Source: Bacteroidota bacterium (GTDB lineage Bacteria; Bacteroidota; Bacteroidia; Flavobacteriales_F; PHOS-HE28). From it: DNA of 64,000 bases. Shown piece after piece: positions 1 to 64,000 of the stretch (within the stretch, counting starts at the first letter, position 1; each line of letters begins with the position of its first letter). A program made the translations under genes and the position numbers. The DNA lies in the NCBI GenBank assembly GCA_014584605.1, contig JACTMO010000080.1, positions 1-64,000 on the forward strand, read 5' to 3'. The notes beneath the pieces are model-generated. The model searched no databases, was not told the DNA's origin, and saw nothing but the letters and a program-made list of their open reading frames with translations.

Positions 1-190
1 CGCGCGGACTTCCCCACAGTTCAACAGGACATCCACAACACCACCACACTCAGAAGTACCTTTACAAACCACTGCGCCTAAAATGGGGGTGCTTACACAT
101 GGTCATGACCGTGTTCACCCAAGTGTACAAGGAGAACGCGCTGGTGAGTGATGCGTAGCTCGGCCGCCGCCGACCCATCACTGAGCCCCC

Positions 191-1843
191 TCACCTCCCC
201 TTCAGCAGTTCGCGCGCGTTCTCCAGGGCGGCCTTGGTGGTCTTGCGGCCGCTGAGCATGCGGGCGAGCACCTCCACGCGTTCGTCGGCGAGCACGGGGC
301 GGATGTGGGTGGTGACGGCCTCGGCCTCGTGGTCCTTGTGCACCAGCAGATGCACATCGGCCTTGCTGGCGATCTGGGGCAGGTGGGTGATGGCGATCAC
401 CTGGCGGCGGCGGGCCATGGCGGCCATCAACTCGCCCACGCGGTCGGCCACCTCACCGCTCACGCCCGTGTCGATCTCGTCGAAGACCAGGCAGTCCAGG
501 CCGAGCCCTTCGGCGCTGCGCTCCAGCAGGGCCAGCATCACGCGGCCCAGTTCGCCGCCGCTGGCCACCTTCTCCAGCGGCTCGGGCGCGCGGTCCTTGT
601 TGGCGCTGAAGCGGGCGTGCACGGCGTCCATGCCGTCGGGTCCGGGATCCGTGAGGAGGTGCTCGAAGGCGAAGCGGGCGTGGGGCATGCCGAGCTTCTT
701 CAGGGCGGCCACCACCTCCACGGCGAGCTGCGGCATGGCCTTGCGGCGGGCGGCGCTGAGGCGTTCGGCGGTCTCCCGCACGTGTTGCCGCATCGCGGCC
801 GCCTGCCGTTCCAGCGCGGCGATGCGCTCCCCCAGGGTGCCGATGCGGCCGTGGCGGTCGCGCAGGTCCTCGCGCACGGCGATCAGCTCTTCGGTGCCTT
901 TCACCCGGTGCTTCACCTGCAGGCGCAGCAGCAGGTCCAGCCGTTCGCGCAGGCGCGTGGCGTGGGCGGGGTCCAGCACCACGGCGGCGGCCATGCGCTC
1001 GGCCTCCCCGGCGATGTCATCCAGTTCGATGCCCACGCTGTGCAGCCGATCCACCAGGGTGGCCAGGCCCGCGTCGTGGCGGGCGGCCTTGGCCAGGTGC
1101 TGGCGCAGCGCGGCCAGGGCGGGCACCACGCCGCCCTCGCTGGAGAGCGCGCGTTCGGCGTGCTGCAGTGCACCGAGGAGCTCGCCCGCATGCTCGGCGC
1201 GGTCCAGTTCGGCCTCCAGGGCCTCCTGCTCGTCCGCCTTCAGCTGTGCCTGGTCCAGTTCGTCCAGTTGGAAGGCCAGGTAGTCCAGCTCGGCGCGCGA
1301 GCGCTCTTCCTCGGCGCGGGCGCGGGCCAGCTCCTCCTCCACCGCCCGCCAGGCCCGGTGGTCGGCGCGGTAGGCGGTGACGGCCTTGGCGTGGCCGGCC
1401 ACCTGGTCCACCAGACCGAGCTGGAAACGCGGGTCGTTGAGCAGCAGTGTGTGGTGCTGGCTGTGCACATGGATGAGGCGTTCGCCCAGCTCGCGCAGCT
1501 GTTCGAGCCGCACGGGCGTGTCGTTCACGAAGGCGCGGCTGCGGCCACCCGGCTCCAGCTGGCGGCGGATGATCAGCGGCGTCTCCACGGGCACACCGGC
1601 CTGCTGGCACCAAGCGGAGAGCCAGGGGGCGGCGCTGTCCACCTCCAGTTCGATCACGCAGCGCTGCCGGGGGTCCCGCGCCAGGCCGGCATCCGCGCGT
1701 TCGCCCATGGCCAGGCCCAGCGCACCGATCAGGATGCTCTTGCCGCTGCCCGTCTCACCCGTGATGATGGTGAGCCCGGGCGATAGCTCCAGCTCCAGCC
1801 GGTCGATCAGCAGGTAGTTGGTGATGCGCAGGCGGTGCAGCAT
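191..1843 (-). CDS. recN: DNA repair ATPase RecN
   Basis: SMC-like ATPase that acts in recombinational repair of double-strand breaks. The 550-residue product has the full head-coiled coil-head arrangement: Walker A GETGSGKS near residue 30, a long Glu/Arg/Ala-rich coiled coil over about 150-370, the ABC signature ASGGELGRVM near 427 and Walker B LVFDEIDTGVSG just after. Length is normal for RecN. It lies 159 bases downstream of the DUF4835 gene on the same strand but has its own -7 box (TATCTTGG, 1872-1879). A striking 8-bp repeat array lies immediately upstream of that promoter. Family assignment is secure. Confidence 0.96.
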   Translation of the reverse strand: MLHRLRITNYLLIDRLELELSPGLTIITGETGSGKSILIGALGLAMGERADAGLARDPRQRCVIELEVDSAAPWLSAWCQQAGVPVETPLIIRRQLEPGGRSRAFVNDTPVRLEQLRELGERLIHVHSQHHTLLLNDPRFQLGLVDQVAGHAKAVTAYRADHRAWRAVEEELARARAEEERSRAELDYLAFQLDELDQAQLKADEQEALEAELDRAEHAGELLGALQHAERALSSEGGVVPALAALRQHLAKAARHDAGLATLVDRLHSVGIELDDIAGEAERMAAAVVLDPAHATRLRERLDLLLRLQVKHRVKGTEELIAVREDLRDRHGRIGTLGERIAALERQAAAMRQHVRETAERLSAARRKAMPQLAVEVVAALKKLGMPHARFAFEHLLTDPGPDGMDAVHARFSANKDRAPEPLEKVASGGELGRVMLALLERSAEGLGLDCLVFDEIDTGVSGEVADRVGELMAAMARRRQVIAITHLPQIASKADVHLLVHKDHEAEAVTTHIRPVLADERVEVLARMLSGRKTTKAALENARELLKGR

Positions 1844-1871
1844 GACGGGAACTTCAGCGATCCGAGGCCGG

Positions 1872-1879
1872 CCAAGATA
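1872..1879 (-). promoter_or_regulatory. recN -7 box
   Basis: TATCTTGG on the minus strand, close to the Bacteroidota TAnnTTTG consensus, 28 bases before the recN start codon. The octamer array begins about 25 bases further upstream. Confidence 0.55.
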
Positions 1880-1904
1880 GCCGTGGCCACCAACCGGTCC
1901 ATCC

Positions 1905-1992
1905 GCACATGTTCACAAGGGCACATGTTCACAAGGGCACATGAGCACATGGTCACATGAACACATGAGCACATGTGCATATGGCCACATGG
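1905..1992. repeat. Octamer tandem array (N-CACATG-N, 11 units)
   Basis: Eleven consecutive 8-base units in exact register. The first four form a perfect tandem 16-mer (GCACATGTTCACAAGG twice). Seven further units follow: gcacatga, gcacatgg, tcacatga, acacatga, gcacatgt, gcatatgg, ccacatgg. The array fills most of the gap between the DUF4835 stop codon and the recN promoter. It is not translated. Unit sequence drifts at the first and last base while CACATG is mostly kept. Confidence 0.9.
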
Positions 1993-2002
1993 AACGCCCG
2001 CT

Positions 2003-2911
2003 CTAGCTCCCCTTCATCATGTTCTGGTACCGGCTGATGTTGCCGGGGTCCACGATCTGCAGGGTGGTGAAGAGCTTGGTCTTCTCCTGGGCGGGCACGG
2101 GCTTGAAGAGCTCCACGAGCTCGTTGCCCTTGGCATTGAAGAACACCTGCAGGTTGTAGCTGGCGGGCTTGGCCTGGTGTACGCTGCGCAGGCTTTCAAT
2201 GGAGGTGGCCACCACCTTGCGCGCGGCGTCCAGCTCGGTGCTCATGCGGTCGAAGCCCTCACGGTGATAATCGTAGAGGCATTGGCGGAAGGGCCGGAAC
2301 ACGGCCTGCTGCTGGTTGTCCAGCAGCCAGTAGCGGTTCTTGGTGCCCTCGAAGGCCTTCCATCCAGGCTCCGCCGCATTCTGGGCGTTGTTCACGATCA
2401 CCTGCGCCACGTTGTAGTACTCGCTGCCGCCCATCGGGCTGAAGGTGTCGGCGTCCACCCCCAGGATGAAGTAGGCATAGAAGCCCATGATGCTGGCCAG
2501 GTTGTTGGTGAACCGGTCGGGGCTGAAGTCGATCTGGGTGTTCTCCAGGAAGTTGAACGCGACGTCGTTGTCCACCAGGTCGATCACCGGACTGTTGTAA
2601 TCGGTGCCGTACACAGGCCGGGCGTAGATCACCTGCAGGGTGCCCTTGAAGCGGTCCAGGCCTTCCTGCTCGTTGATGGTCAGCAGCATGTTCACCTCGA
2701 TGCGTTCCTGCTGGGTGAAGTTGCGGTTGGTCCATCGCCGCGTGTTCATCAGCTCGCGGATGGCGGTCTCCATGCTTTGCCAGATGCGTTTGGGCGTGCT
2801 CTGGATCTGCGGGGCGATGACGCTCACGGTGCAGTTGAACTCCTGGGCCGGGGTGGCCGTGGCCAGGGCCAGCAGCAGGAGCGGAAGCAGGGGGCGGAGG
2901 ATGCGGCGCAT
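2003..2911 (-). CDS. DUF4835 family secreted protein
   Basis: Exported protein of about 302 residues from a Bacteroidota-specific family of unknown biochemical function. An N-terminal signal peptide (MRRILRPLL, then a Leu/Ala-rich core ending ATPAQ) is followed by the family's typical opening, FNCTVSVIAPQIQST. The start was set at the ATG that gives the signal peptide; the open frame continues far upstream inside coaBC but has no basis there. The ATG lies 2 bases after the coaBC stop, so the two are probably translationally coupled. Position after bamD-rpoZ-coaBC and before recN matches a gene order I recognise from other Bacteroidota. An envelope or secretion-linked role is inference. Confidence 0.88.
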   Translation of the reverse strand: MRRILRPLLPLLLLALATATPAQEFNCTVSVIAPQIQSTPKRIWQSMETAIRELMNTRRWTNRNFTQQERIEVNMLLTINEQEGLDRFKGTLQVIYARPVYGTDYNSPVIDLVDNDVAFNFLENTQIDFSPDRFTNNLASIMGFYAYFILGVDADTFSPMGGSEYYNVAQVIVNNAQNAAEPGWKAFEGTKNRYWLLDNQQQAVFRPFRQCLYDYHREGFDRMSTELDAARKVVATSIESLRSVHQAKPASYNLQVFFNAKGNELVELFKPVPAQEKTKLFTTLQIVDPGNISRYQNMMKGS

Positions 2912-2913
2912 GG

Positions 2914-4113
2914 TCAGAGGCGGGCTTCGAGGCGGTCCAACAAGGCGCGGGCCACATCGGTCTTGCTCATCAACGGCAGGGCTACGGGATCGGTATCGGG
3001 GGCGATGAAGGTAACGCGGTTGGTGGGGTGGCCGAAGCCGGCACCGGCATCCTCCAGACTGTTCATCACCACCAGGTCCAGGCCCTTGCGCTGCAGCTTG
3101 CCGCGGGCGTGCGCCACGCCGTCGTTGGTCTCCAGGGCGAAACCCACCAGCAGCTGCCCGGGGCGGCGGTGGGCCCCGATCCAGGCCAGGATATCCTCGG
3201 TGCGCTCCAGGTCCAGCCGGTCCAGCGGGGCGTCCTTCTTCAGCTTGCGGGCCGCCGGGGCCGCCGGGCGGAAGTCGGCCACGGCGGCGCTCATCACCAC
3301 CACGTCGGCGTCGGGGGCCAGGCGTTTGCAGGCCACGGCCATTTGGGCGGCGGTGCCCACATCGGTGCGGGTGATGCCGGCCACGGCGGTGGTGAGCTGC
3401 ACCGGACCGGTGACGAGCTGCACGCGGGCGCCGCGCCGCGCGGCCTCCTCGGCGATGGCGAAGCCCATGCGGCCGCTGCTGCGATTGCCGATGTAGCGAA
3501 CCGGGTCGATCGGCTCCTGGGTGGGCCCGGCGCTGACCAGTACGCTGCGGCCGCTCCACGGCGAACTTCCGATCAGCGCATCGTGCAAGGCCCGCACCAG
3601 GTCGTCCGGTCCGGTCATCCGCCCTTCGCCCACCAGCCCGCTGGCCAGTTCGCCGTGCTCGGGCCCGATGCTGCGCACGCCGCGTTCCTTCAGCAGGGCC
3701 AGGTTGTGCCCGGTGGCCACGTCGCGCCACATCTCCAGGTCCATGGCGGGGGCCACGAACACCGGGCAGGTGGCGCTGAGCACGCAGGCCAGCAGCAGGT
3801 TGTCGCACTGCCCATGGGCCATCTTGGCCAGGGTGTTGGCCGTGGCGGGGGCCACCAGCAGGGCGTCGGCCCAGCGGGCCAGCTGAACGTGGTCGTTCCA
3901 GGTATCGGACCCCGAGACGAAGCCGGTGAGCACCGGGCGCCCGCTCAGGGTGCTGAGGGTGAGCGGGGTGACGAAGTCGTGCGCCGCGGGCGTCATCACC
4001 ACTTGCACCTCGGCCCCGGCCTTCACCAGGGCGCGCACCAACAGGGGGGCCTTGCAGGCGGCTATGCCTCCGGTAACGCCAAGCAGGATGCGACGAGGCA
4101 GCGCGGCGGACAT
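2914..4113 (-). CDS. coaBC: Bifunctional CoaBC (PPC decarboxylase / PPC synthetase)
   Basis: Catalyses two steps of coenzyme A synthesis: joining of 4'-phosphopantothenate to cysteine, then decarboxylation to 4'-phosphopantetheine. The N-terminal half (about 1-190) is the flavin-dependent CoaC domain, with GVTGGIAACKA at the start, a catalytic-type His in WNDHVQLARWAD, the APATANTLAKMAHG substrate motif and APAMDLEMW (Asp where many homologues have Asn). The second half is CoaB, with ILVSAGPT-like VSAGPTQEPIDPVRYIGN and SGRMG nucleotide-binding sequence. Length 399 is standard. It lies 25 bases downstream of rpoZ in the bamD operon. Confidence 0.96.
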   Translation of the reverse strand: MSAALPRRILLGVTGGIAACKAPLLVRALVKAGAEVQVVMTPAAHDFVTPLTLSTLSGRPVLTGFVSGSDTWNDHVQLARWADALLVAPATANTLAKMAHGQCDNLLLACVLSATCPVFVAPAMDLEMWRDVATGHNLALLKERGVRSIGPEHGELASGLVGEGRMTGPDDLVRALHDALIGSSPWSGRSVLVSAGPTQEPIDPVRYIGNRSSGRMGFAIAEEAARRGARVQLVTGPVQLTTAVAGITRTDVGTAAQMAVACKRLAPDADVVVMSAAVADFRPAAPAARKLKKDAPLDRLDLERTEDILAWIGAHRRPGQLLVGFALETNDGVAHARGKLQRKGLDLVVMNSLEDAGAGFGHPTNRVTFIAPDTDPVALPLMSKTDVARALLDRLEARL

Positions 4114-4138
4114 CGGGGTGCCGACAGGCCCGGTGGAC

Positions 4139-4486
4139 TTAGGCGTTGGCGGTCGCCGGGGCCGCTTCCCCGTCCTCGGGGCGGCGAATGTGCAGGCGAC
4201 CCTCGATCAGCTCCTGCACCGCGATGGCCGAGGGTTTCGGCATCTTCTCGTAGAGCTTGCTGAGCTCGATCTGCTCGCGGTTCTCGTACACCTCCTCCAG
4301 GTTCTCACCCGACACGGCGAACTCCTCGAGCTTGGCGCCGAGCTCCTCCTTGATGCCCAGGGCCACCTGGTTGGCGCGTTTGCCGAGGATCACCACGGTC
4401 TCGTACACGTTGCCGACCTCCTGGTCGAGCTGGGCCACGTTGCGGGTCACGGTGGTCTTGGCGGCGTTCTGGTGCTTGGGGGTCAT
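4139..4486 (-). CDS. rpoZ: RNA polymerase omega subunit family protein
   Basis: Small RNA polymerase-associated subunit that helps assemble and stabilise the enzyme. The 115-residue product has the Bacteroidota omega pattern: NVYETVVILGKRANQVAL, then IKEELGAKLEEFA and ENREQIELSKLYEKMPKP. The ATG overlaps the bamD stop by four bases (ATGA), indicating translational coupling. Divergent from enterobacterial RpoZ but typical for this phylum. Confidence 0.9.
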   Translation of the reverse strand: MTPKHQNAAKTTVTRNVAQLDQEVGNVYETVVILGKRANQVALGIKEELGAKLEEFAVSGENLEEVYENREQIELSKLYEKMPKPSAIAVQELIEGRLHIRRPEDGEAAPATANA

Positions 4487-5313
4487 GGCGTCGGTGCGGG
4501 GGATGAGGCGTGGAGCTTCAGGCGGCAGGCGTCGGCCATGCGTTTCACCGCAACGGTGCGCTCGGCCTCCGGAAAAGCGTCCGCGAAGGTATCACAACTC
4601 TTGATCGCAGCGCGCAGGCGCTCCTCGCGCTTGCTCTCGATGCTGTTCTCGGCCAGCAGCACGGCGCTTTCGGCCGCCAGATACAGGGCCTCCTCGCGGA
4701 AACGGCTGTTGGGCCAGGTGCGCAGGAACTGCTCGGCCGCCACCCCGGCCGCCTGGTGGTTGCGCAGCTTGTGGTACTGCCGAACCCCCTCGAAGTCCTT
4801 CACCTCCAGCTTGTTCCGAAGCACGTCGATCAGCGTGTTGCAGCTGTCCTTCAGCGTCGATCCGGGGTAGCGGATCAGAAAGAGCTGTAGGGCGTCGATG
4901 GCCGAACGCGTGTCGGTCTGGTCCAGCTCGTAGCTGGGCGAGTTCTTGTAGTGGCAATAGGCCGTGAGGAAGGCGCATTCCTCGGCATACTGGCTGGTGG
5001 GGAAGGTGCGCGTGAAGTTGCCCAGGTAGTAGCCGGACATGGTGTAGTCCTTCATGCCGAAGAAGCTCTTGGCATGCAGGTAGTTCACCCGCTCGCTCAT
5101 GGACGAGCCGCGCGTCAGGGTCACCAGCTCCTCCAGCAGGGGAAGCGCCTTCTCGAACTGTGCCTTGTCATAGAACTCCTGGGCCGTCCGCAGCTTCAGG
5201 TCCAGGTCGTTGCTCTTGAGCGCCTTGTTGAACTTGCCGCAGCCTACCAGCAAGGCGACGACCATGCCCGGGAACAGGAGCAGGGCGACAGGGACCGGTC
5301 GGATACGGGGCAA
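4483..5313 (-). CDS. bamD: Outer membrane assembly lipoprotein BamD
   Basis: Lipoprotein component of the BAM complex that inserts beta-barrel proteins into the outer membrane. A lipobox (LLVGC) is followed by TPR-like helices (FYDKAQFEKALPLLEEL, YYLGNFTRTFPTSQYAEE). The open frame reaches 5508 but crosses a good -7 box at 5334-5341, so the start must be further in. An ATG at 5265 would leave only nine residues before the lipid-accepting Cys, too few for a signal peptide. The TTG at 5313 gives a normal signal (LPRIRPVPVALLLFPGM...) and is preferred. First gene of the bamD-rpoZ-coaBC-DUF4835 unit. Confidence 0.85.
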   Translation of the reverse strand: MPRIRPVPVALLLFPGMVVALLVGCGKFNKALKSNDLDLKLRTAQEFYDKAQFEKALPLLEELVTLTRGSSMSERVNYLHAKSFFGMKDYTMSGYYLGNFTRTFPTSQYAEECAFLTAYCHYKNSPSYELDQTDTRSAIDALQLFLIRYPGSTLKDSCNTLIDVLRNKLEVKDFEGVRQYHKLRNHQAAGVAAEQFLRTWPNSRFREEALYLAAESAVLLAENSIESKREERLRAAIKSCDTFADAFPEAERTVAVKRMADACRLKLHASSPAPTP

Positions 5314-5333
5314 GGGCGGACGGAAAAGGCGGG

Positions 5334-5341
5334 CAAAGATA
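5334..5341 (-). promoter_or_regulatory. bamD operon -7 box
   Basis: TATCTTTG on the minus strand, a perfect TAnnTTTG match. The predicted transcript start falls about 15 bases before the preferred TTG start of bamD. Confidence 0.65.
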
Positions 5342-5491
5342 CGCCGGTTGGGCGCGCACCCCAGCGCTTCCGTGTCCAGGGCCGCTTCCGGAACGCCCTG
5401 GCCTTCCCCGCTCCGTTCGGCCCGGCTTATCAACGCGTCCCTTGCAGCAACTCCTCTCCGGCCCTCTCCTGCCCCATGCACGGACCATTGA

Positions 5492-5499
5492 TACTTTTG
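5492..5499 (+). promoter_or_regulatory. -7 box for the PLP acyltransferase gene
   Basis: TACTTTTG on the plus strand, a perfect TAnnTTTG match, 20 bases before the ATG at 5520. It forms a divergent promoter region with bamD. Confidence 0.6.
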
Positions 5500-5519
5500 C
5501 CGCGTCAACCGCCGCCCCC

Positions 5520-6770
5520 ATGAACGACATCTTCGACAAGATCCGCAAGGACCTCGGCCCCATCGGGCGCCATGCCAAGGACAGCCACGGCTACTTCAGC
5601 TTCCCCAAGCTGGAAGGCGAGCTGGGCGCCCACATGACCTTCCGCGGCAAGCCCGTGCTGGTGTGGAGCCTGAACAACTACCTGGGCCTGGCCAACCACC
5701 CGGAGGTCCGTGCGGTGGACGCTCAGGCCGCCAAGGACTGGGGCATGGCCTACCCCATGGGCGCACGCATGATGAGCGGGCAGACCAGGTACCATGAACA
5801 GCTGGAGAACGAGCTGAGCGCCTTCATGGGCAAGGAGGACACCTTCCTGCTGAACTACGGCTACCAGGGCTGCATGAGCGCCATCGAGGCCATGCTGGGC
5901 CGACATGATGTGCTGGTCTACGACAGCGAGTGCCATGCCTGCATGATCGACGGCGCCCGCCTGCACATGGGCAAGCGCTTCGTGTATCAGCACAACGACA
6001 TGGCCAGCCTGGACAACATGCTGGAGAAGGCGGCCAAGGTGACCAAGGAGACCGGCGGCGGCATCCTGGTGATGACCGAGGGCGTGTTCGGCATGGCCGG
6101 CGACCAGGGCAAGCTCAAGGAGATCGTGGAGCGCAAGGCCAAGTACAACTTCCGCCTCTTCGTGGACGATGCCCACGGCTTCGGCATGATGGGCCGCGAC
6201 GGACGCGGCACGGCCGATGCCCAAGGCGTGCAGGACGGGGTGGACGTGTACTTCGGCACCTTCGCCAAGGCCATGGCCACCATCGGCGCCTTCGTCAGCG
6301 GTCCCGAGGATGTGATCATGTACCTGCGCTACAACATGCGCAGCCAGACCTTCGCCAAGAGCCTGCCCATGCCCGTGGTCATCGGTGCCCTCAAGCGCCT
6401 GGAGATGATCCGCACCCGGCCGGAGTTCAGCCAGAAGCTCTGGACCATCACCCGCGCCCTGCAGGACGGCCTGCGCAAGGCCGGGCTCGACATCGGCGTC
6501 ACCAACAGTTGCGTGACCCCGGTGATGATGCACGGCAGCATCCCCGAGGCCACCAACGTGGTGCTTGACCTGCGCGAGAACCACGGCATCTTCTGCAGCA
6601 TCGTGGTGTACCCGGTGGTGCCCAAGGACACCATCCTCCTGCGCCTGATCCCCACCGCCGTCCATACCCTGGAGGATGTGGAACGCACCATCCGCAGCTT
6701 CGCCCAGGTGAACGAACGCCTGCGCACCGGCGCCTACGCGGCGGACAAGGTGGTGGAGATGAAGGTCTGA
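5520..6770 (+). CDS. PLP-dependent alpha-oxoamine synthase (serine palmitoyltransferase-like)
   Basis: Fold-type I PLP enzyme condensing an acyl-CoA with an amino acid. The sequence is closest to the Bacteroidota serine palmitoyltransferase-like group, which starts sphingolipid synthesis. Visible features: substrate-site NNYLGLANHPEV, YGYQGCMSAIEA, cofactor Asp and His in VDDAHGFG, and the PLP lysine K250 in GTFAKAMATIGAF. Length 416 is standard. The ATG at 5520 was chosen because the upstream part of the frame crosses the promoter. The family also holds 8-amino-7-oxononanoate synthase and 2-amino-3-ketobutyrate CoA ligase; absence of bio genes nearby argues mildly against BioF. Confidence 0.88.
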   Translation: MNDIFDKIRKDLGPIGRHAKDSHGYFSFPKLEGELGAHMTFRGKPVLVWSLNNYLGLANHPEVRAVDAQAAKDWGMAYPMGARMMSGQTRYHEQLENELSAFMGKEDTFLLNYGYQGCMSAIEAMLGRHDVLVYDSECHACMIDGARLHMGKRFVYQHNDMASLDNMLEKAAKVTKETGGGILVMTEGVFGMAGDQGKLKEIVERKAKYNFRLFVDDAHGFGMMGRDGRGTADAQGVQDGVDVYFGTFAKAMATIGAFVSGPEDVIMYLRYNMRSQTFAKSLPMPVVIGALKRLEMIRTRPEFSQKLWTITRALQDGLRKAGLDIGVTNSCVTPVMMHGSIPEATNVVLDLRENHGIFCSIVVYPVVPKDTILLRLIPTAVHTLEDVERTIRSFAQVNERLRTGAYAADKVVEMKV

Positions 6771-6927
6771 ACCGCGCCCGGCGGGACCCATCGAAAGCGC
6801 CCGGCCCCTGGCCTGCAGGCTCGGAGGATACCGGCCGTATGGTCAAGTCCCCGAGCTTGGGATCGCCGATCGAGGCTTACCGTACGACCGCTCCAATACG
6901 CGGCGGTGGTCCGGGGCTCGCTTCGCC

Positions 6928-7350
6928 TTACTGGAACTTGATCCGGTCGATGCTGAACCGGCCGCTACCTGTGAACAGCAACGCGCTGAAGGACAGCAAG
7001 TAAAACAGCGCCAGTTCACGCTCTTTCAAGGGTGCGCCCGCGTCCACCACGAACACCGCGACCCCCATGGCGATCAGCAGGGGGATGAGCGCCGCCCGGG
7101 TCCACAGCCCCAACACCACCAAGGCCGAACAGATCGCCTCGGCGAACACGATCAGCACCAGCGAAGGGGCGGACCCGATGCCCAGCGGGTCGGCGAAACT
7201 GTCCATGCGCTCACCGAAATGGGCCAGCTTGGGCCACCCGTGCAGCCAGAACATGCCGCCGCCCGATGCCACGCGCAGCAGCAGCAGTCCGAAGTCCTCG
7301 TTCACCGGTTCACTGTTCAGGAGCATGCGGTTGGAATTGGGCACGAACAT
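6928..7350 (-). CDS. DoxX family membrane protein
   Basis: Inner membrane protein of about 140 residues with four predicted helices (LLLLRVASGGGMFWLHGW; LVLIVFAEAICSALVVLGL; ALIPLLIAMGVAVFVV; ALFYLLSFSALLF). The early Gly/His/Lys pattern (HGWPKLAHFG) is characteristic of DoxX/YphA-like proteins. The frame is open upstream to 7587, but those residues are Arg-rich and uninformative, so the ATG at 7350 was chosen; the ATG at 7326 is also possible. The exact function of DoxX proteins here is unknown. It is divergent from the TPR gene. Confidence 0.8.
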   Translation of the reverse strand: MFVPNSNRMLLNSEPVNEDFGLLLLRVASGGGMFWLHGWPKLAHFGERMDSFADPLGIGSAPSLVLIVFAEAICSALVVLGLWTRAALIPLLIAMGVAVFVVDAGAPLKERELALFYLLSFSALLFTGSGRFSIDRIKFQ

Positions 7351-7453
7351 ACCGGGCCGTGGAAGCGCCTCACCGACGTTCCCTGCGGAACTAATCCACG
7401 GGCGGGCGTGGAAGGCCTGAACCCGGGCCCTCCGGATCCCGTTGAAGGGGGCC

Positions 7454-8167
7454 ATGCGCAGGATCCATCTCTTTGCCGCCCTGTTGGTGGCCACCCTCGT
7501 GCAGGGCCAGCAGGCCACCGACGGCTTTGCCGACGGCCTGGCCGCCGTCCGCCAACAGGAGCACCGCACGGCCGTCGACATCTTCACCGGGGTGATCGCC
7601 CAACGCCCCGCCCAGGCCAGGGCCTGGTACTACCGCGGCCTGAGCCGCGAGGCCCTGGGCGACCGTGTCGGTGCCCTGCACGATCTGGACCGGGCCCTGT
7701 TGCTGGAACCTGCGGACCTTAACATCAGGCTCCGACGGGCCGAGACCCTGGTGCAGGCCGAGCGCTATGCGGAAGCCGAAGCCGATCTGCGTGTGGTCCT
7801 GGAGGCCGCTCCCGGGCAGGCCATCGCCTTGCACGCCCGATACACCTGGGGCCAGGTCCTGGTGGCTCAAGGCGACCGCGAAGGGGCACTGGCTTTGTAC
7901 GACGAGCTGGTGCGCCTGGCCCCCGGCGAGGCCAAGGCCTGGTGCAACCGCGGCCTGGTGCGCAACGGCCTGGGTGAACACGAGGCCGCCATGGCCGACC
8001 TCTCCCACGCGCTGTCCCTGGACCCTTCCCTGGTGATGGCGTACGGTGCCCGGGCTCAGGCCCTGATCGCCCTGGGACGTGCCCCGGAAGCCTGTGCCGA
8101 CATCGTCAAGGCCCGCGAGCTGGGCGATACCAGCCTCGATGAACTGTTGATCATCTACTGCCTTTGA
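7454..8167 (+). CDS. Secreted TPR repeat protein
   Basis: Exported 237-residue protein: signal peptide MRRIHLFAALLVATLVQG, then five or six consecutive tetratricopeptide repeats over the rest (for example ARAWYYRGLSREALGDRVGAL, AKAWCNRGLVRNGLGEHEAAM). TPRs form a superhelical protein-binding surface; the partner is unknown. The ATG at 7454 was preferred over the frame's first ATG at 7442 because it begins the signal peptide directly. It ends 68 bases before thrS but thrS has its own promoter. Confidence 0.82.
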   Translation: MRRIHLFAALLVATLVQGQQATDGFADGLAAVRQQEHRTAVDIFTGVIAQRPAQARAWYYRGLSREALGDRVGALHDLDRALLLEPADLNIRLRRAETLVQAERYAEAEADLRVVLEAAPGQAIALHARYTWGQVLVAQGDREGALALYDELVRLAPGEAKAWCNRGLVRNGLGEHEAAMADLSHALSLDPSLVMAYGARAQALIALGRAPEACADIVKARELGDTSLDELLIIYCL

Positions 8168-8182
8168 GCGCCCGATCGGGGC

Positions 8183-8190
8183 TATCTTCG
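8183..8190 (+). promoter_or_regulatory. thrS -7 box
   Basis: TATCTTCG, a TAnnTTYG variant, 45 bases before the thrS start. It probably drives thrS-infC-rpmI-rplT. Confidence 0.55.
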
Positions 8191-8235
8191 CGCCCCTTTC
8201 GCGACCACCGTTCGTAAGGTGGCCGAAGCGCTTCG

Positions 8236-10179
8236 ATGTCCATCCAAGTCACACTCCCGGACGGTTCGGTCCGGAACTTCCCGCAGGGCACCACGGCCAT
8301 GGACGTGGCCCGCAGCATCAGCGAGGGCCTGGCCCGCAACGTGCTCGCCGCCAAGGTCAACGGTGAGGTGCGCGACGCCGACCGCCCTCTGCCCGGCGAC
8401 TGCACCCTGCAATTGCTCACCTGGAACGATGCCGAGGGCAAGGCCACCCTGTGGCACAGCAGTGCACACTTGATGGCCGAGGCCATCGAGGCGTTGTACC
8501 CGGGCACCAAGTTCGGCATCGGGCCGCCCATCGAACACGGCTTCTACTACGACATCGACCTGGGCGACCGGAGCATCGGTGAAGGCGACTTCGCCGGCAT
8601 CGAGGCCAAGATGAAGGAGCTGGCCGCCAGGAAGAGCACGTACCAGCGCCGGGAGGTGCCCAAGGCCGAGGCCATCGCCTACTTCAAGGAGAAGGGCGAT
8701 GAATACAAGCTGGAACTGATCGAGGGCCTGGAGGACGGCAATATCAGCTTCTACACCCAGGGCGGCTTCACCGACCTGTGCCGCGGGCCGCACATCCCGG
8801 ACACCTCGTTCATCAAGGCCGTCAAGGTGATGAGCGTGGCCGGGGCCTATTGGCGCGGCGACGAGAAGCGCAAGCAGCTCACCCGCTTGTACGCCATCAC
8901 CTTCCCCAAGCAGAAGGAGCTCGATGAGTACCTGACCCTGCAGGAGGAGGCCAGGAAGCGCGACCACCGCAAGCTGGGCAAGGAACTGGACCTGTTCACC
9001 TTCAGCGAGAAGGTGGGTTCGGGCCTTCCGTTGTGGCTGCCCAAGGGTACGGCCCTGCGCGAGCGGCTGATCGACTTCATGAAGCGGGCCCAGGAGCGGG
9101 ACGGGTACCAGCAGGTGGCCACCCCGCACATCGGAGGCAAGCAGCTCTACGTCACCAGCGGGCACTGGGAGAAGTACGGCAAGGACAGCTTCCGGCCCAT
9201 CAGCACCCCGCAGGAGGGCGAGGAGTTCCTGCTCAAGCCCATGAACTGCCCGCACCACTGCGAGATCTTCGCCAGTCGTCCGCGCAGCTACAAGGACCTG
9301 CCCGTGCGCCTGGCCGAGTTCGGCACGGTGTATCGCTACGAGCAGAGCGGCGAACTGCACGGGCTCACCCGGGTGCGTGGCTTCACCCAGGACGACGCCC
9401 ACCTGTTCTGCCGGGCCGACCAGGTGAAGGAGGAGTTCATGAAGGTGATCGACCTGGTGCTGCTGGTCTTCAAGGCCCTGGAACTCCACGATTACGAGGC
9501 GCAGATCAGCCTGCGGGACCAGGAGGACCGGAGCAAGTACATCGGCTCGGACGAGAACTGGACCAAGGCCGAACAGGCCATCATCGACGCGGCCGCCGAG
9601 AAGGGCCTGAAGACCGTGGTGGAGCACGGCGAAGCGGCGTTCTACGGTCCCAAGCTGGACTTCATGGTCAAGGACGCCTTGGGCCGCCGCTGGCAGCTGG
9701 GTACCATCCAGGTGGACTACAACCTGCCCGAGCGCTTCGAGCTGGAGTACGTGGGCGCCGACAACCATCGCCACCGCCCGGTGATGATCCACCGTGCCCC
9801 CTTCGGCAGCCTGGAGCGTTTCGTGGCCGTGCTCATCGAGCACACCGCCGGCCGCTTCCCGCTCTGGCTCACCCCCGAGCAGGCCATCGTGCTGCCCATC
9901 AGCGACAAATTCCTCGACCGGGCGCAGCAAGTCGCTGGGGATCTGAAAGATTCCGATATTCGCGCCGCCGTTGACGAGCGCAGCGAGAAGATCGGCCGCA
10001 AGATCCGCGATGCGGAGCTGGCCAAATTCCCGTTCATGCTCATCCTCGGCGAAAAGGAAGCCGCCGAGGGCACCGTGTCCGTACGGGAACAAGGCCGGGG
10101 CGACCTGGGCACCATGAGCGTCCAGGTCTTCGCCGACCTGGTGAACGAACGGGTGCGCCAACAGCTCGGCGGTCTCTGA
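8236..10179 (+). CDS. thrS: Threonine-tRNA ligase
   Basis: Class II aminoacyl-tRNA synthetase that charges tRNA-Thr. Domains in order: TGS domain (about 1-62, [21 protein letters not shown]), second editing domain with HSSAH near 75 and the C-terminal metal-site region [13 protein letters not shown], catalytic core with NCPHHCEIF and motif 2 ([20 protein letters not shown]), and anticodon-binding domain from about 545. Length 647 is normal. First gene of the conserved thrS-infC-rpmI-rplT cluster. Confidence 0.97.
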
Positions 10180-10205
10180 ACGCAACAGGAACCAATACCC
10201 CCTTC

Positions 10206-10805
10206 GTGGCAGGACCACCCTTCAATCGTCCCAGCGGACCGCGCCCCCCGGGTGCCGGTCCTCGCCGTCCCTTCCGTGGCCGTGTGGTCAAGGAGGACCC
10301 CCACCGCATCAACTCCCGCATCTACGGGGTCAGCGAGGTGCGCGTGGTGGGCGAGAACGTGGAGCAGGGCGTGTTTCCGTTCAACGTGGCCCTGCGCATG
10401 GCCGAGGAACTGGGCCTGGACCTGGTGGAGATCAGCCCCACGGCCGTGCCGCCGGTGTGCCGGATCACCGACTACAAGAAGTTCCTCTACGACCTCAAAA
10501 AGAAGCAGAAGGAGATCAAGGCCAAGCAGGCCACCGTCGAGATGAAGGAGATCCGCTTCGGACCCAACACCGACGAGCACGACCTCAACTTCAAGACCAA
10601 CCACGCCCGCAAATTCCTGGTGGAGGGCCACAAGGTGAAGGCCTTCGTCTTCTTCCGTGGCCGTACCATCGTATTCAAGGAACGCGGCGAGATCCTGCTG
10701 CTGAAGTTCGCGCAGGAGCTGGAGGACGTGGGCGTGGTGGAGAGCATGCCCAAGCTGGAAGGCAAGCGCATGATCATGTTCCTGATCCCCAAAAAGAAGA
10801 AGTGA
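10206..10805 (+). CDS. infC: Translation initiation factor IF-3
   Basis: Binds the 30S subunit, prevents premature 50S joining and checks start-codon pairing. The N-terminal domain ([20 protein letters not shown]), Lys-rich linker ([14 protein letters not shown]) and C-terminal domain ([26 protein letters not shown]) are all present. The preferred start is GTG at 10206, 26 bases after the thrS stop, giving 199 residues with a Pro/Arg-rich lead of about 33. A non-ATG start fits the family habit of rare infC start codons used for autoregulation, though GTG itself is not rare. Confidence 0.95.
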
Positions 10806-10882
10806 GGCGATCCCCGTCCCACCCTGACGAGCATCCCTATCAACCCGAACACCCGACCGACGTCCATCAACGCAGAGAGGCC

Positions 10883-11074
10883 ATGCCCAAGATGAAGACC
10901 AAGTCCGGCGCCAAGAAGCGGTTCAAGCTCACCGGTACCGGCAAGGTGAAACGCAAGCACGCGTTCCACAACCACATCCTTACCAAGAAGCACAAGAAGC
11001 GCAAGCGCAACCTGGCCAAGATGGCCGTGGTGCATAAGCGCGACGAGAAGAACATCCTCGAACTGCTCAAGTAA
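10883..11074 (+). CDS. rpmI: Ribosomal protein bL35
   Basis: 63-residue, very basic 50S protein. The sequence [20 protein letters not shown] and the later [14 protein letters not shown] are diagnostic of L35. It lies 77 bases downstream of infC and 105 before rplT, the usual order. Confidence 0.97.
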
Positions 11075-11179
11075 GGGACCCTCCCGCACCGGGTCGAACA
11101 GGTAGCGTTAACCAGGACGTGGAGCCCCCAAGCGTACGCCTACAGCGCGTTCCGCCCACGCCCGAAAACCCAAGGCATC

Positions 11180-11524
11180 ATGCCCCGTAGCAAGAACAAG
11201 GTCGCCAGCCGCGCCAAGCGCAAGAAGGTCCTCAAGCTGGCCAAAGGCAGCTTCGGCCGCCGCAAGAACGTCCTCACCGTCGCCAAGAACAGCGTGGAGA
11301 AGGGCCTCACCCACGCCTACTCCGGCCGACGCATCAAGAAACGCGATTTCCGCGCCCTCTGGATCCAGCGCATCAACGCGGCCTGCCGCATCAACGGCAC
11401 CAGCTACAGCGTCTTCATGGCGGGCCTCAAGAAGGCCAACATCGACCTGGACCGCAAGGCCCTGGCCGAGATCGCGTACAGCGACGCCGAGGCCTTCAAG
11501 GCCATCGTGCAGAAGGTGAAGTGA
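11180..11524 (+). CDS. rplT: Ribosomal protein bL20
   Basis: 114-residue 23S rRNA-binding protein required early in 50S assembly. Diagnostic segments: [40 protein letters not shown] and [16 protein letters not shown]. Last gene of the thrS cluster, followed by a hairpin terminator at 11556-11584. In several bacteria L20 represses this operon; no such site could be recognised here by eye. Confidence 0.97.
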
Positions 11525-11555
11525 ACCGACCGGCAGCCCGGGAACGGGCACCGGC

Positions 11556-11584
11556 AACAAGGGGGACCGCGTGTCCCCCTTGTT
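11556..11584 (+). terminator. Terminator after rplT
   Basis: Perfect 11-bp stem AACAAGGGGGA / TCCCCCTTGTT with a 7-base loop, followed by CGTTGTTGG. It closes the ribosomal protein cluster. Confidence 0.7.
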
Positions 11585-11646
11585 CGTTGTTGGATGGCCC
11601 GGTGGTATGAAAAAGCCGTGTAGCTTTTCGCCAGCAAGACCCCACC

Positions 11647-13191
11647 ATGCGCATCCCCTACCCCCTTCCGATCCTCGCCGGCGCGCTGCTGCTGGCCGCC
11701 TGCCAACGCGAACCTGCCACCGGCCCCCAGGACCTGCAACAGGGCCCCGTACTCGTTGAACGCGCGCGATCGCACACCCCACCGCAAGGCCCCCCGCTCG
11801 ATCAGGAGGCGCTCGACCGCACGATCATCGGCATCCTGGAGTCCCGCAACGACTTCCGGTGGGACATGGTGGACCTGCGCACCTTGTGGAGCGCCACCCA
11901 GTACAACGACCACAGCGTGAGCATCGGGTACCAGCCCGCCAACGCCACGGGCGTGGAGGAGCAGCTCCATCGCATCGACATCCGATCAGCCGAATGGCGC
12001 GCGGTGCATGACGCCCTGCTGGAGCGCGTCCTGGGCATGCTTAACGAAGGCCGCCGCGACCCGCTCGACCTGCGCGACATCCTGGTGGAGGACGACCCGG
12101 TGCTGCCCATCCTCACCCTGCGCATCACCGATGCCCGGGTGCTGACCATGCTGGCCAACCTGCGCAACGTGCGCTATGTGGAGCCGCTCGATTACTGGCC
12201 GACGGTGGCCGATCGGAGCACCAGCGGCTGCAGCCCCAGCACCACCGCGCTCAACGCCGCCGACGTCACCACCATCACGCCCAACGCGCGGTTGCCCTGG
12301 AACTTCAACAACCACACCATCCCCGCGGCCTGGAACACGGCGCAGGGCCTGGGCATCACCGTGGGCGTGATCGACGCGGGCCTCAGTTCGGCGCAGAGCT
12401 ACGTGGGCGGCGCGTTCAACGACGGCGAGAGCAACGTGGGCCGCACCTTCTCCGCTTCCGCCACGCTGGGCAGCTCGGCCTATACGAGCTGCTCGCACGG
12501 CACCAGCATGGCCGGGCAGGCCGTGGGGCCGCGCAACGCCGGTGGCGCCACCACGGGCGTGGCCTACAAGAGCAACCTGCGCTTCGTGCGCGCGAGCGAG
12601 GACGTGGTGCTGGACAAGAGCAGCGAACGCACCGCCGTGAAGAACGCGCTGGTGGCCCTGGGCGGCGATGCGGCCGTGCGGGTGATCAGCATGAGCATCG
12701 GCACACCGTTCAGCTACAGCGTCCTTCGGGATGGCGTCAACTACGCCCATGGCCAGGGCAAGCTGGTCTTCGCCGCAGGCGGCACCAGCTTCAGCTGGAC
12801 CAGCTGGTGGGGTGTGATCTACCCGGCGGCCTACAGCAATTGCGTGGCGGTGACCGGGGTGAAGGAGAACGGCAGCAAGTGCGCCAGCTGCCACGACGGC
12901 TGGCAGATCGACCTCACCATTTGCATGGAGCGGAACAGCAGCAGCAGCCGCAACTCGCTCTCCCTGCCGCCCACGGGCAGCACGCCCACCTACATCGGTG
13001 GCAGCAGCAGCGCCACGGCCACGGCCGCGGGCATCGCCGCCCTGGTGTGGAGCGCCCGGCCCACCGCCACGCGCGACCAGGTGCTCACCTGCCTGAAGGC
13101 CACGGCCCAGTTCGCCAACAGCCCCAGCGGCAGCAAGGGCTACGGCAACATCAACGCGGACGCCGCGGTGAACTGCGCACTGGCGCTCTGA
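11647..13191 (+). CDS. Subtilisin-like S8 peptidase lipoprotein
   Basis: Predicted secreted, lipid-anchored serine protease of 514 residues. A lipobox (ALLLAAC) precedes an N-terminal prodomain-like region to about 220. The catalytic domain shows Asp243 in VGVIDAG, His284 in CSHGTSMAG and Ser454 in GGSSSATATAAG. The oxyanion-hole Asn normally in an AAGN motif is Gly379 here (FAAGGTSF), so activity may be reduced or altered. Four Cys in the catalytic part could form disulfides. No C-terminal sorting domain is visible. Followed by a strong hairpin at 13208-13239. Confidence 0.85.
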   Translation: MRIPYPLPILAGALLLAACQREPATGPQDLQQGPVLVERARSHTPPQGPPLDQEALDRTIIGILESRNDFRWDMVDLRTLWSATQYNDHSVSIGYQPANATGVEEQLHRIDIRSAEWRAVHDALLERVLGMLNEGRRDPLDLRDILVEDDPVLPILTLRITDARVLTMLANLRNVRYVEPLDYWPTVADRSTSGCSPSTTALNAADVTTITPNARLPWNFNNHTIPAAWNTAQGLGITVGVIDAGLSSAQSYVGGAFNDGESNVGRTFSASATLGSSAYTSCSHGTSMAGQAVGPRNAGGATTGVAYKSNLRFVRASEDVVLDKSSERTAVKNALVALGGDAAVRVISMSIGTPFSYSVLRDGVNYAHGQGKLVFAAGGTSFSWTSWWGVIYPAAYSNCVAVTGVKENGSKCASCHDGWQIDLTICMERNSSSSRNSLSLPPTGSTPTYIGGSSSATATAAGIAALVWSARPTATRDQVLTCLKATAQFANSPSGSKGYGNINADAAVNCALAL

Positions 13192-13207
13192 TCCCTGCCC
13201 CCTCCCG

Positions 13208-13239
13208 CGGCCCCGCTTCCCGTCCGGGAGGCGGGGCCG
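13208..13239 (+). terminator. Terminator after the subtilase gene
   Basis: GC-rich stem CGGCCCCGC / GCGGGGCCG with an inner extension (TTCCCG / CGGGAG), ending next to the promoter of the next gene. There is no long T-run, so efficiency is uncertain. Confidence 0.55.
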
Positions 13240-13266
13240 TTGCGTATCCTTGCCGGCCCGCGCCCC

Positions 13267-14001
13267 ATGCGAAACGCGCTCATCCGGCTCCACATCCACG
13301 CCAAGGGCCTGCTGCTGCTCCTGCGGCCTCACCTCTGGCTGGGCTGGGCGGCGCACCCTTTGCGGTTCGCGGCCAACACCCTGGCGCTTTCCGCGTGGAT
13401 CGCCCGGCAGCGCAAGGGGCCGGACGTGCCCAACGACTTCCACACCTTCCGGCGGGTGCATGCCCGGCGCGAGCAACTGCACGGGCACGTGGTGCGCCGG
13501 TTGGGCCTGGACGAAAGCCCCATCGACTACCTCGAGTTCGGCGTGTTCGACGGGCGCTCCTTCCGCTGGTGGCTGGCCCACGCACGGCATGCCGGCAGCC
13601 GGTTCCACGGCTTCGACACCTTCGAGGGTCTGCCGGAGCAATGGGGGGCCTTCGCCAAGGGCGACATGGCCTCGTCCGTTCCTGCGCTGGACGACCCGCG
13701 CGGGCGGTTCCACAAGGGTCTCTTCCAGGACACGCTGCTCCCCTTCCTGCGCTCGGCCCCCTTCGCGGACGGCCGCCGCAAGGTGATCCATCTGGACGCC
13801 GACCTCTACTCCTCCACCCTCTTCGTACTTACCGCCCTGGGGCCGCACCTGCGCGCGGGCGATGTCCTGCTCTTTGACGAGTTCAATGTGCCGAACCACG
13901 AATTCGCCGCCCTACAGGCGTTCCAGGCCTCGTGGTACGTGCGCACCGAGCTGCTCGGCGCGGTGAACAACCACTACCAGGTGGCCCTGCTGGTGCGGTG
14001 A
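13267..14001 (+). CDS. TylF/MycF-like class I methyltransferase
   Basis: Predicted SAM-dependent methyltransferase (244 residues) with a TylF-like pattern: YLEFGVFDGRSFRWW (SAM motif I), HGFDTFEGLPEQW, KVIHLDADLYSST (metal or substrate Asp) and LLFDEFNVPNHE. TylF homologues methylate sugar hydroxyls, and in this phylum such genes often sit in glycan loci. The substrate is unknown. The ATG at 13267 was chosen because the upstream TTG overlaps a -7-like TATCCTTG at 13245-13252. The N-terminus is hydrophobic and basic. Confidence 0.75.
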   Translation: MRNALIRLHIHAKGLLLLLRPHLWLGWAAHPLRFAANTLALSAWIARQRKGPDVPNDFHTFRRVHARREQLHGHVVRRLGLDESPIDYLEFGVFDGRSFRWWLAHARHAGSRFHGFDTFEGLPEQWGAFAKGDMASSVPALDDPRGRFHKGLFQDTLLPFLRSAPFADGRRKVIHLDADLYSSTLFVLTALGPHLRAGDVLLFDEFNVPNHEFAALQAFQASWYVRTELLGAVNNHYQVALLVR

Positions 14002-14040
14002 TCGACGACGGCCCGGGACCGGATCACTGCGGTGTGTGCG

Positions 14041-16143
14041 TTAACGCACCTCCCCGCCCGGCGGCACGGCGTCCTTCGGTTGCACGAAGACCGGTTTTCC
14101 GTTCGCATCCTCGGCCATGAGCACCATGCCCTGGCTCTCGACCCCGCGCATCTTGCGGGGTTCCAGGTTGGCCACCAGCACCACCTGCTGGCCGGGCAAT
14201 TGCTCCGGTGCGTAGTGCAGGGCGATGCCGCTGACCACGGTACGGGGTGCGCCTTCGCCCAGGTCGATGCTCAGCTTCAGCAACTTGTCGGCCTTGGGCA
14301 CGCGCTCGGCCGCCACGATGGTGCCCACGCGCAGGTCGAGCTTCGCGAAGTCATCGAACGCGATGTGGGGCTTTGAACGTGCAACAGGCGTCCCGCCTGT
14401 TGACGGTGCTGGCCCAACAGGCGGGACGCCTGTTGCACCCTCGTTCGCGTGCAGCCGGTCGATCTCCGGCTGGATCTCCGCATCGGTGATCGGCTTGAAG
14501 AGGTGCTCCGGCTTGCCGAGCTCCTGGCCTGCGCCGATCAGGTCGCTGCGGAAGGCCTCGTTCCACGGCAGCGCCCCGATGGCCAGCATGCGGCGCAGCT
14601 TCGCCGCCGTGTGCGGCAGGAAGGGCTCCAGCACGATGCTGAGCACGGCGGCCACGTTGAGGCTGTTGGCCAGGATGCTGCGTGTGCGCCCGGGGTCGGT
14701 CTTCTCGAGCTTCCAGGGCTCGCTGTCGCTGAGGTACTTGTTGCCGGCGCGGGCCACGTTCATGGCACTGCCCAGCGCGTCGCGCAGGCGGAAGCCGTCG
14801 ATGTGACGGGCGACCTCCTCCACGCTCCCATGGACCGCGCCCCAGAGCGCGATGTCCTGATCGAGCTGCTCACCGGCCGCGGGCGCCTTGCCCTCGTAGT
14901 ACTTGTGGCAGAGCACGAACACCCGCTGCACGAAGTTGCCCACGATGGAGACGAGCTCGTTGTTGTTCTTGTCCTGGAAGTCCTTCCAGGTGAACTCGCT
15001 GTCCTTCTGCTCCGGTATGATGGTGGCCAGGCAATAGCGCAGCTCGTCCTGCCGGCCGGGCCAGCGCTCCAGGTACTCGTGCAGCCACACCGCCCAGTTG
15101 CGGCTGGTGCTGATCTTCCTCCCCTCCAGGTTGAGGAATTCGTTGGCCGGCACGTTCTGCGGAAGCACGTAGCCGCCGTGCAGCTTCAGCAGGATGGGGA
15201 AGATGATGGCGTGGAAGACGATGTTGTCCTTGCCGATGAAGTGGACCAGGCGGGTGTCGTCGGCCTTCCACCACTTCTCCCAGTCGGTGCGGTGTTCCGC
15301 GGCCCAGCGCTTGGTGGCGCTGATGTAGCCGATCGGCGCATCGAGCCACACGTAGAGCACCTTGCCTTCGGCGCCGGGCAGGGGCACGGGCACGCCCCAG
15401 TCCAGGTCGCGCGTCATGGCGCGCGGACGCAGGCCGTCCTTCAACCAGCTGTTGCACTGGCCCAGCACGCTCGCCTTCCACTCCTTCGGGTCGTGGTGCG
15501 GTGCGCCATCGAGGACGCCGGTGTTGATCCAGGCGTCCACCCATTGCTGGGCCTCGTCCATCTTCAGGTACCAGTGCTGTGTGGGCTTCAGCACGGGCTT
15601 GGCCCCGCTGAGGGTGCTGCGCGGATCGATCAGGTCCTTCGGACTGAGCGCACTGCCGCACTTCTCGCACTGATCGCCGTAGGCATCGGGGTTGCTGCAG
15701 GAGGGACAGGTGCCCATGATGTAGCGATCGGCCAGGAACTGCTTCGCCTCCTCGTCGAAGTACTGCTGCTCCTCCTGCACGCTGAAGGCGCCGTTCTCCA
15801 GCAGCTTCAGGAAGAAGCCCTGCGAGGTCTCCCGGTGCAGGTCGCTGCTGGTGCGGTCGTAGATGTCGAAGTGGATGCCGAAGTCGTGGAAGGCCTGCCC
15901 CATCAGCGCGTGGTACCGGTCCACGATGGCGCGGGGCGTGGTCCCTTCCTTCATGGCGCGGATGGTGATGGCCGCCCCGTGCTCATCGCTGCCGCAAACG
16001 AAGAGCACCTCCTTGCCGCGCTGGCGCAGGTTGCGCACGTGGATGTCGGCGGGCAGGTAGGCCCCGGCGATGTGGCCGATGTGCAGCGGCCCGTTGGCGT
16101 ACGGCAGGGCGGCAGTGATGGTATGGCGCTTGATCTCCTTCAC
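14041..16143 (-). CDS. metG: Methionine-tRNA ligase with C-terminal tRNA-binding domain
   Basis: Class I synthetase that charges elongator and initiator tRNA-Met. Features: ITAALPYANGPLHIGH (HIGH motif), FVCGSDEHG, zinc ligands CPSC...CEKC near 145-163, LEGRKISTSRNW (KMSKS-equivalent KISTS), an alpha-helical anticodon domain, and a C-terminal EMAP/Trbp111 domain (FDDFAKLDLRVGTIV). The start is GTG at 16143. Between the anticodon and Trbp111 domains, about 20 residues (ATGVPPVGPAPSTGGTPVAR) are encoded by an inserted palindromic DNA element. Length 700 is otherwise normal. Confidence 0.96.
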   Translation of the reverse strand: MKEIKRHTITAALPYANGPLHIGHIAGAYLPADIHVRNLRQRGKEVLFVCGSDEHGAAITIRAMKEGTTPRAIVDRYHALMGQAFHDFGIHFDIYDRTSSDLHRETSQGFFLKLLENGAFSVQEEQQYFDEEAKQFLADRYIMGTCPSCSNPDAYGDQCEKCGSALSPKDLIDPRSTLSGAKPVLKPTQHWYLKMDEAQQWVDAWINTGVLDGAPHHDPKEWKASVLGQCNSWLKDGLRPRAMTRDLDWGVPVPLPGAEGKVLYVWLDAPIGYISATKRWAAEHRTDWEKWWKADDTRLVHFIGKDNIVFHAIIFPILLKLHGGYVLPQNVPANEFLNLEGRKISTSRNWAVWLHEYLERWPGRQDELRYCLATIIPEQKDSEFTWKDFQDKNNNELVSIVGNFVQRVFVLCHKYYEGKAPAAGEQLDQDIALWGAVHGSVEEVARHIDGFRLRDALGSAMNVARAGNKYLSDSEPWKLEKTDPGRTRSILANSLNVAAVLSIVLEPFLPHTAAKLRRMLAIGALPWNEAFRSDLIGAGQELGKPEHLFKPITDAEIQPEIDRLHANEGATGVPPVGPAPSTGGTPVARSKPHIAFDDFAKLDLRVGTIVAAERVPKADKLLKLSIDLGEGAPRTVVSGIALHYAPEQLPGQQVVLVANLEPRKMRGVESQGMVLMAEDANGKPVFVQPKDAVPPGGEVR
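14379..14438. repeat. Nested palindromic element inside metG
   Basis: A 24-bp perfect inverted repeat (14379-14402 and 14415-14438) separated by 12 bases. Each arm contains its own perfect hairpin: 9-bp stem CAACAGGCG / CGCCTGTTG with loops TCC and GGA. The total of 60 bp is exactly 20 codons, so metG stays in frame. The structure resembles paired REP (BIME) units. It lies precisely in the flexible linker before the tRNA-binding domain. Confidence 0.92.
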
Positions 16144-16161
16144 GGTCCAGGACTTGGCCCG

Positions 16162-16169
16162 CGAAGGTA
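16162..16169 (-). promoter_or_regulatory. metG -7 box
   Basis: TACCTTCG on the minus strand, a TAnnTTYG variant, 18 bases before the GTG start of metG. Confidence 0.5.
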
Positions 16170-16270
16170 CCGAAGCGGTCCGGGCGGGCGGGGAACGGCG
16201 CTTCTTCCGCCCTGCACCGCGCGAACCGGAGGGGTGGCCCGGTGTGCCGGTGGGCGGGAACGGGTGCTCA

Positions 16271-16430
16271 TGTGATGGCCCCTAAGTTCATGAACCATCT
16301 CCGCCCCTCTTTCGCCTTCCTGCCGCGTTGGAACATTTCGCCGTAGCGCCCGCTACGCCGCGCATGTTCCGCCTTGCATGAAGACGAAAGGGGGGCAGAT
16401 CTTCAGTTAACCAACTTAGGGGCCATCACA
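16271..16430. mobile_element. Foldback MITE-like element A
   Basis: A 160-bp non-coding element with perfect 18-bp terminal inverted repeats, TGTGATGGCCCCTAAGTT at 16271-16288 and its complement at 16413-16430. The interior is also an imperfect palindrome: arms with TTTCGCCTTC / GAAGACGAAA and GGAACAT / ATGTTCC, and a central CGTAGCG-CC-CGCTACG at 16341-16356. It has no coding capacity. It fills the 312-base gap between metG and the flippase gene. Its termini match those of element B at 34741-34881. No target duplication was recognised. Confidence 0.75.
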
Positions 16431-16455
16431 CTGGTGCGGGAAGACGCCGCCCCGG

Positions 16456-18204
16456 TCAGGCGGCCGTGGTCCCGGGCACCTGATGCAACGCCACCTCGCG
16501 CAGGCAGGCGAGCACTGCCCCCGGGTGTCCCGCAGCACCGCTGCCCAGTGGGATCGACCGTGCGTCCTCCCGCCGCCACCACAGGCGCTCGCGCGATGCC
16601 TCGTCCGCGCACAGGATGCCAGCGGCGAAGAAGGCCGTGGCCTGCTTGCGCCACCCCAGCGTCTTCTCCGGGCCGGACAACCCGATGGCGACCACCACGG
16701 GCACCGCGCTGTTGAGCACGGCGAACAGGCCCGGCCCATCGGCGTCGGGCACCAGCAGCACATCCGGCCGTACCGTTCGCAGCGCCCGCTTCAGCCTCCA
16801 GCGTTCGCGCAGCGCAAGCGAGAAGGTCCCGGCCCCGACCTGGTGTTCCCGGACCACGGCGTCCATGGCTTCGAGGCCATGGGGGGCGGTGGCGTCGCGG
16901 CGCAGCACCAGCACGGTGAGGGGGCCTCCCGCAGCGGTGGCGTGCCGGTCCAGCTCGGCCCGTACATGGGCCACGTCCCTCCAGGTGGCCCAGCCCAGAT
17001 AGCCCAGGGCGCCCACCATCACCCAGGCCATGAAGACCGCCGGGGTGGGCACTACGAAGTGGAACAGGCTCCCCAGCAGCAGCAGCAGGAAGGCGGTGCT
17101 GAGGTTGATCCCGTTCCGCGGGGTGTGGTAGTAGGCGTCCAGCAGGCTGCGCAGCCCGATGAACAGCCCGAAGGGCAGGGCGCCCAGGAAGGCGATCCGG
17201 CTCATGTCCACATAGGGACCGGCGGTGGCCCCCAGGTACAGCTCCAGGACCGGTCCGGCGGCGACCTCAAAGGCCAGGGTAAGGGCTGCGGAGGCGAGCA
17301 GGGTCATGCGCGAGAGGTGGCCGATGCGTCGGCTCAGCCCGGCATGGTCCCCTGCGGCGAGCTGCGAGGCCGAGGAGGGCAGCAGCACCAGGGACAGGGG
17401 GGCGAAGAGGGCGGCGGTGATGTTGAGCAGCGTGGCCCCGAAGCCCACCTCGCCGCTGGCGGCCAGCCCGTGGGTCCGCGCCACGGCGTACACGGGCACG
17501 GTGAGCAAGGCGCCGAAGGCCAGGTCGCCGGGCACGCGCGGCATGCCGTAACGCAACAGGTCGCCGCGCTCACGCCCCAGGCCGCGGGGCAGCCCCCGGC
17601 CGAACTGGGGGGCGATGCAGGCCGCGGCCACCAGGGTCCAGCCCACGCCGGTGGCCCAGCACACGGACTCCAGGTCGTCGAACAACAGGAAGGCGATCCA
17701 AGGCGCTCCGGCCAGCGCCAGCACCTGTGCGGTGTTCGCGGCGAACAGGCGCCCGCAGCCCCGCAGGTAGGCATAGCCCAGGCCATAGACGCTCACACTG
17801 GCCACCATCAGCGCCAACGGCGGCATCAGGTGGGCCTGGCCGCCCGATCCGAACACGACCCATGCCAGCGGCTCCGGCCAGAGCAGCCCGGCGGCGAAGG
17901 TGAGCAGCGCCAGGGGCAACACCCATCCCAGGGTGGCCGCCAGGTAGCGCCGTTGCTCCTGCTCTCCGCGCCGCATGGCCACGTACCTGGTGATGCCCAC
18001 CGCCGAACCCAGCAGGATGAAGGGGAACGCGAAGGACACGGTGCGCCGCACCACCACGTAAAGATCGAGCTCCTCCCGACCGGCGTCCGCGGCCAGCCGG
18101 TACACCACCAGCGTGCCGAGGAGCACGAGCCCCTCGCCCAGATAGGTGAGCACATGGTCGCGGCCCTGTCCGGTGCGCAGGGAAGCCAGCAGACGGCGGA
18201 GCAT
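16456..18204 (-). CDS. MOP-superfamily flippase with extra C-terminal domain
   Basis: Polytopic membrane protein of 582 residues resembling polysaccharide/lipid flippases (Wzx/MurJ-like). About 12-14 hydrophobic segments lie between residues 15 and 430, with a typical opening LTYLGEGLVLLGTLVVYRLA and ARTHGLAASGEVGFGATLLN in the middle. The last 140 residues are soluble and alternate strands and helices (LTVLVLRRDATAP, VRPDVLLVPDADG, VPVVVAIGLSGPE), like a Rossmann half-domain of a GT4-type glycosyltransferase. That fusion is unusual. Start ATG at 18204, just inside a -7 box at 18211-18218. Confidence 0.72.
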   Translation of the reverse strand: MLRRLLASLRTGQGRDHVLTYLGEGLVLLGTLVVYRLAADAGREELDLYVVVRRTVSFAFPFILLGSAVGITRYVAMRRGEQEQRRYLAATLGWVLPLALLTFAAGLLWPEPLAWVVFGSGGQAHLMPPLALMVASVSVYGLGYAYLRGCGRLFAANTAQVLALAGAPWIAFLLFDDLESVCWATGVGWTLVAAACIAPQFGRGLPRGLGRERGDLLRYGMPRVPGDLAFGALLTVPVYAVARTHGLAASGEVGFGATLLNITAALFAPLSLVLLPSSASQLAAGDHAGLSRRIGHLSRMTLLASAALTLAFEVAAGPVLELYLGATAGPYVDMSRIAFLGALPFGLFIGLRSLLDAYYHTPRNGINLSTAFLLLLLGSLFHFVVPTPAVFMAWVMVGALGYLGWATWRDVAHVRAELDRHATAAGGPLTVLVLRRDATAPHGLEAMDAVVREHQVGAGTFSLALRERWRLKRALRTVRPDVLLVPDADGPGLFAVLNSAVPVVVAIGLSGPEKTLGWRKQATAFFAAGILCADEASRERLWWRREDARSIPLGSGAAGHPGAVLACLREVALHQVPGTTAA

Positions 18205-18210
18205 CGCGGG

Positions 18211-18218
18211 CCAAGATA
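18211..18218 (-). promoter_or_regulatory. -7 box of the flippase gene
   Basis: TATCTTGG on the minus strand, only 6 bases before the ATG at 18204, so the transcript would be leaderless or nearly so. Confidence 0.45.
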
Positions 18219-18303
18219 GGTCCCGCCGAACGCCCGACAGGCCGCTCCTCCCTCCCTGTTCCCGTCCATACCACTGGCCGGGCCGGGGCACAGGGCTCCG
18301 GTC

Positions 18304-18311
18304 TATCTTCG
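18304..18311 (+). promoter_or_regulatory. -7 box of the NfeD-SPFH pair
   Basis: TATCTTCG, a TAnnTTYG variant, 21 bases before the NfeD start codon. Confidence 0.5.
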
Positions 18312-18332
18312 GACCGCAACAGCACCAAGAGC

Positions 18333-18779
18333 ATGGACGGTTTCTTTCAATGGCACTGGTGGGCAGGCTTGGGCCTGCTGCTGCTGATCGCGGAGATATT
18401 CGTGCCCGGGTTCTTCCTTCTTTGTCTGGGTATCGGCTGTGCGGGCGGGAGCATCGCCGCCGCGCTCGGTGCCGGATCATCCGTTCAACTCCTGGCGTTC
18501 TCGGCCGTGACGCTCCTGGCCTTCTTCACCATCCGCCCGGTGCTGATGAAAAAGCTCTGGACCGGTGAGACCGTGCGTACCAATGTGGACGCCCTGATCG
18601 GTCGGCGTGCCCGGGTCACCCAGGATTTCGAGCCCGCGTTGCGCCTGGGCCGGGTGGCCATCGATGGCGACGACTGGCGCGCGGAATGCGTCAGCGATCG
18701 CGCTCTGCGCACCGGCGACCTGGTCGATATCGTTCGCGTGGAAAGCAACACCCTCGTGGTCAAACCCGTGGACCCCTGA
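18333..18779 (+). CDS. NfeD family membrane protein
   Basis: 148-residue NfeD protein: two or three hydrophobic helices (LGLLLLIAEIFVPGFFLLCLGIG; LLAFSAVTLLAFFTI) followed by a small OB-like soluble domain (ALIGRRARVTQDFEPALRLGRVAIDGDDW). NfeD proteins pair with stomatin/SPFH proteins, and here the SPFH gene follows 48 bases downstream. The pair is thought to organise membrane microdomains. Confidence 0.9.
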   Translation: MDGFFQWHWWAGLGLLLLIAEIFVPGFFLLCLGIGCAGGSIAAALGAGSSVQLLAFSAVTLLAFFTIRPVLMKKLWTGETVRTNVDALIGRRARVTQDFEPALRLGRVAIDGDDWRAECVSDRALRTGDLVDIVRVESNTLVVKPVDP

Positions 18780-18827
18780 GCAGCTCCGCACCGCATTCCC
18801 TTTGAACATCCCCCCAACCCCTCACTC

Positions 18828-19826
18828 ATGACCGCCGGAACCATCATCCTCATCCTGCTCGCCCTTCTCGTGGTGTTCATCGTGGCCAAGGGCCTGCGCA
18901 TTGTGCAACAGAGCGAAGCCATGGTGGTGGAGCGCCTGGGGCGCTACCACAAGACCCTCAACGCGGGCATCAACGTCATCATCCCCATCGTGGACAAGCC
19001 CCGGGAGATCGTGTTCCGTTTCACGCGCGACCTGCCCGACGGGAACAAGTTCGTCCAGTTCGTCAAGAAGGAGCGCATCGACCTGCGGGAGACGGTGTAC
19101 GATTTCCCGCGGCAGAACGTGATCACCAAGGACAACGTGATGACCGAGATCAATGCACTGCTGTACTTCCAGGTCATGGACCCGGTGAAGGCCATGTACG
19201 AGATCGAGAACCTGCCGCTGGCCATCGAGAAGCTCACGCAGACCACCCTCCGTAACGTGATCGGCGAGCTCGACCTGGACGAGTGCCTCACCAGCCGCGA
19301 CACCATCAACATGAAGCTTCGCACCATCCTGGATGAGGCCAGCAATAAGTGGGGCGTGAAGGTGAACCGCGTGGAACTGCAGGACATCAACCCGCCGCGC
19401 GACATCCGCGAGGCCATGGAGAAGCAGATGCGCGCCGAACGCGACCGCCGGGCCCAGATCATCGACGCGGAGGGCAGCAAGCGCGCCGCCGTGCTGCAGG
19501 CCGAGGGGATCCAGCAGAGCCAGATCACCACGGCCGAGGGCCAGAAACAGAGCCAGATCCTGGAGGCCGAAGGCGATGCCCAGGCCCGCATCCGCCGCGC
19601 ACAGGGCGAGGCCGAGGCCATCCGCCTGGTGACCGAGTCCATCAAGGGGGCCAAGGCCGACCCCACCAACTACCTCATCGCCATGAAGTACCTGGAGACG
19701 CTGAAGGAGATGACCAGCGGCCAGAACAACAAGGTGATCTACATGCCCTACGAGGCCACAGGCGTGCTCAGCAGCGTGGGCGGCATCAAGGACATGCTTG
19801 AAGCCAACAGGACGCTGAACGGTTGA
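18828..19826 (+). CDS. SPFH/stomatin family protein (QmcA-like)
   Basis: 332-residue membrane-anchored scaffold: N-terminal helix [18 protein letters not shown], then the SPFH domain ([37 protein letters not shown]), then a charged Ala/Glu/Gln-rich coiled coil from about 185 ([20 protein letters not shown]). Such proteins oligomerise at the membrane and affect protease and lipid organisation. Coupled to NfeD upstream; a terminator follows at 19840-19871. Confidence 0.92.
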
Positions 19827-19839
19827 CGGACCTGTACGC

Positions 19840-19871
19840 AAGGCCCGGTCCTCTTCGGATGGCCGGGCCTT
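19840..19871 (+). terminator. Terminator after the SPFH gene
   Basis: Perfect 9-bp stem AAGGCCCGG / CCGGGCCTT with a 14-base loop, followed by GTGCTTTCT. Confidence 0.65.
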
Positions 19872-19914
19872 GTGCTTTCTGGTGCTGGGTGGAACCCCAT
19901 TGCCCGGATCCGCG

Positions 19915-19922
19915 TATCTTTG
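19915..19922 (+). promoter_or_regulatory. -7 box of the helicase gene
   Basis: TATCTTTG, a perfect TAnnTTTG match. The helicase ATG lies 212 bases downstream, so the mRNA should carry a leader of roughly 200 bases (19928-20134) in which no gene was found. This and the terminator at 19840-19871 account for the 308-base gap. Confidence 0.6.
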
Positions 19923-20134
19923 CCCGCGTTCACCGCAAGGTGGACCTGCCCCGAGCGCCCAGCTCTCCGTGTTGGCCAAGGCCAACGTCCGAATTGACCA
20001 GGCGCCATCTCCCAGCGGATCATTGGACGCCGGACCGGATCGAAGGGGTGATCACAACACCTGAACAAGGTGTGTCCAGGTGCAATGGCCTGCGCACACG
20101 CAACCAACCCGAACGCCCGGGCAATGGCGGAACC

Positions 20135-21772
20135 ATGGAACGCAAGACGTTCAACGACCTCGGGCTCATCGAGCCCATCCTCAAGGCCCTCGGTGAAGAA
20201 GGCTACACGGACCCCACCCCCATCCAGGCGCAGGCCATCCCGCACCTGATCAAGGGCCGTGACCTGCTGGGCTGCGCCCAGACCGGCACGGGCAAGACCG
20301 CCGCCTTCGCCATCCCCATCCTGCAGGAGCTGCACGAGCACGGCATCGGGGCCGCCGGTGGTCGGCGCCCCATCAAGGTGCTCATCCTCACCCCCACCCG
20401 CGAGCTGGCCATCCAGATCGGCGAGAGCTTCGCCGCCTACGGCCGCCATCTGAAGCAGAAGCACACCGTGATCTTCGGCGGTGTGGGCCAGAAGCCGCAG
20501 ACCGACGCGTTGCAACGCGGAGCGGACATCGTGGTCGCCACGCCGGGCCGCCTGCTCGACCTCATGGGCCAGGGCTACGTGCACCTGAACGACCTGGACA
20601 TCTTCGTGCTGGACGAGGCCGACCGCATGCTGGACATGGGCTTCATCCACGACGTGAAGAAGGTGATCGCCAAACTGCCGCAGAAACGCCAGACGCTCTT
20701 CTTCAGCGCGACCATGCCGCCGGAGATCGCCCGGCTCGCGCACAGCATCCTCACCGACCCTGTGAAGGTGGAAGTGGCGCCGGTGAGCAGTACCGCCGAC
20801 ACCATCGACCAGCGCATGTTCTTCGTGGACCGCACGGACAAGAACAAGCTGCTGCTGCACCTGCTTGAAGGCCCCGCGATCCGTGAGGCCCTGATCTTCA
20901 CCCGCACCAAGCACGGCGCCAACAAGGTGGCCAAGGTGCTGACGCAGGGAGGCTTCGCGGCCGAGGCCATCCATGGCAACAAGAGCCAGACGGCCCGCCA
21001 GAACGCGCTGAAGAACTTCAAGGAGGGCCGGTTGCGGGCCCTGGTGGCCACTGACATCGCGGCGCGGGGCATCGACATCGATGGCCTAACCCATGTGATC
21101 AACTTCGACCTGCCCAACGTGCCGGAGACCTATGTGCACCGCATCGGCCGCACGGGCCGCGCCGGGGCTTCGGGGAAGGCGTTGAGCTTTTGCGACCACG
21201 AGGAGAAGGCCTACCTCAAGGATATCCTGAAGCTCATCAAACGTGAGATCCCCACGGAGAACGAACATCCGTACGTGATGGTGGGCGGGCCGAAGAAGGC
21301 CGAGCCCGAATTGCGCGAACCGCGTCAGCCCCGTGGCCCGGGCCGTGGAGCGCGCACCCAGCGCGAAGGCCAGCGGAATGAAGGCCGTTCCCAAGGCCAG
21401 CGCCGCGATGAGCGGAAACCTGCGGTCCAACAGCACGGTCGCAGGCCGCAGGAGGCCCGCAGCGGCGACCGGCCGCGTCGCGAGGAGCGTCCGCGCCAGG
21501 AAGGCCAGCACCGCAACGACGGTCGCCCGCAGCAACAAGGCCCGCGTGGGCCGAAGCCACAGCACAACGGCCAGCGTGGCGAGCGCTCCCCGCAGCAGCG
21601 CCATCGCAACGACCGCCCGGACCGACAGCAGGGCGAGCGTACGCAGCCGCACGCACGTCCGGACTACGACAAGCTGACCCGCGAACTCTTCGCCGAGGAG
21701 GAACGCAAGGAGCAGCGCCATAAATCCGGGGAGGAAAAGAAGGGCGGCATCCTGCGCTGGTTCAAACGCTGA
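20135..21772 (+). CDS. DEAD-box RNA helicase (RhlE-like)
   Basis: ATP-dependent RNA helicase of 545 residues. All motifs are visible: Q motif (FNDLGLIEP...[10 protein letters not shown]), Walker [41 protein letters not shown] and [10 protein letters not shown]. After about residue 385 comes a low-complexity tail of about 150 residues rich in Arg, Gln, Gly and Asn ([14 protein letters not shown]), probably RNA-binding. RhlE-like enzymes act in ribosome assembly and cold response. The ATG at 20135 starts directly at the Q-motif region; the open frame upstream is leader. Confidence 0.92.
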
Positions 21773-21787
21773 TCACACCCTTGCGTC

Positions 21788-21824
21788 AACGTCGAAGCCG
21801 GGCCAAAGGCCCGGCTTCGACGTT
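21788..21824. terminator. Bidirectional terminator between convergent genes
   Basis: A perfect 17-bp stem (AACGTCGAAGCCGGGCC and its complement) with a 3-base AAA loop, between the converging helicase and desaturase genes. It could serve both. Confidence 0.7.
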
Positions 21825-21839
21825 AGGCCCCGCTCCGGA

Positions 21840-22811
21840 TCAGGGCGTGGTGCTTATCGGGGGTGGTGGCTGCGCCTTGAGCTCGGCCTGCAGCTGCCGG
21901 CTCGTCTTGCTGCTTCCGTCGTGGCTCCATCCGGGAGGACCGAAGATGTACAGCAGCTTCGCCTTCAAGGTGGGCGCCCGTTTCACGTCCTTCCAGATCT
22001 CCTGGAACTCGAAGACGTTGTGCACGAGCGGGTTGTAGGTCTCCGGGTTGTGGCTGATGCCGTAGCGCGGTTCCAAGCCCTTGATGGGCTCCTGCCAGGT
22101 GCCGTACAGCCGGTCCCAGATCACCAGGATGCCGCCATGGTTGCGGTCCAGATACTCGGTGTTGCTGCTGTGGTGCACCACATGCACCCAAGGCGTGTTG
22201 AACACCTTGCCGAACCAACCCAGCGAGGGCACCAGCTGGGTGTGCAGGAAGAACTGGTAGAACGAGTTCGCGATGAGGCAGGTGGCGATCATGATGGGCT
22301 CGAAGCCCACCAGCGGCATCCACATCCAATAGATCGGTTTGAAGAACTCGATGAACCAGCCGTTGCGCACGCTCACCGTCAGGTTGAACATCTTGCCCGA
22401 GTGGTGCGGCAGGTGCGCGGCCCATAGGAAACGGATGTTGTGCGCCAGCCGATGGTGCCAGTAGAAGTTGTGGTCGTCGAACAGCAGGCAGATCACCCAG
22501 ATGTACCAGGCAAAGCCCAGCGTGTCGTAGTCCAGGTGCTCCATGCGGAAGGGCTTGGACCACTCGAACAGGAACAGCATGATGCTGATCTCGAAGACGT
22601 TGGCGATCAGCTTGATCACCGTGGCTCCCAGGCCCATGACCACCCCGGACCAGCTCTCCTTGAGGTCGAACAGGTGGCGGGCCGCACGGTACTCCACGAT
22701 CATCAGCAGGATGAACAGCGGATAGATGTACTTGGCCCCCACGCCCTCGATGGGCAGCTCGGGCAGCTGGCGCTTCATGTCCAGCCAGGCCTCGATCAGG
22801 TTGAATTCCAT
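21840..22811 (-). CDS. Sterol desaturase / fatty acid hydroxylase family protein
   Basis: Integral membrane di-iron oxygenase family, 323 residues. His clusters that would bind iron are present: DDHNFYWHHRLAH, HLPHHSGK and HVVHHSSNTEY, flanked by three or four hydrophobic segments. Substrates in Bacteroidota are poorly known; hydroxylation of a sphingolipid or fatty acid is a reasonable guess, given the serine palmitoyltransferase-like gene at 5.5 kb, but is only inference. The C-terminal 40 residues are Gln/Lys/Pro-rich and divergent. Confidence 0.88.
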   Translation of the reverse strand: MEFNLIEAWLDMKRQLPELPIEGVGAKYIYPLFILLMIVEYRAARHLFDLKESWSGVVMGLGATVIKLIANVFEISIMLFLFEWSKPFRMEHLDYDTLGFAWYIWVICLLFDDHNFYWHHRLAHNIRFLWAAHLPHHSGKMFNLTVSVRNGWFIEFFKPIYWMWMPLVGFEPIMIATCLIANSFYQFFLHTQLVPSLGWFGKVFNTPWVHVVHHSSNTEYLDRNHGGILVIWDRLYGTWQEPIKGLEPRYGISHNPETYNPLVHNVFEFQEIWKDVKRAPTLKAKLLYIFGPPGWSHDGSSKTSRQLQAELKAQPPPPISTTP

Positions 22812-22916
22812 CTTGTGCGGTCCGGGTTAGGGTTCCTGCCAAAGCTAACCGACCATCCCACCCCGGCAAGGAACATCGGTCAGGCCCGGGCCCGGCCCCG
22901 GGCCCATCTTTGTCCC

Positions 22917-24233
22917 ATGCGTTCGATCTTCCTCGCGCTTGCCGTGGTCTTCGGCCTTCGGGCCCTGACCCAGCCTGTGATCAACGGGCCCATGCCCGGC
23001 CACAGCGACCTGTTGGAGGCCACCATCTGGATGCAGTGCCGGCGCCCGTGCAAGGCACAACTGGAGTACTGGCCCCTCGAGCGCCCGGACAGCCTGCTGC
23101 GGACCGCCGAGCTCACCAGCGACCCGCTCCGTGCCCACGCCCTGGAGTTCCGCATGGACCAGGTGCGGCCCGGCCATACGTACGGCTATCGCGTGCTGGT
23201 GGACGGTGCGGTGGTGGATGCCGGGGACGACCTGCGCTTCCGCACCCAGCCGCTGTGGAAGTGGCGCAGCGATCCGCCCGCCTTCACCCTGGCGGTGGGT
23301 AGTTGTGCCTACCTCAACGAGCCGGCTTACGACCGGCCGGGCCGCTCGTACGGCGATGGGTATTCGGTGTTCAACGCCATCGCCGACCTGCACCCCGACC
23401 TCATGCTCTGGCTCGGCGACAACGTGTACCTGCGTGAACCGGATTGGGGTTCGTGGACCGGCTATCTGCATCGCTACACCCATGCACGCAGCGAACCCGC
23501 CCTGCAACGCCTGTTGCGCACCACCCATCACTACGCCATCTGGGACGATCACGATTTCGGCCCCAACGATGCGGATGGCAGTTTCGTGAACGCGGGCCTG
23601 GCGCGGCAGGCGTTCGACCTGTTCTGGGCCAACCCGGGCCTCGGTGTTCCGGGTGCCTTGCAGGGCATCACCACGGCCTTCAGCCATGCCGACGCCGACT
23701 TCTTCCTCCTGGACGACCGCACCTATCGCGTACCGCCGGACCTGGTCACCGACAGCGCCACCTTGCTGGGGCGTGGACAGCTGGACTGGTTGGTCCGGGC
23801 CCTCAAGTACAGCGATGCCACGTTCAAGTTCGTGGCCGTGGGTGTACAGGTGCTCAGCACGGCCGCCGATTTCGAGAACTACGCCACCGTGGCCGCCGAA
23901 CGCAAGGAGCTGCTGGAGCGGATCGACCGGGAGGGCATCACCGGCGTGGTCTTCCTCACCGGCGACCGCCACTTCACGGAGCTCAGCCGCCTGGACCTGC
24001 CCGATGGGCGATGGGTGCTGGACCTCACCGCATCGCCGCTCACCTCCGGCACCTACGGCCCGAAGTCGCCCAACACCCTCCAGGTGGACGGCACCCTGCT
24101 GCGCGAGCGCGGCTTCTGCACCCTCTCGGTGGATGGTCCCAAGGGCGCGCGTGTGCTGACGATCCGGGCCTTTGACGCCCGGGGGGGCGAGCGGTGGGTC
24201 CGTGCATTCCCCCAGCCGGTGCCGAAGCGATAG
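22917..24233 (+). CDS. PhoD-like metallophosphatase
   Basis: Exported phosphodiesterase/phosphatase of the PhoD family (438 residues). An N-terminal signal (MRSIFLALAVVFGLRALTQ) is followed by a fibronectin-like N domain to about 115 and the metallophosphatase domain with VGSCAY, LMLWLGDNVYL, YAIWDDHDFG and FLTGDRHFTE. These carry the Asp, Asn and His ligands of the metal centre. The ATG at 22917 follows a CATCTTTG -7-like box at 22906-22913. It converges on the nitroreductase gene with one base between the stop codons. Confidence 0.88.
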   Translation: MRSIFLALAVVFGLRALTQPVINGPMPGHSDLLEATIWMQCRRPCKAQLEYWPLERPDSLLRTAELTSDPLRAHALEFRMDQVRPGHTYGYRVLVDGAVVDAGDDLRFRTQPLWKWRSDPPAFTLAVGSCAYLNEPAYDRPGRSYGDGYSVFNAIADLHPDLMLWLGDNVYLREPDWGSWTGYLHRYTHARSEPALQRLLRTTHHYAIWDDHDFGPNDADGSFVNAGLARQAFDLFWANPGLGVPGALQGITTAFSHADADFFLLDDRTYRVPPDLVTDSATLLGRGQLDWLVRALKYSDATFKFVAVGVQVLSTAADFENYATVAAERKELLERIDREGITGVVFLTGDRHFTELSRLDLPDGRWVLDLTASPLTSGTYGPKSPNTLQVDGTLLRERGFCTLSVDGPKGARVLTIRAFDARGGERWVRAFPQPVPKR

Positions 24234-24234
24234 T

Positions 24235-24813
24235 TCAAGGGGTGAAACGGCCGTAGTGGACGAGCTCCGACAGGGGCTTCCGCAGCGACCGCGTCCGTTC
24301 CCGTTCCCGAAGATGCTCCGGCAGTCCGTCCGCATCACCGGGCCATCCCAGCACGAGCACGGTGACCAGGTCGTACACGTCCGGTATGGCGAAGGCCGCA
24401 CGGACCTTGTCGGGGCTGAACCCGCCCAGCTGGTGCATGCCCAGGCCCAGGGCGGTGGCCTGAACGCCCAGCTGGCCCACGGCCAGGCCCAGGTCGTGCC
24501 GGGCATGATGGTTCTCGGCCCCCAGCTTGTGCAGGATGCGGTGGACCAGGGCCAGCATCAACACCGGGGCCTTATCCGCCCACAGCCTGTTGCTGGGGTT
24601 GAGGCCGTCCAACAGGGCGGCATGGCCCTCTGCGCCACGGCGGGTCACCAGGAATCGCCAGGGCTGCTCGTTCATGCTGCTCGGTGCCCATCGCGCGGCC
24701 TCCAGCACCAGCGCCAGCTCGGCATCCGTCACGTCCCGGTCGCTGAAGGCCCGTGGGCTGTACCGACCACCGATGGCCGGCAGCAGGTCGAGGGTCGAAC
24801 GGGACCGGTTCAT
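24235..24813 (-). CDS. Nitroreductase family protein
   Basis: FMN-dependent NAD(P)H oxidoreductase fold, 192 residues. The RYSPRAFSDRDV opening holds the Arg cluster that binds FMN phosphate; WAPSSMNEQPWRFLV and GLGMHQLGGF, later GWPGD, are typical. The physiological substrate is unknown. It follows a MarR regulator by 40 bases on the same strand, suggesting a regulated redox-stress unit. Confidence 0.88.
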   Translation of the reverse strand: MNRSRSTLDLLPAIGGRYSPRAFSDRDVTDAELALVLEAARWAPSSMNEQPWRFLVTRRGAEGHAALLDGLNPSNRLWADKAPVLMLALVHRILHKLGAENHHARHDLGLAVGQLGVQATALGLGMHQLGGFSPDKVRAAFAIPDVYDLVTVLVLGWPGDADGLPEHLRERERTRSLRKPLSELVHYGRFTP

Positions 24814-24853
24814 GCGGTGGTACGATGCGCGTTGAGGCGAATGTTCACAGCGC

Positions 24854-25303
24854 TCATCCGCGCAGCCCGTCGAGGATCCGGTTCAAGGTGCGCGCATCCT
24901 CTGCGGTGATCCCGGCGAGCTGTCCGGCCACCACCGGGCGCATTTCCCGCTCCACCTCCTCCAGCAGGGCGAGCCCCTTGGAAGTGATGCTGACGTACAC
25001 CACGCGCCGGTCCCGGTCGCAACGCTCACGGCTCACCAGCTTCTTCTGGATCAACTTGTCGGTGAGCCGCGTGGCGTTGGGTGCGCGATCCAGCATCCGC
25101 TCCTTCACCTGGTGCATGCACAACCGACCCTGGGCCCCGCGCAGGATGCGCAGGATGTTGTACTGCTGCGGGCTCAGGTCATGGGCGGCGAGCAGCGGTG
25201 CGTGTCCGCCTTTGAACCAGTTCGCGGTGAACAGTACGTTCAACAGGGCTTTCTGCTGCTCGCTCTCGAACCGGCTTTTCAATTCCTCATCCAGGGAAGG
25301 CAT
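24854..25303 (-). CDS. MarR family transcriptional regulator
   Basis: 149-residue winged-helix repressor: N-terminal dimerisation helix, helix-turn-helix LSPQQYNILRILRGAQGRLC and the wing DRDRRVVYVSITSKGLALL (the conserved D-x-R-D-R-R-V pattern). It precedes the nitroreductase gene and probably controls both. Its own -7 box is TAATTTTG at 25308-25315, next to its ATG. Confidence 0.92.
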   Translation of the reverse strand: MPSLDEELKSRFESEQQKALLNVLFTANWFKGGHAPLLAAHDLSPQQYNILRILRGAQGRLCMHQVKERMLDRAPNATRLTDKLIQKKLVSRERCDRDRRVVYVSITSKGLALLEEVEREMRPVVAGQLAGITAEDARTLNRILDGLRG

Positions 25304-25307
25304 ACGG

Positions 25308-25315
25308 CAAAATTA
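25308..25315 (-). promoter_or_regulatory. -7 box of marR-nitroreductase
   Basis: TAATTTTG on the minus strand, a perfect TAnnTTTG match, 4 bases upstream of the MarR start codon; the transcript would be near-leaderless. Confidence 0.5.
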
Positions 25316-25364
25316 ACCTGGGTGATCTGTTCCATGGAAGATCATGCCTGCTCTCGTCATGGCC

Positions 25365-25372
25365 TACCTTTG
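25365..25372 (+). promoter_or_regulatory. -7 box of the lipoprotein methyltransferase-fold gene
   Basis: TACCTTTG, a perfect TAnnTTTG match, 17 bases before the ATG at 25390. Confidence 0.6.
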
Positions 25373-25389
25373 CGCAGCCTTACCCACCC

Positions 25390-26097
25390 ATGCAGTTCCG
25401 CCCGCTCACCGTCCAACTGGCCGCCGCCGTGGCTCTGTTCGCCGCATGCGACCCCAAGCCCTCGTCGGATCCGGCGGGTGCGCATGAACAGTCCTCCGCT
25501 CCTTCCACCGCCACGCAGGCCACAACGGCCGGGGCGAACGAAGAAGACGCATGGCGCAAGCCTGAGGTGCTGATCTCGATCATCCCCCCCGTTGTGGGCA
25601 AGACGGTGGCCGTGCTTTTCCCGGGCGATGGCTACTATGCGTTCAAGCTGGTGGAGGCCGGCGCCCGTGTGATCGCCATCGAGCCCGATGCCGGCCAGGC
25701 GGAGCGGTTGAAGGAGGAGGCCCGGAAGCGAGGGCTCGACGCCGGTGCGCTTGAAGTGCGCGCAGCCTCCCAGGGCACCGGGCTCAACCCCGGCGAAGCG
25801 GACATGGCCTTCTGCTCCAGGTCGTATCTGTCCGTACCGGACCGGTTGAACTATTTCAAGGCCGTGCGGACGGCGCTGAAGAGCCCGGCCCCGTTGGTCC
25901 TGGTGGACTTCGCCCCGGTGGAGTCGCCGGTGGGACCGCCGGCCGCCGAACGCATTTCCGAGCAGACCGTCATGGACGAAATGGAGGTCCTGGGTTGTAC
26001 GGACATCGGGGCCTACGGCAAGAAGCTGCCCTACCAATGGGTGGTGATCGCCATGGATTTTGTGGCGGACCCGGACGCAGAGGTGGCCGTTCCCTGA
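25390..26097 (+). CDS. Lipoprotein with class I methyltransferase-like fold
   Basis: 235-residue predicted lipoprotein: signal with lipobox VALFAAC, then a Ser/Thr/Ala-rich linker to about 50. The body looks like a Rossmann methyltransferase: VAVLFPGDGYYAFKLVEAGA (motif I position), ARVIAIEPD (acidic end of beta 2), PGEADMAFCSRSYL and PLVLVDFAP. Motif I lacks the usual GxGxG (PGDGYY instead). An exported SAM enzyme would have no obvious cofactor supply, so another ligand or a structural role is possible. Lipoprotein nature is well supported, enzyme function is not. Confidence 0.7.
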   Translation: MQFRPLTVQLAAAVALFAACDPKPSSDPAGAHEQSSAPSTATQATTAGANEEDAWRKPEVLISIIPPVVGKTVAVLFPGDGYYAFKLVEAGARVIAIEPDAGQAERLKEEARKRGLDAGALEVRAASQGTGLNPGEADMAFCSRSYLSVPDRLNYFKAVRTALKSPAPLVLVDFAPVESPVGPPAAERISEQTVMDEMEVLGCTDIGAYGKKLPYQWVVIAMDFVADPDAEVAVP

Positions 26098-26107
26098 AAC
26101 GGGAGCT

Positions 26108-26506
26108 TCAACGTGCCCGATCCGGCTGCGGCCGGGCCATGCCTTGGTAGCTGTAGAACAGGTTGGCCCAGATGATCTTGCTCAGCGCGTAGAGCAGGGG
26201 CCCCAGGAGCAACTGCGCTCCCAGTACCGTGGCCACGAGCACCCAGGTGGCTGCCTGCGGGAACAGCACCGTGACCGCCACGTACATGGTGACGAAGTTG
26301 GCCACGGCCAGGGCGTAGCTCACATACATGGCCCCGTAGTAGAAGCCCGGCTCGCGATGGTTGCTGCGGCCGCATGCGGGGCATTCCTTCCGCACCTCTC
26401 CCAGTTTGCTGAACGCGTACGGGTTGTTGTTCTCGAAGAATGGTCCCTCATGACAGTGGGGACATTTGAACCGGAGGATGCTGTACAGCTTCTGCCCTTT
26501 TCGCAT
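26108..26506 (-). CDS. DUF983 family protein
   Basis: 132-residue protein with two zinc-ribbon-like CxxC pairs (RFKCPHCHEG and RKECPACGRS) followed by two hydrophobic helices (VSYALAVANFVTMYVAVTVLF; VLVATVLGAQLLLGPLLYAL). This layout is that of DUF983, small membrane proteins of unknown function in several phyla. The ATG at 26506 was chosen because it lies just after a -7 box (GAACTTTG, 26513-26520) and the upstream frame runs through a terminator. Confidence 0.82.
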   Translation of the reverse strand: MRKGQKLYSILRFKCPHCHEGPFFENNNPYAFSKLGEVRKECPACGRSNHREPGFYYGAMYVSYALAVANFVTMYVAVTVLFPQAATWVLVATVLGAQLLLGPLLYALSKIIWANLFYSYQGMARPQPDRAR

Positions 26507-26553
26507 GCCGCGCAAAGTTCGCACATCCGCCACGCCGGTCGCGCCCGCTGGCC

Positions 26554-26596
26554 AAAATGAAGAAGGGAGAGGCGGTGCCTCTCCCTTCTTCATTTT
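26554..26596 (-). terminator. Terminator after the OmpA gene
   Basis: Perfect 20-bp stem (from AAAATGAAGAAGGGAGAGGC) with a 3-base loop, ending in A-rich / T-rich flanks on both strands. It ends 14 bases after the OmpA gene stop and just before the DUF983 promoter. Confidence 0.85.
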
Positions 26597-26610
26597 GGTT
26601 GGTACCGGGG

Positions 26611-27963
26611 TCACTCCCAGAACACCACTTTGAACTCCACGCGGCGGTTCTTGGCCCGGCCTGCGGAGGTCTTGTTGTCCGCCACCGGAGTGGTCTCGCC
26701 GTGTCCGAAGCTGCGGGTACGATCGTCCTTGACGCCCTTGTCCGTGAGGTACTTCTTCACGGCGGCGGCACGGTCGTCGCTGAGCTTCATGTTCTTGGCG
26801 TCATCGCCCTGGTCGTCGGTATGGCCATGGATCTCCAGGTTGTAGCTGGGGTTCTCGGCCATCACCTTCACCACCTGGTCCAGGATGGCGAAGCTCTCCT
26901 TCTTGATCACGCTCTTACCGCTTTCGAACTTCACGCCGGTGAGCGCCTTCTCGAAGAGCTTCTTGGTCTCTTCCTTCAGTTCGGGGCAGCCCTTCATGCT
27001 GGCCACACCGGGCACGTCCGGGCAGCGGTCCACGTTGTCCGCGAAGCCATCACCGTCGCGGTCCGGGCAGCCTTGCTTGTCCGCCGGGCCCGCCAGGTCG
27101 GGGCATGCGTCCAGCTTGTCGGTGATACCGTCGCCGTCGCGGTCCGGGCAGCCGCCCAAGGTGGCCAGGCCGGGCTCTTGCGGGCACTTGTCCTCCTTGT
27201 CGATCACGCCGTCGCCATCGGTGTCCGGCTCGGGATGCACCGTCACGCTCACCCCATCGATGTAGTAGTAGGCGCGCTGGCTGTCTCCGCCCTCGATGGC
27301 CTTGGTCTTGTCCATGCCGGCCGCAGGGAATGCACCGATGACGATGAACTTCTCGGTGCCGTCGGCCACGAAGCTGCCCTTCACCTCTGTCCAGTTCTGC
27401 TTGTCGCTTACCAGGTCGGCACTGGAAACCTGTGCTTTCTCGGTAAGGAAGGTGCGGTGGTTGTAAGACAGCTTGTTGGGCGAGAAATACGCACCGATGT
27501 GGCTCACGGCCCGGTCGCTCTTGCTGCCCAGCTTCACCCGCAGCACCACGTCATACTCCTGACCGGCGGTCAGCGGGGTGCTAAGCTCCTGTTGCAGGTA
27601 TTCGCTGTAGCCCTGGGAGGCTGGACGGAACGGACCCTCGTTGTGGTCCAGGACACGTTTCCAGTTGCGACGCTGGTCGTCCTTGTAGGCCACGAAACCG
27701 GCATAACGCTCGCCTTCGAAGGCTGCAGTGCTGCCCAGGTCGTTGTCCGGGATGCCCACGTAGCAAGCGTCCTTGTTGAACAGGTCGGCCGATCCCGCGT
27801 TGGCGTTCGACCAACCGGTGGCCAGGTGAAGCTGGTCCCAGGTCTTCACCGTTGCTGTGGTTTCCTCGAAACCCGGATTCTTCACCAGGTTGGGGCCGGA
27901 CTGGGCCACCGCCTGCAACGACAGCAGGGCCGGGGCCAGGTACATGGAGTAATGCAACTTCAT
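26611..27963 (-). CDS. OmpA family protein with calcium-binding TSP3-type repeats
   Basis: Exported outer-membrane-linked protein, 450 residues. Order: signal peptide (1-20), a beta-rich domain (about 22-215, LVKNPGFEETTATVKTWDQ ... YYYIDGVSVTV) paralogous to the whole product of the next gene, three Asp-rich thrombospondin-3-like repeats (DTDGDGVIDKEDKCP, DRDGDGITDKLDACP, DRDGDGFADNVDRCP), then an OmpA peptidoglycan-binding domain (LEIHGHTDDQG, DDRAAAVKKYL, GRAKNRRVEFKV). The OmpA domain would bind diaminopimelate in the wall. No beta barrel is evident. The start at 27963 gives the signal peptide. Confidence 0.9.
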   Translation of the reverse strand: MKLHYSMYLAPALLSLQAVAQSGPNLVKNPGFEETTATVKTWDQLHLATGWSNANAGSADLFNKDACYVGIPDNDLGSTAAFEGERYAGFVAYKDDQRRNWKRVLDHNEGPFRPASQGYSEYLQQELSTPLTAGQEYDVVLRVKLGSKSDRAVSHIGAYFSPNKLSYNHRTFLTEKAQVSSADLVSDKQNWTEVKGSFVADGTEKFIVIGAFPAAGMDKTKAIEGGDSQRAYYYIDGVSVTVHPEPDTDGDGVIDKEDKCPQEPGLATLGGCPDRDGDGITDKLDACPDLAGPADKQGCPDRDGDGFADNVDRCPDVPGVASMKGCPELKEETKKLFEKALTGVKFESGKSVIKKESFAILDQVVKVMAENPSYNLEIHGHTDDQGDDAKNMKLSDDRAAAVKKYLTDKGVKDDRTRSFGHGETTPVADNKTSAGRAKNRRVEFKVVFWE

Positions 27964-28015
27964 GGTGTTCGGATTGGTACGCTGGCGCCTCCCCTGGTGG
28001 GGCTTCGCAGCGGCG

Positions 28016-28023
28016 CAAATGTA
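28016..28023 (-). promoter_or_regulatory. OmpA gene -7 box
   Basis: TACATTTG on the minus strand, a perfect TAnnTTTG match, with a leader of about 47 bases. Confidence 0.6.
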
Positions 28024-28054
28024 ACCCGCAGGTCCGAATGGGAACCAACAACGG

Positions 28055-28789
28055 TCAGTTGATAACGGGCTCCACGCGCACGGCGTCGATGTAGTAGTAG
28101 GCGTAATGGTTGTCAGGCCCTTCCACGGTGCGTGCCGCTTCAAAACCCACGTAGGGAAAGGTGCCGATGATCAGGTAGCGTTCGCCCCCGTCCGCCTCGA
28201 AGGTGCCGCTCACTTCTGTCCATGCGCCTCGCCGGTCCAGCACTGCGGCCGACGCCACCTGGGCCTTTTCCCGTAGGAAGCGCCGGTGGTCGCCGTGCAG
28301 CGCTACGGGCGAACAATAGACCCCCAGGCCGCTCACAGCGCGGTCGCTCTGTGGGGCCAGGGCCGCCTGGAAGCTCACCCGGACCAGCTCTCCAGCCTCC
28401 AGGCTCCGATCGAGTTCCACCTGGATGTACTCGGCATAGACGTTCCATCCCGGTGCGAAGGGGTCCTGTCGTCCTTCCTGAAAGGCATCGAAACGGCCGT
28501 CGTCCTTCCACGCGAAAAGGCCCGCATAGCGCTCGCCTTCGGCCGGTTCCATGCTGCCGTAGCGGTTGGTCGGCACGCGCACATCCGGATCGGTGGCGTC
28601 GCGGCTGAAGAGGTCGGCATGACCCAAGGTCACCGCTCCCCATCCCGCGGCCCTCCCGATCTGGTCCAGGGCGGTCAGCCTGCCCTTCATCGCCTCGAAC
28701 CCGGCATTGGGCACCAGGTTCTGCGCCACTCCCGGTACGGCGAAAAGGGGCATGGCCACGGCCATGGCCTTCAGGCAGGTCTTGCGCAT
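28055..28789 (-). CDS. Secreted protein paralogous to the OmpA N-terminal domain
   Basis: 244-residue exported protein: signal MRKTCLKAMAVAMPLFAVPGVAQ, then a single beta-rich domain. It aligns along its length with residues 22-215 of the adjacent OmpA protein: LVPNAGFEAMKG versus LVKNPGFEET, HADLFSRDAT versus SADLFNKDA, EGERYAGLFAWKDD versus EGERYAGFVAYKDD, SDRAVSGLGVYCSP versus SDRAVSHIGAYFSP, and YAYYYIDAVRVEP versus AYYYIDGVSVTV. It resembles a carbohydrate-binding jelly roll. It lacks the TSP3 repeats and OmpA domain. The pair is a tandem duplication with loss or gain of the anchor. Function unknown. Confidence 0.75.
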   Translation of the reverse strand: MRKTCLKAMAVAMPLFAVPGVAQNLVPNAGFEAMKGRLTALDQIGRAAGWGAVTLGHADLFSRDATDPDVRVPTNRYGSMEPAEGERYAGLFAWKDDGRFDAFQEGRQDPFAPGWNVYAEYIQVELDRSLEAGELVRVSFQAALAPQSDRAVSGLGVYCSPVALHGDHRRFLREKAQVASAAVLDRRGAWTEVSGTFEADGGERYLIIGTFPYVGFEAARTVEGPDNHYAYYYIDAVRVEPVIN

Positions 28790-28805
28790 GTCGGCAAGGT
28801 AGGGC

Positions 28806-29456
28806 TTAGTGCTTCAGCATGTCCGCGAACACCTTGCGGAACTTCTCCAACTTGGGCCGGATCACCAGCTGGCAGTAGCCTTGCTCGCCGTTGCGCGCGT
28901 AGTAGTCCTGGTGATGTTCGTCGGCAGGGTAGAACGCTGCCAGGTCGGTGATCTCGGTGACGATCGGTGCCGGGAAGGCACCGCTGGCATCAAGCCGCGC
29001 CTTGTAGGTGTTGGCCAGGTTCCGTTGTTCGGCCGAGGTGGCGAAGACGGCCGAGCGGTACTGGGTGCCTACATCGGCGCCCTGGCGGTTCAGCGTCGTG
29101 GGGTCGTGGGTCTGCCAGAACACCTCCAGCAGTTCATCGAAGCTGATGCGCGAGGGATCGAAGACGATGCGTGCCACTTCGGCGTGCCCGGTGGTGCCCG
29201 TGCAGACCTCCTTGTAGCTGGGGTTCTTCACGTGCCCGCCCGCATAGCCGCTGGTCACTTCCAGCACCCCGTCCAGTTCGCTGAAAACGGCTTCGATGCA
29301 CCAGAAACAGCCGGCGCCGAACACGGCGGTGTCCGTTCCTGAAGAAGGGGTCTGCATGGGGGTGTGTTCGGTCTGTATGGGGGCGGTCACAGGGGGCGTT
29401 CCGCGCCCCTGGCAGGCCACGGTCCCCAAGGCGACAAGGATGGTCATAGGGCGCAT
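28806..29456 (-). CDS. msrA: Peptide methionine sulfoxide reductase MsrA (lipoprotein form)
   Basis: Repairs Met-S-sulfoxide in oxidised proteins. The catalytic motif [34 protein letters not shown] and QYRSAVF are all canonical. An N-terminal signal with lipobox-like LGTVAC precedes the domain by about 35 residues, so this copy is probably exported to the periplasm or outer membrane. The ATG at 29456 fits the -7 box GAACTTTG at 29504-29511; the frame's further upstream extension passes through a tRNA gene and was rejected. Confidence 0.92.
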
Positions 29457-29581
29457 CGCCAGCAGGAACGCAACGAGCGCGTGACCTCGTGTGCGCGGAT
29501 CGCCAAAGTTCGTGAACGGTGCGGATGCCTGTGTACCCGTACCGAACAGGAAGGTCCGGCGCCGGGCCGGACCTTCCATCG

Positions 29582-29654
29582 AGCGGGAAACGGGGCTCGA
29601 ACCCGCGACCCTCAGCTTGGGAAGCTGATGCTCTACCAACTGAGCTACTCCCGC
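29582..29654 (-). tRNA. tRNA-Gly (CCC)
   Basis: 73-base cloverleaf on the minus strand: acceptor GCGGGAG / TTCCCGC, D-arm GCTC...GAGC, anticodon stem TCAGC / GCTGA with loop TTCCCAA (anticodon CCC), T-loop TTCGAGC. CCA is not encoded. Confidence 0.95.
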
Positions 29655-29867
29655 AGGCTTGCCTGGACCGGGGTTCACGAACCCGATCCGGCGCCGAATA
29701 TACTTCAGCGCGTTCCGATGAACCTGCAACCTCGGCCTGCACCGATCCTCTCCCACCCCTGTCCGGCGGCCCTTTCGCAGGATCCGACCGATCCATGCGG
29801 GGAGCATCGGACGGGTTCCACCGGGAAAGCGATCGTGCCCTTCGCCGGGGCAGGCCTCCCGTGGGGA

Positions 29868-29884
29868 CTTAACGTGCCCTTAAC
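29868..29884 (+). promoter_or_regulatory. Pho-box-like direct repeat upstream of the response regulator
   Basis: CTTAAC at 29868-29873 and again at 29879-29884, an 11-base period as in PhoB/PhoP-type operators. It lies 24-40 bases upstream of a TTGCTTTG -7-like box. Autoregulation is a guess. Confidence 0.35.
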
Positions 29885-29931
29885 AGCGGATCGGTCGCTC
29901 CGGTCGTTGCTTTGTGGCCGAAGAACTGCGC

Positions 29932-30618
29932 ATGACGGGAAACCATGCACCGAAGGTGCTGCTGGTGGATGACGATCCGGACATCCTCGAACTGCTGCGG
30001 TACAACCTGGAGCGGGAGGGTTGCGGGGTGGTCATGGCCGGCAATGGGCGCGAGGCGCTCCGCATCGCCAAGGCGGAACGGCCCGACCTGGTGGTGCTGG
30101 ACGTCATGATGCCGGAGATGGACGGCATGGAGGTATGCACCGCCCTGCGCGCCATGCCGGAGTGCGGGGACGCGCTGATCGTCTTCCTCACCGCCCGGGG
30201 TGAGGATTACAGCCAGATCGCAGGCTTCGATGCAGGGGCCGACGACTACATCACCAAACCCGTCCGGCCGAAGCTTTTCGTGACCAAGGTGAAGGCGCTG
30301 CTGAAACGCAGCCCGGCCGATCGGCGCAGGAGCAGCAGCCTCGAGGTGGGCGGTATCCGGATCGACCTGGAGAAGGTGCTGGTCTTCGTCGGGGATGAGC
30401 CGCTCCAGCTGCCCAAGAAGGAGTTCGAACTGCTGGTGCTGCTGATGAGCAAGCCCGGCAAGGTGTTCAAGCGCGAGGAGATCTACGCCCACATCTGGGG
30501 CAACGACCTGTTCGTGGGCGACCGTACCATCGACGTACACATCCGCAAGTTGCGGGAGAAGATCGGTGAGGCACGGATCCGCACCGTGATCGGGATCGGG
30601 TACAAGTTCGACGCCTGA
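29932..30618 (+). CDS. OmpR/PhoB-type response regulator
   Basis: Two-component DNA-binding regulator, 228 residues. Receiver domain: acidic pocket LLVDDDPD, phospho-acceptor Asp57 in LVVLDVMMPEMDG, FLTARGE and the Lys in DDYITKPVRP. C-terminal winged helix: LQLPKKEFELLVLLMSKPGK, VGDRTIDVHIRKLREKIG and IRTVIGIGYKF. No histidine kinase gene is adjacent, so it appears as an orphan here. The nearby CTTAAC repeats with an 11-base period suggest a PhoB-like role but do not prove it. The GTG at 29914 is an alternative start. Confidence 0.92.
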   Translation: MTGNHAPKVLLVDDDPDILELLRYNLEREGCGVVMAGNGREALRIAKAERPDLVVLDVMMPEMDGMEVCTALRAMPECGDALIVFLTARGEDYSQIAGFDAGADDYITKPVRPKLFVTKVKALLKRSPADRRRSSSLEVGGIRIDLEKVLVFVGDEPLQLPKKEFELLVLLMSKPGKVFKREEIYAHIWGNDLFVGDRTIDVHIRKLREKIGEARIRTVIGIGYKFDA

Positions 30619-30630
30619 ACGACGGGCGCC

Positions 30631-30638
30631 TATATTTG
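30631..30638 (+). promoter_or_regulatory. tRNA-Pro -7 box
   Basis: TATATTTG, a perfect TAnnTTTG match, 41 bases upstream of the mature tRNA-Pro 5' end. Confidence 0.6.
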
Positions 30639-30678
30639 CCGCCCTCATCGATCCGGCCATACCCGGGTCTGGAGGCCT

Positions 30679-30753
30679 CGGGGTGTAGCTCAGCCCGGTT
30701 AGAGCGCTACGTTCGGGACGTAGAGGCCGGTGGTTCGAATCCACTCACCCCGA
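30679..30753 (+). tRNA. tRNA-Pro (CGG)
   Basis: 75-base cloverleaf: acceptor CGGGGTG / CACCCCG with first pair C-G, anticodon stem CTACG / CGTAG, loop TTCGGGA (anticodon CGG), T-loop TTCGAAT. CCA is not encoded. Confidence 0.95.
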
Positions 30754-30761
30754 CCGGAGGG

Positions 30762-30796
30762 AAAGCCTTGGTGACTTGGTCGCCAGGGCTTTTTTC
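30762..30796 (+). terminator. Terminator after tRNA-Pro
   Basis: Stem AAAGCCTTGG / CCAGGGCTTT (one G-T pair) followed by a T-run (CTTTTTTC). Confidence 0.75.
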
Positions 30797-30988
30797 ATGG
30801 GGATGCCCCTGGGCACCACCCCTGCGGAGTAGGAGGGGAAGGCCCGGTCGGTTCCGCCAAGTCCCTTGTTCCCAGCGGGTCCCGGGGACCGATGGCTGTG
30901 CGGCGGCGGCCGTTCGTCGAACGGCACGATTTTCCTATCCCCAGGAGGCATCCCTCCCGGCCGGTCGTCCGTCTATCGAGAGAATACC

Positions 30989-31180
30989 ATGTCACGCGCC
31001 TACAAAATAGCGCTGATCCTCAAGAGCCGCAGCAGCCTGCCGGTCTATAAGGACCTCACCAAGCTCTCCGACCGGGAGCTGGATGAACAGGTGCTGGCCC
31101 TGGTGTCCCGCATGCGACGCAATGAGAGCGCCGTCATTGCGCGGATGGTCCTTCGCCAGCCTACCTTCAGCCTTAACTGA
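30989..31180 (+). CDS. Small hypothetical protein (63 aa)
   Basis: A 63-residue open frame (MSRAYKIALILKSRSSLPVY...) with balanced composition, a basic N-terminus and a Leu-rich helix (LSDRELDEQVLALVSRM). I do not recognise the family. It lies alone between tRNA-Pro and the next small gene; no clear -7 box was seen. Codon third positions are G/C-rich like its neighbours, which is the only support for coding. Confidence 0.4.
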   Translation: MSRAYKIALILKSRSSLPVYKDLTKLSDRELDEQVLALVSRMRRNESAVIARMVLRQPTFSLN

Positions 31181-31397
31181 GGGGCTGTTCCGCGGTACGC
31201 GACGGGCGCTTTCCTGCGCTGGTCCTTCGAACGACTTCCCTCTTTTCCTGCCACCTGGCCGCCAAGGGCGCTTGGGTGCGATCGGCCCCTGTGATGCAAG
31301 GCGGGCAGGCCGTAGCGGGAACCGGGCGGGCTGAACACGTTCCGCCAGGACCGCCCCTCCTTCCAACCTGGATCGGGGCTTGCTTTTCCGGCGATCC

Positions 31398-31405
31398 TAT
31401 ATTTG
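31398..31405 (+). promoter_or_regulatory. -7 box of the 40-residue membrane protein gene
   Basis: TATATTTG, a perfect TAnnTTTG match, 16 bases before the ATG at 31422. It is the main support for that gene. Confidence 0.65.
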
Positions 31406-31421
31406 CCGCATCCGCAAGACC

Positions 31422-31544
31422 ATGAGCGACCACCACGAAGGACACTTTCCGGAAGATGCTGAGCAGAACGAGATCGGAGGCCCGGTCGTTCTCTCCCTGA
31501 TGATCCTGACGCTCATCGTGCTGGCCATTTGGGCTGCGATCTGA
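31422..31544 (+). CDS. Small single-pass membrane protein (40 aa)
   Basis: Begins MSDHHEGHFPEDAEQNEIGG, an acidic, His-containing soluble part of about 20 residues. This is followed by one transmembrane helix (PVVLSLMILTLIVLAIWAAI) that ends the protein. It is preceded at ideal spacing by a perfect -7 box. The layout resembles small accessory subunits of membrane complexes, but I cannot assign one and no such complex is nearby. Confidence 0.65.
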   Translation: MSDHHEGHFPEDAEQNEIGGPVVLSLMILTLIVLAIWAAI

Positions 31545-31559
31545 GCGCCTGTAGGTGCG

Positions 31560-31958
31560 CTATGACGACGTATCCCCGGACCGTGCCAGGTACTCGTCCC
31601 GCCGGACGAGCATGAACCAGTTGTCCCCCAGGTCGAGGTAGCCCTGTTCAAAGCAGAACACGTAGGTGTTCCCGGCCTTTGTCCGGTGCACGTTCGTGTG
31701 GTACATGAAGTTGAGCCCGCGTTCCACGAGCTTGTCGCGGTGCACGCGCGTCTTGCCCTCGGGCCCCGTGTTGAGCTCGCTCAGCACCCTGCGGTTCCGC
31801 TTGAGGGCGTTCACCACATTGCGGACGTAGTTGATGGGCGCGTTGTTCGCCTGGTAGTGGTACTGGTTCCGGCAGGCGTCGGAACAGAAGCGCTTGTCCA
31901 AGCGGCCCACGATGCGCTCGCCGCATTCCAGACAGACGCGTTCGTTCGGGGCGGGCAT
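31560..31958 (-). CDS. Zinc-finger protein of unknown function (DUF2116-like N-terminus)
   Basis: 132-residue cytoplasmic protein. The N-terminus is a Cys4 treble-clef-like finger: VCLECGERIVGRLDKRFCSD and then ACRNQYHYQ. The rest (NYVRNVVNALKRNRRVLSEL; LNFMYHTNVHRTKAGNTYVF; EQGYLDLGDNWFMLVRR) forms a conserved-looking globular domain that I have seen in Bacteroidota hypothetical proteins. Nucleic acid binding is plausible. The start at 31958 matches the -7 box TACATTTCG about 10 bases upstream. Confidence 0.75.
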   Translation of the reverse strand: MPAPNERVCLECGERIVGRLDKRFCSDACRNQYHYQANNAPINYVRNVVNALKRNRRVLSELNTGPEGKTRVHRDKLVERGLNFMYHTNVHRTKAGNTYVFCFEQGYLDLGDNWFMLVRRDEYLARSGDTSS

Positions 31959-32160
31959 GTTGCGAAATGTACATGATCGGGCCTTGCTGCAAGGATGCGT
32001 ACCGGGCGGCAGGCCCATGCTCCATCCCTGCACGCGGACCGTTGGGTGGCACACAGGCGCTGGTACCGGGTTGCCTGTGGACCGTGGTTGCTTGTTCCTT
32101 GTTCCCGGGCATCCGGCAGGACCTCCGCCGGGTTGGTCCGGTCTTTGAAAAGCCCCTTGC

Positions 32161-32925
32161 ATGAGAACGCCGACCACCCTCCTGCTGCTTGCCTGCAACA
32201 CCCTGCTTCATGCCCAAGGGCTGGAGTCCGTGCTCCAGAACGATTCGGGCACCTTCGTTCTGCACCGCTTCGCCACCGGGGAGCTGAGCACCAAGGAATG
32301 GACGGACCCCGACGGTCGCTGGGGCCGCTGCTGGGCCTACGACCGGACGGGGCGCGTGATCTACGAGCAGCAGACGCGCCGCTTCGCGGGCCATGCCAGC
32401 GTGGACCTCCGGTACCACCCGAACGGTGGGGTGAGCCAGGCCGAATTCAGCACCATGCCCGATGGCGGGATCCAGTGGTACCGGAGCACCACCACGTTCG
32501 ACGAGGAGGGGCGGCAGACGAGTTTCAGCGAGGACGGATGGGACAACGATGGCCCCATACCGCCCAGTGTCCCGCATCCCACCAAGCCCGCGAACCACCC
32601 GCAGGAACAGGTGATGGAGCAGCGCCTGTTCACCAACGAGTACTACGTGGTGAACACCTGCCGACATCCGGTGCGGGTGGAGCTGCGCCCCAAAGCGCAA
32701 AGCCCTGTCGCCGGGAACATGGACGCGACCCTGCTGCGGGGCGATACCCTGCGGGGCGGCATGTACAGCATGGGCGAGGTCTGGATGGAGCCGCTGACCC
32801 AAGTGGACGTCAAGGCCCGGCCGGCCAGGGGGCGCACGAAGCTGGGTGTGGTCCGCACCGATACCGTTGTTGTGAACGGGCAGCACCGGCGGTACTACCT
32901 GATCCTCGGTCCGGTCCGTCCCTGA
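32161..32925 (+). CDS. Secreted hypothetical protein
   Basis: 254-residue exported protein: signal MRTPTTLLLLACNTLLHAQG, then a beta-rich domain with repeated turns (WAYDRTGRVIYEQQTRRFAG; LRYHPNGGVSQAEFST; TTFDEEGRQTSFSEDGW) that resembles MORN/YwqK-type strand repeats. The C-terminal 100 residues (TCRHPVRVELRPKAQ...) are of different composition. I do not recognise a named family. It stands alone; a TCTTTG -7-like sequence lies about 15 bases upstream. Confidence 0.65.
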   Translation: MRTPTTLLLLACNTLLHAQGLESVLQNDSGTFVLHRFATGELSTKEWTDPDGRWGRCWAYDRTGRVIYEQQTRRFAGHASVDLRYHPNGGVSQAEFSTMPDGGIQWYRSTTTFDEEGRQTSFSEDGWDNDGPIPPSVPHPTKPANHPQEQVMEQRLFTNEYYVVNTCRHPVRVELRPKAQSPVAGNMDATLLRGDTLRGGMYSMGEVWMEPLTQVDVKARPARGRTKLGVVRTDTVVVNGQHRRYYLILGPVRP

Positions 32926-32942
32926 CCGGTCGGCACCGCCGG

Positions 32943-33341
32943 CTATCGGGCCTCCCGGCCCTTATCCGCAGGGGCGGCGTCGGTCAATGGAAACAGATTG
33001 AAATAGCTGGCCTTGAATCGGCCGTCCACCACCTCCCCCTGCACTTCGGCCTTGCGCACCGCCAGGCAGAAGCCGTTGGCATCGTGAGGGTGCCCGTACT
33101 CGTCGATCGCCACACCGTCCACGTACAGGGCTTGGGTCGTTCCTCCGTCCATCGGAAGGCGGACGGCCACATCGCAGCCCTCACCGGGCAGGCCGAACTT
33201 GCACTCGCCGCAGGAGGTCTCGACCACCATCAACGGTTTTTTGGGATCCGGCTTCCGGGCCAGTTCCCGGGCCGGCTGGCCGAAACTGAACAGCGGGACC
33301 AACAAGGCGAGGAGGGCGGAGAAGCGGGCGGGGTTCTTCAT
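32943..33341 (-). CDS. DUF6370 family secreted protein
   Basis: 132-residue exported protein: signal MKNPARFSALLALLVPLFSFG, then a compact domain with VETSCGECKFGLPGEGCDVA, ALYVDGVAIDEYGHPHDANG and FCLAVRKAEVQGEVVDGRFK. The spaced Cys residues and HxHD-like segment match a small Bacteroidota family of unknown function. The frame runs far upstream opposite the esterase gene, but only from 33341 does it give a signal peptide. Divergent from the esterase. Confidence 0.75.
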   Translation of the reverse strand: MKNPARFSALLALLVPLFSFGQPARELARKPDPKKPLMVVETSCGECKFGLPGEGCDVAVRLPMDGGTTQALYVDGVAIDEYGHPHDANGFCLAVRKAEVQGEVVDGRFKASYFNLFPLTDAAPADKGREAR

Positions 33342-33463
33342 GGCGATCGTTCGGCCGAAAGGTACGACGATGCCCGGCCGCTGCTGCGCTTGAGGATCAG
33401 GCTTCGGCATCGGTGCCCCTGCTGCCTCCCTGCCCGGCCTTGCAGGCGGTGCTTTTGCTCCGA

Positions 33464-33471
33464 TATTTTTG
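33464..33471 (+). promoter_or_regulatory. Esterase gene -7 box
   Basis: TATTTTTG, a perfect TAnnTTTG match, 20 bases before the ATG at 33492. Confidence 0.6.
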
Positions 33472-33491
33472 CTGTGCCCAACCGCCTCCGC

Positions 33492-34739
33492 ATGCGCGCT
33501 GCCACCGCTCTCGCCCTCCTGCTTGCCGCTCCCTTGCATGCCCAGGATTGCAACATCCCCTTCACGGACTCGCTCTTCGCCGTGCAGGTGGAACCCGACC
33601 TGTGGTACGGCAACGCCCTGCGCTTCGACGGCGGCACCGACAGCCTGCGCCTGGACCTGTACAAGCCGGTGGGCGATGGGCAGACCGAGCGCCCGCTGGT
33701 GGTGCTGATCCATGGCGGCGGTTTCCACACCGGCAACCGCAACGAATTGGACGCACTGGCCGGCGAACTGGCCGAACGCGGCTGGGCCGCGGCCACCATC
33801 AGTTACCGCCTGGGTTTCTACGGCTCGTGGCTCTTCGCTCCGCCCTATGCGAACGACCCGTCCGAAGTGCGCCGTGCCATCTTCCGGGCCCAACAGGATG
33901 CCCGCGGTGCCATCCGCTTCCTGAAGGACCGCCACCTGCAGGACAGCACCAGCACCAACACCGTGTTCGCGCTGGGCTTCAGCGCCGGGGCCATCACCGC
34001 CCTGCACACTGCCTATCTGGACCAACCCGCCGAGCGTCCTGCGGACTGCGGTGCCATCGCCCCGGTGCAGCACTTCCTCAACACCTATCCGCGTCCCGAC
34101 CTGGGCGACATCGAGGGCGACCTCAACCAGAACGGGCATGACGCGACGGTGATGGGCGTGGTGAACTTCTACGGTGCGCTGCTGGATACCGCCTACCTGG
34201 AGTCGCCCAACGATGCGGCGCTCTTCTCTTACCACCAGAGCGGGGACCCCGTTGTGGGCTGCGGTGTGCAGCAACCGTACTGGGGCATCGGCCTTGGCCT
34301 GCCGGACAACAACCCCTGGCTCCAGGGTTCGTGCGCGATCGATGCGCGGGTGCAGCACCTGGGCTTCGCTCCGGGGCACTACCAGTTCCTGCTGTTCACC
34401 GGCAATGCGCATGCGGTGCACGACCCGCCCGCAGTGACCGCCCAGGCGGTGCAATGGATGCGCGACCTGTTCTGCGCCCTGTCCACGGACATGGCCACGA
34501 ACACTTCCCTGCAGGCCGCGCTGGCCCCCAATCCGGCCGGGCGGACGGTCTCCCTCACCACCGGTGCGAGCGGGTCCGTGACCTATGGTCTGTGGGATGC
34601 TTCCGGCCGCATCCTGCGGTACGGCACGATCACCGGCGGGCGTGCGGACCTCGACCTGTCCGGGCTCGCCACCGGCGTATACACCGTCCACCTCGATGGC
34701 GCAGCAGGCCATGCGCACCTTCGGCTTGTGAAGGACTAA
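33492..34739 (+). CDS. Secreted alpha/beta hydrolase with T9SS sorting domain
   Basis: 415-residue carboxylesterase-like protein. Signal MRAATALALLLAAPLHAQ; alpha/beta hydrolase core with oxyanion motif LIHGGGFHTG near 75 and nucleophile Ser164 in GFSAGAI; likely catalytic His in GNAHAVHD near 305. The last 75 residues (LAPNPAGRTVSLTTG ... LATGVYTVHLDG) are a type A T9SS sorting domain, so the enzyme is exported by the gliding-linked secretion system. The frame is open back to 31995, but that crosses the promoter and other genes. Element B starts one base after the stop codon. Confidence 0.88.
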   Translation: MRAATALALLLAAPLHAQDCNIPFTDSLFAVQVEPDLWYGNALRFDGGTDSLRLDLYKPVGDGQTERPLVVLIHGGGFHTGNRNELDALAGELAERGWAAATISYRLGFYGSWLFAPPYANDPSEVRRAIFRAQQDARGAIRFLKDRHLQDSTSTNTVFALGFSAGAITALHTAYLDQPAERPADCGAIAPVQHFLNTYPRPDLGDIEGDLNQNGHDATVMGVVNFYGALLDTAYLESPNDAALFSYHQSGDPVVGCGVQQPYWGIGLGLPDNNPWLQGSCAIDARVQHLGFAPGHYQFLLFTGNAHAVHDPPAVTAQAVQWMRDLFCALSTDMATNTSLQAALAPNPAGRTVSLTTGASGSVTYGLWDASGRILRYGTITGGRADLDLSGLATGVYTVHLDGAAGHAHLRLVKD

Positions 34740-34740
34740 G

Positions 34741-34881
34741 TGTGGAGGCCCCTATTGAGTCGGTGGATCAAGGCTTTGATCGTTGAGACCATCTCGTGAT
34801 CGGTCGTCACACGGGTTTACTCGGTCTCCGCGACCCGATCATTGATCCGCCGACTCCATAATGAACTTAGGGACCACCACA
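34741..34881. mobile_element. Foldback MITE-like element B
   Basis: 141-bp non-coding element whose ends are imperfect inverted repeats. Left: TGTGGAGGCCCCT then GAGTCGGTGGATCAA. Right (complement): TGTGGTGGTCCCT, AAGTTCATTATG, then GAGTCGGCGGATCAA, the right arm having about 9 extra bases. The interior folds too (TGATCG...GAGACC / GGTCTC...CGATCA). The right end matches element A (TGTGRTGGYCCCTAAGTTCAT). It begins one base after the esterase stop and is followed by a DUF4143 remnant. Confidence 0.7.
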
Positions 34882-34894
34882 ATAGTGGATGGTG

Positions 34895-35220
34895 CATGAT
34901 ACCGCCCTGCTCACAGCACCACTGGGCATTACCCAGGCACAGGCCCGCAAGGACAGATCCCTTTGAGGCCGCATCGTGGAGAGCACTGTGGGCGCGCATC
35001 TGCTGCACGGCGCGCGGGATGAGGGTTACCAGGTGTACTCCTGACGCGAAGGTGACTGTGAGGTGGACTTCGTCATCGAGCGCGCTGGCCGGATCACGGC
35101 CATTGAAGTGAAGAGCGGCCGTCCGCGGAACGCTCATTCCGGGCACACAACGTTCCACGCGGCCTTCGCCCCCGTCCGCAGCCTGCTCATCGGCGACGGC
35201 GGCATCCCCTGGGAGAATTC
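34895..35220 (+). pseudogene. Decayed DUF4143-type ATPase C-terminus
   Basis: One continuous reading frame, broken by two in-frame TGA codons (34964-34966 and 35042-35044), encodes the C-terminal part of an AAA-type ATP-binding protein with a DUF4143 domain. Recognisable pieces are GRIVESTVGAHLLHGARDEG, EGDCEVDFVIERAGR, ITAIEVKSGRPRN, the nuclease-like E-V-D / E-V-K signature, and RSLLIGDGGIPWE at the end. The N-terminal ATPase is missing. Both stops fall where the family usually has Trp (LWGR-VE and Y-Y-WRE). Together with element B it accounts for the stretch between the esterase gene and nth. Confidence 0.75.
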
Positions 35221-35352
35221 CTGCTGCGCCCTGCCTCGAAGCTGCTTGCGTAAGCCATCCCACGGTTCGCCCGGTGAAGCCACCGACTTGCACAGGTTCG
35301 GGACGAAGTGCGCGGAGAACGGCGCTGGTGCCAGGTCGCCCATGCATTGCTG

Positions 35353-35360
35353 CACCTTTG
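35353..35360 (+). promoter_or_regulatory. nth -7 box
   Basis: CACCTTTG, one mismatch from TAnnTTTG, 33 bases before the nth start. Confidence 0.4.
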
Positions 35361-35393
35361 CGGATCATCGCCCTGCCGCGCGCGATCCCCAAC

Positions 35394-36029
35394 ATGACCC
35401 GCAACGAGAAAGCCGCCTTTGTCGCCCGCAAGCTGGCCGCGCTCTACCCGCGCCTGCGGATCCCACTGGACCACGAGGACCCCTTCACCCTGCTGGTGGC
35501 CGTGGTCCTCAGCGCACAATGCACGGACCGGAAGGTGAACGAGATCACGCCGTTGCTCTTTGCCCGGGCGCGTACGCCGCAGCAGATGTTGAAGCTGCGC
35601 GTGGACGAGATCCAGGACATCATCCGGCCGTGCGGCCTGTCGCCCATGAAGAGCAAGGGGATCCACGGGCTGTCGCGGATCATCGTGGAGCAGCACGGCG
35701 GCCGGGTGCCGGACAGCTTTGAGGCCCTGGAAGCCCTGCCCGGCGTGGGCCACAAGACCGCCAGCGTGGTGATGTCGCAGGCCTTTGGCGTGCCCGCCTT
35801 CCCTGTGGACACGCACATCCACCGCCTGGCCTGGCGCTGGACCTTGAGCACGGGCAGGAGCGTGGAGCGCACCGAGGCCGACCTCAAGCGGCTCTTTCCT
35901 CGGGACAGCTGGAACACGCTGCACCTGCGGATCATCTTCTTTGGGCGGGAGCATTGCCCGGCGAAGGGGCATGACCCGCGGAAGTGCCCGATCTGCAGCG
36001 TGATCGGCCGCAAGGAACTGTTCGCCTGA
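35394..36029 (+). CDS. nth: Endonuclease III
   Basis: DNA glycosylase/AP lyase for oxidised pyrimidines, 211 residues. The helix-hairpin-helix with catalytic Lys (LEALPGVGHKTASVV) and catalytic Asp (FPVDTHIHRLAWR) are intact, as is LSAQCTDRKVNEIT. The C-terminal iron-sulfur site is altered: only three Cys in a C-x9-C-x2-C arrangement (HCPAKGHDPRKCPIC) instead of C-x6-C-x2-C-x5-C, so a normal [4Fe-4S] cluster is unlikely. The start at 35394 excludes the upstream open frame, which overlaps the pseudogene region. Confidence 0.93.
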   Translation: MTRNEKAAFVARKLAALYPRLRIPLDHEDPFTLLVAVVLSAQCTDRKVNEITPLLFARARTPQQMLKLRVDEIQDIIRPCGLSPMKSKGIHGLSRIIVEQHGGRVPDSFEALEALPGVGHKTASVVMSQAFGVPAFPVDTHIHRLAWRWTLSTGRSVERTEADLKRLFPRDSWNTLHLRIIFFGREHCPAKGHDPRKCPICSVIGRKELFA

Positions 36030-36046
36030 CCGGCGGGCCCACTGGC

Positions 36047-36220
36047 TCAGTTCAGCACCAGGGCCACGGTGCCGAGCGGTGGAGCATCCACCACGGCGAG
36101 CGCCTTGCTGTAGTTGAGGATGGCCTGGATGGTGGTGGCCCGGGGACCGGGTTGCAGGTCCATGCTGTTGCGGCGGAAGGACGACCGGCGTGCGGGCCGG
36201 CGGAGGGTAGAATGCTTCAT
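36047..36220 (-). CDS. Small basic hypothetical protein (57 aa)
   Basis: 57 residues: an Arg/Ser-rich N-terminus (MKHSTLRRPARRSSFRRNSM) followed by MDLQPGPRATTIQAILNYSKALAV. The second half, with its -P-x(4)-TI-x-x-I-NYSK-A pattern, resembles small proteins annotated as hypothetical across Bacteroidota. The function is unknown. It lies just downstream of the sigma factor gene on the same strand, beyond a hairpin at 36323-36348. Confidence 0.6.
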   Translation of the reverse strand: MKHSTLRRPARRSSFRRNSMDLQPGPRATTIQAILNYSKALAVVDAPPLGTVALVLN

Positions 36221-36322
36221 GCCATCGGTTCGGTGTGTGCTTTGAACGCTGGCGGCACCCTTTCTATTGCGCGGATCGGATGCGGAACGCACAGGGGGCT
36301 GGTGCTCAGGGCCTTGAAAGGC

Positions 36323-36348
36323 GAACGCCGGCTTACGGGCCGGCGTTC
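36323..36348 (-). terminator. Terminator after the sigma factor gene
   Basis: 10-bp stem GAACGCCGGC / GCCGGCGTTC with a 6-base loop; on the minus strand followed by GCCTTTCAAGG. It lies 22 bases past the sigma factor stop codon. Confidence 0.65.
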
Positions 36349-36369
36349 AAGGACATGCAGCTGGCAGGC

Positions 36370-36957
36370 CTAAGCGCGCTCCAGATGGATGTCGTGTTCC
36401 TTGATGAGCTTGCGCATGTTGATCAGCGCGTAGCGCATGCGGCCCAGGGCGGTGTTGATGCTCACCCCGGTGTGTTCGGCGATCTCCTTGAAGCTCATGC
36501 CCAGGTAGGTGCGCATGACCACCACCTCGCGCTGTTCGCCGGGCAGATGGTCGATCAGCTTGCGCACGTCCTCGTCGATCTGCACGTTCACCATCCGCTG
36601 TTCGGCGTTCTGCCCCGGCTGGGCCACGGTGGCGAACACGTCGTGGTCGTCCGTGCCCCGCAGCATCGGCATCTTCTTGTTGCGGCGGAAGTGGTCGATC
36701 ACCAGGTTGTGCGCGATGCGCATCACCCAGGGCAGGAATTTGCCCTCCTCGTTGTACTTCCCCGTCTTGAGGGTGTGCACCACCTTGATGAAGGCCTCCT
36801 GGAACAGGTCGTCCGTGACCTCCCGGTCGCGCACCATCAGGTAGACATGGCTCCACACCTTGCGCTTGTGGCGCTGGAGCAGGGTTTCGAATGCACGCTC
36901 GTCACCCGCCTGATAGGCATGCACGAGCTCCGTATCGGTGAGCACCTTCGTACGCAT
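36370..36957 (-). CDS. ECF-type RNA polymerase sigma factor
   Basis: 195-residue sigma-70 family protein with region 2 (ELVHAYQAGDERAFETLLQR, DDLFQEAFIKVV, FLPWVMRIAHNLVIDHFRR) and region 4 (LPGEQREVVVMRTYLGMSFK, EIAEHTGVSINTALGRMRYA), separated by an acidic linker. No anti-sigma factor gene is adjacent, so regulation may be transcriptional. This subgroup is widespread in Bacteroidota. Divergent from uvrA across 221 bases. Confidence 0.93.
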   Translation of the reverse strand: MRTKVLTDTELVHAYQAGDERAFETLLQRHKRKVWSHVYLMVRDREVTDDLFQEAFIKVVHTLKTGKYNEEGKFLPWVMRIAHNLVIDHFRRNKKMPMLRGTDDHDVFATVAQPGQNAEQRMVNVQIDEDVRKLIDHLPGEQREVVVMRTYLGMSFKEIAEHTGVSINTALGRMRYALINMRKLIKEHDIHLERA

Positions 36958-37178
36958 GTGACCTTCCCTTTTTGTCCGGATGTCGGGATCAACGATCCAG
37001 GGTAATGGTCACGCGATGGGCGAAGGGGTTTTGAAGGTGCTGGGCCTGTCGGCCGGTTCAGGTACAGGACGCGGCCCGAAGCAGGAACGTTGCCCGGCCG
37101 GTGTTATTGTGCCGGTGAACGTCCTTTTTCGTCCGGTTGTTGCGAAGGTAGTGATCTTCGGGAGATACGGCCCGACCG

Positions 37179-40067
37179 ATGCCTAATTTCGCGCCTCCCT
37201 TGCCCGCCCCTACACGCTCGCGCAGAACGGCAGCCGCCTCCACGAACGGTGCCCCTCCCCCGCCGCTCAGGTCCTCCGGCCTGATCCGCGTGCAGGGCGC
37301 CCGCGTCCACAACCTGCGCAACATCGATGTGGACATTCCGCGCGGTAGGCTGGTGGTGATCACCGGCCTGAGCGGCAGCGGCAAGAGCAGCCTGGCCTTC
37401 GACACGCTCTACGCCGAAGGGCAGCGCCGCTATGTGGAGAGCCTCAGCAGCTACGCCCGCCAGTTCATGGGGAGGCTGGAGAAGCCCGACGTGGACCGCA
37501 TCATCGGCATCAGCCCGGCCATCGCGATCGAACAGAAGGTGATGGCACGGAATCCGCGCAGCACGGTGGGCACCAGCACCGAGGTGTACGACCACCTGAA
37601 GCTGCTCTTCGCGCGTGTCGGCCGCACCTACAGCCCGGTGAGCGGCGAGCCCGTGAAGCGCCATGGTGTGGAGGATGTGCTGCGCGCCGTGCATGCCCAT
37701 CCGGAAGGCTCCGCCGTGCTGCTGCTCTGCCCCATCCACCTGCCGGCGGGCCGCACCCTGGCCGCCCACCTGGAGGTGCTGCACCAGCAGGGCTATGCCC
37801 GTGTGCATGACGGTACCGCCGTGCACCGCATCGAGGAGCTTCTTTCCGCGCGCAGCGTGCCCAAGGGCGAATGGAGCCTGGTGGTGGACCGCGTGAGCGT
37901 GAGCCCCGATGATCCGGAGAACGACAGCCGCATCGTGGACAGCGCCGAAGCCGCCTTCTTCGAGGGGCGGGGCGAGCTGCACCTGCTGGGCCCCGACGGA
38001 CAGGGGGGGGAACGCCGCAGGGTGTTCAGCGACCGTTTCGAGCGGGACGGCATCCGCTTCGAGGAGCCCAGCACCAACCTGTTCAGCTTCAACGACCCGG
38101 TGGGCGCCTGCCCACAGTGCGAGGGCTATGGCAGCGTGATCGGCATCGACCACGACCTGGTGGTGCCGGACCAGGGTCTGAGCGTGTATGACGAGTGCGT
38201 GGCCCCCTGGCGCGGGGAGAAGCTCGGGGAATGGCGCAAAACGTTCATCGAGCGCGCCGACCGGTACGACTTCCCCATCCACCGCCCCTACCGCGACCTG
38301 ACCCCCGCGCAACGCGAGCTGCTGTGGAAGGGCGACCGCGGCATCCAGGGCATCGACGCCTTCTTCCGCTATGTGGAGGAGAAGAGCTACAAGGTCCAGT
38401 ACCGGGTGCTGGCCAGCCGCTATCGCGGAAAGACAGTGTGCCCGGTCTGTGACGGGGCTCGCCTGCGGAAGGAAGCCTCGTACGTGCGCATCGCGGACCG
38501 GACCATCACCGACCTGGTGCGCATGCCGATCGACCGGCTGCTGGACTTCTTCCGCACCTTGGAGCTGGATGCGCACGACCGTCGCGTGGCCGCACGGCTC
38601 CTCACCGAGATCCGCAACAGGCTGCAATACCTCAGCGACGTGGGGGTGGGCTACCTCACCCTCGACCGGCGCAGCAACACCTTGAGCGGTGGGGAGACCC
38701 AGCGGATCGACCTGGCCACGAGCCTGGGCAGCAGCCTGGTGGGCAGCATGTACATCCTGGACGAGCCGAGCATCGGTCTGCATCCGCAGGACACCCGGCG
38801 GCTGATCGGCGTGCTGAAGCGCCTGCGCGACCTGGGCAACACGGTGATCGTGGTGGAGCACGACGAGGAGGTGATGCGCGCCGCCGACCACATCATCGAC
38901 ATGGGTCCCGGAGCCGGCTCGCTCGGGGGCCAGGTGGTGTTCCAGGGCGACCACACCGCGCTCGCCGGCAGCGACAGCCTGACGGCGCGCTACCTCACCG
39001 GCCGCCTGCGTATTCCCCGTCCCGCGCGTCGACGCCCCGTGAAGGACCGGCTGGTGCTGCGCGGGGCCAGGGCCAACAACCTGAAGGACATCGACGTGGC
39101 CTTCCCCCTGCACATGCTCACCGTGGTGACCGGTGTGAGCGGCAGCGGCAAGACCACCCTGGTGAAGCGCATCCTGTACCCCGCCCTGCGCCGCGAGCTG
39201 GAGGGGTTCAGCGAACGCCCCGGGGAGCACCGTGCCCTGGAAGGCGACCTGCAACGCATCGCGGCCGTGGAGCTGGTGGACCAGGACCCCATCGGCCGCA
39301 GCAGCCGCAGCAACCCCGCGACCTACGTGAAGGCCTATGAGGAGATCCGACAGCTCTTCAGCGAGCAGGAGGTGGCCCGGGTGCGCGGATACAAACCCGC
39401 CCATTTCAGCTTCAACGTGGATGGTGGCCGATGCGAGACCTGCCAGGGCGAGGGCGAGGTCCACATCGAGATGCAGTTCATGGCCGACATCCGGCTCAGC
39501 TGCGAGGCCTGCAAGGGCAAACGCTTCAAGGAGGAGATGCTCGACGTACGCTTCCTCGGCAAGGACATCGCTGCGGTGCTCGACCTCACGGTGGACGACG
39601 CCATCGACCTCTTCGGCGGGGTGCACGGCACGGCGGTCCTTTCCCGGATCGTGCAACGGTTGAAGCCCTTGCAGGACGTGGGGCTCGGCTATGTGAAGCT
39701 CGGGCAGAGCAGCAGCACCCTGAGCGGTGGCGAGGCCCAGCGCATCAAACTGGCCAGCTTCCTCACCAAGGGCCAGGAGGAGCGCCCTACCCTCTTCATC
39801 TTCGACGAGCCGACCACGGGCCTGCATGTACACGACATCGCCCGTCTTCTCAAAGCCTTCGACCTGCTCATCCACAACGGGCACAGCGTGCTGTGCATCG
39901 AGCACAACGCGGAGGTGATCGCCTGCGCCGACCACGTGATCGACCTGGGTCCCGAGGGCGGCGATGCCGGTGGGCACCTGGTGTTCGCGGGCACGCCCGA
40001 GGAACTGGTCGCGCACCCCGAAAGCCTCACCGGGGCCCACCTCCGCAGCAAGCTGCTGCAGCCCTGA
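37179..40067 (+). CDS. uvrA: Excinuclease ABC subunit A
   Basis: Damage-recognition ATPase of nucleotide excision repair, 962 residues. Two ABC modules: GLSGSGKSS / [12 protein letters not shown] / [12 protein letters not shown] and [11 protein letters not shown] / [12 protein letters not shown] / [14 protein letters not shown]. The C-terminal zinc module is intact ([11 protein letters not shown]...CEACKGKRF). In the first module only the second CxxC ([10 protein letters not shown]) remains; the preceding pair is replaced by [12 protein letters not shown], which I believe is common in this phylum. There is an N-terminal extension of about 33 Pro/Ala/Arg-rich residues. It converges on the next gene with 6 bases between. 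Confidence 0.96.
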
Positions 40068-40073
40068 TGCGGC

Positions 40074-43000
40074 TCAGCGCAGCACGGTGACGTGGCCGCG
40101 CCGCTCCTTCATGCCGTCCTCACAGGATGGCGTATAGCGGATGATGTAGAAATAGCTGCCCTCGCTGGCCTTGCGGTCCGGGTTGTTCCCATCCCAGGTC
40201 ACGGCGAGGTTGCTGGACCGGAACACCTCCGTGCCCCAACGGTCGTAGATGGTGACCTCCACCTCCTGGCTCCCGTTGGCCTCCGGCTCGAACCGGTCGT
40301 TGACGCCGTCGCCGTTGGGGCTGAAGACGTTCGGGACCACGATGTCCGTCCCCAGCGGGTCTGGGATCACCGAGGCGATGCCGCTGTACGTGCAACCGAA
40401 CGCATCGGTGACGGTGAACCCGTAGGAGCCCTGCTCGGCGACCACGATACTGCGCGTGGTGGCGCCGTTGGACCAGGTGTACGTGATGCCTTCGTAGGGC
40501 ACCGACAGCAGTACGCTATCCCCCGGGCAGGCCACGGCTTGGATGTCCAGGGGCCTCGGGTCGGAGGCCAGGGCCACCACCACGGTGTCCGTGCCCGCAC
40601 AACCGCCCAGCGAGACATCCACCCAGTAGGTGCCGGGGGCATCGACCGTGAGGGTGGGACTGGTGGCGCCGGTGCTCCATACATGGTCCGCCGTGGCAAA
40701 GCCCGTGGTCAGCACCACCGTCCCGTCCGGGCAAAGGGTCTGGTCCGGCCCCAGGTCCACGTTCACACCGGGCACCACGGTGACGATCACCGCCGCAGCG
40801 GCACTGGTGCCGCAGAGGGTGTCGGTGACTGTCACGGTGTACGTGGTGGTGCTTCCAGGAGCGGCCAATGGGGACTGCGAAGCCGGATCGCTGAGGCCGC
40901 TCGGCGGAGACCAGCTGTAGGTATAACCGCCCTGGCCGCCGCTGACCACGGCGGTCAACTGGGTCGATCCCCCGCTGCAGATCGGCTCGGTGCCGGTGAG
41001 GGCGAGCACCACCAAGGGCACGCCCACCTGCACGGTGACGCTGTCCGTGCGCTGGCAGCCCTCGGCGCTGGTCACGGTCACGAAATACATGGTGGTCGCT
41101 GCCGGCGTGGCCGTGGGGGCCTGCAGGAAGGTGGCGTTCAGGCCCGTGGACGGCGTCCACGACCAGGTGTGGCCGGTGCCGGAGGTGGGCTGTGCGTTCA
41201 ACACCACCGACCCGCCGGCACAGATGGTGGTGTCGTCCACCAGCAGCACATCGAAGGCCTGCCCCACCTGCACGAACACCTGATCGGCATACGAACAGCC
41301 GAACTGCTGATCGACCACCTGCACGGTGTACCACTGGTCCGTGGGTGGCGTGGCCACCGGGTCCGCGATGCCGGCGTCGTTGAGCGTGGCCGCCGGGGTC
41401 CACGAGAAGGATAGCCCGGCGGTGCTATAGGTGGCGACGGCCACGTCATCGAGCGCCCAGTTGTCCTCGCCCGTGCCTCCGTTAACCAGCTGCCGCCAGC
41501 GGAAAAGTGTTGCCGCCGTCTGGGCCGGTCCGGGGATGTTCACCTGGACCACCGTGAAGGTGGGATGGGCGTATTCGTAGTAGGTGTCCAGGATGGTCCA
41601 GGCCCCTCCCCCGTTGGTGCTGTACTCGAGCACCACGTGCTCCCCGGGGTCGGCATCCTCACAGGGGGCCGTGCCCGTGGCGATCTTGATCGCGAAGCGG
41701 ACGGTGCCGCCGGTGGAGACGTCCACCGGACCCACCGCAGCGCTGCGCTGGCCCGGCCCATCGAAGTACAGCGCGTTGCCGGCCACCGAGCCGCAGGCGT
41801 TGCTGATGCTCCCGTTCAGGATGGTGCTCCACAGGGCCGAGGGCGAAAGGTCCAGCACATCGAGGCCCTGGATGAGCTGTTGGGCCGTGACGCCCAGCTG
41901 GCTCGACGCCCCGGCACAGATCAATGGGGGGGCCGCCGAGGTGTTCATCAGGAACAGGTCCCCGTTCACCACCGTCACCAGCACGCTGTCCACCGCGGCC
42001 GCACAGCCGTTGAGCGTGGAGACCTGCACCGTGTACCAGGTGGTGTGGGCCGGGCTCGCCACCGGGTCGGCGATGTCGGAGGCGTTGAGGTCGGCCGCAG
42101 GCTGCCAGTTGTAGGCATAGGTCCCGGGCGGTGACACGTCCACACCCAGCTGGACGGGTTGCAGCAGGCATGCCTGCACGCCGGTACTGTCGTTGTCGGC
42201 GAGCGCCTGCACCACGGGCGGGATGGCCAGTTCGATGCTGAAGAAGAACTGTTGCTCGCATCCGCTGATCGCCGAGGTGCCCGTCACGATGTAGACATCG
42301 GAGGTCGTGGGGGTGAACGTGTAGGTGGCCCCCTGGAACAGCACGGTGTTGGGGTCGCTGCTCGTGGTCCAGTAGGGGTCGCCCAGCGGCTGCGGGATGG
42401 AGAGCGTGATGGTGGTGTTGGTGTCCGTCAGGCAGAGCACCGTATCCATCTGCAGCGAGGGCTGGGGTGTGAAGGAGCCCACCGAGTAGGCATAGCTCTC
42501 GGCGCTGCCCATGCCGTACACGTAGGCGGTGAGACCTCCGATGCATTCCAGGGTATGGCTGCCCACCGGCAACGGCAAGGAGGCATGGGCCACGGTGGGG
42601 CATGCGGGGAAGGACGTGAAGGCGGAAAGCGGCACCGGCACCCCGTCCAGCAACACGTCGTCGGTGTTCGGTTGCTGCACGATGATGTTGACGTAGTGGT
42701 TGGTGATGACCGTGGACACCACCGTGGCGAAGGTGATGCGATCGATGCGCTGTTCCTCGGCGTTCAGCAGCAGCATGGCCGGGTCGCCGTTGTTTGCGCA
42801 GGTGATCCCCTCCATGAACTGGGCCACGACGAAGGGCTGGTTGCCCTCGAAACAGGCCGGGTCGTTGAAGCCGTTCAGCTCCACGAGGTCGCCGGCGTCC
42901 AGCGCGATCGGCGGCCCGCCGTTGACGGTCACCTGCGTGCCGTCCAGATCGGCCATGATGCGGTAGGTGTAGCGGGTGGTGGTGCTGAAGGGAACGGAGA

Positions 43001-43799
43001 AATAGCGCGTTCCCCAGGCGCGTCGCGGCAGGTTCTGCTCCATCAGATGGTCGCAGGCGGAGCAGCTGGCGGGGAGGTTGGTGCAGATCGATCCGGAGAA
43101 CACGGCGAAGGTGCGGCACTCCCCGCTGGAGGGCGTGCCCCGCACCACCGTTCCACTGAAGTCGCCCAGTTCGTTCGCGGCGATCACCTGGTAGGTCTGG
43201 CCGGAGTCGAGCATGACCGTGAAGGGCACCCCGGCAAGGTGGCCGCCCAGCGTGTTGGCCGTGGGGATGATCTCCACCTCGGTGTCGTCCTGCCGGGCCA
43301 CCACCAGGAACTCCGACGCCAGCTCGGGCAGCCCTGTCAGGCCGGGATAGGACATGATGCGGTAGTCGCTCCCCAGGGATTGCACCGGGTAGATCACCGC
43401 ACCGTCGGCGGTGAATTGTTCGAAGTTGATGGCGAACACCGCCACGGTGTCCTGGGTGCGCACCAGCACCGAACGGCCCTCCACCACCTCGCTCAACTGG
43501 TGCATGCCCTGGGCCAGGGGAATGGAGACCGTGGTGGTGACGTTGGCGGTGACGGTGAAGGACTGGCTGAAGCCCAACAAGGGCATTTCCACCAGGCCGG
43601 CGGTGTTGGTCGGCGAGGAGATGAAGATGTCCAGGCTCTGCACCATGTTGCCCTGGTAGTTGCGCATGAAGCCCAGCCAGAACTCGGTGCCCATCGTGGG
43701 CACCACCCCCTGTGCCATGGCCGCCGGTGCGTACGGCAGCATCGACAGCATGAGCAGCAGGATCGGACGCAGGTTCCGCAGGCTTGCAAGGCTTCGCAT
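40074..43799 (-). CDS. Giant surface protein with IgGFc-binding-like domain and gliding-type C-terminus
   Basis: 1241-residue secreted protein. Signal MRSLASLRNLRPILLLMLSM. Residues about 30-430 resemble the IgGFc-binding N domain (GTEFWLGFMRNYQGN; DTVAVFAINFEQF; GTRYFSVPFSTTTRYTYRIM). They are followed by several Ig/PKD-like repeats with the recurring phrase WTPAATLND-GIADPVA-PP / TTWYTVQVS (three or more copies), a beta-sandwich near 650-830, and a C-terminal gliding-associated CHU_C domain (VPNVFSPNGDGVNDRFEPEA ... GSYFYIIRYTP). Probably a T9SS-exported adhesin or matrix protein. The ATG at 43799 was chosen from the signal peptide and an AT-rich promoter (TATTTTTC) near 43860-43868. Confidence 0.88.
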   Translation of the reverse strand: MRSLASLRNLRPILLLMLSMLPYAPAAMAQGVVPTMGTEFWLGFMRNYQGNMVQSLDIFISSPTNTAGLVEMPLLGFSQSFTVTANVTTTVSIPLAQGMHQLSEVVEGRSVLVRTQDTVAVFAINFEQFTADGAVIYPVQSLGSDYRIMSYPGLTGLPELASEFLVVARQDDTEVEIIPTANTLGGHLAGVPFTVMLDSGQTYQVIAANELGDFSGTVVRGTPSSGECRTFAVFSGSICTNLPASCSACDHLMEQNLPRRAWGTRYFSVPFSTTTRYTYRIMADLDGTQVTVNGGPPIALDAGDLVELNGFNDPACFEGNQPFVVAQFMEGITCANNGDPAMLLLNAEEQRIDRITFATVVSTVITNHYVNIIVQQPNTDDVLLDGVPVPLSAFTSFPACPTVAHASLPLPVGSHTLECIGGLTAYVYGMGSAESYAYSVGSFTPQPSLQMDTVLCLTDTNTTITLSIPQPLGDPYWTTSSDPNTVLFQGATYTFTPTTSDVYIVTGTSAISGCEQQFFFSIELAIPPVVQALADNDSTGVQACLLQPVQLGVDVSPPGTYAYNWQPAADLNASDIADPVASPAHTTWYTVQVSTLNGCAAAVDSVLVTVVNGDLFLMNTSAAPPLICAGASSQLGVTAQQLIQGLDVLDLSPSALWSTILNGSISNACGSVAGNALYFDGPGQRSAAVGPVDVSTGGTVRFAIKIATGTAPCEDADPGEHVVLEYSTNGGGAWTILDTYYEYAHPTFTVVQVNIPGPAQTAATLFRWRQLVNGGTGEDNWALDDVAVATYSTAGLSFSWTPAATLNDAGIADPVATPPTDQWYTVQVVDQQFGCSYADQVFVQVGQAFDVLLVDDTTICAGGSVVLNAQPTSGTGHTWSWTPSTGLNATFLQAPTATPAATTMYFVTVTSAEGCQRTDSVTVQVGVPLVVLALTGTEPICSGGSTQLTAVVSGGQGGYTYSWSPPSGLSDPASQSPLAAPGSTTTYTVTVTDTLCGTSAAAAVIVTVVPGVNVDLGPDQTLCPDGTVVLTTGFATADHVWSTGATSPTLTVDAPGTYWVDVSLGGCAGTDTVVVALASDPRPLDIQAVACPGDSVLLSVPYEGITYTWSNGATTRSIVVAEQGSYGFTVTDAFGCTYSGIASVIPDPLGTDIVVPNVFSPNGDGVNDRFEPEANGSQEVEVTIYDRWGTEVFRSSNLAVTWDGNNPDRKASEGSYFYIIRYTPSCEDGMKERRGHVTVLR

Positions 43800-43873
43800 G
43801 GTCGGAGCGGATGTATGCCGGGGAGACGTGGCCGAAGGCTCCGTCGTTGCCGAACGCAAGAAAAATACGGGGA

Positions 43874-45634
43874 TCACCGGAACTGCAGGTCGTACAGCCT
43901 CCGGTAGGCGCCTCGCAGGGCCAGCAATTCCTGGTGCCCGCCCTGCTCGATGATGCGCCCCTTGTCCATCACCACGATGCGGTCGGCGTTCTGCACGGTG
44001 CTCAGCCGGTGGGCGATGACGATGCTGGTGCGCCCCCGGGTGATGCGTTCGGTGGCTTCCTGGATGAGCTGTTCACTGGCGCTGTCCACCGAACTGGTGG
44101 CCTCATCGAGCACCAGCACGGCCGGCCGGTGCACCATGGCCCGGATGAAGGCGAGCAGCTGGCGCTGGCCGGTGGAGAGGATGCCCCCACGTTCGCGTAC
44201 GTCGGTGTCGTAACCCCTGGGCAGCCGGCGGATGAAGGCATCGGCACCCACCTCCCGTGCGGCGGCCTCCACCTGCTCCTGCGTGATGGCGGGGTCGTGC
44301 AGCGTGATGTTGTCATGCACCGTGCCGCTGAAGAGGAAGACGTCCTGCAACACCACCGAGATGCAGCGCCGCAGGTCGGCCAGCCGGTAGTCCTGCACGG
44401 GGACCCCGTCCAGCAGCACCTGTCCGCGCTGGTGCTCATACGCCCGGCTGAGCACGTTGATCACCGAGCTCTTGCCCGAGCCGGTGGCGCCCACGAGCGC
44501 CACGGTGGTGCCGGCGGGGATGTCGAGGTCGATGCCCTTCAGCACCCAGTCGGGTTCCCGGCCTTCCTGCGCATCGCCATAGGCGAACCAGAGGTCCTTG
44601 ACCTGGATGTGGCCGCGCACCCCGGTCGCATCGCGGGTACCGGCATCCGCGATCACTTCCTCGGTGTCCAGCAGCCGGAACACCCGCTCGCTGCCCACCA
44701 GGCCCATCTGCAGCACGTTGAAGCGGTCGGCCAGCTGGCGGATGGGGCGGTAGAGCATGTTGATGAACAGGATGTAGGCCACGATGTCGCCGAAGGTGGC
44801 GCTGCCGGCGAGGGCGTCCTTCACCCCCCACCACACCAGGAAGGCCAGGGAGAGCGCGGCGAGCACCTCGACGAAGGGGAAGAAGATCGAGTAGGCCATC
44901 ACCGAGCGGATGTGCGCGGCGCGGTGCTCCCGGTTGATCGCCTGGAACTTGCGCATCTCCTGCGCCTCGCGCCCGAAGGATTGCACGATGGCCATGCCCT
45001 GGATATGCTCCTGCACGAAGGCGTTCAGCCGGGCCACATGGGTGCGCACATCCTCGTAGCTGCGCTGGATGCTGTCCTTGAAGATCCGGGTGCCCCAGAG
45101 CAGCAACGGCACCGGGGCCATACTGAGCAGGGCGAGCTTCCAGTTGACGGCGAACATCACCACCACCACCACCACGAGCTTCAGCAGGTCGCCAAGGATG
45201 GACAGCAGGCCCTGGGAGAAGATGTCCTCGATGGTCTCGATGTCGCTGATGACGCGGGTGACCAGGGTGCCTATCGGTGTGCGGTCGAAGAAGCGGAGCT
45301 TGAAGGCCAGGACATGGTCGAACAGACGGGTGCGGAGCTGGAAGCTCACCGCCTGGCCGAGCCAGCTGGTCCAGAAGGCCTGCTGGAAGGTGAGCAGACC
45401 TTCGGCCACAAGCAGACCCAGGATGATCAACGCCATGCGCAGCAACCCGGCCTGGTCGCCCTTTAGGGCGTACCCATCGATCATGTCGCCCATCAGCAGC
45501 GGCCTCAGCACGGCGATGCCGCTCAGCAGCACGGTGAGGCCGAAGGTGACCAGGAAGAGGGTGCGGTGCGGCCGGGTGTAGGCCAGCACACGGCGGAAGA
45601 GCCCCTGGTCGAAGGATCGGGCCGACCGGCTCAT
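43874..45634 (-). CDS. MsbA-like ABC exporter (fused permease-ATPase)
   Basis: 586-residue type IV ABC exporter half: six transmembrane helices (residues about 25-330) and a nucleotide-binding domain with Walker A GATGSGKSS, signature LSTGQRQLLAF (Thr-Gly instead of Gly-Gly), Walker B VLVLDEATSSVD and the H-loop IAHRLST. It would work as a dimer; the substrate (lipid or drug) is not determined. The ATG overlaps the truA stop by four bases (ATGA), an arrangement I recognise from other Bacteroidota. Confidence 0.92.
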   Translation of the reverse strand: MSRSARSFDQGLFRRVLAYTRPHRTLFLVTFGLTVLLSGIAVLRPLLMGDMIDGYALKGDQAGLLRMALIILGLLVAEGLLTFQQAFWTSWLGQAVSFQLRTRLFDHVLAFKLRFFDRTPIGTLVTRVISDIETIEDIFSQGLLSILGDLLKLVVVVVVMFAVNWKLALLSMAPVPLLLWGTRIFKDSIQRSYEDVRTHVARLNAFVQEHIQGMAIVQSFGREAQEMRKFQAINREHRAAHIRSVMAYSIFFPFVEVLAALSLAFLVWWGVKDALAGSATFGDIVAYILFINMLYRPIRQLADRFNVLQMGLVGSERVFRLLDTEEVIADAGTRDATGVRGHIQVKDLWFAYGDAQEGREPDWVLKGIDLDIPAGTTVALVGATGSGKSSVINVLSRAYEHQRGQVLLDGVPVQDYRLADLRRCISVVLQDVFLFSGTVHDNITLHDPAITQEQVEAAAREVGADAFIRRLPRGYDTDVRERGGILSTGQRQLLAFIRAMVHRPAVLVLDEATSSVDSASEQLIQEATERITRGRTSIVIAHRLSTVQNADRIVVMDKGRIIEQGGHQELLALRGAYRRLYDLQFR

Positions 45635-46395
45635 GCGACCTCGGGGATGAAGGGATAGACCACGTGCTCGAGGTAGAGCCCGCGTGCGGGAGCGGACTTG
45701 CCGGCCGCGCTGCGGTCCCGCGCGGCCAGCACGGCGACCATGTGCTCCGGTGGCCGGTGCCCGCGCCCGATCAACAGGCATGTGCCCACGATGGCACGCA
45801 CCATGTTGCGCAGAAAACGGTCGGCCCGCACCTCGAACTCGCAACCGTGCGGCACACGGGTCCAGCAGGCGCGGCGCACCTCGCAGATCATCGTCCGTGC
45901 ATCGCTGCCGGCCTTGCAGAAGGAGCTGAAGTCCTGGCGGCCCAGCAGATGAGCACAGGCCGTGTTCATGGCCTCCACATCAAGGGCGGGGCGCAACAGA
46001 TGGCTGCGGCCTTCGAGGAAGGGGTCCTTGCAGCGATGGATGCGGTAGCGATAGCCGCGCTCGATGGCGCTAAAGCGGGCATGGGCGTCGTCCGGGACCG
46101 CGATCAGTCGTTTCACGCCGATGTCGTCCGGCAGCAGGCTGTTGAGGCCGTACACGAAGCGGTCGTCCAACGGGGCCTCACCGCCGTGATCGAAGTGCAG
46201 GAAGAACCGCGAGGCATGGACGCCCGTGTCGGTGCGCCCACAGCCCACCACGCTCACCTTCTCCCGGTGCAGCAGCATCCGCATGGCGCGCTCCACCTCG
46301 GCCTGCACGCTGGGGCGGTCGGGCTGCAGCTGCCACCCCCGGTAGGCCGTGCCCAGGAAGGCGATCTCCAGGAAGTAGCGCGGCAGGATCTCCAT
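45631..46395 (-). CDS. truA: tRNA pseudouridine(38-40) synthase TruA
   Basis: Converts uridines 38-40 in the tRNA anticodon stem-loop to pseudouridine. The catalytic Asp sits in GCGRTDTGVHAS; other family segments are YRGWQLQPDRPSVQ, YRYRIHRCKDPF and FLRNMVRAIVGT. 254 residues, typical. The start at 46395 removes an unsupported upstream extension. Translationally coupled to the ABC exporter downstream and divergent from the phosphoesterase. Confidence 0.95.
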   Translation of the reverse strand: MEILPRYFLEIAFLGTAYRGWQLQPDRPSVQAEVERAMRMLLHREKVSVVGCGRTDTGVHASRFFLHFDHGGEAPLDDRFVYGLNSLLPDDIGVKRLIAVPDDAHARFSAIERGYRYRIHRCKDPFLEGRSHLLRPALDVEAMNTACAHLLGRQDFSSFCKAGSDARTMICEVRRACWTRVPHGCEFEVRADRFLRNMVRAIVGTCLLIGRGHRPPEHMVAVLAARDRSAAGKSAPARGLYLEHVVYPFIPEVA

Positions 46396-46552
46396 CGGTG
46401 GTCCGTCCCTCCGCCCTTGACCCGCGCGGTCCGCCGTGCATCCTTGCGCCCGCCGGTCGCGGCGGTGCATCGGTGCGCAGAGGGGTCCGTTGCGGGAAGG
46501 GCGGGCGGCAAAGCTAGCGGCAGGTGTCCGGTCCGCGCCGTTCCTTCGCCCC

Positions 46553-47113
46553 ATGTCCACAACGGCAGGCCGGCGCATCGGGCTCCTCTCCGACACGCAC
46601 GGATGGCTCGATCCCCGCATCCGCGTGCATTTCGAGCACTGCGACGAGGTCTGGCATGCGGGCGATATCGGCGGCCTGCACGTCACCGACGAGCTGCGGT
46701 CCTGGTTCCCGGACCGCCCGTTGCGCGCGGTGCCGGGCAACATCGACGATGCCTCCGTACGGCGCAGCTTTCCAGGGGACCTGCGTTTCGAGGTCGAAGG
46801 TGCCCGGGTGCTGATCACCCACATCGGTGGCCGCCCGCCGCACTACGATCGGAACGTGCGGGGCGTCCTGCGGCAGGACCCGCCGGCGCTGTTCGTCTGC
46901 GGGCATTCGCACATCTGCCTGGTGCAGTTCGACAAGGCGCTGAACATGCTGTACATGAACCCGGGCGCCTGCGGCCGCCACGGCTGGCACCAGGTGCGCA
47001 CGGTGCTCCGCTTCACCATTGTAGAGGGCCGCTTCGAGGGCCTGGAGGCGGTGGAGCTGGGACGAAGGGCGGATGGTCCCGGCGGGGAGCGGAACACGCC
47101 GGGCGCGCGTTAG
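46553..47113 (+). CDS. YfcE/MJ0936-type metallophosphoesterase
   Basis: 186-residue calcineurin-like phosphoesterase. All metal-ligand blocks are present: GLLSDTHGWLD, EVWHAGDIG, RAVPGNIDD, VLITHIGG and FVCGHSHI, with NPGACGRHG following. Family members cleave phosphodiesters, but the natural substrate is usually unknown. A TTCCTTCG -7-like sequence lies just upstream. The last 20 residues are divergent. Confidence 0.9.
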   Translation: MSTTAGRRIGLLSDTHGWLDPRIRVHFEHCDEVWHAGDIGGLHVTDELRSWFPDRPLRAVPGNIDDASVRRSFPGDLRFEVEGARVLITHIGGRPPHYDRNVRGVLRQDPPALFVCGHSHICLVQFDKALNMLYMNPGACGRHGWHQVRTVLRFTIVEGRFEGLEAVELGRRADGPGGERNTPGAR

Positions 47114-47235
47114 TGTGATGGCCCGGGGCCGTGCGGCCGCTTCGAGGAGGATGGGCCCGTGCGGTCGGCTTTGTACACCCTCGTTCCCGCCCCATCGCCT
47201 CGCCTTTGTTCCGATACACCGGCCGGATGCTACCG

Positions 47236-47709
47236 CTATCGCAGGCGGTCCATGCTGCGGATCAGGGCCTCATCCTTGCGAATGCCCCGCTCGGCGAGGA
47301 AGGCGAGCAGCAGCACCAGCAGCGGCGCCGCGAAGGCAGGGCCGTAGGCGATCTTCACCTCGCCGCGGCCCGCGAGGAACACCTGGATGGAGCGGTCGGT
47401 GATGACGGCGAAGGCCACGGTGCCCAGCGCGAAGAGGTACACGAAGCGGACAAAGCGCAATTGACGCTTGCGGTCCTTGAAGAAGGCGATGGCCACCAAC
47501 GGCAGCACGGCCAGCACTCCAAGCACGGCCGCGAAGGGCACTTTGGGGCTGGCCTCCTCCAACGGGGTGCCGTCGCTCATGAACAGGCCGGTGGACCGGA
47601 ACAGCACCTGCAGATCGGCGACCGTGTAGGTGGCGAAGGGGAACAGGTTGGCCAGGCCGGCCACCACGGCCGCCAGGGCCAGGAAGAGGGTCTGCTTGCG
47701 TTGGACCAT
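47236..47709 (-). CDS. DUF4293 family membrane protein
   Basis: 157-residue protein with four hydrophobic helices: QTLFLALAAVVAGLANLFPF, VPFAAVLGVLAVLPLVAIAF, FVYLFALGTVAFAVI and FAAPLLVLLLAFLAERGIRK. The opening MVQRKQTLFLALAAV and the RKDEALIRSMDRLR tail are typical of DUF4293, a Bacteroidota membrane family of unknown role commonly found next to rho and truA, as here. Divergent from rho. Confidence 0.88.
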   Translation of the reverse strand: MVQRKQTLFLALAAVVAGLANLFPFATYTVADLQVLFRSTGLFMSDGTPLEEASPKVPFAAVLGVLAVLPLVAIAFFKDRKRQLRFVRFVYLFALGTVAFAVITDRSIQVFLAGRGEVKIAYGPAFAAPLLVLLLAFLAERGIRKDEALIRSMDRLR

Positions 47710-47716
47710 GGGCCCG

Positions 47717-47724
47717 CAAAGATG
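47717..47724 (-). promoter_or_regulatory. DUF4293 gene -7 box
   Basis: CATCTTTG on the minus strand, one mismatch from TAnnTTTG, 7 bases before the ATG. Confidence 0.45.
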
Positions 47725-47759
47725 AGCACGCGCCCGCTTGCGGTTCAACGCGAATGATC

Positions 47760-47767
47760 TACGTTTG
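47760..47767 (+). promoter_or_regulatory. rho -7 box
   Basis: TACGTTTG, a perfect TAnnTTTG match, 132 bases before the rho ATG. The long leader could allow rho autoregulation, known in other bacteria. Confidence 0.6.
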
Positions 47768-47899
47768 CGCCGTTCGTTCCGCGCAAGCTCCCGACCAGGG
47801 GGCCAGCGCCCCCGCCCGAAGTCCATTTCCCGAACCTTTCGAGACCCCGACGGGTCCGCAGCCACGGCGCAGCACGCGCCATCGCACATACCCCGTACC

Positions 47900-49708
47900 A
47901 TGCCCGACAAGAACGCGTTGGAGAGCCTGAAGCTCCCCGAGCTCAGGGAGATCGCCAAACAGCTTCGGATCAAGAAGGCCGACACGCTGAAGAAGCAGGA
48001 TCTCATTGCCCGCATTCTGGAAGCCCGCGGCGGCCAGCCCCCCTCATCAGAACATCAGGATACCGACGCCATCGCCATGGAGGCCGTGGCCGACGAGGAC
48101 CCCGCCCCCACCCCGGATCCCGAGCCGCCCGCCGTGACCGGCGCCGCCGAGGACGAGGACGATGAGGAGGAGGATGACGAAGAGGACGAGGAGGGCGAGG
48201 AGGGCGAGGAGGGCGAGGAGGGCGACGGGAAGGGTGCCGGGGCCGCTCAGGCGACAGCGCCGCACCGACCGGAAGCGACGCCCTCGCCCGGTCCGCTGGA
48301 AGGACGCGGGCCGACGCGGGAGGACCGACGGGAACGCTTCGATCGGCGCGAGCGGCGCGAACGCGGCGATCAGGTGTCCCCGCCGCGCGAAGGCGGTGAC
48401 CGGAACGATCGCCGCGACCGCTTCCGCGAAGAACGCCGGGACGGCGGTCAGCAGAACGGGGACCGGCGCGACGACCGGCGTGATCAGCCCCGCCACGAGC
48501 AGGGCCGCCCCGAGGGCCCTCGCGACCAGGGGCAGCGGCAACAGGAGCAGCGTCAGGACAGGCCCCGGCACGAGCAGCGGGAGCAGATCGCCTTCGATGC
48601 CTTCGTGGAATGTGAGGGCGTGCTGGAGATCATGCCCGAGGGCTACGGTTTCCTGCGCAGCAGCGACTACAACTACCTGGCCTCGCCGGACGATGTGTAC
48701 GTGAGCCAGCAGCAGATCAAGCAGGCCGGGCTCAAGCTGGGCGACAGCGTGAGCGGCTTCGTGCGTCCTCCGCGCGAAGGGGACAAGTTCTTCCCCCTGG
48801 TGAAGATCGACCGCATCAACGGCCGGGACCCTGAATGGGTGCGCGACCGGGTGCCCTTCAAGTTCCTCACGCCGCTGTTCCCCGATGAGAAGTTCAACCT
48901 CACGGGCAAGGACACGAACCTCAGCATGCGCGTGCTGGACCTCTTCTCCCCCATCGGCAAGGGTCAGCGCGGCCTCATCGTGGCGCAGCCCAAGACCGGC
49001 AAGACCATCCTGCTGAAGGACGTGGCCAACGCCATTGCCGCCAACCACCCAGAGGTGTACCTGATCGTGCTCCTGGTGGACGAACGCCCCGAGGAGGTGA
49101 CGGACATGGCCCGCAGCGTGAACGCCGAGGTGATCGCCAGCACCTTCGACGAGCCCGCCAGCCGGCACGTGCAGGTGGCCAGCATGGTGCTGGAAAAGGC
49201 CAAGTGCCTCACCGAATGCGGCCACGACGTGGTGATCCTGCTGGACTCCATCACGCGACTGGCCCGGGCGTACAACACCGTGCAGCCCGCCAGCGGCAAG
49301 ATCCTGTCGGGTGGTGTGGACGCCAATGCCCTGCAGAAGCCCAAACGCTTCTTCGGTGCGGCCCGCAAGATCGAGAACGGCGGCAGCCTCACCATCCTGG
49401 CCACGGCCCTGGTGGAGACGGGCAGCAAGATGGACGAGGTGATCTTCGAGGAGTTCAAGGGCACCGGCAACATGGAACTGCAGCTGGACCGCAAGATCAG
49501 CAACCGCCGCATCTTCCCGGCCATCGACATCCTGAGCAGCGGCACCCGTCGCGATGATCTGCTGCACCACAAGGACGTGCTGCAGCGCACCTGGATCCTG
49601 CGCAAGCACCTGGCCGACATGAACCCCGTGGAGGCCATGGAGTTCATCAAGACCCGCATGGAGGGCACCAAGAGCAACGAGGAGTTCCTGGTGAGCATGA
49701 ACGGCTGA
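47900..49708 (+). CDS. rho: Transcription termination factor Rho with large disordered insert
   Basis: RNA-dependent helicase hexamer that terminates transcription; 602 residues against about 420 in E. coli. Order: Rho N-terminal helical domain ([20 protein letters not shown]), a disordered insert from about 45 to 230 with an acidic block ([20 protein letters not shown]) and an Arg/Asp/Gln-rich block ([13 protein letters not shown]), the cold-shock RNA-binding domain ([20 protein letters not shown]), and the ATPase ([40 protein letters not shown]). Bacteroidota Rho proteins are known to carry such inserts, and phase separation has been shown for one. Confidence 0.96.
48193..48228 (+). repeat. 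Tandem 9-bp repeat coding Gly-Glu-Glu in rho
   Basis: GAGGGCGAG-type units repeated about four times, coding [10 protein letters not shown] at the end of the acidic block of Rho. The unit number could vary by slippage without breaking the frame. Confidence 0.8.
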
Positions 49709-49769
49709 GCATGAAGGCCTGGTCCGGGCGTTCGGAGTGGAATGGTCGTCCTTTACGACCCATGCTGCG

Positions 49770-50243
49770 ATGAGGACCGCGCTCATCCTGGCGCTGGCGG
49801 CGATGGTCCTCCGGGCCGGGCTGTTGCTGGCGGGCCGGGCCCCCGATCCGCCCTACTTCATGCCAGTACACCTGCTTGCGCTGGTGCTCATTCCCTTTCT
49901 CGCCGCACGGGCGCAGCTCCTGCGCGAGCCGCAGAGCGGCGTGCCCCTGTTGTTCCGGGCCGGATCCCGGGCCTCGGCCCTCTATGCGGTGCTCACGGCC
50001 GCCTTCCTGCTGATCTATTACCGCTGGATGGACGTGACGTCCTTTCCGGTGCACATCAACGCCCTGGTGGAGCAGGCCGTGGCCGCAGGACATGCCGAGG
50101 CCGATGCCCGTGCGCGCTTCGAGCGCTTCTTCACCCCCTTCAACTACGCAAGCCTGTCGTTCTTCCTGTTGCTGCTGCTGGGGGCCTTCAACACCCTGCT
50201 GACGGCGCTGCTGGTGCACAAGGTGTTGCGGCGGATGGCCTGA
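49770..50243 (+). CDS. DUF4199-like membrane protein
   Basis: 157-residue protein with four hydrophobic helices (ALILALAAMVLRAGLLLAG; VHLLALVLIPFLAARAQLL; ALYAVLTAAFLLIYYRW; ASLSFFLLLLLGAFNTLLTA) and a charged periplasmic or cytoplasmic loop of about 45 residues before the last. The layout matches DUF4199-type proteins of Bacteroidota, but the assignment is by shape only. It begins 61 bases after rho and converges on mpl. Confidence 0.6.
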   Translation: MRTALILALAAMVLRAGLLLAGRAPDPPYFMPVHLLALVLIPFLAARAQLLREPQSGVPLLFRAGSRASALYAVLTAAFLLIYYRWMDVTSFPVHINALVEQAVAAGHAEADARARFERFFTPFNYASLSFFLLLLLGAFNTLLTALLVHKVLRRMA

Positions 50244-50250
50244 ACGACGC

Positions 50251-51612
50251 TCAGGCGATGAAGGCCTCGCAGAGCGCCTGGAGGTCGAGGCCGCCGAAAT
50301 TGCCGCTGCTCATCATCAGCAAGACCCCGGGATCGCCCTGGGCCTCGCGCACCGCACCCATGAGCTGCACAGGGTCGCTATGCACCTGGAGGTCCTGGCG
50401 GGCGAACCCGCGAACGATGCGTTCGGGCGGTATCGGGGGCAGCCGTTTGAGCTGCACGGCGTGCGGGTCGTAGAACACCAGGGCCACATCGGCCTGGTCC
50501 ATGGCGCCCGCGTACTGATCGAGGAATTCGCTGCTCAGGCTGCTGTACGTGTGCAGCTCCATGCAGGCCACCAGCCGGCGCCCGGGGAACTGTTCGCGCA
50601 CCGCCTGCACCGTGGCCTTGAGCTTGCTGGGGCTGTGGGCGAAGTCCTTGAACACCACCTTGCGCCCCTGCTCGGCCAGCTTCTCCAGCCGTTTGGCGGC
50701 GCCGTGGAAGCTGCGGATGGCCTTGTGGAAGTCCGCATCGCCGATGCCCAGTTGATGGCACACGAGGCGCGCACCCTCCAGGTTCATCAGGTTGTGGCGG
50801 CCGAACACCTGCAGGGGGACCTCGCCCTGCCCGGTGAGGAGCACCGTGCTGCCGTCGTCGATCCGGTGGGCCGGCACCGCGTAGGGAATGCGCAAGGCCC
50901 GCACCTGCTCCTCCTCCGCCAGCTTCCGCACTTCCGGGTCCTCCGCACAATACACCAGCTTGCCGCCCGGCGTGATCACCTCGATGAACTTCCGGAACTG
51001 GTCCACGTAGCTCTCGAAGGTCTTGAACACGTTGATGTGGTCCCAGGCGATGCCGCTGATGAGCGCGATATCGGGGCGGTACAGGTGGAACTTGGGCACG
51101 GGCTCCAGGGCCGAGGCGAGGTATTCGTCGCCTTCGATGACCGCCACACGGCTGTTGGGGCTGAGCCTCACCATGCAGTCAAAACCCTCCAGCTGCGCGC
51201 CCACCAGATAATCGAACTCCACCCCCGCCTGGCGGAGCACATGGATGATCATGCTGGTGATGGTGGTCTTGCCGTGGCTGCCCCCGATCACCACGCGGGT
51301 CTTGTCCTTGGTCTGTTCGTGGAAGAACGAGGGATAGCTGAAGACCGGGATGCCAAGCTCCCGGGCCCGGAGCAGCTCGGGATTGTCGGCCCGGGCATGC
51401 ATGCCCAGGATCACCGCATCAAGGCCGGCATGGATCCGCAGCGGGTCCCAGCCCAGCTTGTCGGGCAGCAGGCCAAGACGGTCCAGCCGGCTGCGGCTGG
51501 GCTCGAAGACCTCGTCGTCGCTGCCGGTGACCTCGGCCCCCTTCTGGTGCAGGGCGATGGCCAGGTTGTGCATGGCGCTGCCGCCGATGGCGATGAAATG
51601 GACCGTGCGCAT
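50251..51612 (-). CDS. mpl: Murein peptide ligase Mpl-like (Mur ligase family)
   Basis: Attaches recovered murein tripeptide to UDP-MurNAc in cell-wall recycling. The 453-residue product has the Mur ligase order: N-terminal Rossmann domain (HFIAIGGSAMHNLAIALHQK), P-loop GGSHGKTTITSMI, VIEGDEYLASAL, WDHINVF, and C-terminal domain with DFAHSPSKLKATV and CMELHTYSS. GGSAMHNLA and the HSP (instead of HHP/DYAH) motif fit Mpl better than MurC. The start at 51612 follows the family N-terminus. Confidence 0.88.
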   Translation of the reverse strand: MRTVHFIAIGGSAMHNLAIALHQKGAEVTGSDDEVFEPSRSRLDRLGLLPDKLGWDPLRIHAGLDAVILGMHARADNPELLRARELGIPVFSYPSFFHEQTKDKTRVVIGGSHGKTTITSMIIHVLRQAGVEFDYLVGAQLEGFDCMVRLSPNSRVAVIEGDEYLASALEPVPKFHLYRPDIALISGIAWDHINVFKTFESYVDQFRKFIEVITPGGKLVYCAEDPEVRKLAEEEQVRALRIPYAVPAHRIDDGSTVLLTGQGEVPLQVFGRHNLMNLEGARLVCHQLGIGDADFHKAIRSFHGAAKRLEKLAEQGRKVVFKDFAHSPSKLKATVQAVREQFPGRRLVACMELHTYSSLSSEFLDQYAGAMDQADVALVFYDPHAVQLKRLPPIPPERIVRGFARQDLQVHSDPVQLMGAVREAQGDPGVLLMMSSGNFGGLDLQALCEAFIA

Positions 51613-51715
51613 GGGGCGAAGTTCCATGTGCCCAAGCGGTCGTGGGCGCCTGCGCCCAAGGAATGCTTCAACGGCGGGGTGTGGGCAGCGGACCGCGATG
51701 TGCCATCTTCGTCCC

Positions 51716-52585
51716 ATGGAACTCCACGTGATCGATACCGGTTATTTCAAGCTCGATGGCGGCGCCATGTTCGGGGTGGTGCCCAAGTCCCTCTGGAGCC
51801 GGCATCACCCGCCCGACGAACGCAACCTGTGCACCTGGGCCATGCGCTGCCTGCTGGTGGTGAACGGCGACCGGCGGATCCTGATCGACAACGGGCTCGG
51901 CGACAAACAGGAGGCCGCCTTCTTCGCCCATTACCAACCGCACGGCGATGCCACGCTGGACGGTTCGCTGAAGGCTGCGGGCTTCCACCGGGACGACATC
52001 ACCGATGTGTTCCTGACCCACCTGCACTTCGACCACTGCGGCGGAAGCATCCGCTGGAACAGCGCCCGCGACGGCTTCGAGCCGGCCTTCCGCAACGCCA
52101 CCTATTGGAGCAACGAGCACCACTGGCAATGGGCCACCAAGCCCAACCCGCGCGAACGCGCCAGCTTCCTGAGCGACAACATCCTGCCCATCCGCGAGAG
52201 CGGGCAGTTAAGGTTCGTGGACGTGGGACGGCGCAGCGCCGAGGAGAACCTGTTCATCCCGGAGGTGTTCCCGGGCTTCGGTGTGCTGCTGGTGAACGGC
52301 CATACGGACGCCATGATGATCCCCTTCATCGAACACAAGGGCCGCACCCTGATCTACATGGCCGACCTGCTGCCCAGCGTGCACCACATACCGCTGCCCT
52401 GGGTGATGGCCTACGACACCCGCCCGCTGCTGACCCTGCAGGAGAAGAGCGATGTGCTGGAGCTCGCCGCCCGGCAGGAGCACGTCCTCTTCCTGGAACA
52501 CGATGCGACCCATCAGTGCTGCACGGTGGAGGAGACCGGGAAGGGTGTGCGGTTGAAGGAGACCTTCCCGCTCAGCGCTCTCTGA
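51716..52585 (+). CDS. MBL-fold metallo-hydrolase
   Basis: 289-residue metallo-beta-lactamase fold enzyme with the metal motif LTHLHFDHCGG, VNGHTDAM for the third His, MADLLPS with the bridging Asp, and FLEHDATH near the C-terminus. The family includes lactonases and RNA-processing enzymes; the YFKLDGGAMFGVVPKSLW opening is that of an uncharacterised subgroup. A CATCTTCG -7-like box at 51703-51710 supports the ATG at 51716. Confidence 0.88.
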   Translation: MELHVIDTGYFKLDGGAMFGVVPKSLWSRHHPPDERNLCTWAMRCLLVVNGDRRILIDNGLGDKQEAAFFAHYQPHGDATLDGSLKAAGFHRDDITDVFLTHLHFDHCGGSIRWNSARDGFEPAFRNATYWSNEHHWQWATKPNPRERASFLSDNILPIRESGQLRFVDVGRRSAEENLFIPEVFPGFGVLLVNGHTDAMMIPFIEHKGRTLIYMADLLPSVHHIPLPWVMAYDTRPLLTLQEKSDVLELAARQEHVLFLEHDATHQCCTVEETGKGVRLKETFPLSAL

Positions 52586-52618
52586 AGGAGAGGCGCATCG
52601 GTCCGCCCGTCGGAGCCT

Positions 52619-52981
52619 TCACCAGAGGTCGATCCCGAAGATCCGGAAGGTCGTGTACGGAAAGCCGATGTGAAGGCCGTCCTCCCGCTGTTCCACAGGA
52701 AAGGTGGCCACGTTCACCGTGCTGCCGTGCCGCGCGCGCCCCGTGGCCGGATCGTACGCGAAACGGTGCCAGGGGCAGACCAGGTGCCCGTCCTCGCAGA
52801 AGCCTCCCTCAAAGCTGCGACCCTGGTGCGGGCAGCGGTCCTCCAAGGCGAAGAGCCCGGTCGATGTACGCACGAGCCGGAGCACGTGACCGGCGAGCAC
52901 CAGCCGCATGTTGGCATGCAGGGGCAAGGCCGACACCTGCGGGTCGTCCACCCGGACCCAACGCACTCTGTCCACCCACAT
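52619..52981 (-). CDS. Rieske [2Fe-2S] ferredoxin-like protein
   Basis: Small 120-residue Rieske protein: cluster ligands in DRCPHQGRSFEGG and LVCPWHRFAYDP, the C-x-H and C-x-x-H pair. No transmembrane helix or oxygenase domain is present, so it is probably a soluble electron carrier or a NirD-like domain; the partner is unknown. The ATG at 52981 lies only 4 bases after a CATCTTTG -7-like box (52986-52993), implying a near-leaderless mRNA. The frame is open 50 codons further upstream, but those residues look non-coding. Confidence 0.85.
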   Translation of the reverse strand: MWVDRVRWVRVDDPQVSALPLHANMRLVLAGHVLRLVRTSTGLFALEDRCPHQGRSFEGGFCEDGHLVCPWHRFAYDPATGRARHGSTVNVATFPVEQREDGLHIGFPYTTFRIFGIDLW

Positions 52982-53051
52982 GCGGCACAAAGATGCGGGA
53001 CGCGCAGCCCTTGGGCCGGGGAAATGGTGAGGCGGTCCGATGCACACCGGT

Positions 53052-55163
53052 TCATGATCCCGTGGGTGCGGCCGGAAGCACGAACGCCCCGTCCCGCCGG
53101 ATGTCGTGGCAGGCGAGTCCCAGCTCCGCACAGCGCTTCCGCAGGCGCCATCGCGTCAGTCCGTCCAGGGTGGCGGCCAGCACCACGTGGCCGTCGGGCC
53201 GCAGACGGGCCAGGGCCTGCTCGGACGCCTGTTCGGCCCCATCGGTGAGCACCAGCACCTGGAACACGCGAGGGCCCGGTGGGGCCTTCCGTCCCGCGAC
53301 CAGGAGCAGATCGATGCCCGCGCCGGACCAGGCTCCCGCGCCGCCCCGGGTGAAGTCGGCCCGCAGGGGCACATCGGCCTGAAGATGCGTCGCCGCAAGG
53401 GTGTCCAGCACCTCCGCACCGGTGGCCCGGGAGAAGCGTTCGATCCGCTGGCGCACGTTGGCAAGCCCTGGCGCACTTTCCAGCACCACGGCCGCAGGTC
53501 CTTCGCGCAGGGCCATCACCAGGCCCGTCCGATCGTCGAAGACCACCAGCTCGCGGGCCGCGGTGTTGCGGCGCACCTGACCGGCCACGGCGATCATGAA
53601 GACCGGGACCACGGCCAGCGCGATCCATCGCCCGGCACGCTGGCCGCCCAACCGGTCGAGGCAGAGGGCCAGTACGAACAACAGGGCCAGGGCCGCCTGG
53701 AAAGCGTCCATCCGGACGTCGGGATAGGCGCAAGGGGCATGGGCAAAGAACTCGCCCGCATGGCCGATCAGCCGCACCAGCGCGCCCAAGGCATCGGCCA
53801 CCAAGGACCCCAGCACCGGCACGGGCAGGGTGATCAACAGCAGGAGGCCGCCCACCACGCCCAGGTTCACCAGGGTGACGATGATGAGGTTGGCCGGAAG
53901 GAACCAGACCGGGAATGCCTGGAACACGGCGAGCGACAGCGGTGTGGTGAAAAGCTGCGCGGCAAGCGAGACCGCCACCAGCGACCAGCAATACCGGAGC
54001 ACGAAATGCCCCGGGTCCCACAGGCGCCGCAAGGGGTCGTAACACAGCACGATGCCGAGCACGGCCAGGAACGACAACTGGAAGCTGAGCTGGAACAGCA
54101 TGCGCGGATCGTAAAGCAACAGGAGCATCGCCGCGCCCATCAACGTGTTGAGCGTGGCGGGCCGACGGTCCGACAGGGATGCCGCCACGAAGAGGCTGCA
54201 CATCACCGTGGCCCGCAGCACGGACGGTGTGGCACCGGTGATGCCGGCATAGGCCCACAGGAGCAGGAGCACCAAGGCCGCACGCACCCAGCGTGCCCCG
54301 GTGGACCGGCCCAGGGGCTTGAGCAGGAACATGAGGATCCAGTAGATGAGCGCGACATGCATGCCGCTGACGGCCAGCACGTGCATGGTGCCGCTCTGCG
54401 CGAATGCCTGCTTCTGATCGGCGTCCAGTTCGTTCCGGATGCCCAGCAGGATGGCCAGCACCATGGCCCGCTCACGATCGGAAAGGCCGCTGTGGGCCAG
54501 CCACCGCCACACCTGATGTTGCGCGGGCACAAAGAGGTCGGTCCAGCGCCAACGGTGTTGGAGCAGCCGCCAGTGGCCCGCCTCCACGAAGCCCTGGGCG
54601 CGGATGCCCCGGGTGGCGGCCCATTCGCGCACATCGAAGCCACCGGGATCGGGTGTCCGCATCGCTGGTGCCAGGCCCGCGTGAATAAGGAGCCGGTCGC
54701 CGGGGCGCAACGCAGGTGCCAGGGAGTCGGTCCCGATGGTCAGCAGGCACAGGGCGTTCGCATTGAACTCCCCGCCATCGGACCAGGAGCGCAGCAGCCG
54801 CGCATCGCAGCGCAGGTACCGGGCCGAGGCGCCATGCACGAGGTCCACTTCCACCAGGTGCGCGGCGTCCGGGCCCTCCGGCGCCTGGCGGTCCGAGGTG
54901 TGCAGGCCCCACCAGCAGATGCCGGCGAGCACCAGCGCCGGTATGGCCGCCGCGTAGGGCGACCAGCGGTAGCGGAAGGGCATCCGCACCAGCGCGGGCA
55001 CGGCGACCAGCAGGATGGCGCACAGCCCCAACAACCCCATGGCCAGCGGCGGCGGCGAAGGCCACGCCAGCCTGCCGAGGCAGAGCCCGGCCGCAAAGGG
55101 CATCGCGATGCGCAGCATGGGCGCGCGCCGCCAGCCGGACCAGAACAGGGTGGAACGCTCCAT
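53052..55163 (-). CDS. ComEC/Rec2-type competence channel protein
   Basis: 703-residue polytopic protein that would carry single-stranded DNA across the inner membrane during natural transformation. An N-terminal DUF4131-like domain with OB-like strands (residues about 20-230) is followed by the Competence domain with many helices (SGTMHVLAVSGMHVALIYWI is diagnostic; LRATVMCSLFVAASL). The C-terminal 190 residues look like a metallo-beta-lactamase domain (ELVVFDDRTGLVMALREGPA) but the HxHxDH metal motif is absent. The start at 55163 was chosen over 55301, which overlaps the divergent SGNH gene. Confidence 0.88.
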   Translation of the reverse strand: MERSTLFWSGWRRAPMLRIAMPFAAGLCLGRLAWPSPPPLAMGLLGLCAILLVAVPALVRMPFRYRWSPYAAAIPALVLAGICWWGLHTSDRQAPEGPDAAHLVEVDLVHGASARYLRCDARLLRSWSDGGEFNANALCLLTIGTDSLAPALRPGDRLLIHAGLAPAMRTPDPGGFDVREWAATRGIRAQGFVEAGHWRLLQHRWRWTDLFVPAQHQVWRWLAHSGLSDRERAMVLAILLGIRNELDADQKQAFAQSGTMHVLAVSGMHVALIYWILMFLLKPLGRSTGARWVRAALVLLLLWAYAGITGATPSVLRATVMCSLFVAASLSDRRPATLNTLMGAAMLLLLYDPRMLFQLSFQLSFLAVLGIVLCYDPLRRLWDPGHFVLRYCWSLVAVSLAAQLFTTPLSLAVFQAFPVWFLPANLIIVTLVNLGVVGGLLLLITLPVPVLGSLVADALGALVRLIGHAGEFFAHAPCAYPDVRMDAFQAALALLFVLALCLDRLGGQRAGRWIALAVVPVFMIAVAGQVRRNTAARELVVFDDRTGLVMALREGPAAVVLESAPGLANVRQRIERFSRATGAEVLDTLAATHLQADVPLRADFTRGGAGAWSGAGIDLLLVAGRKAPPGPRVFQVLVLTDGAEQASEQALARLRPDGHVVLAATLDGLTRWRLRKRCAELGLACHDIRRDGAFVLPAAPTGS

Positions 55164-55211
55164 GGGCTCCGTCCCAAGGTACCCATCCGGTCCGGACGGG
55201 GGCCTTCGCGG

Positions 55212-55219
55212 TACTTTCG
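55212..55219 (+). promoter_or_regulatory. SGNH gene -7 box
   Basis: TACTTTCG, a TAnnTTYG variant, 5 bases before the ATG at 55225, so the mRNA would be leaderless or nearly so. Confidence 0.45.
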
Positions 55220-55224
55220 CCGCC

Positions 55225-56433
55225 ATGGCCGACAACGCTGGTCCCGCACGCAAGTCCCGATGGGGACGTGTGGGGTACATCCTTTTCCTGCTGGTCTTCA
55301 CTGCGGTTTGCGTGGAGCTGGGTGCGCGTTACTACCTGGGGAACGTGCTGCACAAGGCCAGCGAGAACAAGTTCCGGTTCAACTCCTACCGGGTGTATGA
55401 GCACGTGCCGGGCTATCGGGAAAGCGAGGGCGGGCGGGTACGTATGGCCATCAACGCGAACGGCTTCCGCCGCTCGGAGGACGTACCCCGCGAAAAACCC
55501 GCCGGCACGCTGCGCGTCTTCTTCCTCGGCGGATCCGCCGCGCACGGCATCAGCAGTGCCGCGCCGTATCCCGTGGTGAACGTGGACCAGACGGAGACCG
55601 TGGACGCCCACCTGGAAAGGCTGCTGAAGCAGGCCGCTCCCGGCACGCGCGTGGAGGTGATCAACGCCGCCGTGACGGGCTACCAGGTGTTCCAGCACAC
55701 GCAGTACATCCTCACCGAGCTCCTGGCCTACGACCCCGACCTGATGATCTTCTTCGACGGGGCCAACGACCACTATGTGACCAACCCGGACTACCGGTAC
55801 ATGGAGGACTTCCGCTACCAGTTCTGGCGGGCACGGTTGCAGGACCCGTCCGTCGGCGGGCTGTTCACCTACCTGGGCCATTGGTTGTCCCGCTACAGCG
55901 CGGCCTTTCGCGGGTACATGGCCTGGTCCATGATCCGGGATGCGGTGCGGCAGGGCGAGCGGGTGGACTGGCAGGCCGCCTATGTGGATGATGCCACCTC
56001 CATCCGGGACCACCGTGCCGTGTCGCGGGACCAGTTCCTGCGGGCGATCGAGACGAACCTGTTCCTGCTGCGGCGCAACGACGTGAAGGCGGTACTGTGC
56101 CTGCAACCGATGCTTGTCCTTCGGGACAGCACCCTGCTGGCCGACGCGGAACGGGCCTTCCTGCACAAGGACCCCCACGTGAAGGCCCTGTATCCCGTGG
56201 TCCTGGATGAACTGCGGGAAGTGGCCCGGCGTTGGGACGTGCCGCTGGTGGACCTGAACGTCGCCTTCAACGACCCGGCGACCAGGGGCCAACAGCTGCT
56301 GATCGACTACTGCCACCTGAACGGTGCGGGGGGCGCGGTGTGCGCCGAGGCCCTGCTGCCGGTGGTGCGGGCACAATTGTGGCCGCCCGTTGCGGACAGC
56401 ACGGTCACAGCACCTGCAGCACGAGGCACTTGA
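55225..56433 (+). CDS. Membrane-anchored SGNH/GDSL hydrolase
   Basis: 402-residue protein with one N-terminal helix (VGYILFLLVFTAVCVELGA) and an SGNH-type domain: block I variant FFLGGSAAHG (Gly-Gly-Ser replacing Gly-Asp-Ser), block III FFDGANDHY with the oxyanion Asn, and block V DYCHLNGAG with the catalytic Asp and His. Such proteins may act as acyl- or glycan-modifying esterases at the envelope. The substrate is unknown. Its 3' end overlaps the convergent rRNA methyltransferase gene by 29 bases. Confidence 0.85.
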   Translation: MADNAGPARKSRWGRVGYILFLLVFTAVCVELGARYYLGNVLHKASENKFRFNSYRVYEHVPGYRESEGGRVRMAINANGFRRSEDVPREKPAGTLRVFFLGGSAAHGISSAAPYPVVNVDQTETVDAHLERLLKQAAPGTRVEVINAAVTGYQVFQHTQYILTELLAYDPDLMIFFDGANDHYVTNPDYRYMEDFRYQFWRARLQDPSVGGLFTYLGHWLSRYSAAFRGYMAWSMIRDAVRQGERVDWQAAYVDDATSIRDHRAVSRDQFLRAIETNLFLLRRNDVKAVLCLQPMLVLRDSTLLADAERAFLHKDPHVKALYPVVLDELREVARRWDVPLVDLNVAFNDPATRGQQLLIDYCHLNGAGGAVCAEALLPVVRAQLWPPVADSTVTAPAARGT

Positions 56434-57577
56434 GGTAGAGGCTCTCCGGAATGCTCCAGTGGACCGGATGGTCCGGGGGTTGCGTACCGCAATACAGCTC
56501 GCGCACTTGCCGCCGGGCGTCGCGTGCGGCATCGGCGATCATGGCGCGGAACAGTTCGGGTGTCATGTGCTGGCTGCAGCTGCAGGTGACCAGGAAGCCG
56601 CCCGGCGGAAGGCATTTCATGGCGCGCAGGTTGATCTCCTTGTAGCCTCTGGTGGCCCCGGCGACGGTGGCGCGGCTCTTGGCGAACGCCGGTGGATCGA
56701 GCACCACCACGTCCCACTTCCGGCCCTTGCGGTCCGCCTCGGTGAGGAAGTCGAAGACGTTGGCCTCCTGGAACGTGCAGCGATCGTCCAGCCCGTTGCG
56801 CGCCGCGTTGGCCATCGCGTTCGCCACGGCCGTGGCGCTGATGTCCAGGCCCTCCACCCGCCGCGCGCCGTACATCGCGGCATGCAGGGCGAAGCCGCCG
56901 GTGTGCGTGAAGCAGTCGAGCACGTCCGCCCCCGCGACCACCGGGGCGATGGCCGCATGGTTCAGCCGCTGGTCCAGGAAGTGCCCGGTCTTCTGGCCCT
57001 CGGCCAGGTCGACCTGCAGGTTCAGCCCGTTCTCGGTGATCGCCCGGACGGTCGGGAACGCCTCGCCCAGAAAGCCCTTCACCTGCGGCAGCCCCTCCTT
57101 CTCACGCACGGGCACATCGTTCCGCTCGTACAACCGGGTCACCCCGGTCACCTCCCGCAGGGCCTCGGCCAGGCTGTGCTTCCACCGGTCCATGCCCAGG
57201 CTCAAGGTCTGCAGCACGAGGGCATCGCCGAACTTGTCGGCCACGCAGGCCGGCAGCCCGTCGGACTCGCCGAAGATCACCCGGCAGCTGGTGGTGTCCA
57301 CCATGCGCTGCCGGAACGCCCACGCCTCGCGCACCCGGCGCAGCATGAAGGCGTCGTCGACGGGCTCGTCCAGGTCGGTGGTCAGCATGCGCACCTGGAT
57401 CTTGCTGGCCGGGTTGAAATAGCCCTGACCGATGGGGCGTCGCCGCTCGTCGAACACCTGCAGGACCGCTCCCGGGGCCGGGTCGCCTTCCACGCGCAGC
57501 ACCTGGTTGTCGAAGATCCACGGGTGGCCGTGGCGGACCCGGTCGCGGGGGTCTCGGATGAACATACGGGAGCGCAT
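56405..57577 (-). CDS. Class I rRNA methyltransferase (RlmI-like)
   Basis: 390-residue SAM-dependent methyltransferase of the RlmI group, which methylates 23S rRNA cytosine in E. coli. The N-terminal PUA domain (HPWIFDNQVLRVEGDPAPGA) is followed by FGESDGLPACVADKF, the EEHLI-like central domain, and the Rossmann core with VLDCFTHTGGFALHAA, VVVLDPPAFAKSRA and FLVTCSCSQHMT. The Cys in the last motif is the usual catalytic base position. The start at 57577 is preceded by a TACCTTG -7-like sequence. Confidence 0.9.
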   Translation of the reverse strand: MRSRMFIRDPRDRVRHGHPWIFDNQVLRVEGDPAPGAVLQVFDERRRPIGQGYFNPASKIQVRMLTTDLDEPVDDAFMLRRVREAWAFRQRMVDTTSCRVIFGESDGLPACVADKFGDALVLQTLSLGMDRWKHSLAEALREVTGVTRLYERNDVPVREKEGLPQVKGFLGEAFPTVRAITENGLNLQVDLAEGQKTGHFLDQRLNHAAIAPVVAGADVLDCFTHTGGFALHAAMYGARRVEGLDISATAVANAMANAARNGLDDRCTFQEANVFDFLTEADRKGRKWDVVVLDPPAFAKSRATVAGATRGYKEINLRAMKCLPPGGFLVTCSCSQHMTPELFRAMIADAARDARRQVRELYCGTQPPDHPVHWSIPESLYLKCLVLQVL

Positions 57578-57668
57578 GGGCGGCGCAAGGTAGCGGGCAT
57601 GCTGTCGCGCACGCTCGGTCCCAGCACCGATCTTCGCAGCCCAGGCCGCGCGCAAAGCGGCCACGACC

Positions 57669-58850
57669 ATGGAAAAGGCGATGGAGGTGGCGGTGATCGG
57701 TGCCGGAACGATGGGCGGCGGCATCGCGCAGGTGGCCGCACAGGCCGGGCACAGGGTGCGTTTGCTGGATGCGCGGCCGGGCGCTGCCGCACAGGCCGTG
57801 GGGCGCGTGCGGGAGACCCTGGGTGCGCTGGCCGCCAAGGGACGCATGGCCGCGGATGAGGCCGCCGCCGCCGGGGAACGGCTCGAAGCCGTCGGGGCGG
57901 TCGAGGCCCTGCAGGGGGCGGACCTGGTGATCGAGGCCATCGTGGAGGACCTCGCGGTGAAACGAGCGCTCTTCAACGACCTGGAACGCGTGGTGGCGCC
58001 CACCGCCATCCTGGCCACCAACACCAGCAGCCTCAGCATCACCGCCATGGCCGGCGCGTGCACCCATCCCGAGCGGGTGATCGGCCTTCACTTCTTCAAC
58101 CCCGCCCCGTTGATGCCCCTGGTGGAGGTGGTGCCCGGCCTGGTGACGCCGCGCTCCCTGGCCGAACAGTGCAGCCGCTTGATGGCCCGCTGGGGCAAGT
58201 CCCCGGTGACCTGCCGCGACACGCCGGGCTTCATCGTGAACCGCGTGGCACGCCCCTTCTATGGCGAGGCCCTCCGCATCTTCGAGGAAGGCCTGGCCGA
58301 CATGGCCACCATCGACCACGCCATGCGCAGCGTCGGCGGTTTCCGCATGGGGCCTTTCGAACTGATGGACCTCATCGGCAACGACGTCAACTTCGCGGTG
58401 ACCCGCAGCGTGTACGAGGCCAGCTTCCATGACCCGCGCTACCGGCCCAGCATCACCCAGCAACGCCAGGTGGAGAGCGGACGCCTGGGACGCAAGACCG
58501 GTCGGGGGTACTACGACCACGGCCCCGGTGCCGTCCCGCCCCGGCCCGTGGACGACGCGCACCTGCTGAAGTCCATCTTCGACCGCATCATCGTGATGCT
58601 GGTCAACGAGGCGGCCGAAGCCCTGTACTTGCGCATCGCCAACGCGGCGGACCTGGAACTGGCGATGACCAAGGGCGTTAACTACCCCAAGGGACTGTTG
58701 CGCTGGGCCGACGAGCTGGGGGGGACGTGGTGCCTGGCCCAACTGGTACAGCTACAGGCGGAGTATGGCGAAGACCGCTACCGGCCCTCTCCCCTGCTGC
58801 GGCGCATGGTCCGTGAGGGGCGTAGCCTCGGTGACATCGCCAGGACCTGA
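57669..58850 (+). CDS. 3-hydroxyacyl-CoA dehydrogenase (PaaH/Hbd-like)
   Basis: 393-residue NAD-dependent dehydrogenase that oxidises 3-hydroxyacyl-CoA in beta-oxidation or related degradation. The N-terminal Rossmann fold with VAVIGAGTMGGGIAQVAAQA, ILATNTSSLSITAMA and GLHFFNPAPLMPLVEVV is followed by two C-terminal 3HCDH domains (DTPGFIVNRVARPFYGEAL; EAAEALYLRIANAADLELAM). The double C-terminal domain suggests a PaaH-like form. It stands alone; no other fatty-acid genes are adjacent. A GATCTTCG -7-like box lies about 35 bases upstream. Confidence 0.9.
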   Translation: MEKAMEVAVIGAGTMGGGIAQVAAQAGHRVRLLDARPGAAAQAVGRVRETLGALAAKGRMAADEAAAAGERLEAVGAVEALQGADLVIEAIVEDLAVKRALFNDLERVVAPTAILATNTSSLSITAMAGACTHPERVIGLHFFNPAPLMPLVEVVPGLVTPRSLAEQCSRLMARWGKSPVTCRDTPGFIVNRVARPFYGEALRIFEEGLADMATIDHAMRSVGGFRMGPFELMDLIGNDVNFAVTRSVYEASFHDPRYRPSITQQRQVESGRLGRKTGRGYYDHGPGAVPPRPVDDAHLLKSIFDRIIVMLVNEAAEALYLRIANAADLELAMTKGVNYPKGLLRWADELGGTWCLAQLVQLQAEYGEDRYRPSPLLRRMVREGRSLGDIART

Positions 58851-58889
58851 TCACCACGGCTAATAGTTTCCATGGAATTGAAATGTGTC

Positions 58890-58897
58890 TATATTTG
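58890..58897 (+). promoter_or_regulatory. YceI gene -7 box
   Basis: TATATTTG, a perfect TAnnTTTG match, 29 bases before the ATG at 58927. Confidence 0.65.
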
Positions 58898-58926
58898 CCG
58901 CCCCTAACAACGAGATGGAATTACCC

Positions 58927-59565
58927 ATGAAGATGAACTTGCAGTTGCTCAGCGCCGCCGTGATGGTGGCCGCAACCCTGGCCTCCTGCGGTGGAGGCGC
59001 CAGCACCGACAATGCCGCCACGGCGGTGGACAGCACGGCCGCGACGGCCGCCCAGGAACGGGGCTATGTGCTGGACGTGGCCGCCAGCTCCCTCACCTGG
59101 AAAGGGAGCATGATCAAAGTGAAACACCACGAAGGCACCATGGCCTTCACCGAGGGCAAGTTCATCGCCAAGGGCGGCCAGCTGGTCACCGGCACGTTCA
59201 ATGTGGACATGAAGAGCATGGTGCCCACGGACACCAACTACAGCAAGGACGCCACGAAGGAGAAGCTCCTCGGCCACCTGGCCAGCCCGGACTTCTTCGC
59301 GGTGGACAGCTTCCCCACGGCGAGCTTTGAGGTGGGCGCGGTCAACGGCAACACCGCCACGGGCAAGCTCACGGTTCGTGGCCGCACGCACGACGAGACC
59401 CTCACCGACATCGTGATCACCGAGGAGAACGGCATGGCCAAGGCCAGCGGCAAGCTGGTCTTCGATCGCCAGAAGTACGGCGCGCGCTGGGCCAGCCCGA
59501 TGAAGGACATGGTGCTCAGCAACGACATCGAGATCTCGGTGTCGCTGGTGGCCAAGGCACAGTAA
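58927..59565 (+). CDS. YceI family lipoprotein
   Basis: 212-residue lipoprotein: signal MKMNLQLLSAAVMVAATLAS with lipobox Cys, a Thr/Ala linker, then the YceI lipocalin-like barrel (YVLDVAASSLTWKGSMIKVK; HEGTMAFTEGKF; LASPDFFAVDSFPTASFEV; GKLTVRGRTHDETL). YceI proteins bind isoprenoid-like lipids; the role here is unknown. The -7 box at 58890-58897 fits the ATG at 58927; 58915 is an alternative. A terminator follows. Confidence 0.9.
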   Translation: MKMNLQLLSAAVMVAATLASCGGGASTDNAATAVDSTAATAAQERGYVLDVAASSLTWKGSMIKVKHHEGTMAFTEGKFIAKGGQLVTGTFNVDMKSMVPTDTNYSKDATKEKLLGHLASPDFFAVDSFPTASFEVGAVNGNTATGKLTVRGRTHDETLTDIVITEENGMAKASGKLVFDRQKYGARWASPMKDMVLSNDIEISVSLVAKAQ

Positions 59566-59585
59566 GGTCCTCGCCGAAAGGCGTT

Positions 59586-59620
59586 GGAAGGCGGCCTGGG
59601 GGCCGCCTTCCTGCTTTTTC
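59586..59620 (+). terminator. Terminator after the YceI gene
   Basis: Perfect 11-bp stem GGAAGGCGGCC / GGCCGCCTTCC with a 4-base loop followed by TGCTTTTTC. It overlaps the stop of the convergent DUF2461 gene. Confidence 0.8.
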
Positions 59621-60281
59621 AGCCCCGGCCTCGCAGGAACCGGTGGAGCGGTCGCATGGTCAGGTAATGCGCCATCACCACATCGGCCAGGTCCGGGGCC
59701 GTCACCATGGACGGTGGCAGGTCGGCGCACCAGTAGAACTGCTTGTTGTACACGAGCGGCTCCTTGTCGGCGGCCTTTCGCAAGCCGGGTGGCAGCACCT
59801 TGTTGCGCTCGCCGAGCACTTTCCCGAACCGGCTGGCGAAGGGTTCGGCCTCGTACAAGGCCCTGAAGGCCGAGGGTCGGGCCGCGATGCGCGCCCGGAT
59901 GGCCTCCAGATCTTCCTTCCCCGGCATGTAGGCGCCACCGTAGATGGCCACCTTCTCCGGTCCAAGCTCCAGATACATACCCGGCATCCCGAGGTCGCGG
60001 CGACCTGCCGGCGAGAGCAGCGCGGAGCTCGCCAGCTTGTACGGCGACTTGTCCCTGCTGAAGCGCACGTCCCTATGGATGCGGAAGATCGCCTCCTGCG
60101 GCGTGATGCGGACCTCCTTGTCCACCGCACGCACCCGTTCGATCAGCCCGGCGATGAAGGCCGTGAACGGCTCCTTCACGCTGGAGGTGTAGCGCGCACG
60201 CTGCGCATCGAACCAGGCCTTGTTGTTGTTGGCCGCGAGTTCCCTGAAGAAGCGGTTGTGATCGGGGCCGAACCACGCCAT
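59619..60281 (-). CDS. DUF2461 family protein
   Basis: 220-residue cytoplasmic protein. FFRELAANNNKAWFDAQRAR, IFRIHRDVRFSRDKSPYKL and GMYLELGPEKVAIYGGAYMP are the family hallmarks (TIGR02453). The biochemical role is unknown. Its ATG is 8 bases from a bidirectional promoter-like segment shared with the DNA alkyltransferase gene. Confidence 0.9.
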   Translation of the reverse strand: MAWFGPDHNRFFRELAANNNKAWFDAQRARYTSSVKEPFTAFIAGLIERVRAVDKEVRITPQEAIFRIHRDVRFSRDKSPYKLASSALLSPAGRRDLGMPGMYLELGPEKVAIYGGAYMPGKEDLEAIRARIAARPSAFRALYEAEPFASRFGKVLGERNKVLPPGLRKAADKEPLVYNKQFYWCADLPPSMVTAPDLADVVMAHYLTMRPLHRFLRGRG

Positions 60282-60287
60282 GGCTGC

Positions 60288-60295
60288 CTATTTTG
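60288..60295 (+). promoter_or_regulatory. -7 box of the DNA alkyltransferase gene
   Basis: CTATTTTG, near TAnnTTTG, 22 bases before the ATG at 60318. Confidence 0.4.
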
Positions 60296-60317
60296 CGCGG
60301 AAGTTAACCCGCCCGTC

Positions 60318-60842
60318 ATGGCACCGTCCGCCCGCCGCACCCATGCACCGGAACTGTTCGCCCCTCTGCATGTGGCCGCCGTGGACGGCCCGGTGGGCAA
60401 GGTCTTCCTGGAGAGCGACGGTGCACTGATCACACGGGTCTCCTTCGAGGCGTTGACGGGCAACCGGGGCAGGCGCCCGGCGGTGCTGGATGAGGCCGCA
60501 CGGCAGCTCGAGCAATACTTCAAAGGCAGGCGCAAGACCTTCGATCTCCCCCTGCTGCGGGCCGGCACCCGCTTCCAACGGCTGGTGTGGGCGGCGATCG
60601 CCGACATACCGTTCGGCAGCACACGGTCGTACCGCGAGATCGGCGAGCGCATCGGCGGTCGAGCCATGGGGCGCACCGTGGGCCTGGCCTGCGGCAGCAA
60701 CCCCCTGCCCATCCTGGTGCCCTGCCACCGGGTGATCGCCAGCGACGGCTTGCTGACCGGGTACGTGGGCGGCCTGTGGCGCAAACGAGGGCTGCTGGTG
60801 CATGAAGGGGCGCTGCCGAGGGACCTCTTCACAGGCACTTAA
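60318..60842 (+). CDS. Methylated-DNA-[protein]-cysteine S-methyltransferase
   Basis: 174-residue suicide repair protein that removes O6-alkyl groups from guanine. The acceptor is Cys136 in LVPCHRVIASDG; AAIADIPFGSTRSYREIGER is the helix-turn-helix, and YVGGLWRKRGLLVHEG closes the domain. The N-terminal part is short, like Ogt. The start at 60318 was chosen after the -7 box; the long upstream open frame is antisense to DUF2461. Confidence 0.92.
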   Translation: MAPSARRTHAPELFAPLHVAAVDGPVGKVFLESDGALITRVSFEALTGNRGRRPAVLDEAARQLEQYFKGRRKTFDLPLLRAGTRFQRLVWAAIADIPFGSTRSYREIGERIGGRAMGRTVGLACGSNPLPILVPCHRVIASDGLLTGYVGGLWRKRGLLVHEGALPRDLFTGT

Positions 60843-60884
60843 CGTTTTTTCGATCGCTTCCCTGATCCGCCGTCGGTGGCCGGA

Positions 60885-60892
60885 TATTTTTG
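60885..60892 (+). promoter_or_regulatory. gldA operon -7 box
   Basis: TATTTTTG, a perfect TAnnTTTG match, 11 bases before the gldA ATG at 60904. Confidence 0.6.
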
Positions 60893-60903
60893 CGCCGCAC
60901 CGC

Positions 60904-61827
60904 ATGGACATCCGCATCGAAGGGCTCACCAAGCGCTACGGCCAGCAGGCCGCGGTGGACGACATCAGCCTGCAGGTGCGCCCCGGTGAGGTGCTGGGCT
61001 TCCTGGGCCCCAACGGCGCCGGGAAGACCACCACGATGAAGATGGTCTGCGGCCTGCTCGCACCGGACGCGGGGCGCATCCTGGTCGGCGGGCGATCGGT
61101 GCTCGCCGAGCCGCAGGCCGTACGCCGCCACATCGGCTACCTGCCGGAGCACAATCCGTTGTACCCGGACATGCCGGTGCTGGACCACCTGCGCTTCGCC
61201 GCCCGTCTGCAAGGTCTGGACCCGGGCCGGATCCGCGAGCGCCTGGCCGAGATGGTGCGCGTGTGCGGCCTGGACGCCGAGAAGCACAAGCGCGTGGGCG
61301 AGCTCAGTAAGGGCTATCGGCAGCGCGTGGGGCTCGCGCAGGCCATGGTGCACGATCCGGAAGTGCTCATCCTGGACGAGCCGACCACGGGCCTGGACCC
61401 GAACCAGATCGTGGAGATCCGGGAGCTGATCAAGCAGGTGGGCCGGGCCAAGACGGTGATCTTCAGCACCCACATCCTGCCCGAGGTGGAGGCCACCTGC
61501 GATCGCATCCTCATCATCAACAAGGGTCGCATCGTGGCCGATGGCACCGCGCAGGAGCTGCGCCGCCGTTCCCAGGGCAAGCCCCTGGTGCGGGTACGGA
61601 TCGAGGATGCTCCGGAAGGTGCGCCTGCGGAAGCCCTCCGCGCCCTGCCCGGCGTGGACCATGTGGAGCTGGCCGGCGACGGCGCCCTGCTGTTGCAGAC
61701 CGCCGACGCAGGCCCTGTGCCCGGCCAGGTGTTCCGCCTGTGCGTGGACCGGGGATGGACCCTCACCGAACTGCACTCCCCCGGCTCGCGCCTGGAGGAC
61801 GTGTTCCGCGACCTCACCCTGAACTGA
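60904..61827 (+). CDS. gldA: Gliding motility ABC transporter ATPase GldA
   Basis: 307-residue ATPase: Walker A LGPNGAGKTTTMK, Q-loop YLPEHNPLYP, signature LSKGYRQRVGLAQA, Walker B VLILDEPTTGLDPNQ and H-loop STHILPEVE. The C-terminal 80 residues form a regulatory domain typical of GldA/NatA-like proteins. With GldF and GldG it makes an ABC transporter linked to gliding motility in Flavobacterium, where its exact cargo is unknown. First gene of gldA-gldF-gldG, with 6 bases to gldF. Confidence 0.92.
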   Translation: MDIRIEGLTKRYGQQAAVDDISLQVRPGEVLGFLGPNGAGKTTTMKMVCGLLAPDAGRILVGGRSVLAEPQAVRRHIGYLPEHNPLYPDMPVLDHLRFAARLQGLDPGRIRERLAEMVRVCGLDAEKHKRVGELSKGYRQRVGLAQAMVHDPEVLILDEPTTGLDPNQIVEIRELIKQVGRAKTVIFSTHILPEVEATCDRILIINKGRIVADGTAQELRRRSQGKPLVRVRIEDAPEGAPAEALRALPGVDHVELAGDGALLLQTADAGPVPGQVFRLCVDRGWTLTELHSPGSRLEDVFRDLTLN

Positions 61828-61833
61828 CCCACC

Positions 61834-62559
61834 GTGAACGCCATCTGGACCATCGCACGACGGGAGCTCGCTGCCTTCTTCGACTCGTTGATGGCCTACA
61901 TCCTGCTGGTGGTCTTCCTGGGCATCAGCGGCTTCTTCACCTGGTGGTTCGGGGCCGACGTGTTCATGCAAGGGCAGGCGGACCTGGGCAGCTTCTTCAA
62001 CATCGCCTACTGGACCCTGTTCTTCTTCATCCCGGCGCTCACCATGCGCACCCTGGCCGAGGAGCGCCGTACCGGAACCCTGGACCTGCTGCTCACCAAG
62101 GCCGTCACCGACCGGCAGGTGGTGCTGGGCAAGTTCCTCTCCTGCCTGCTGCTGATCGCCCTGGCGCTGGCCTGCACCCTGCCCTACTACGTCACCGTGG
62201 CGAGCATCGGCCCCATCGATCACGGTGCGGCCATCTGCGGCTACCTCGCCCTCTTGTTGATGAGCGCCAGTTACATCGGCATCGGGGTGTTCGCCAGCAG
62301 CCTTGGCAGCAACCAGCTCGTGGCCTTCCTCATCGCCCTGCTGATCGGCACCTTCTTCCACCTGCTCGCCGGCATCGTGGCGGCCTCCTTCACGGGCGCG
62401 GTCGGGCGGGTGTTCGACTTCCTGGGCATGGGCGTCCACTTCGATTCCATGTCGCGCGGGGTGGTGGACAGCCGCGATGTGCTCTTCTTCCTCAGCATCG
62501 CCACTGCGGGTGTGGTGGGTGCCGAGCTCCAACTGTCCAAACGCGGGCTGCAGCGCTGA
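61834..62559 (+). CDS. gldF: Gliding motility ABC transporter permease GldF
   Basis: 241-residue membrane protein with six helices (AFFDSLMAYILLVVFLGISG; SFFNIAYWTLFFFIPALTM; FLSCLLLIALALACTLPYYV; SYIGIGVFASSLGS; LVAFLIALLIGTFFHLLAGI and a last segment). The motif LAEERRTGTLDLLLTKAV is characteristic of ABC-2 permeases of this type. Translation starts at GTG (61834). It lies between gldA and gldG with spacings of 6 and 4 bases. Confidence 0.9.
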   Translation: MNAIWTIARRELAAFFDSLMAYILLVVFLGISGFFTWWFGADVFMQGQADLGSFFNIAYWTLFFFIPALTMRTLAEERRTGTLDLLLTKAVTDRQVVLGKFLSCLLLIALALACTLPYYVTVASIGPIDHGAAICGYLALLLMSASYIGIGVFASSLGSNQLVAFLIALLIGTFFHLLAGIVAASFTGAVGRVFDFLGMGVHFDSMSRGVVDSRDVLFFLSIATAGVVGAELQLSKRGLQR

Positions 62560-62563
62560 TGCC

Positions 62564-64000
62564 ATGAGGACCCGCGCCGCCATGATCCGTTACACGCTGC
62601 TCTTCGCGGCCGTGCTGGTGCTGCTCAACCTGGCGGGCGCGCTGTACCACTTCCGCATCGACCTCACCGGCGACCGGCGATACACCCTGAGCCAGGCCAC
62701 CCGCGACATCCTCAAGGACCTGCCCGAGGCCGTCACCATCACCGGCTACTTCACCCGGGAACTGCCGCCCGACCTGGCGGTGGCCCGCGACGAGTTCCGC
62801 GACCTGCTGGTGGAGTACGGCGAACGCTCCGGCGGCAACGTGGTGTACGAGATGATCGACCCGGCCACGGCCGATACGCTGGAACAGCAGGCCCTGGAAA
62901 GCGGCATTCGGCCGCTGCTGGTCAACACTCGCGAGAAGGACAAAGCCGAACAGATCAAGGCCTTCATGGGCGCGGTGGTGCGCATGGGCGATCAACAGGC
63001 GGTGATCCCCGTGGTGCAGCCCGGGTCGCCCATGGAATGGGACCTCAGCTCGCGCATCAAGGAGGTGAGCGTGCCGGAGAAGCCCGTGGTGGGCATCATG
63101 CAGGGGCATGGAGAGCCCTCCGTGAACGCCATGGCGCAGGCCATGCAGGGGCTCAGCGTGCTCTACAGCGTGGAGCCGATGACCATCTACGACACCCTGC
63201 CCGTCCACGGGCGCTTCCGCACCCTCGCCATCATCGATCCGGCGGACACCATCAGCCCCATGGCCCTGCAGCGCATGGAAGAGTTCATGGCCCGCGGGGG
63301 CGGCGTGGTCATCGCCTTCAGCAATGCCGCCGCGGACCTTCAGCGCACGCCCCTGGTGGAGCCGCGCCATACCGGCATCGAGGGATGGCTGGCGCGGCAC
63401 GGCCTTCGTGCCGACGACGACCTGGTGACCGATGCCCAATGCGGCCAGGTGCAGGTGATGCAGCAGCGCGGCATGTTCAACCTGCAGACGGCCATGGCCT
63501 TCCCGTACTTCCCCCTGGTGACCCGTTTCGAGGAGCATCCGGTGAGCGCCGGGCTCGAGGCCGTGGTGCTGCAGTTCGCCCGCTCCTTCACCCCCGTGGG
63601 CGACAGCACCTACCGCCGCACCCCCCTGCTCACCACCAGCGACCGCACCGGCGCGGTGACCCTGCCGCATGCCATCGACCTGCAGCACCAGTGGGGCGAT
63701 GCCGACTTCACCCAGGCCCCACGCCATCTGGCCTATGCCGTGGAAGGCCCCTTCGGCAACGGCCCGGGGGCCCGCCTGGTGGTGATCGGGAACGGCAACT
63801 TCGCCGTGGGCGCCGACGGGGGGCAGCTGAACCCCGACAACATCAACCTGCTGGTGAACGCCGTGGACTGGGTCAGCGACCGGACCGGCCTGATCGAGCT
63901 GCGCGGCAAGGGGGTCAACTACAGGCCCCTCGAAAAGCTGGACGACGGCGAGCGCGGAGCGCTGAAATGGACCAACCTGCTGCTGCCCATCCTGCTCGTG
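62564..64000 (+). CDS. gldG: Gliding motility ABC transporter auxiliary protein GldG (partial)
   Basis: The first 479 residues; the gene continues past the window edge. An N-terminal helix (MIRYTLLFAAVLVLLNLAGA) and LTGDRRYTLSQATRDILKDL are followed by the DUF4350-like/GldG extracytoplasmic domain (VTITGYFTRELPPDLAVARD; VVGIMQGHGEPSVNAMAQAM; LAIIDPADTISP; FMARGGGVVIAFS; VVIGNGNFAVG). A final helix (WTNLLLPILLV) begins at the edge, as expected. It starts 4 bases after the gldF stop. Confidence 0.9.
   Translation, partial: MRTRAAMIRYTLLFAAVLVLLNLAGALYHFRIDLTGDRRYTLSQATRDILKDLPEAVTITGYFTRELPPDLAVARDEFRDLLVEYGERSGGNVVYEMIDPATADTLEQQALESGIRPLLVNTREKDKAEQIKAFMGAVVRMGDQQAVIPVVQPGSPMEWDLSSRIKEVSVPEKPVVGIMQGHGEPSVNAMAQAMQGLSVLYSVEPMTIYDTLPVHGRFRTLAIIDPADTISPMALQRMEEFMARGGGVVIAFSNAAADLQRTPLVEPRHTGIEGWLARHGLRADDDLVTDAQCGQVQVMQQRGMFNLQTAMAFPYFPLVTRFEEHPVSAGLEAVVLQFARSFTPVGDSTYRRTPLLTTSDRTGAVTLPHAIDLQHQWGDADFTQAPRHLAYAVEGPFGNGPGARLVVIGNGNFAVGADGGQLNPDNINLLVNAVDWVSDRTGLIELRGKGVNYRPLEKLDDGERGALKWTNLLLPILLV

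Follow-up and report, generated by a model that had tools for sequence, protein, structure and literature searches.

The 60-bp element at positions 14379-14438 of the window (the whole 64,000-nucleotide stretch of DNA analysed here, which comes from an uncultured Flavobacteriales bacterium) is, very probably, a GTAG-type inverted REP doublet (REPIN) which was moved by a RAYT transposase into metG, as well as into metH, and tolerated in frame in a linker or loop. In the metG element the arm at 14379-14402 matches the reverse complement of the arm at 14415-14438 at 24 of 24 bases, with a 12-bp spacer (ACGGTGCTGGCC) between them, and each arm is a hairpin in itself, with a 9-bp stem and a loop of TCC or GGA; the nested palindrome given in a preliminary description of this DNA is thus confirmed exactly. 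The bases at the start of the arm, GTGC, correspond to a REP 5′ tag and are not merely additional stem. The features of the locus are as follows.

14041-16143, minus strand: metG, encoding a methionine--tRNA ligase that has a tRNA-binding domain at its C terminus
14379-14402, plus strand: REP unit 1, tag GTGC followed by a hairpin (9-bp stem, loop TCC)
14403-14414, no strand: spacer of the doublet, 12 bp, encoding the mid-peptide GPAPS
14415-14438, minus strand: REP unit 2, unit 1 inverted, with the tags outside (HH dimer, or REPIN)

As in a REPIN, two inverted REPs here form one hairpin, and the RNA of the element folds with -56.5 kcal/mol (z = -9.1). When the window was Markov-shuffled 30 times, no perfect inverted repeat (spacers of up to 60) had arms longer than 13 bp, and the 24-bp palindrome is far beyond chance. 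Besides the element, the window has just two perfect inverted repeats that are long, at 26552-26599 and 21788-21825; they lie at gene ends and have the look of ordinary terminators.

Within the 700 residues of MetG the doublet accounts for residues 569-589, between the Pfam domains Anticodon_3 (421-558) and tRNA_bind (604-696), and the boundaries at 558 and 604 bear out the proposed location in the linker between the anticodon-binding and C-terminal tRNA-binding domains. The description of the element as 60 bp, or 20 codons, in the metG frame holds insofar as it is open in that frame, but the frame begins two bases inside the element, at its third base, and the product is ATGVPPVGPAPSTGGTPVA, with one base left over that opens the following codon. 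Its lack of stop codons in the metG frame, also pointed out earlier, is real but unremarkable on its own because five of the six frames of the element are stop-free. All the metG and metH cases are read in a Gly/Pro/Thr/Val frame (ATGVPPV...TGGTPVA), while the alternative frames yield Cys/Arg-rich or Gln/Leu-rich peptides; these few cases are at most suggestive of a preference for this frame in coding copies. An AlphaFold model of MetG was set aside owing to its mean pLDDT of 42.

A search for other genomic copies found 11 exact ACAGGC-N5-GCCTGT units in this genome (G000), and such units are dispersed over the genus, with 0 to 21 in each of 45 same-genus genomes as against 0-1 for a reversed-pattern control. 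Since allowing one or two mismatches added only 11 sites in G000, compared with seven for the control, the family is small in this genome. Its members can be described by a 5′ tag GT(C/A/G)(G/C) followed by ACAGGC-NTCCN-GCCTGT. Among 59 distinct units oriented by their pyrimidine loop, 51 have G at -5 and 48 have T at -4; the next two bases vary (GTCG, GTCC, GTGC, GTAG), and the 3′ side of these units has no bias comparable to the 5′ GT. This one-sided GT, seen in more than 80% of the 59 units, agrees with the unpaired 5′ GTAG tetranucleotide, degenerate in some cases, at the hairpin foot of GTAG-type REPs, as do the short palindrome, the dispersed copies and the compensatory changes in the stem, where the outermost pair (A-T or C-G) and the loop-closing pair (G-C, T-A or A-T) covary. 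One relative, G033, carries the literal GTAG tag on units arranged in 39-bp tandem arrays; the array at L295 (G033:C3:414000-417300) comprises at least seven copies at 39-bp spacing, most of them GTAG-tagged. CGTC-type REPs and the Rickettsia palindromic elements (RPE), recognised by a CGTC tag at one end, a stem starting with A/T pairs and a CCA-like tail, could be ruled out, the tag here being GTSS, the stem AACAGGC or CACAGGC, and the CCA tail absent.

Across the genus the tagged copies are mostly intergenic or lie in REP clusters, and of the sites whose gene context was assessed, metG and metH alone contain copies in frame. Since, moreover, the metH loop is intradomain, the suggestion of a family that exploits interdomain linkers is not supported, nor is linker specialisation beyond metG and metH. 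Some other genes, such as one resembling a cyclase (EQAGRLF), contain single-unit palindromes that fit the pattern; these belong to conserved native coding sequence and were rejected as insertions. The exact stem is rare elsewhere in Bacteroidota (4 of 395 genomes in a scan of the phylum, G000 included), the closest named records are Flavobacteriales MAGs, and an Rfam search returned only chance sub-threshold hairpin matches.

A REP-associated transposase, sought on the strength of the preliminary description, is present in G000 with family units alongside. One protein of about 206 aa with the motif NHVH scores above the Y1_Tnp (PF01797) cut-off and also matches NCBIfam NF047646 (REP_Tyr_transpos), though below the cut-off; it is divergent, with the Y motif YIHAHEEQ rather than the usual Y...NP. 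TnpAREP class 3, with its Y----Q motif and CnGA foot (PMC6006769), does not accommodate it, as the Q of YIHAHEEQ lies two places later and the foot is GTSS. Family units adjoin the RAYT gene in five genomes (G000:C43, G012:C12, G020:C52, G041:C41 and G043:C11), flanking it on both sides in G020:C52 and likewise in G012:C12, where G012 has no exact units other than the two that bracket the gene. Several other RAYT loci of the genus yielded no family unit, so the link between unit and RAYT is specific to some lineages. The units beside the G000 gene have a CACAGGC stem and GTCG tag as against AACAGGC and GTGC in metG. The closest match to the metG element in both tag and stem (GTGC, AACAGGC) lies beside the RAYT gene of G041:C41, which contains a stop codon. 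Judging from their contig ends, G000 contigs C43 and C65 seem to adjoin each other, with the break falling within a unit; if so, every copy that this genome has outside the RAYT region is in metG or metH. Two other repeats were noted near RAYT genes: an inverted repeat (TGTGGTGGCCCCTAAGTT...AACTTAGGGGCCACCACA; L012 1772-1922, G000:C43) that directly follows the stop codon of the RAYT gene and has no relation to the REP units, and a 22-bp perfect hairpin (GGTGGACACGGAGGACACGGTG...CACCGTGTCCTCCGTGTCCACC; L300 2313-2361, G021:C290) a short way past a relative of the RAYT, which may represent the kind of repeat used in that lineage.

The metG doublet is shared by G000 and G041, and a diverged doublet is present at the same site in G023. 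The linker of the remaining relatives is of another kind, in many cases rich in Pro/Ala, and in near relatives it is of the ANAPxE...PAP type. The expectation of an empty metG site in relatives was therefore met only halfway: the doublet is absent from them, but they carry a native linker of 16-32 residues (23 in G000) rather than a clean gap, so the doublet occupies the place of a Pro/Ala-rich native linker. Of the 60 bases of the element, 2 differ between G000 and G041, compared with about 10% gene-wide, and 13 between G000 and G023. The inner stems of the G023 element are still paired 9/9 through compensatory changes while the outer long pairing is down to 21/24 and folding gives a pair of hairpins, which favours the single REP hairpin, rather than the long RNA hairpin, as the conserved unit. 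In a MetG tree computed with the linker excluded, G023 groups as sister to the doublet-free G009 with a support of 1.00, yet the G023 linker is 62-75% identical to that of G000 as against 33-54% to that of G009, with the neighbouring windows about equally close to either. Repeated insertion, exchange of a short segment between lineages or loss could each explain this pattern.

A second in-frame doublet is found in metH of G000, G011 and G041, where the gene measures 861 bp instead of the 804 bp of most relatives (+57 bp). The filled site reads WPAN-RPTGILPVAESPTGGTPVAPS...-DDI in these three genomes and the empty site WPAN-TIDH-DDI in relatives; Escherichia coli MetH (1MSK) also lacks the segment and shows a gap in the alignment. 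It is thus metH, and not metG, that provides the clean filled/empty comparison, and the copy lies in a loop within a domain. At the same site of G023 metH, in the activation domain, an in-frame array of several REP-like segments makes this stretch 49 residues longer than the empty site:

L205 (G023:C1:578000-583000), about 2415-2560: REP-like segments of G023 metH

A MetH gene tree was dropped for dating on account of weak support, conflict with the MetG tree and two copies in some genomes.

The REP/BIME-like identity first proposed for the element is upheld, as that of a REP doublet, by the tag-hairpin anatomy, the dispersed copies and the RAYT-adjacent units. We infer that the doublet was mobilised by the RAYT, an HUH Y1 transposase that would recognise, in single-stranded DNA, the hairpin together with its 5′ tag and would have moved the doublet into metG and metH. 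Coding copies would then survive where the frame was kept, the position was a linker or loop and the Gly/Pro/Thr/Val frame was read; in metG the native Pro/Ala-rich linker would have been lost, with the REP peptide now serving as the linker, and no extra host function need be assumed. Points that speak against this explanation are the departure of the metG tag GTGC from GTAG/GTGG, the low copy number (11 units in G000), the divergence of the G000 RAYT, whose neighbouring units differ from metG in stem and tag, and the stop codon in the G041 RAYT gene beside which the closest match lies. That the palindrome arose by chance from a repetitive Pro/Gly linker and is not mobile might be suggested by the low-complexity linkers of relatives, but identical tagged units at other places of the genome and next to RAYT genes refute this, and with shuffles never coming near 24 bp we give the idea practically no credence. 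Retention of the long hairpin for a role in RNA, by slowing the ribosome or altering mRNA stability between the two MetG domains, would fit the highly stable fold of the metG mRNA but is very unlikely given that G023 has reduced outer pairing and two separate hairpins in which only the inner stems are perfect, that most relatives are without the element, and that the same element occurs in the different context of metH, as an array in one lineage.

It is also conceivable, though we consider it rather unlikely, that the REP peptide has been selected as the MetG linker and that coding sites act as a refuge from deletion, which would be an addition to the insertion of a RAYT-moved doublet and not an alternative to it. 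The disappearance of the native linker, a length (23) within the range of relatives, the standing of metG and metH as the only G000 copies outside the RAYT region (if C43 and C65 are joined) and the near identity of the G000 and G041 elements in a gene that differs by about 10% are consistent with such co-option; however, the sequences are too few for a test of selection, and a recent common insertion would also account for the similarity. Two lineages that the MetG tree does not place as sisters have doublets at the same metG and metH sites; the stems differ between them, and the metH site of one holds an array. A still more tentative possibility is that coding linkers form a long-term refuge in which REP units stay in frame, pass from one lineage to another and expand, the peptide becoming the linker.

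The in-frame metG doublet is not new in kind because intragenic REP dimers of 20-30 codons were described in 2013 in many genes, including those of tRNA synthetases, with the argument that such dimers are neutral where they fall in linkers and loops (Di Nocera et al. 2013; PMC3733652). What is new is that a Flavobacteriales genus has a small family of GTSS/GTAG type whose host genes are metG and metH. This extends RAYT-linked GTAG-type REPs with in-frame insertions in host genes to that genus, and with metH supplying a clean filled/empty pair and metG showing the element in place of the native linker of a tRNA synthetase, the conversion of mobile DNA into protein linkers is open to direct test. 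The same study described HH dimers and RAYT association and gave GTAG repeats for Proteobacteria, Cyanobacteria, Chloroflexi and PVC, with only CGTC repeats for Bacteroidetes (PMC3733652). The present elements resemble those GTAG REPs in the 5′ tag at the foot of the palindrome, HH dimers, RAYT association and in-frame dimers, but differ in the GTSS tag (GTCG, GTCC, GTGC) of most of this genus, true GTAG being found in G033. They share with REPINs, proposed as mobile units made of an inverted REP doublet and spacer in one hairpin (Bertels and Rainey 2011; PMC3116915), this doublet arrangement, but here the spacing is shorter, the copy number low and the location coding. In-frame insertion is also known for TnpAREP subclass 2.4, abundant in Bacteroidetes and Cyanobacteria, whose canonical long REPs occur in frame inside the transposase gene (PMC6006769), whereas here the hosts are metG and metH and the RAYT is without the YIxNNP motif. 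Likewise, the Rickettsia palindromic elements, which are CGTC REPs, are in-frame palindromes in genes that likely work (PMC3733652), but they have a CGTC tag, another loop and stem, and no known transposase.
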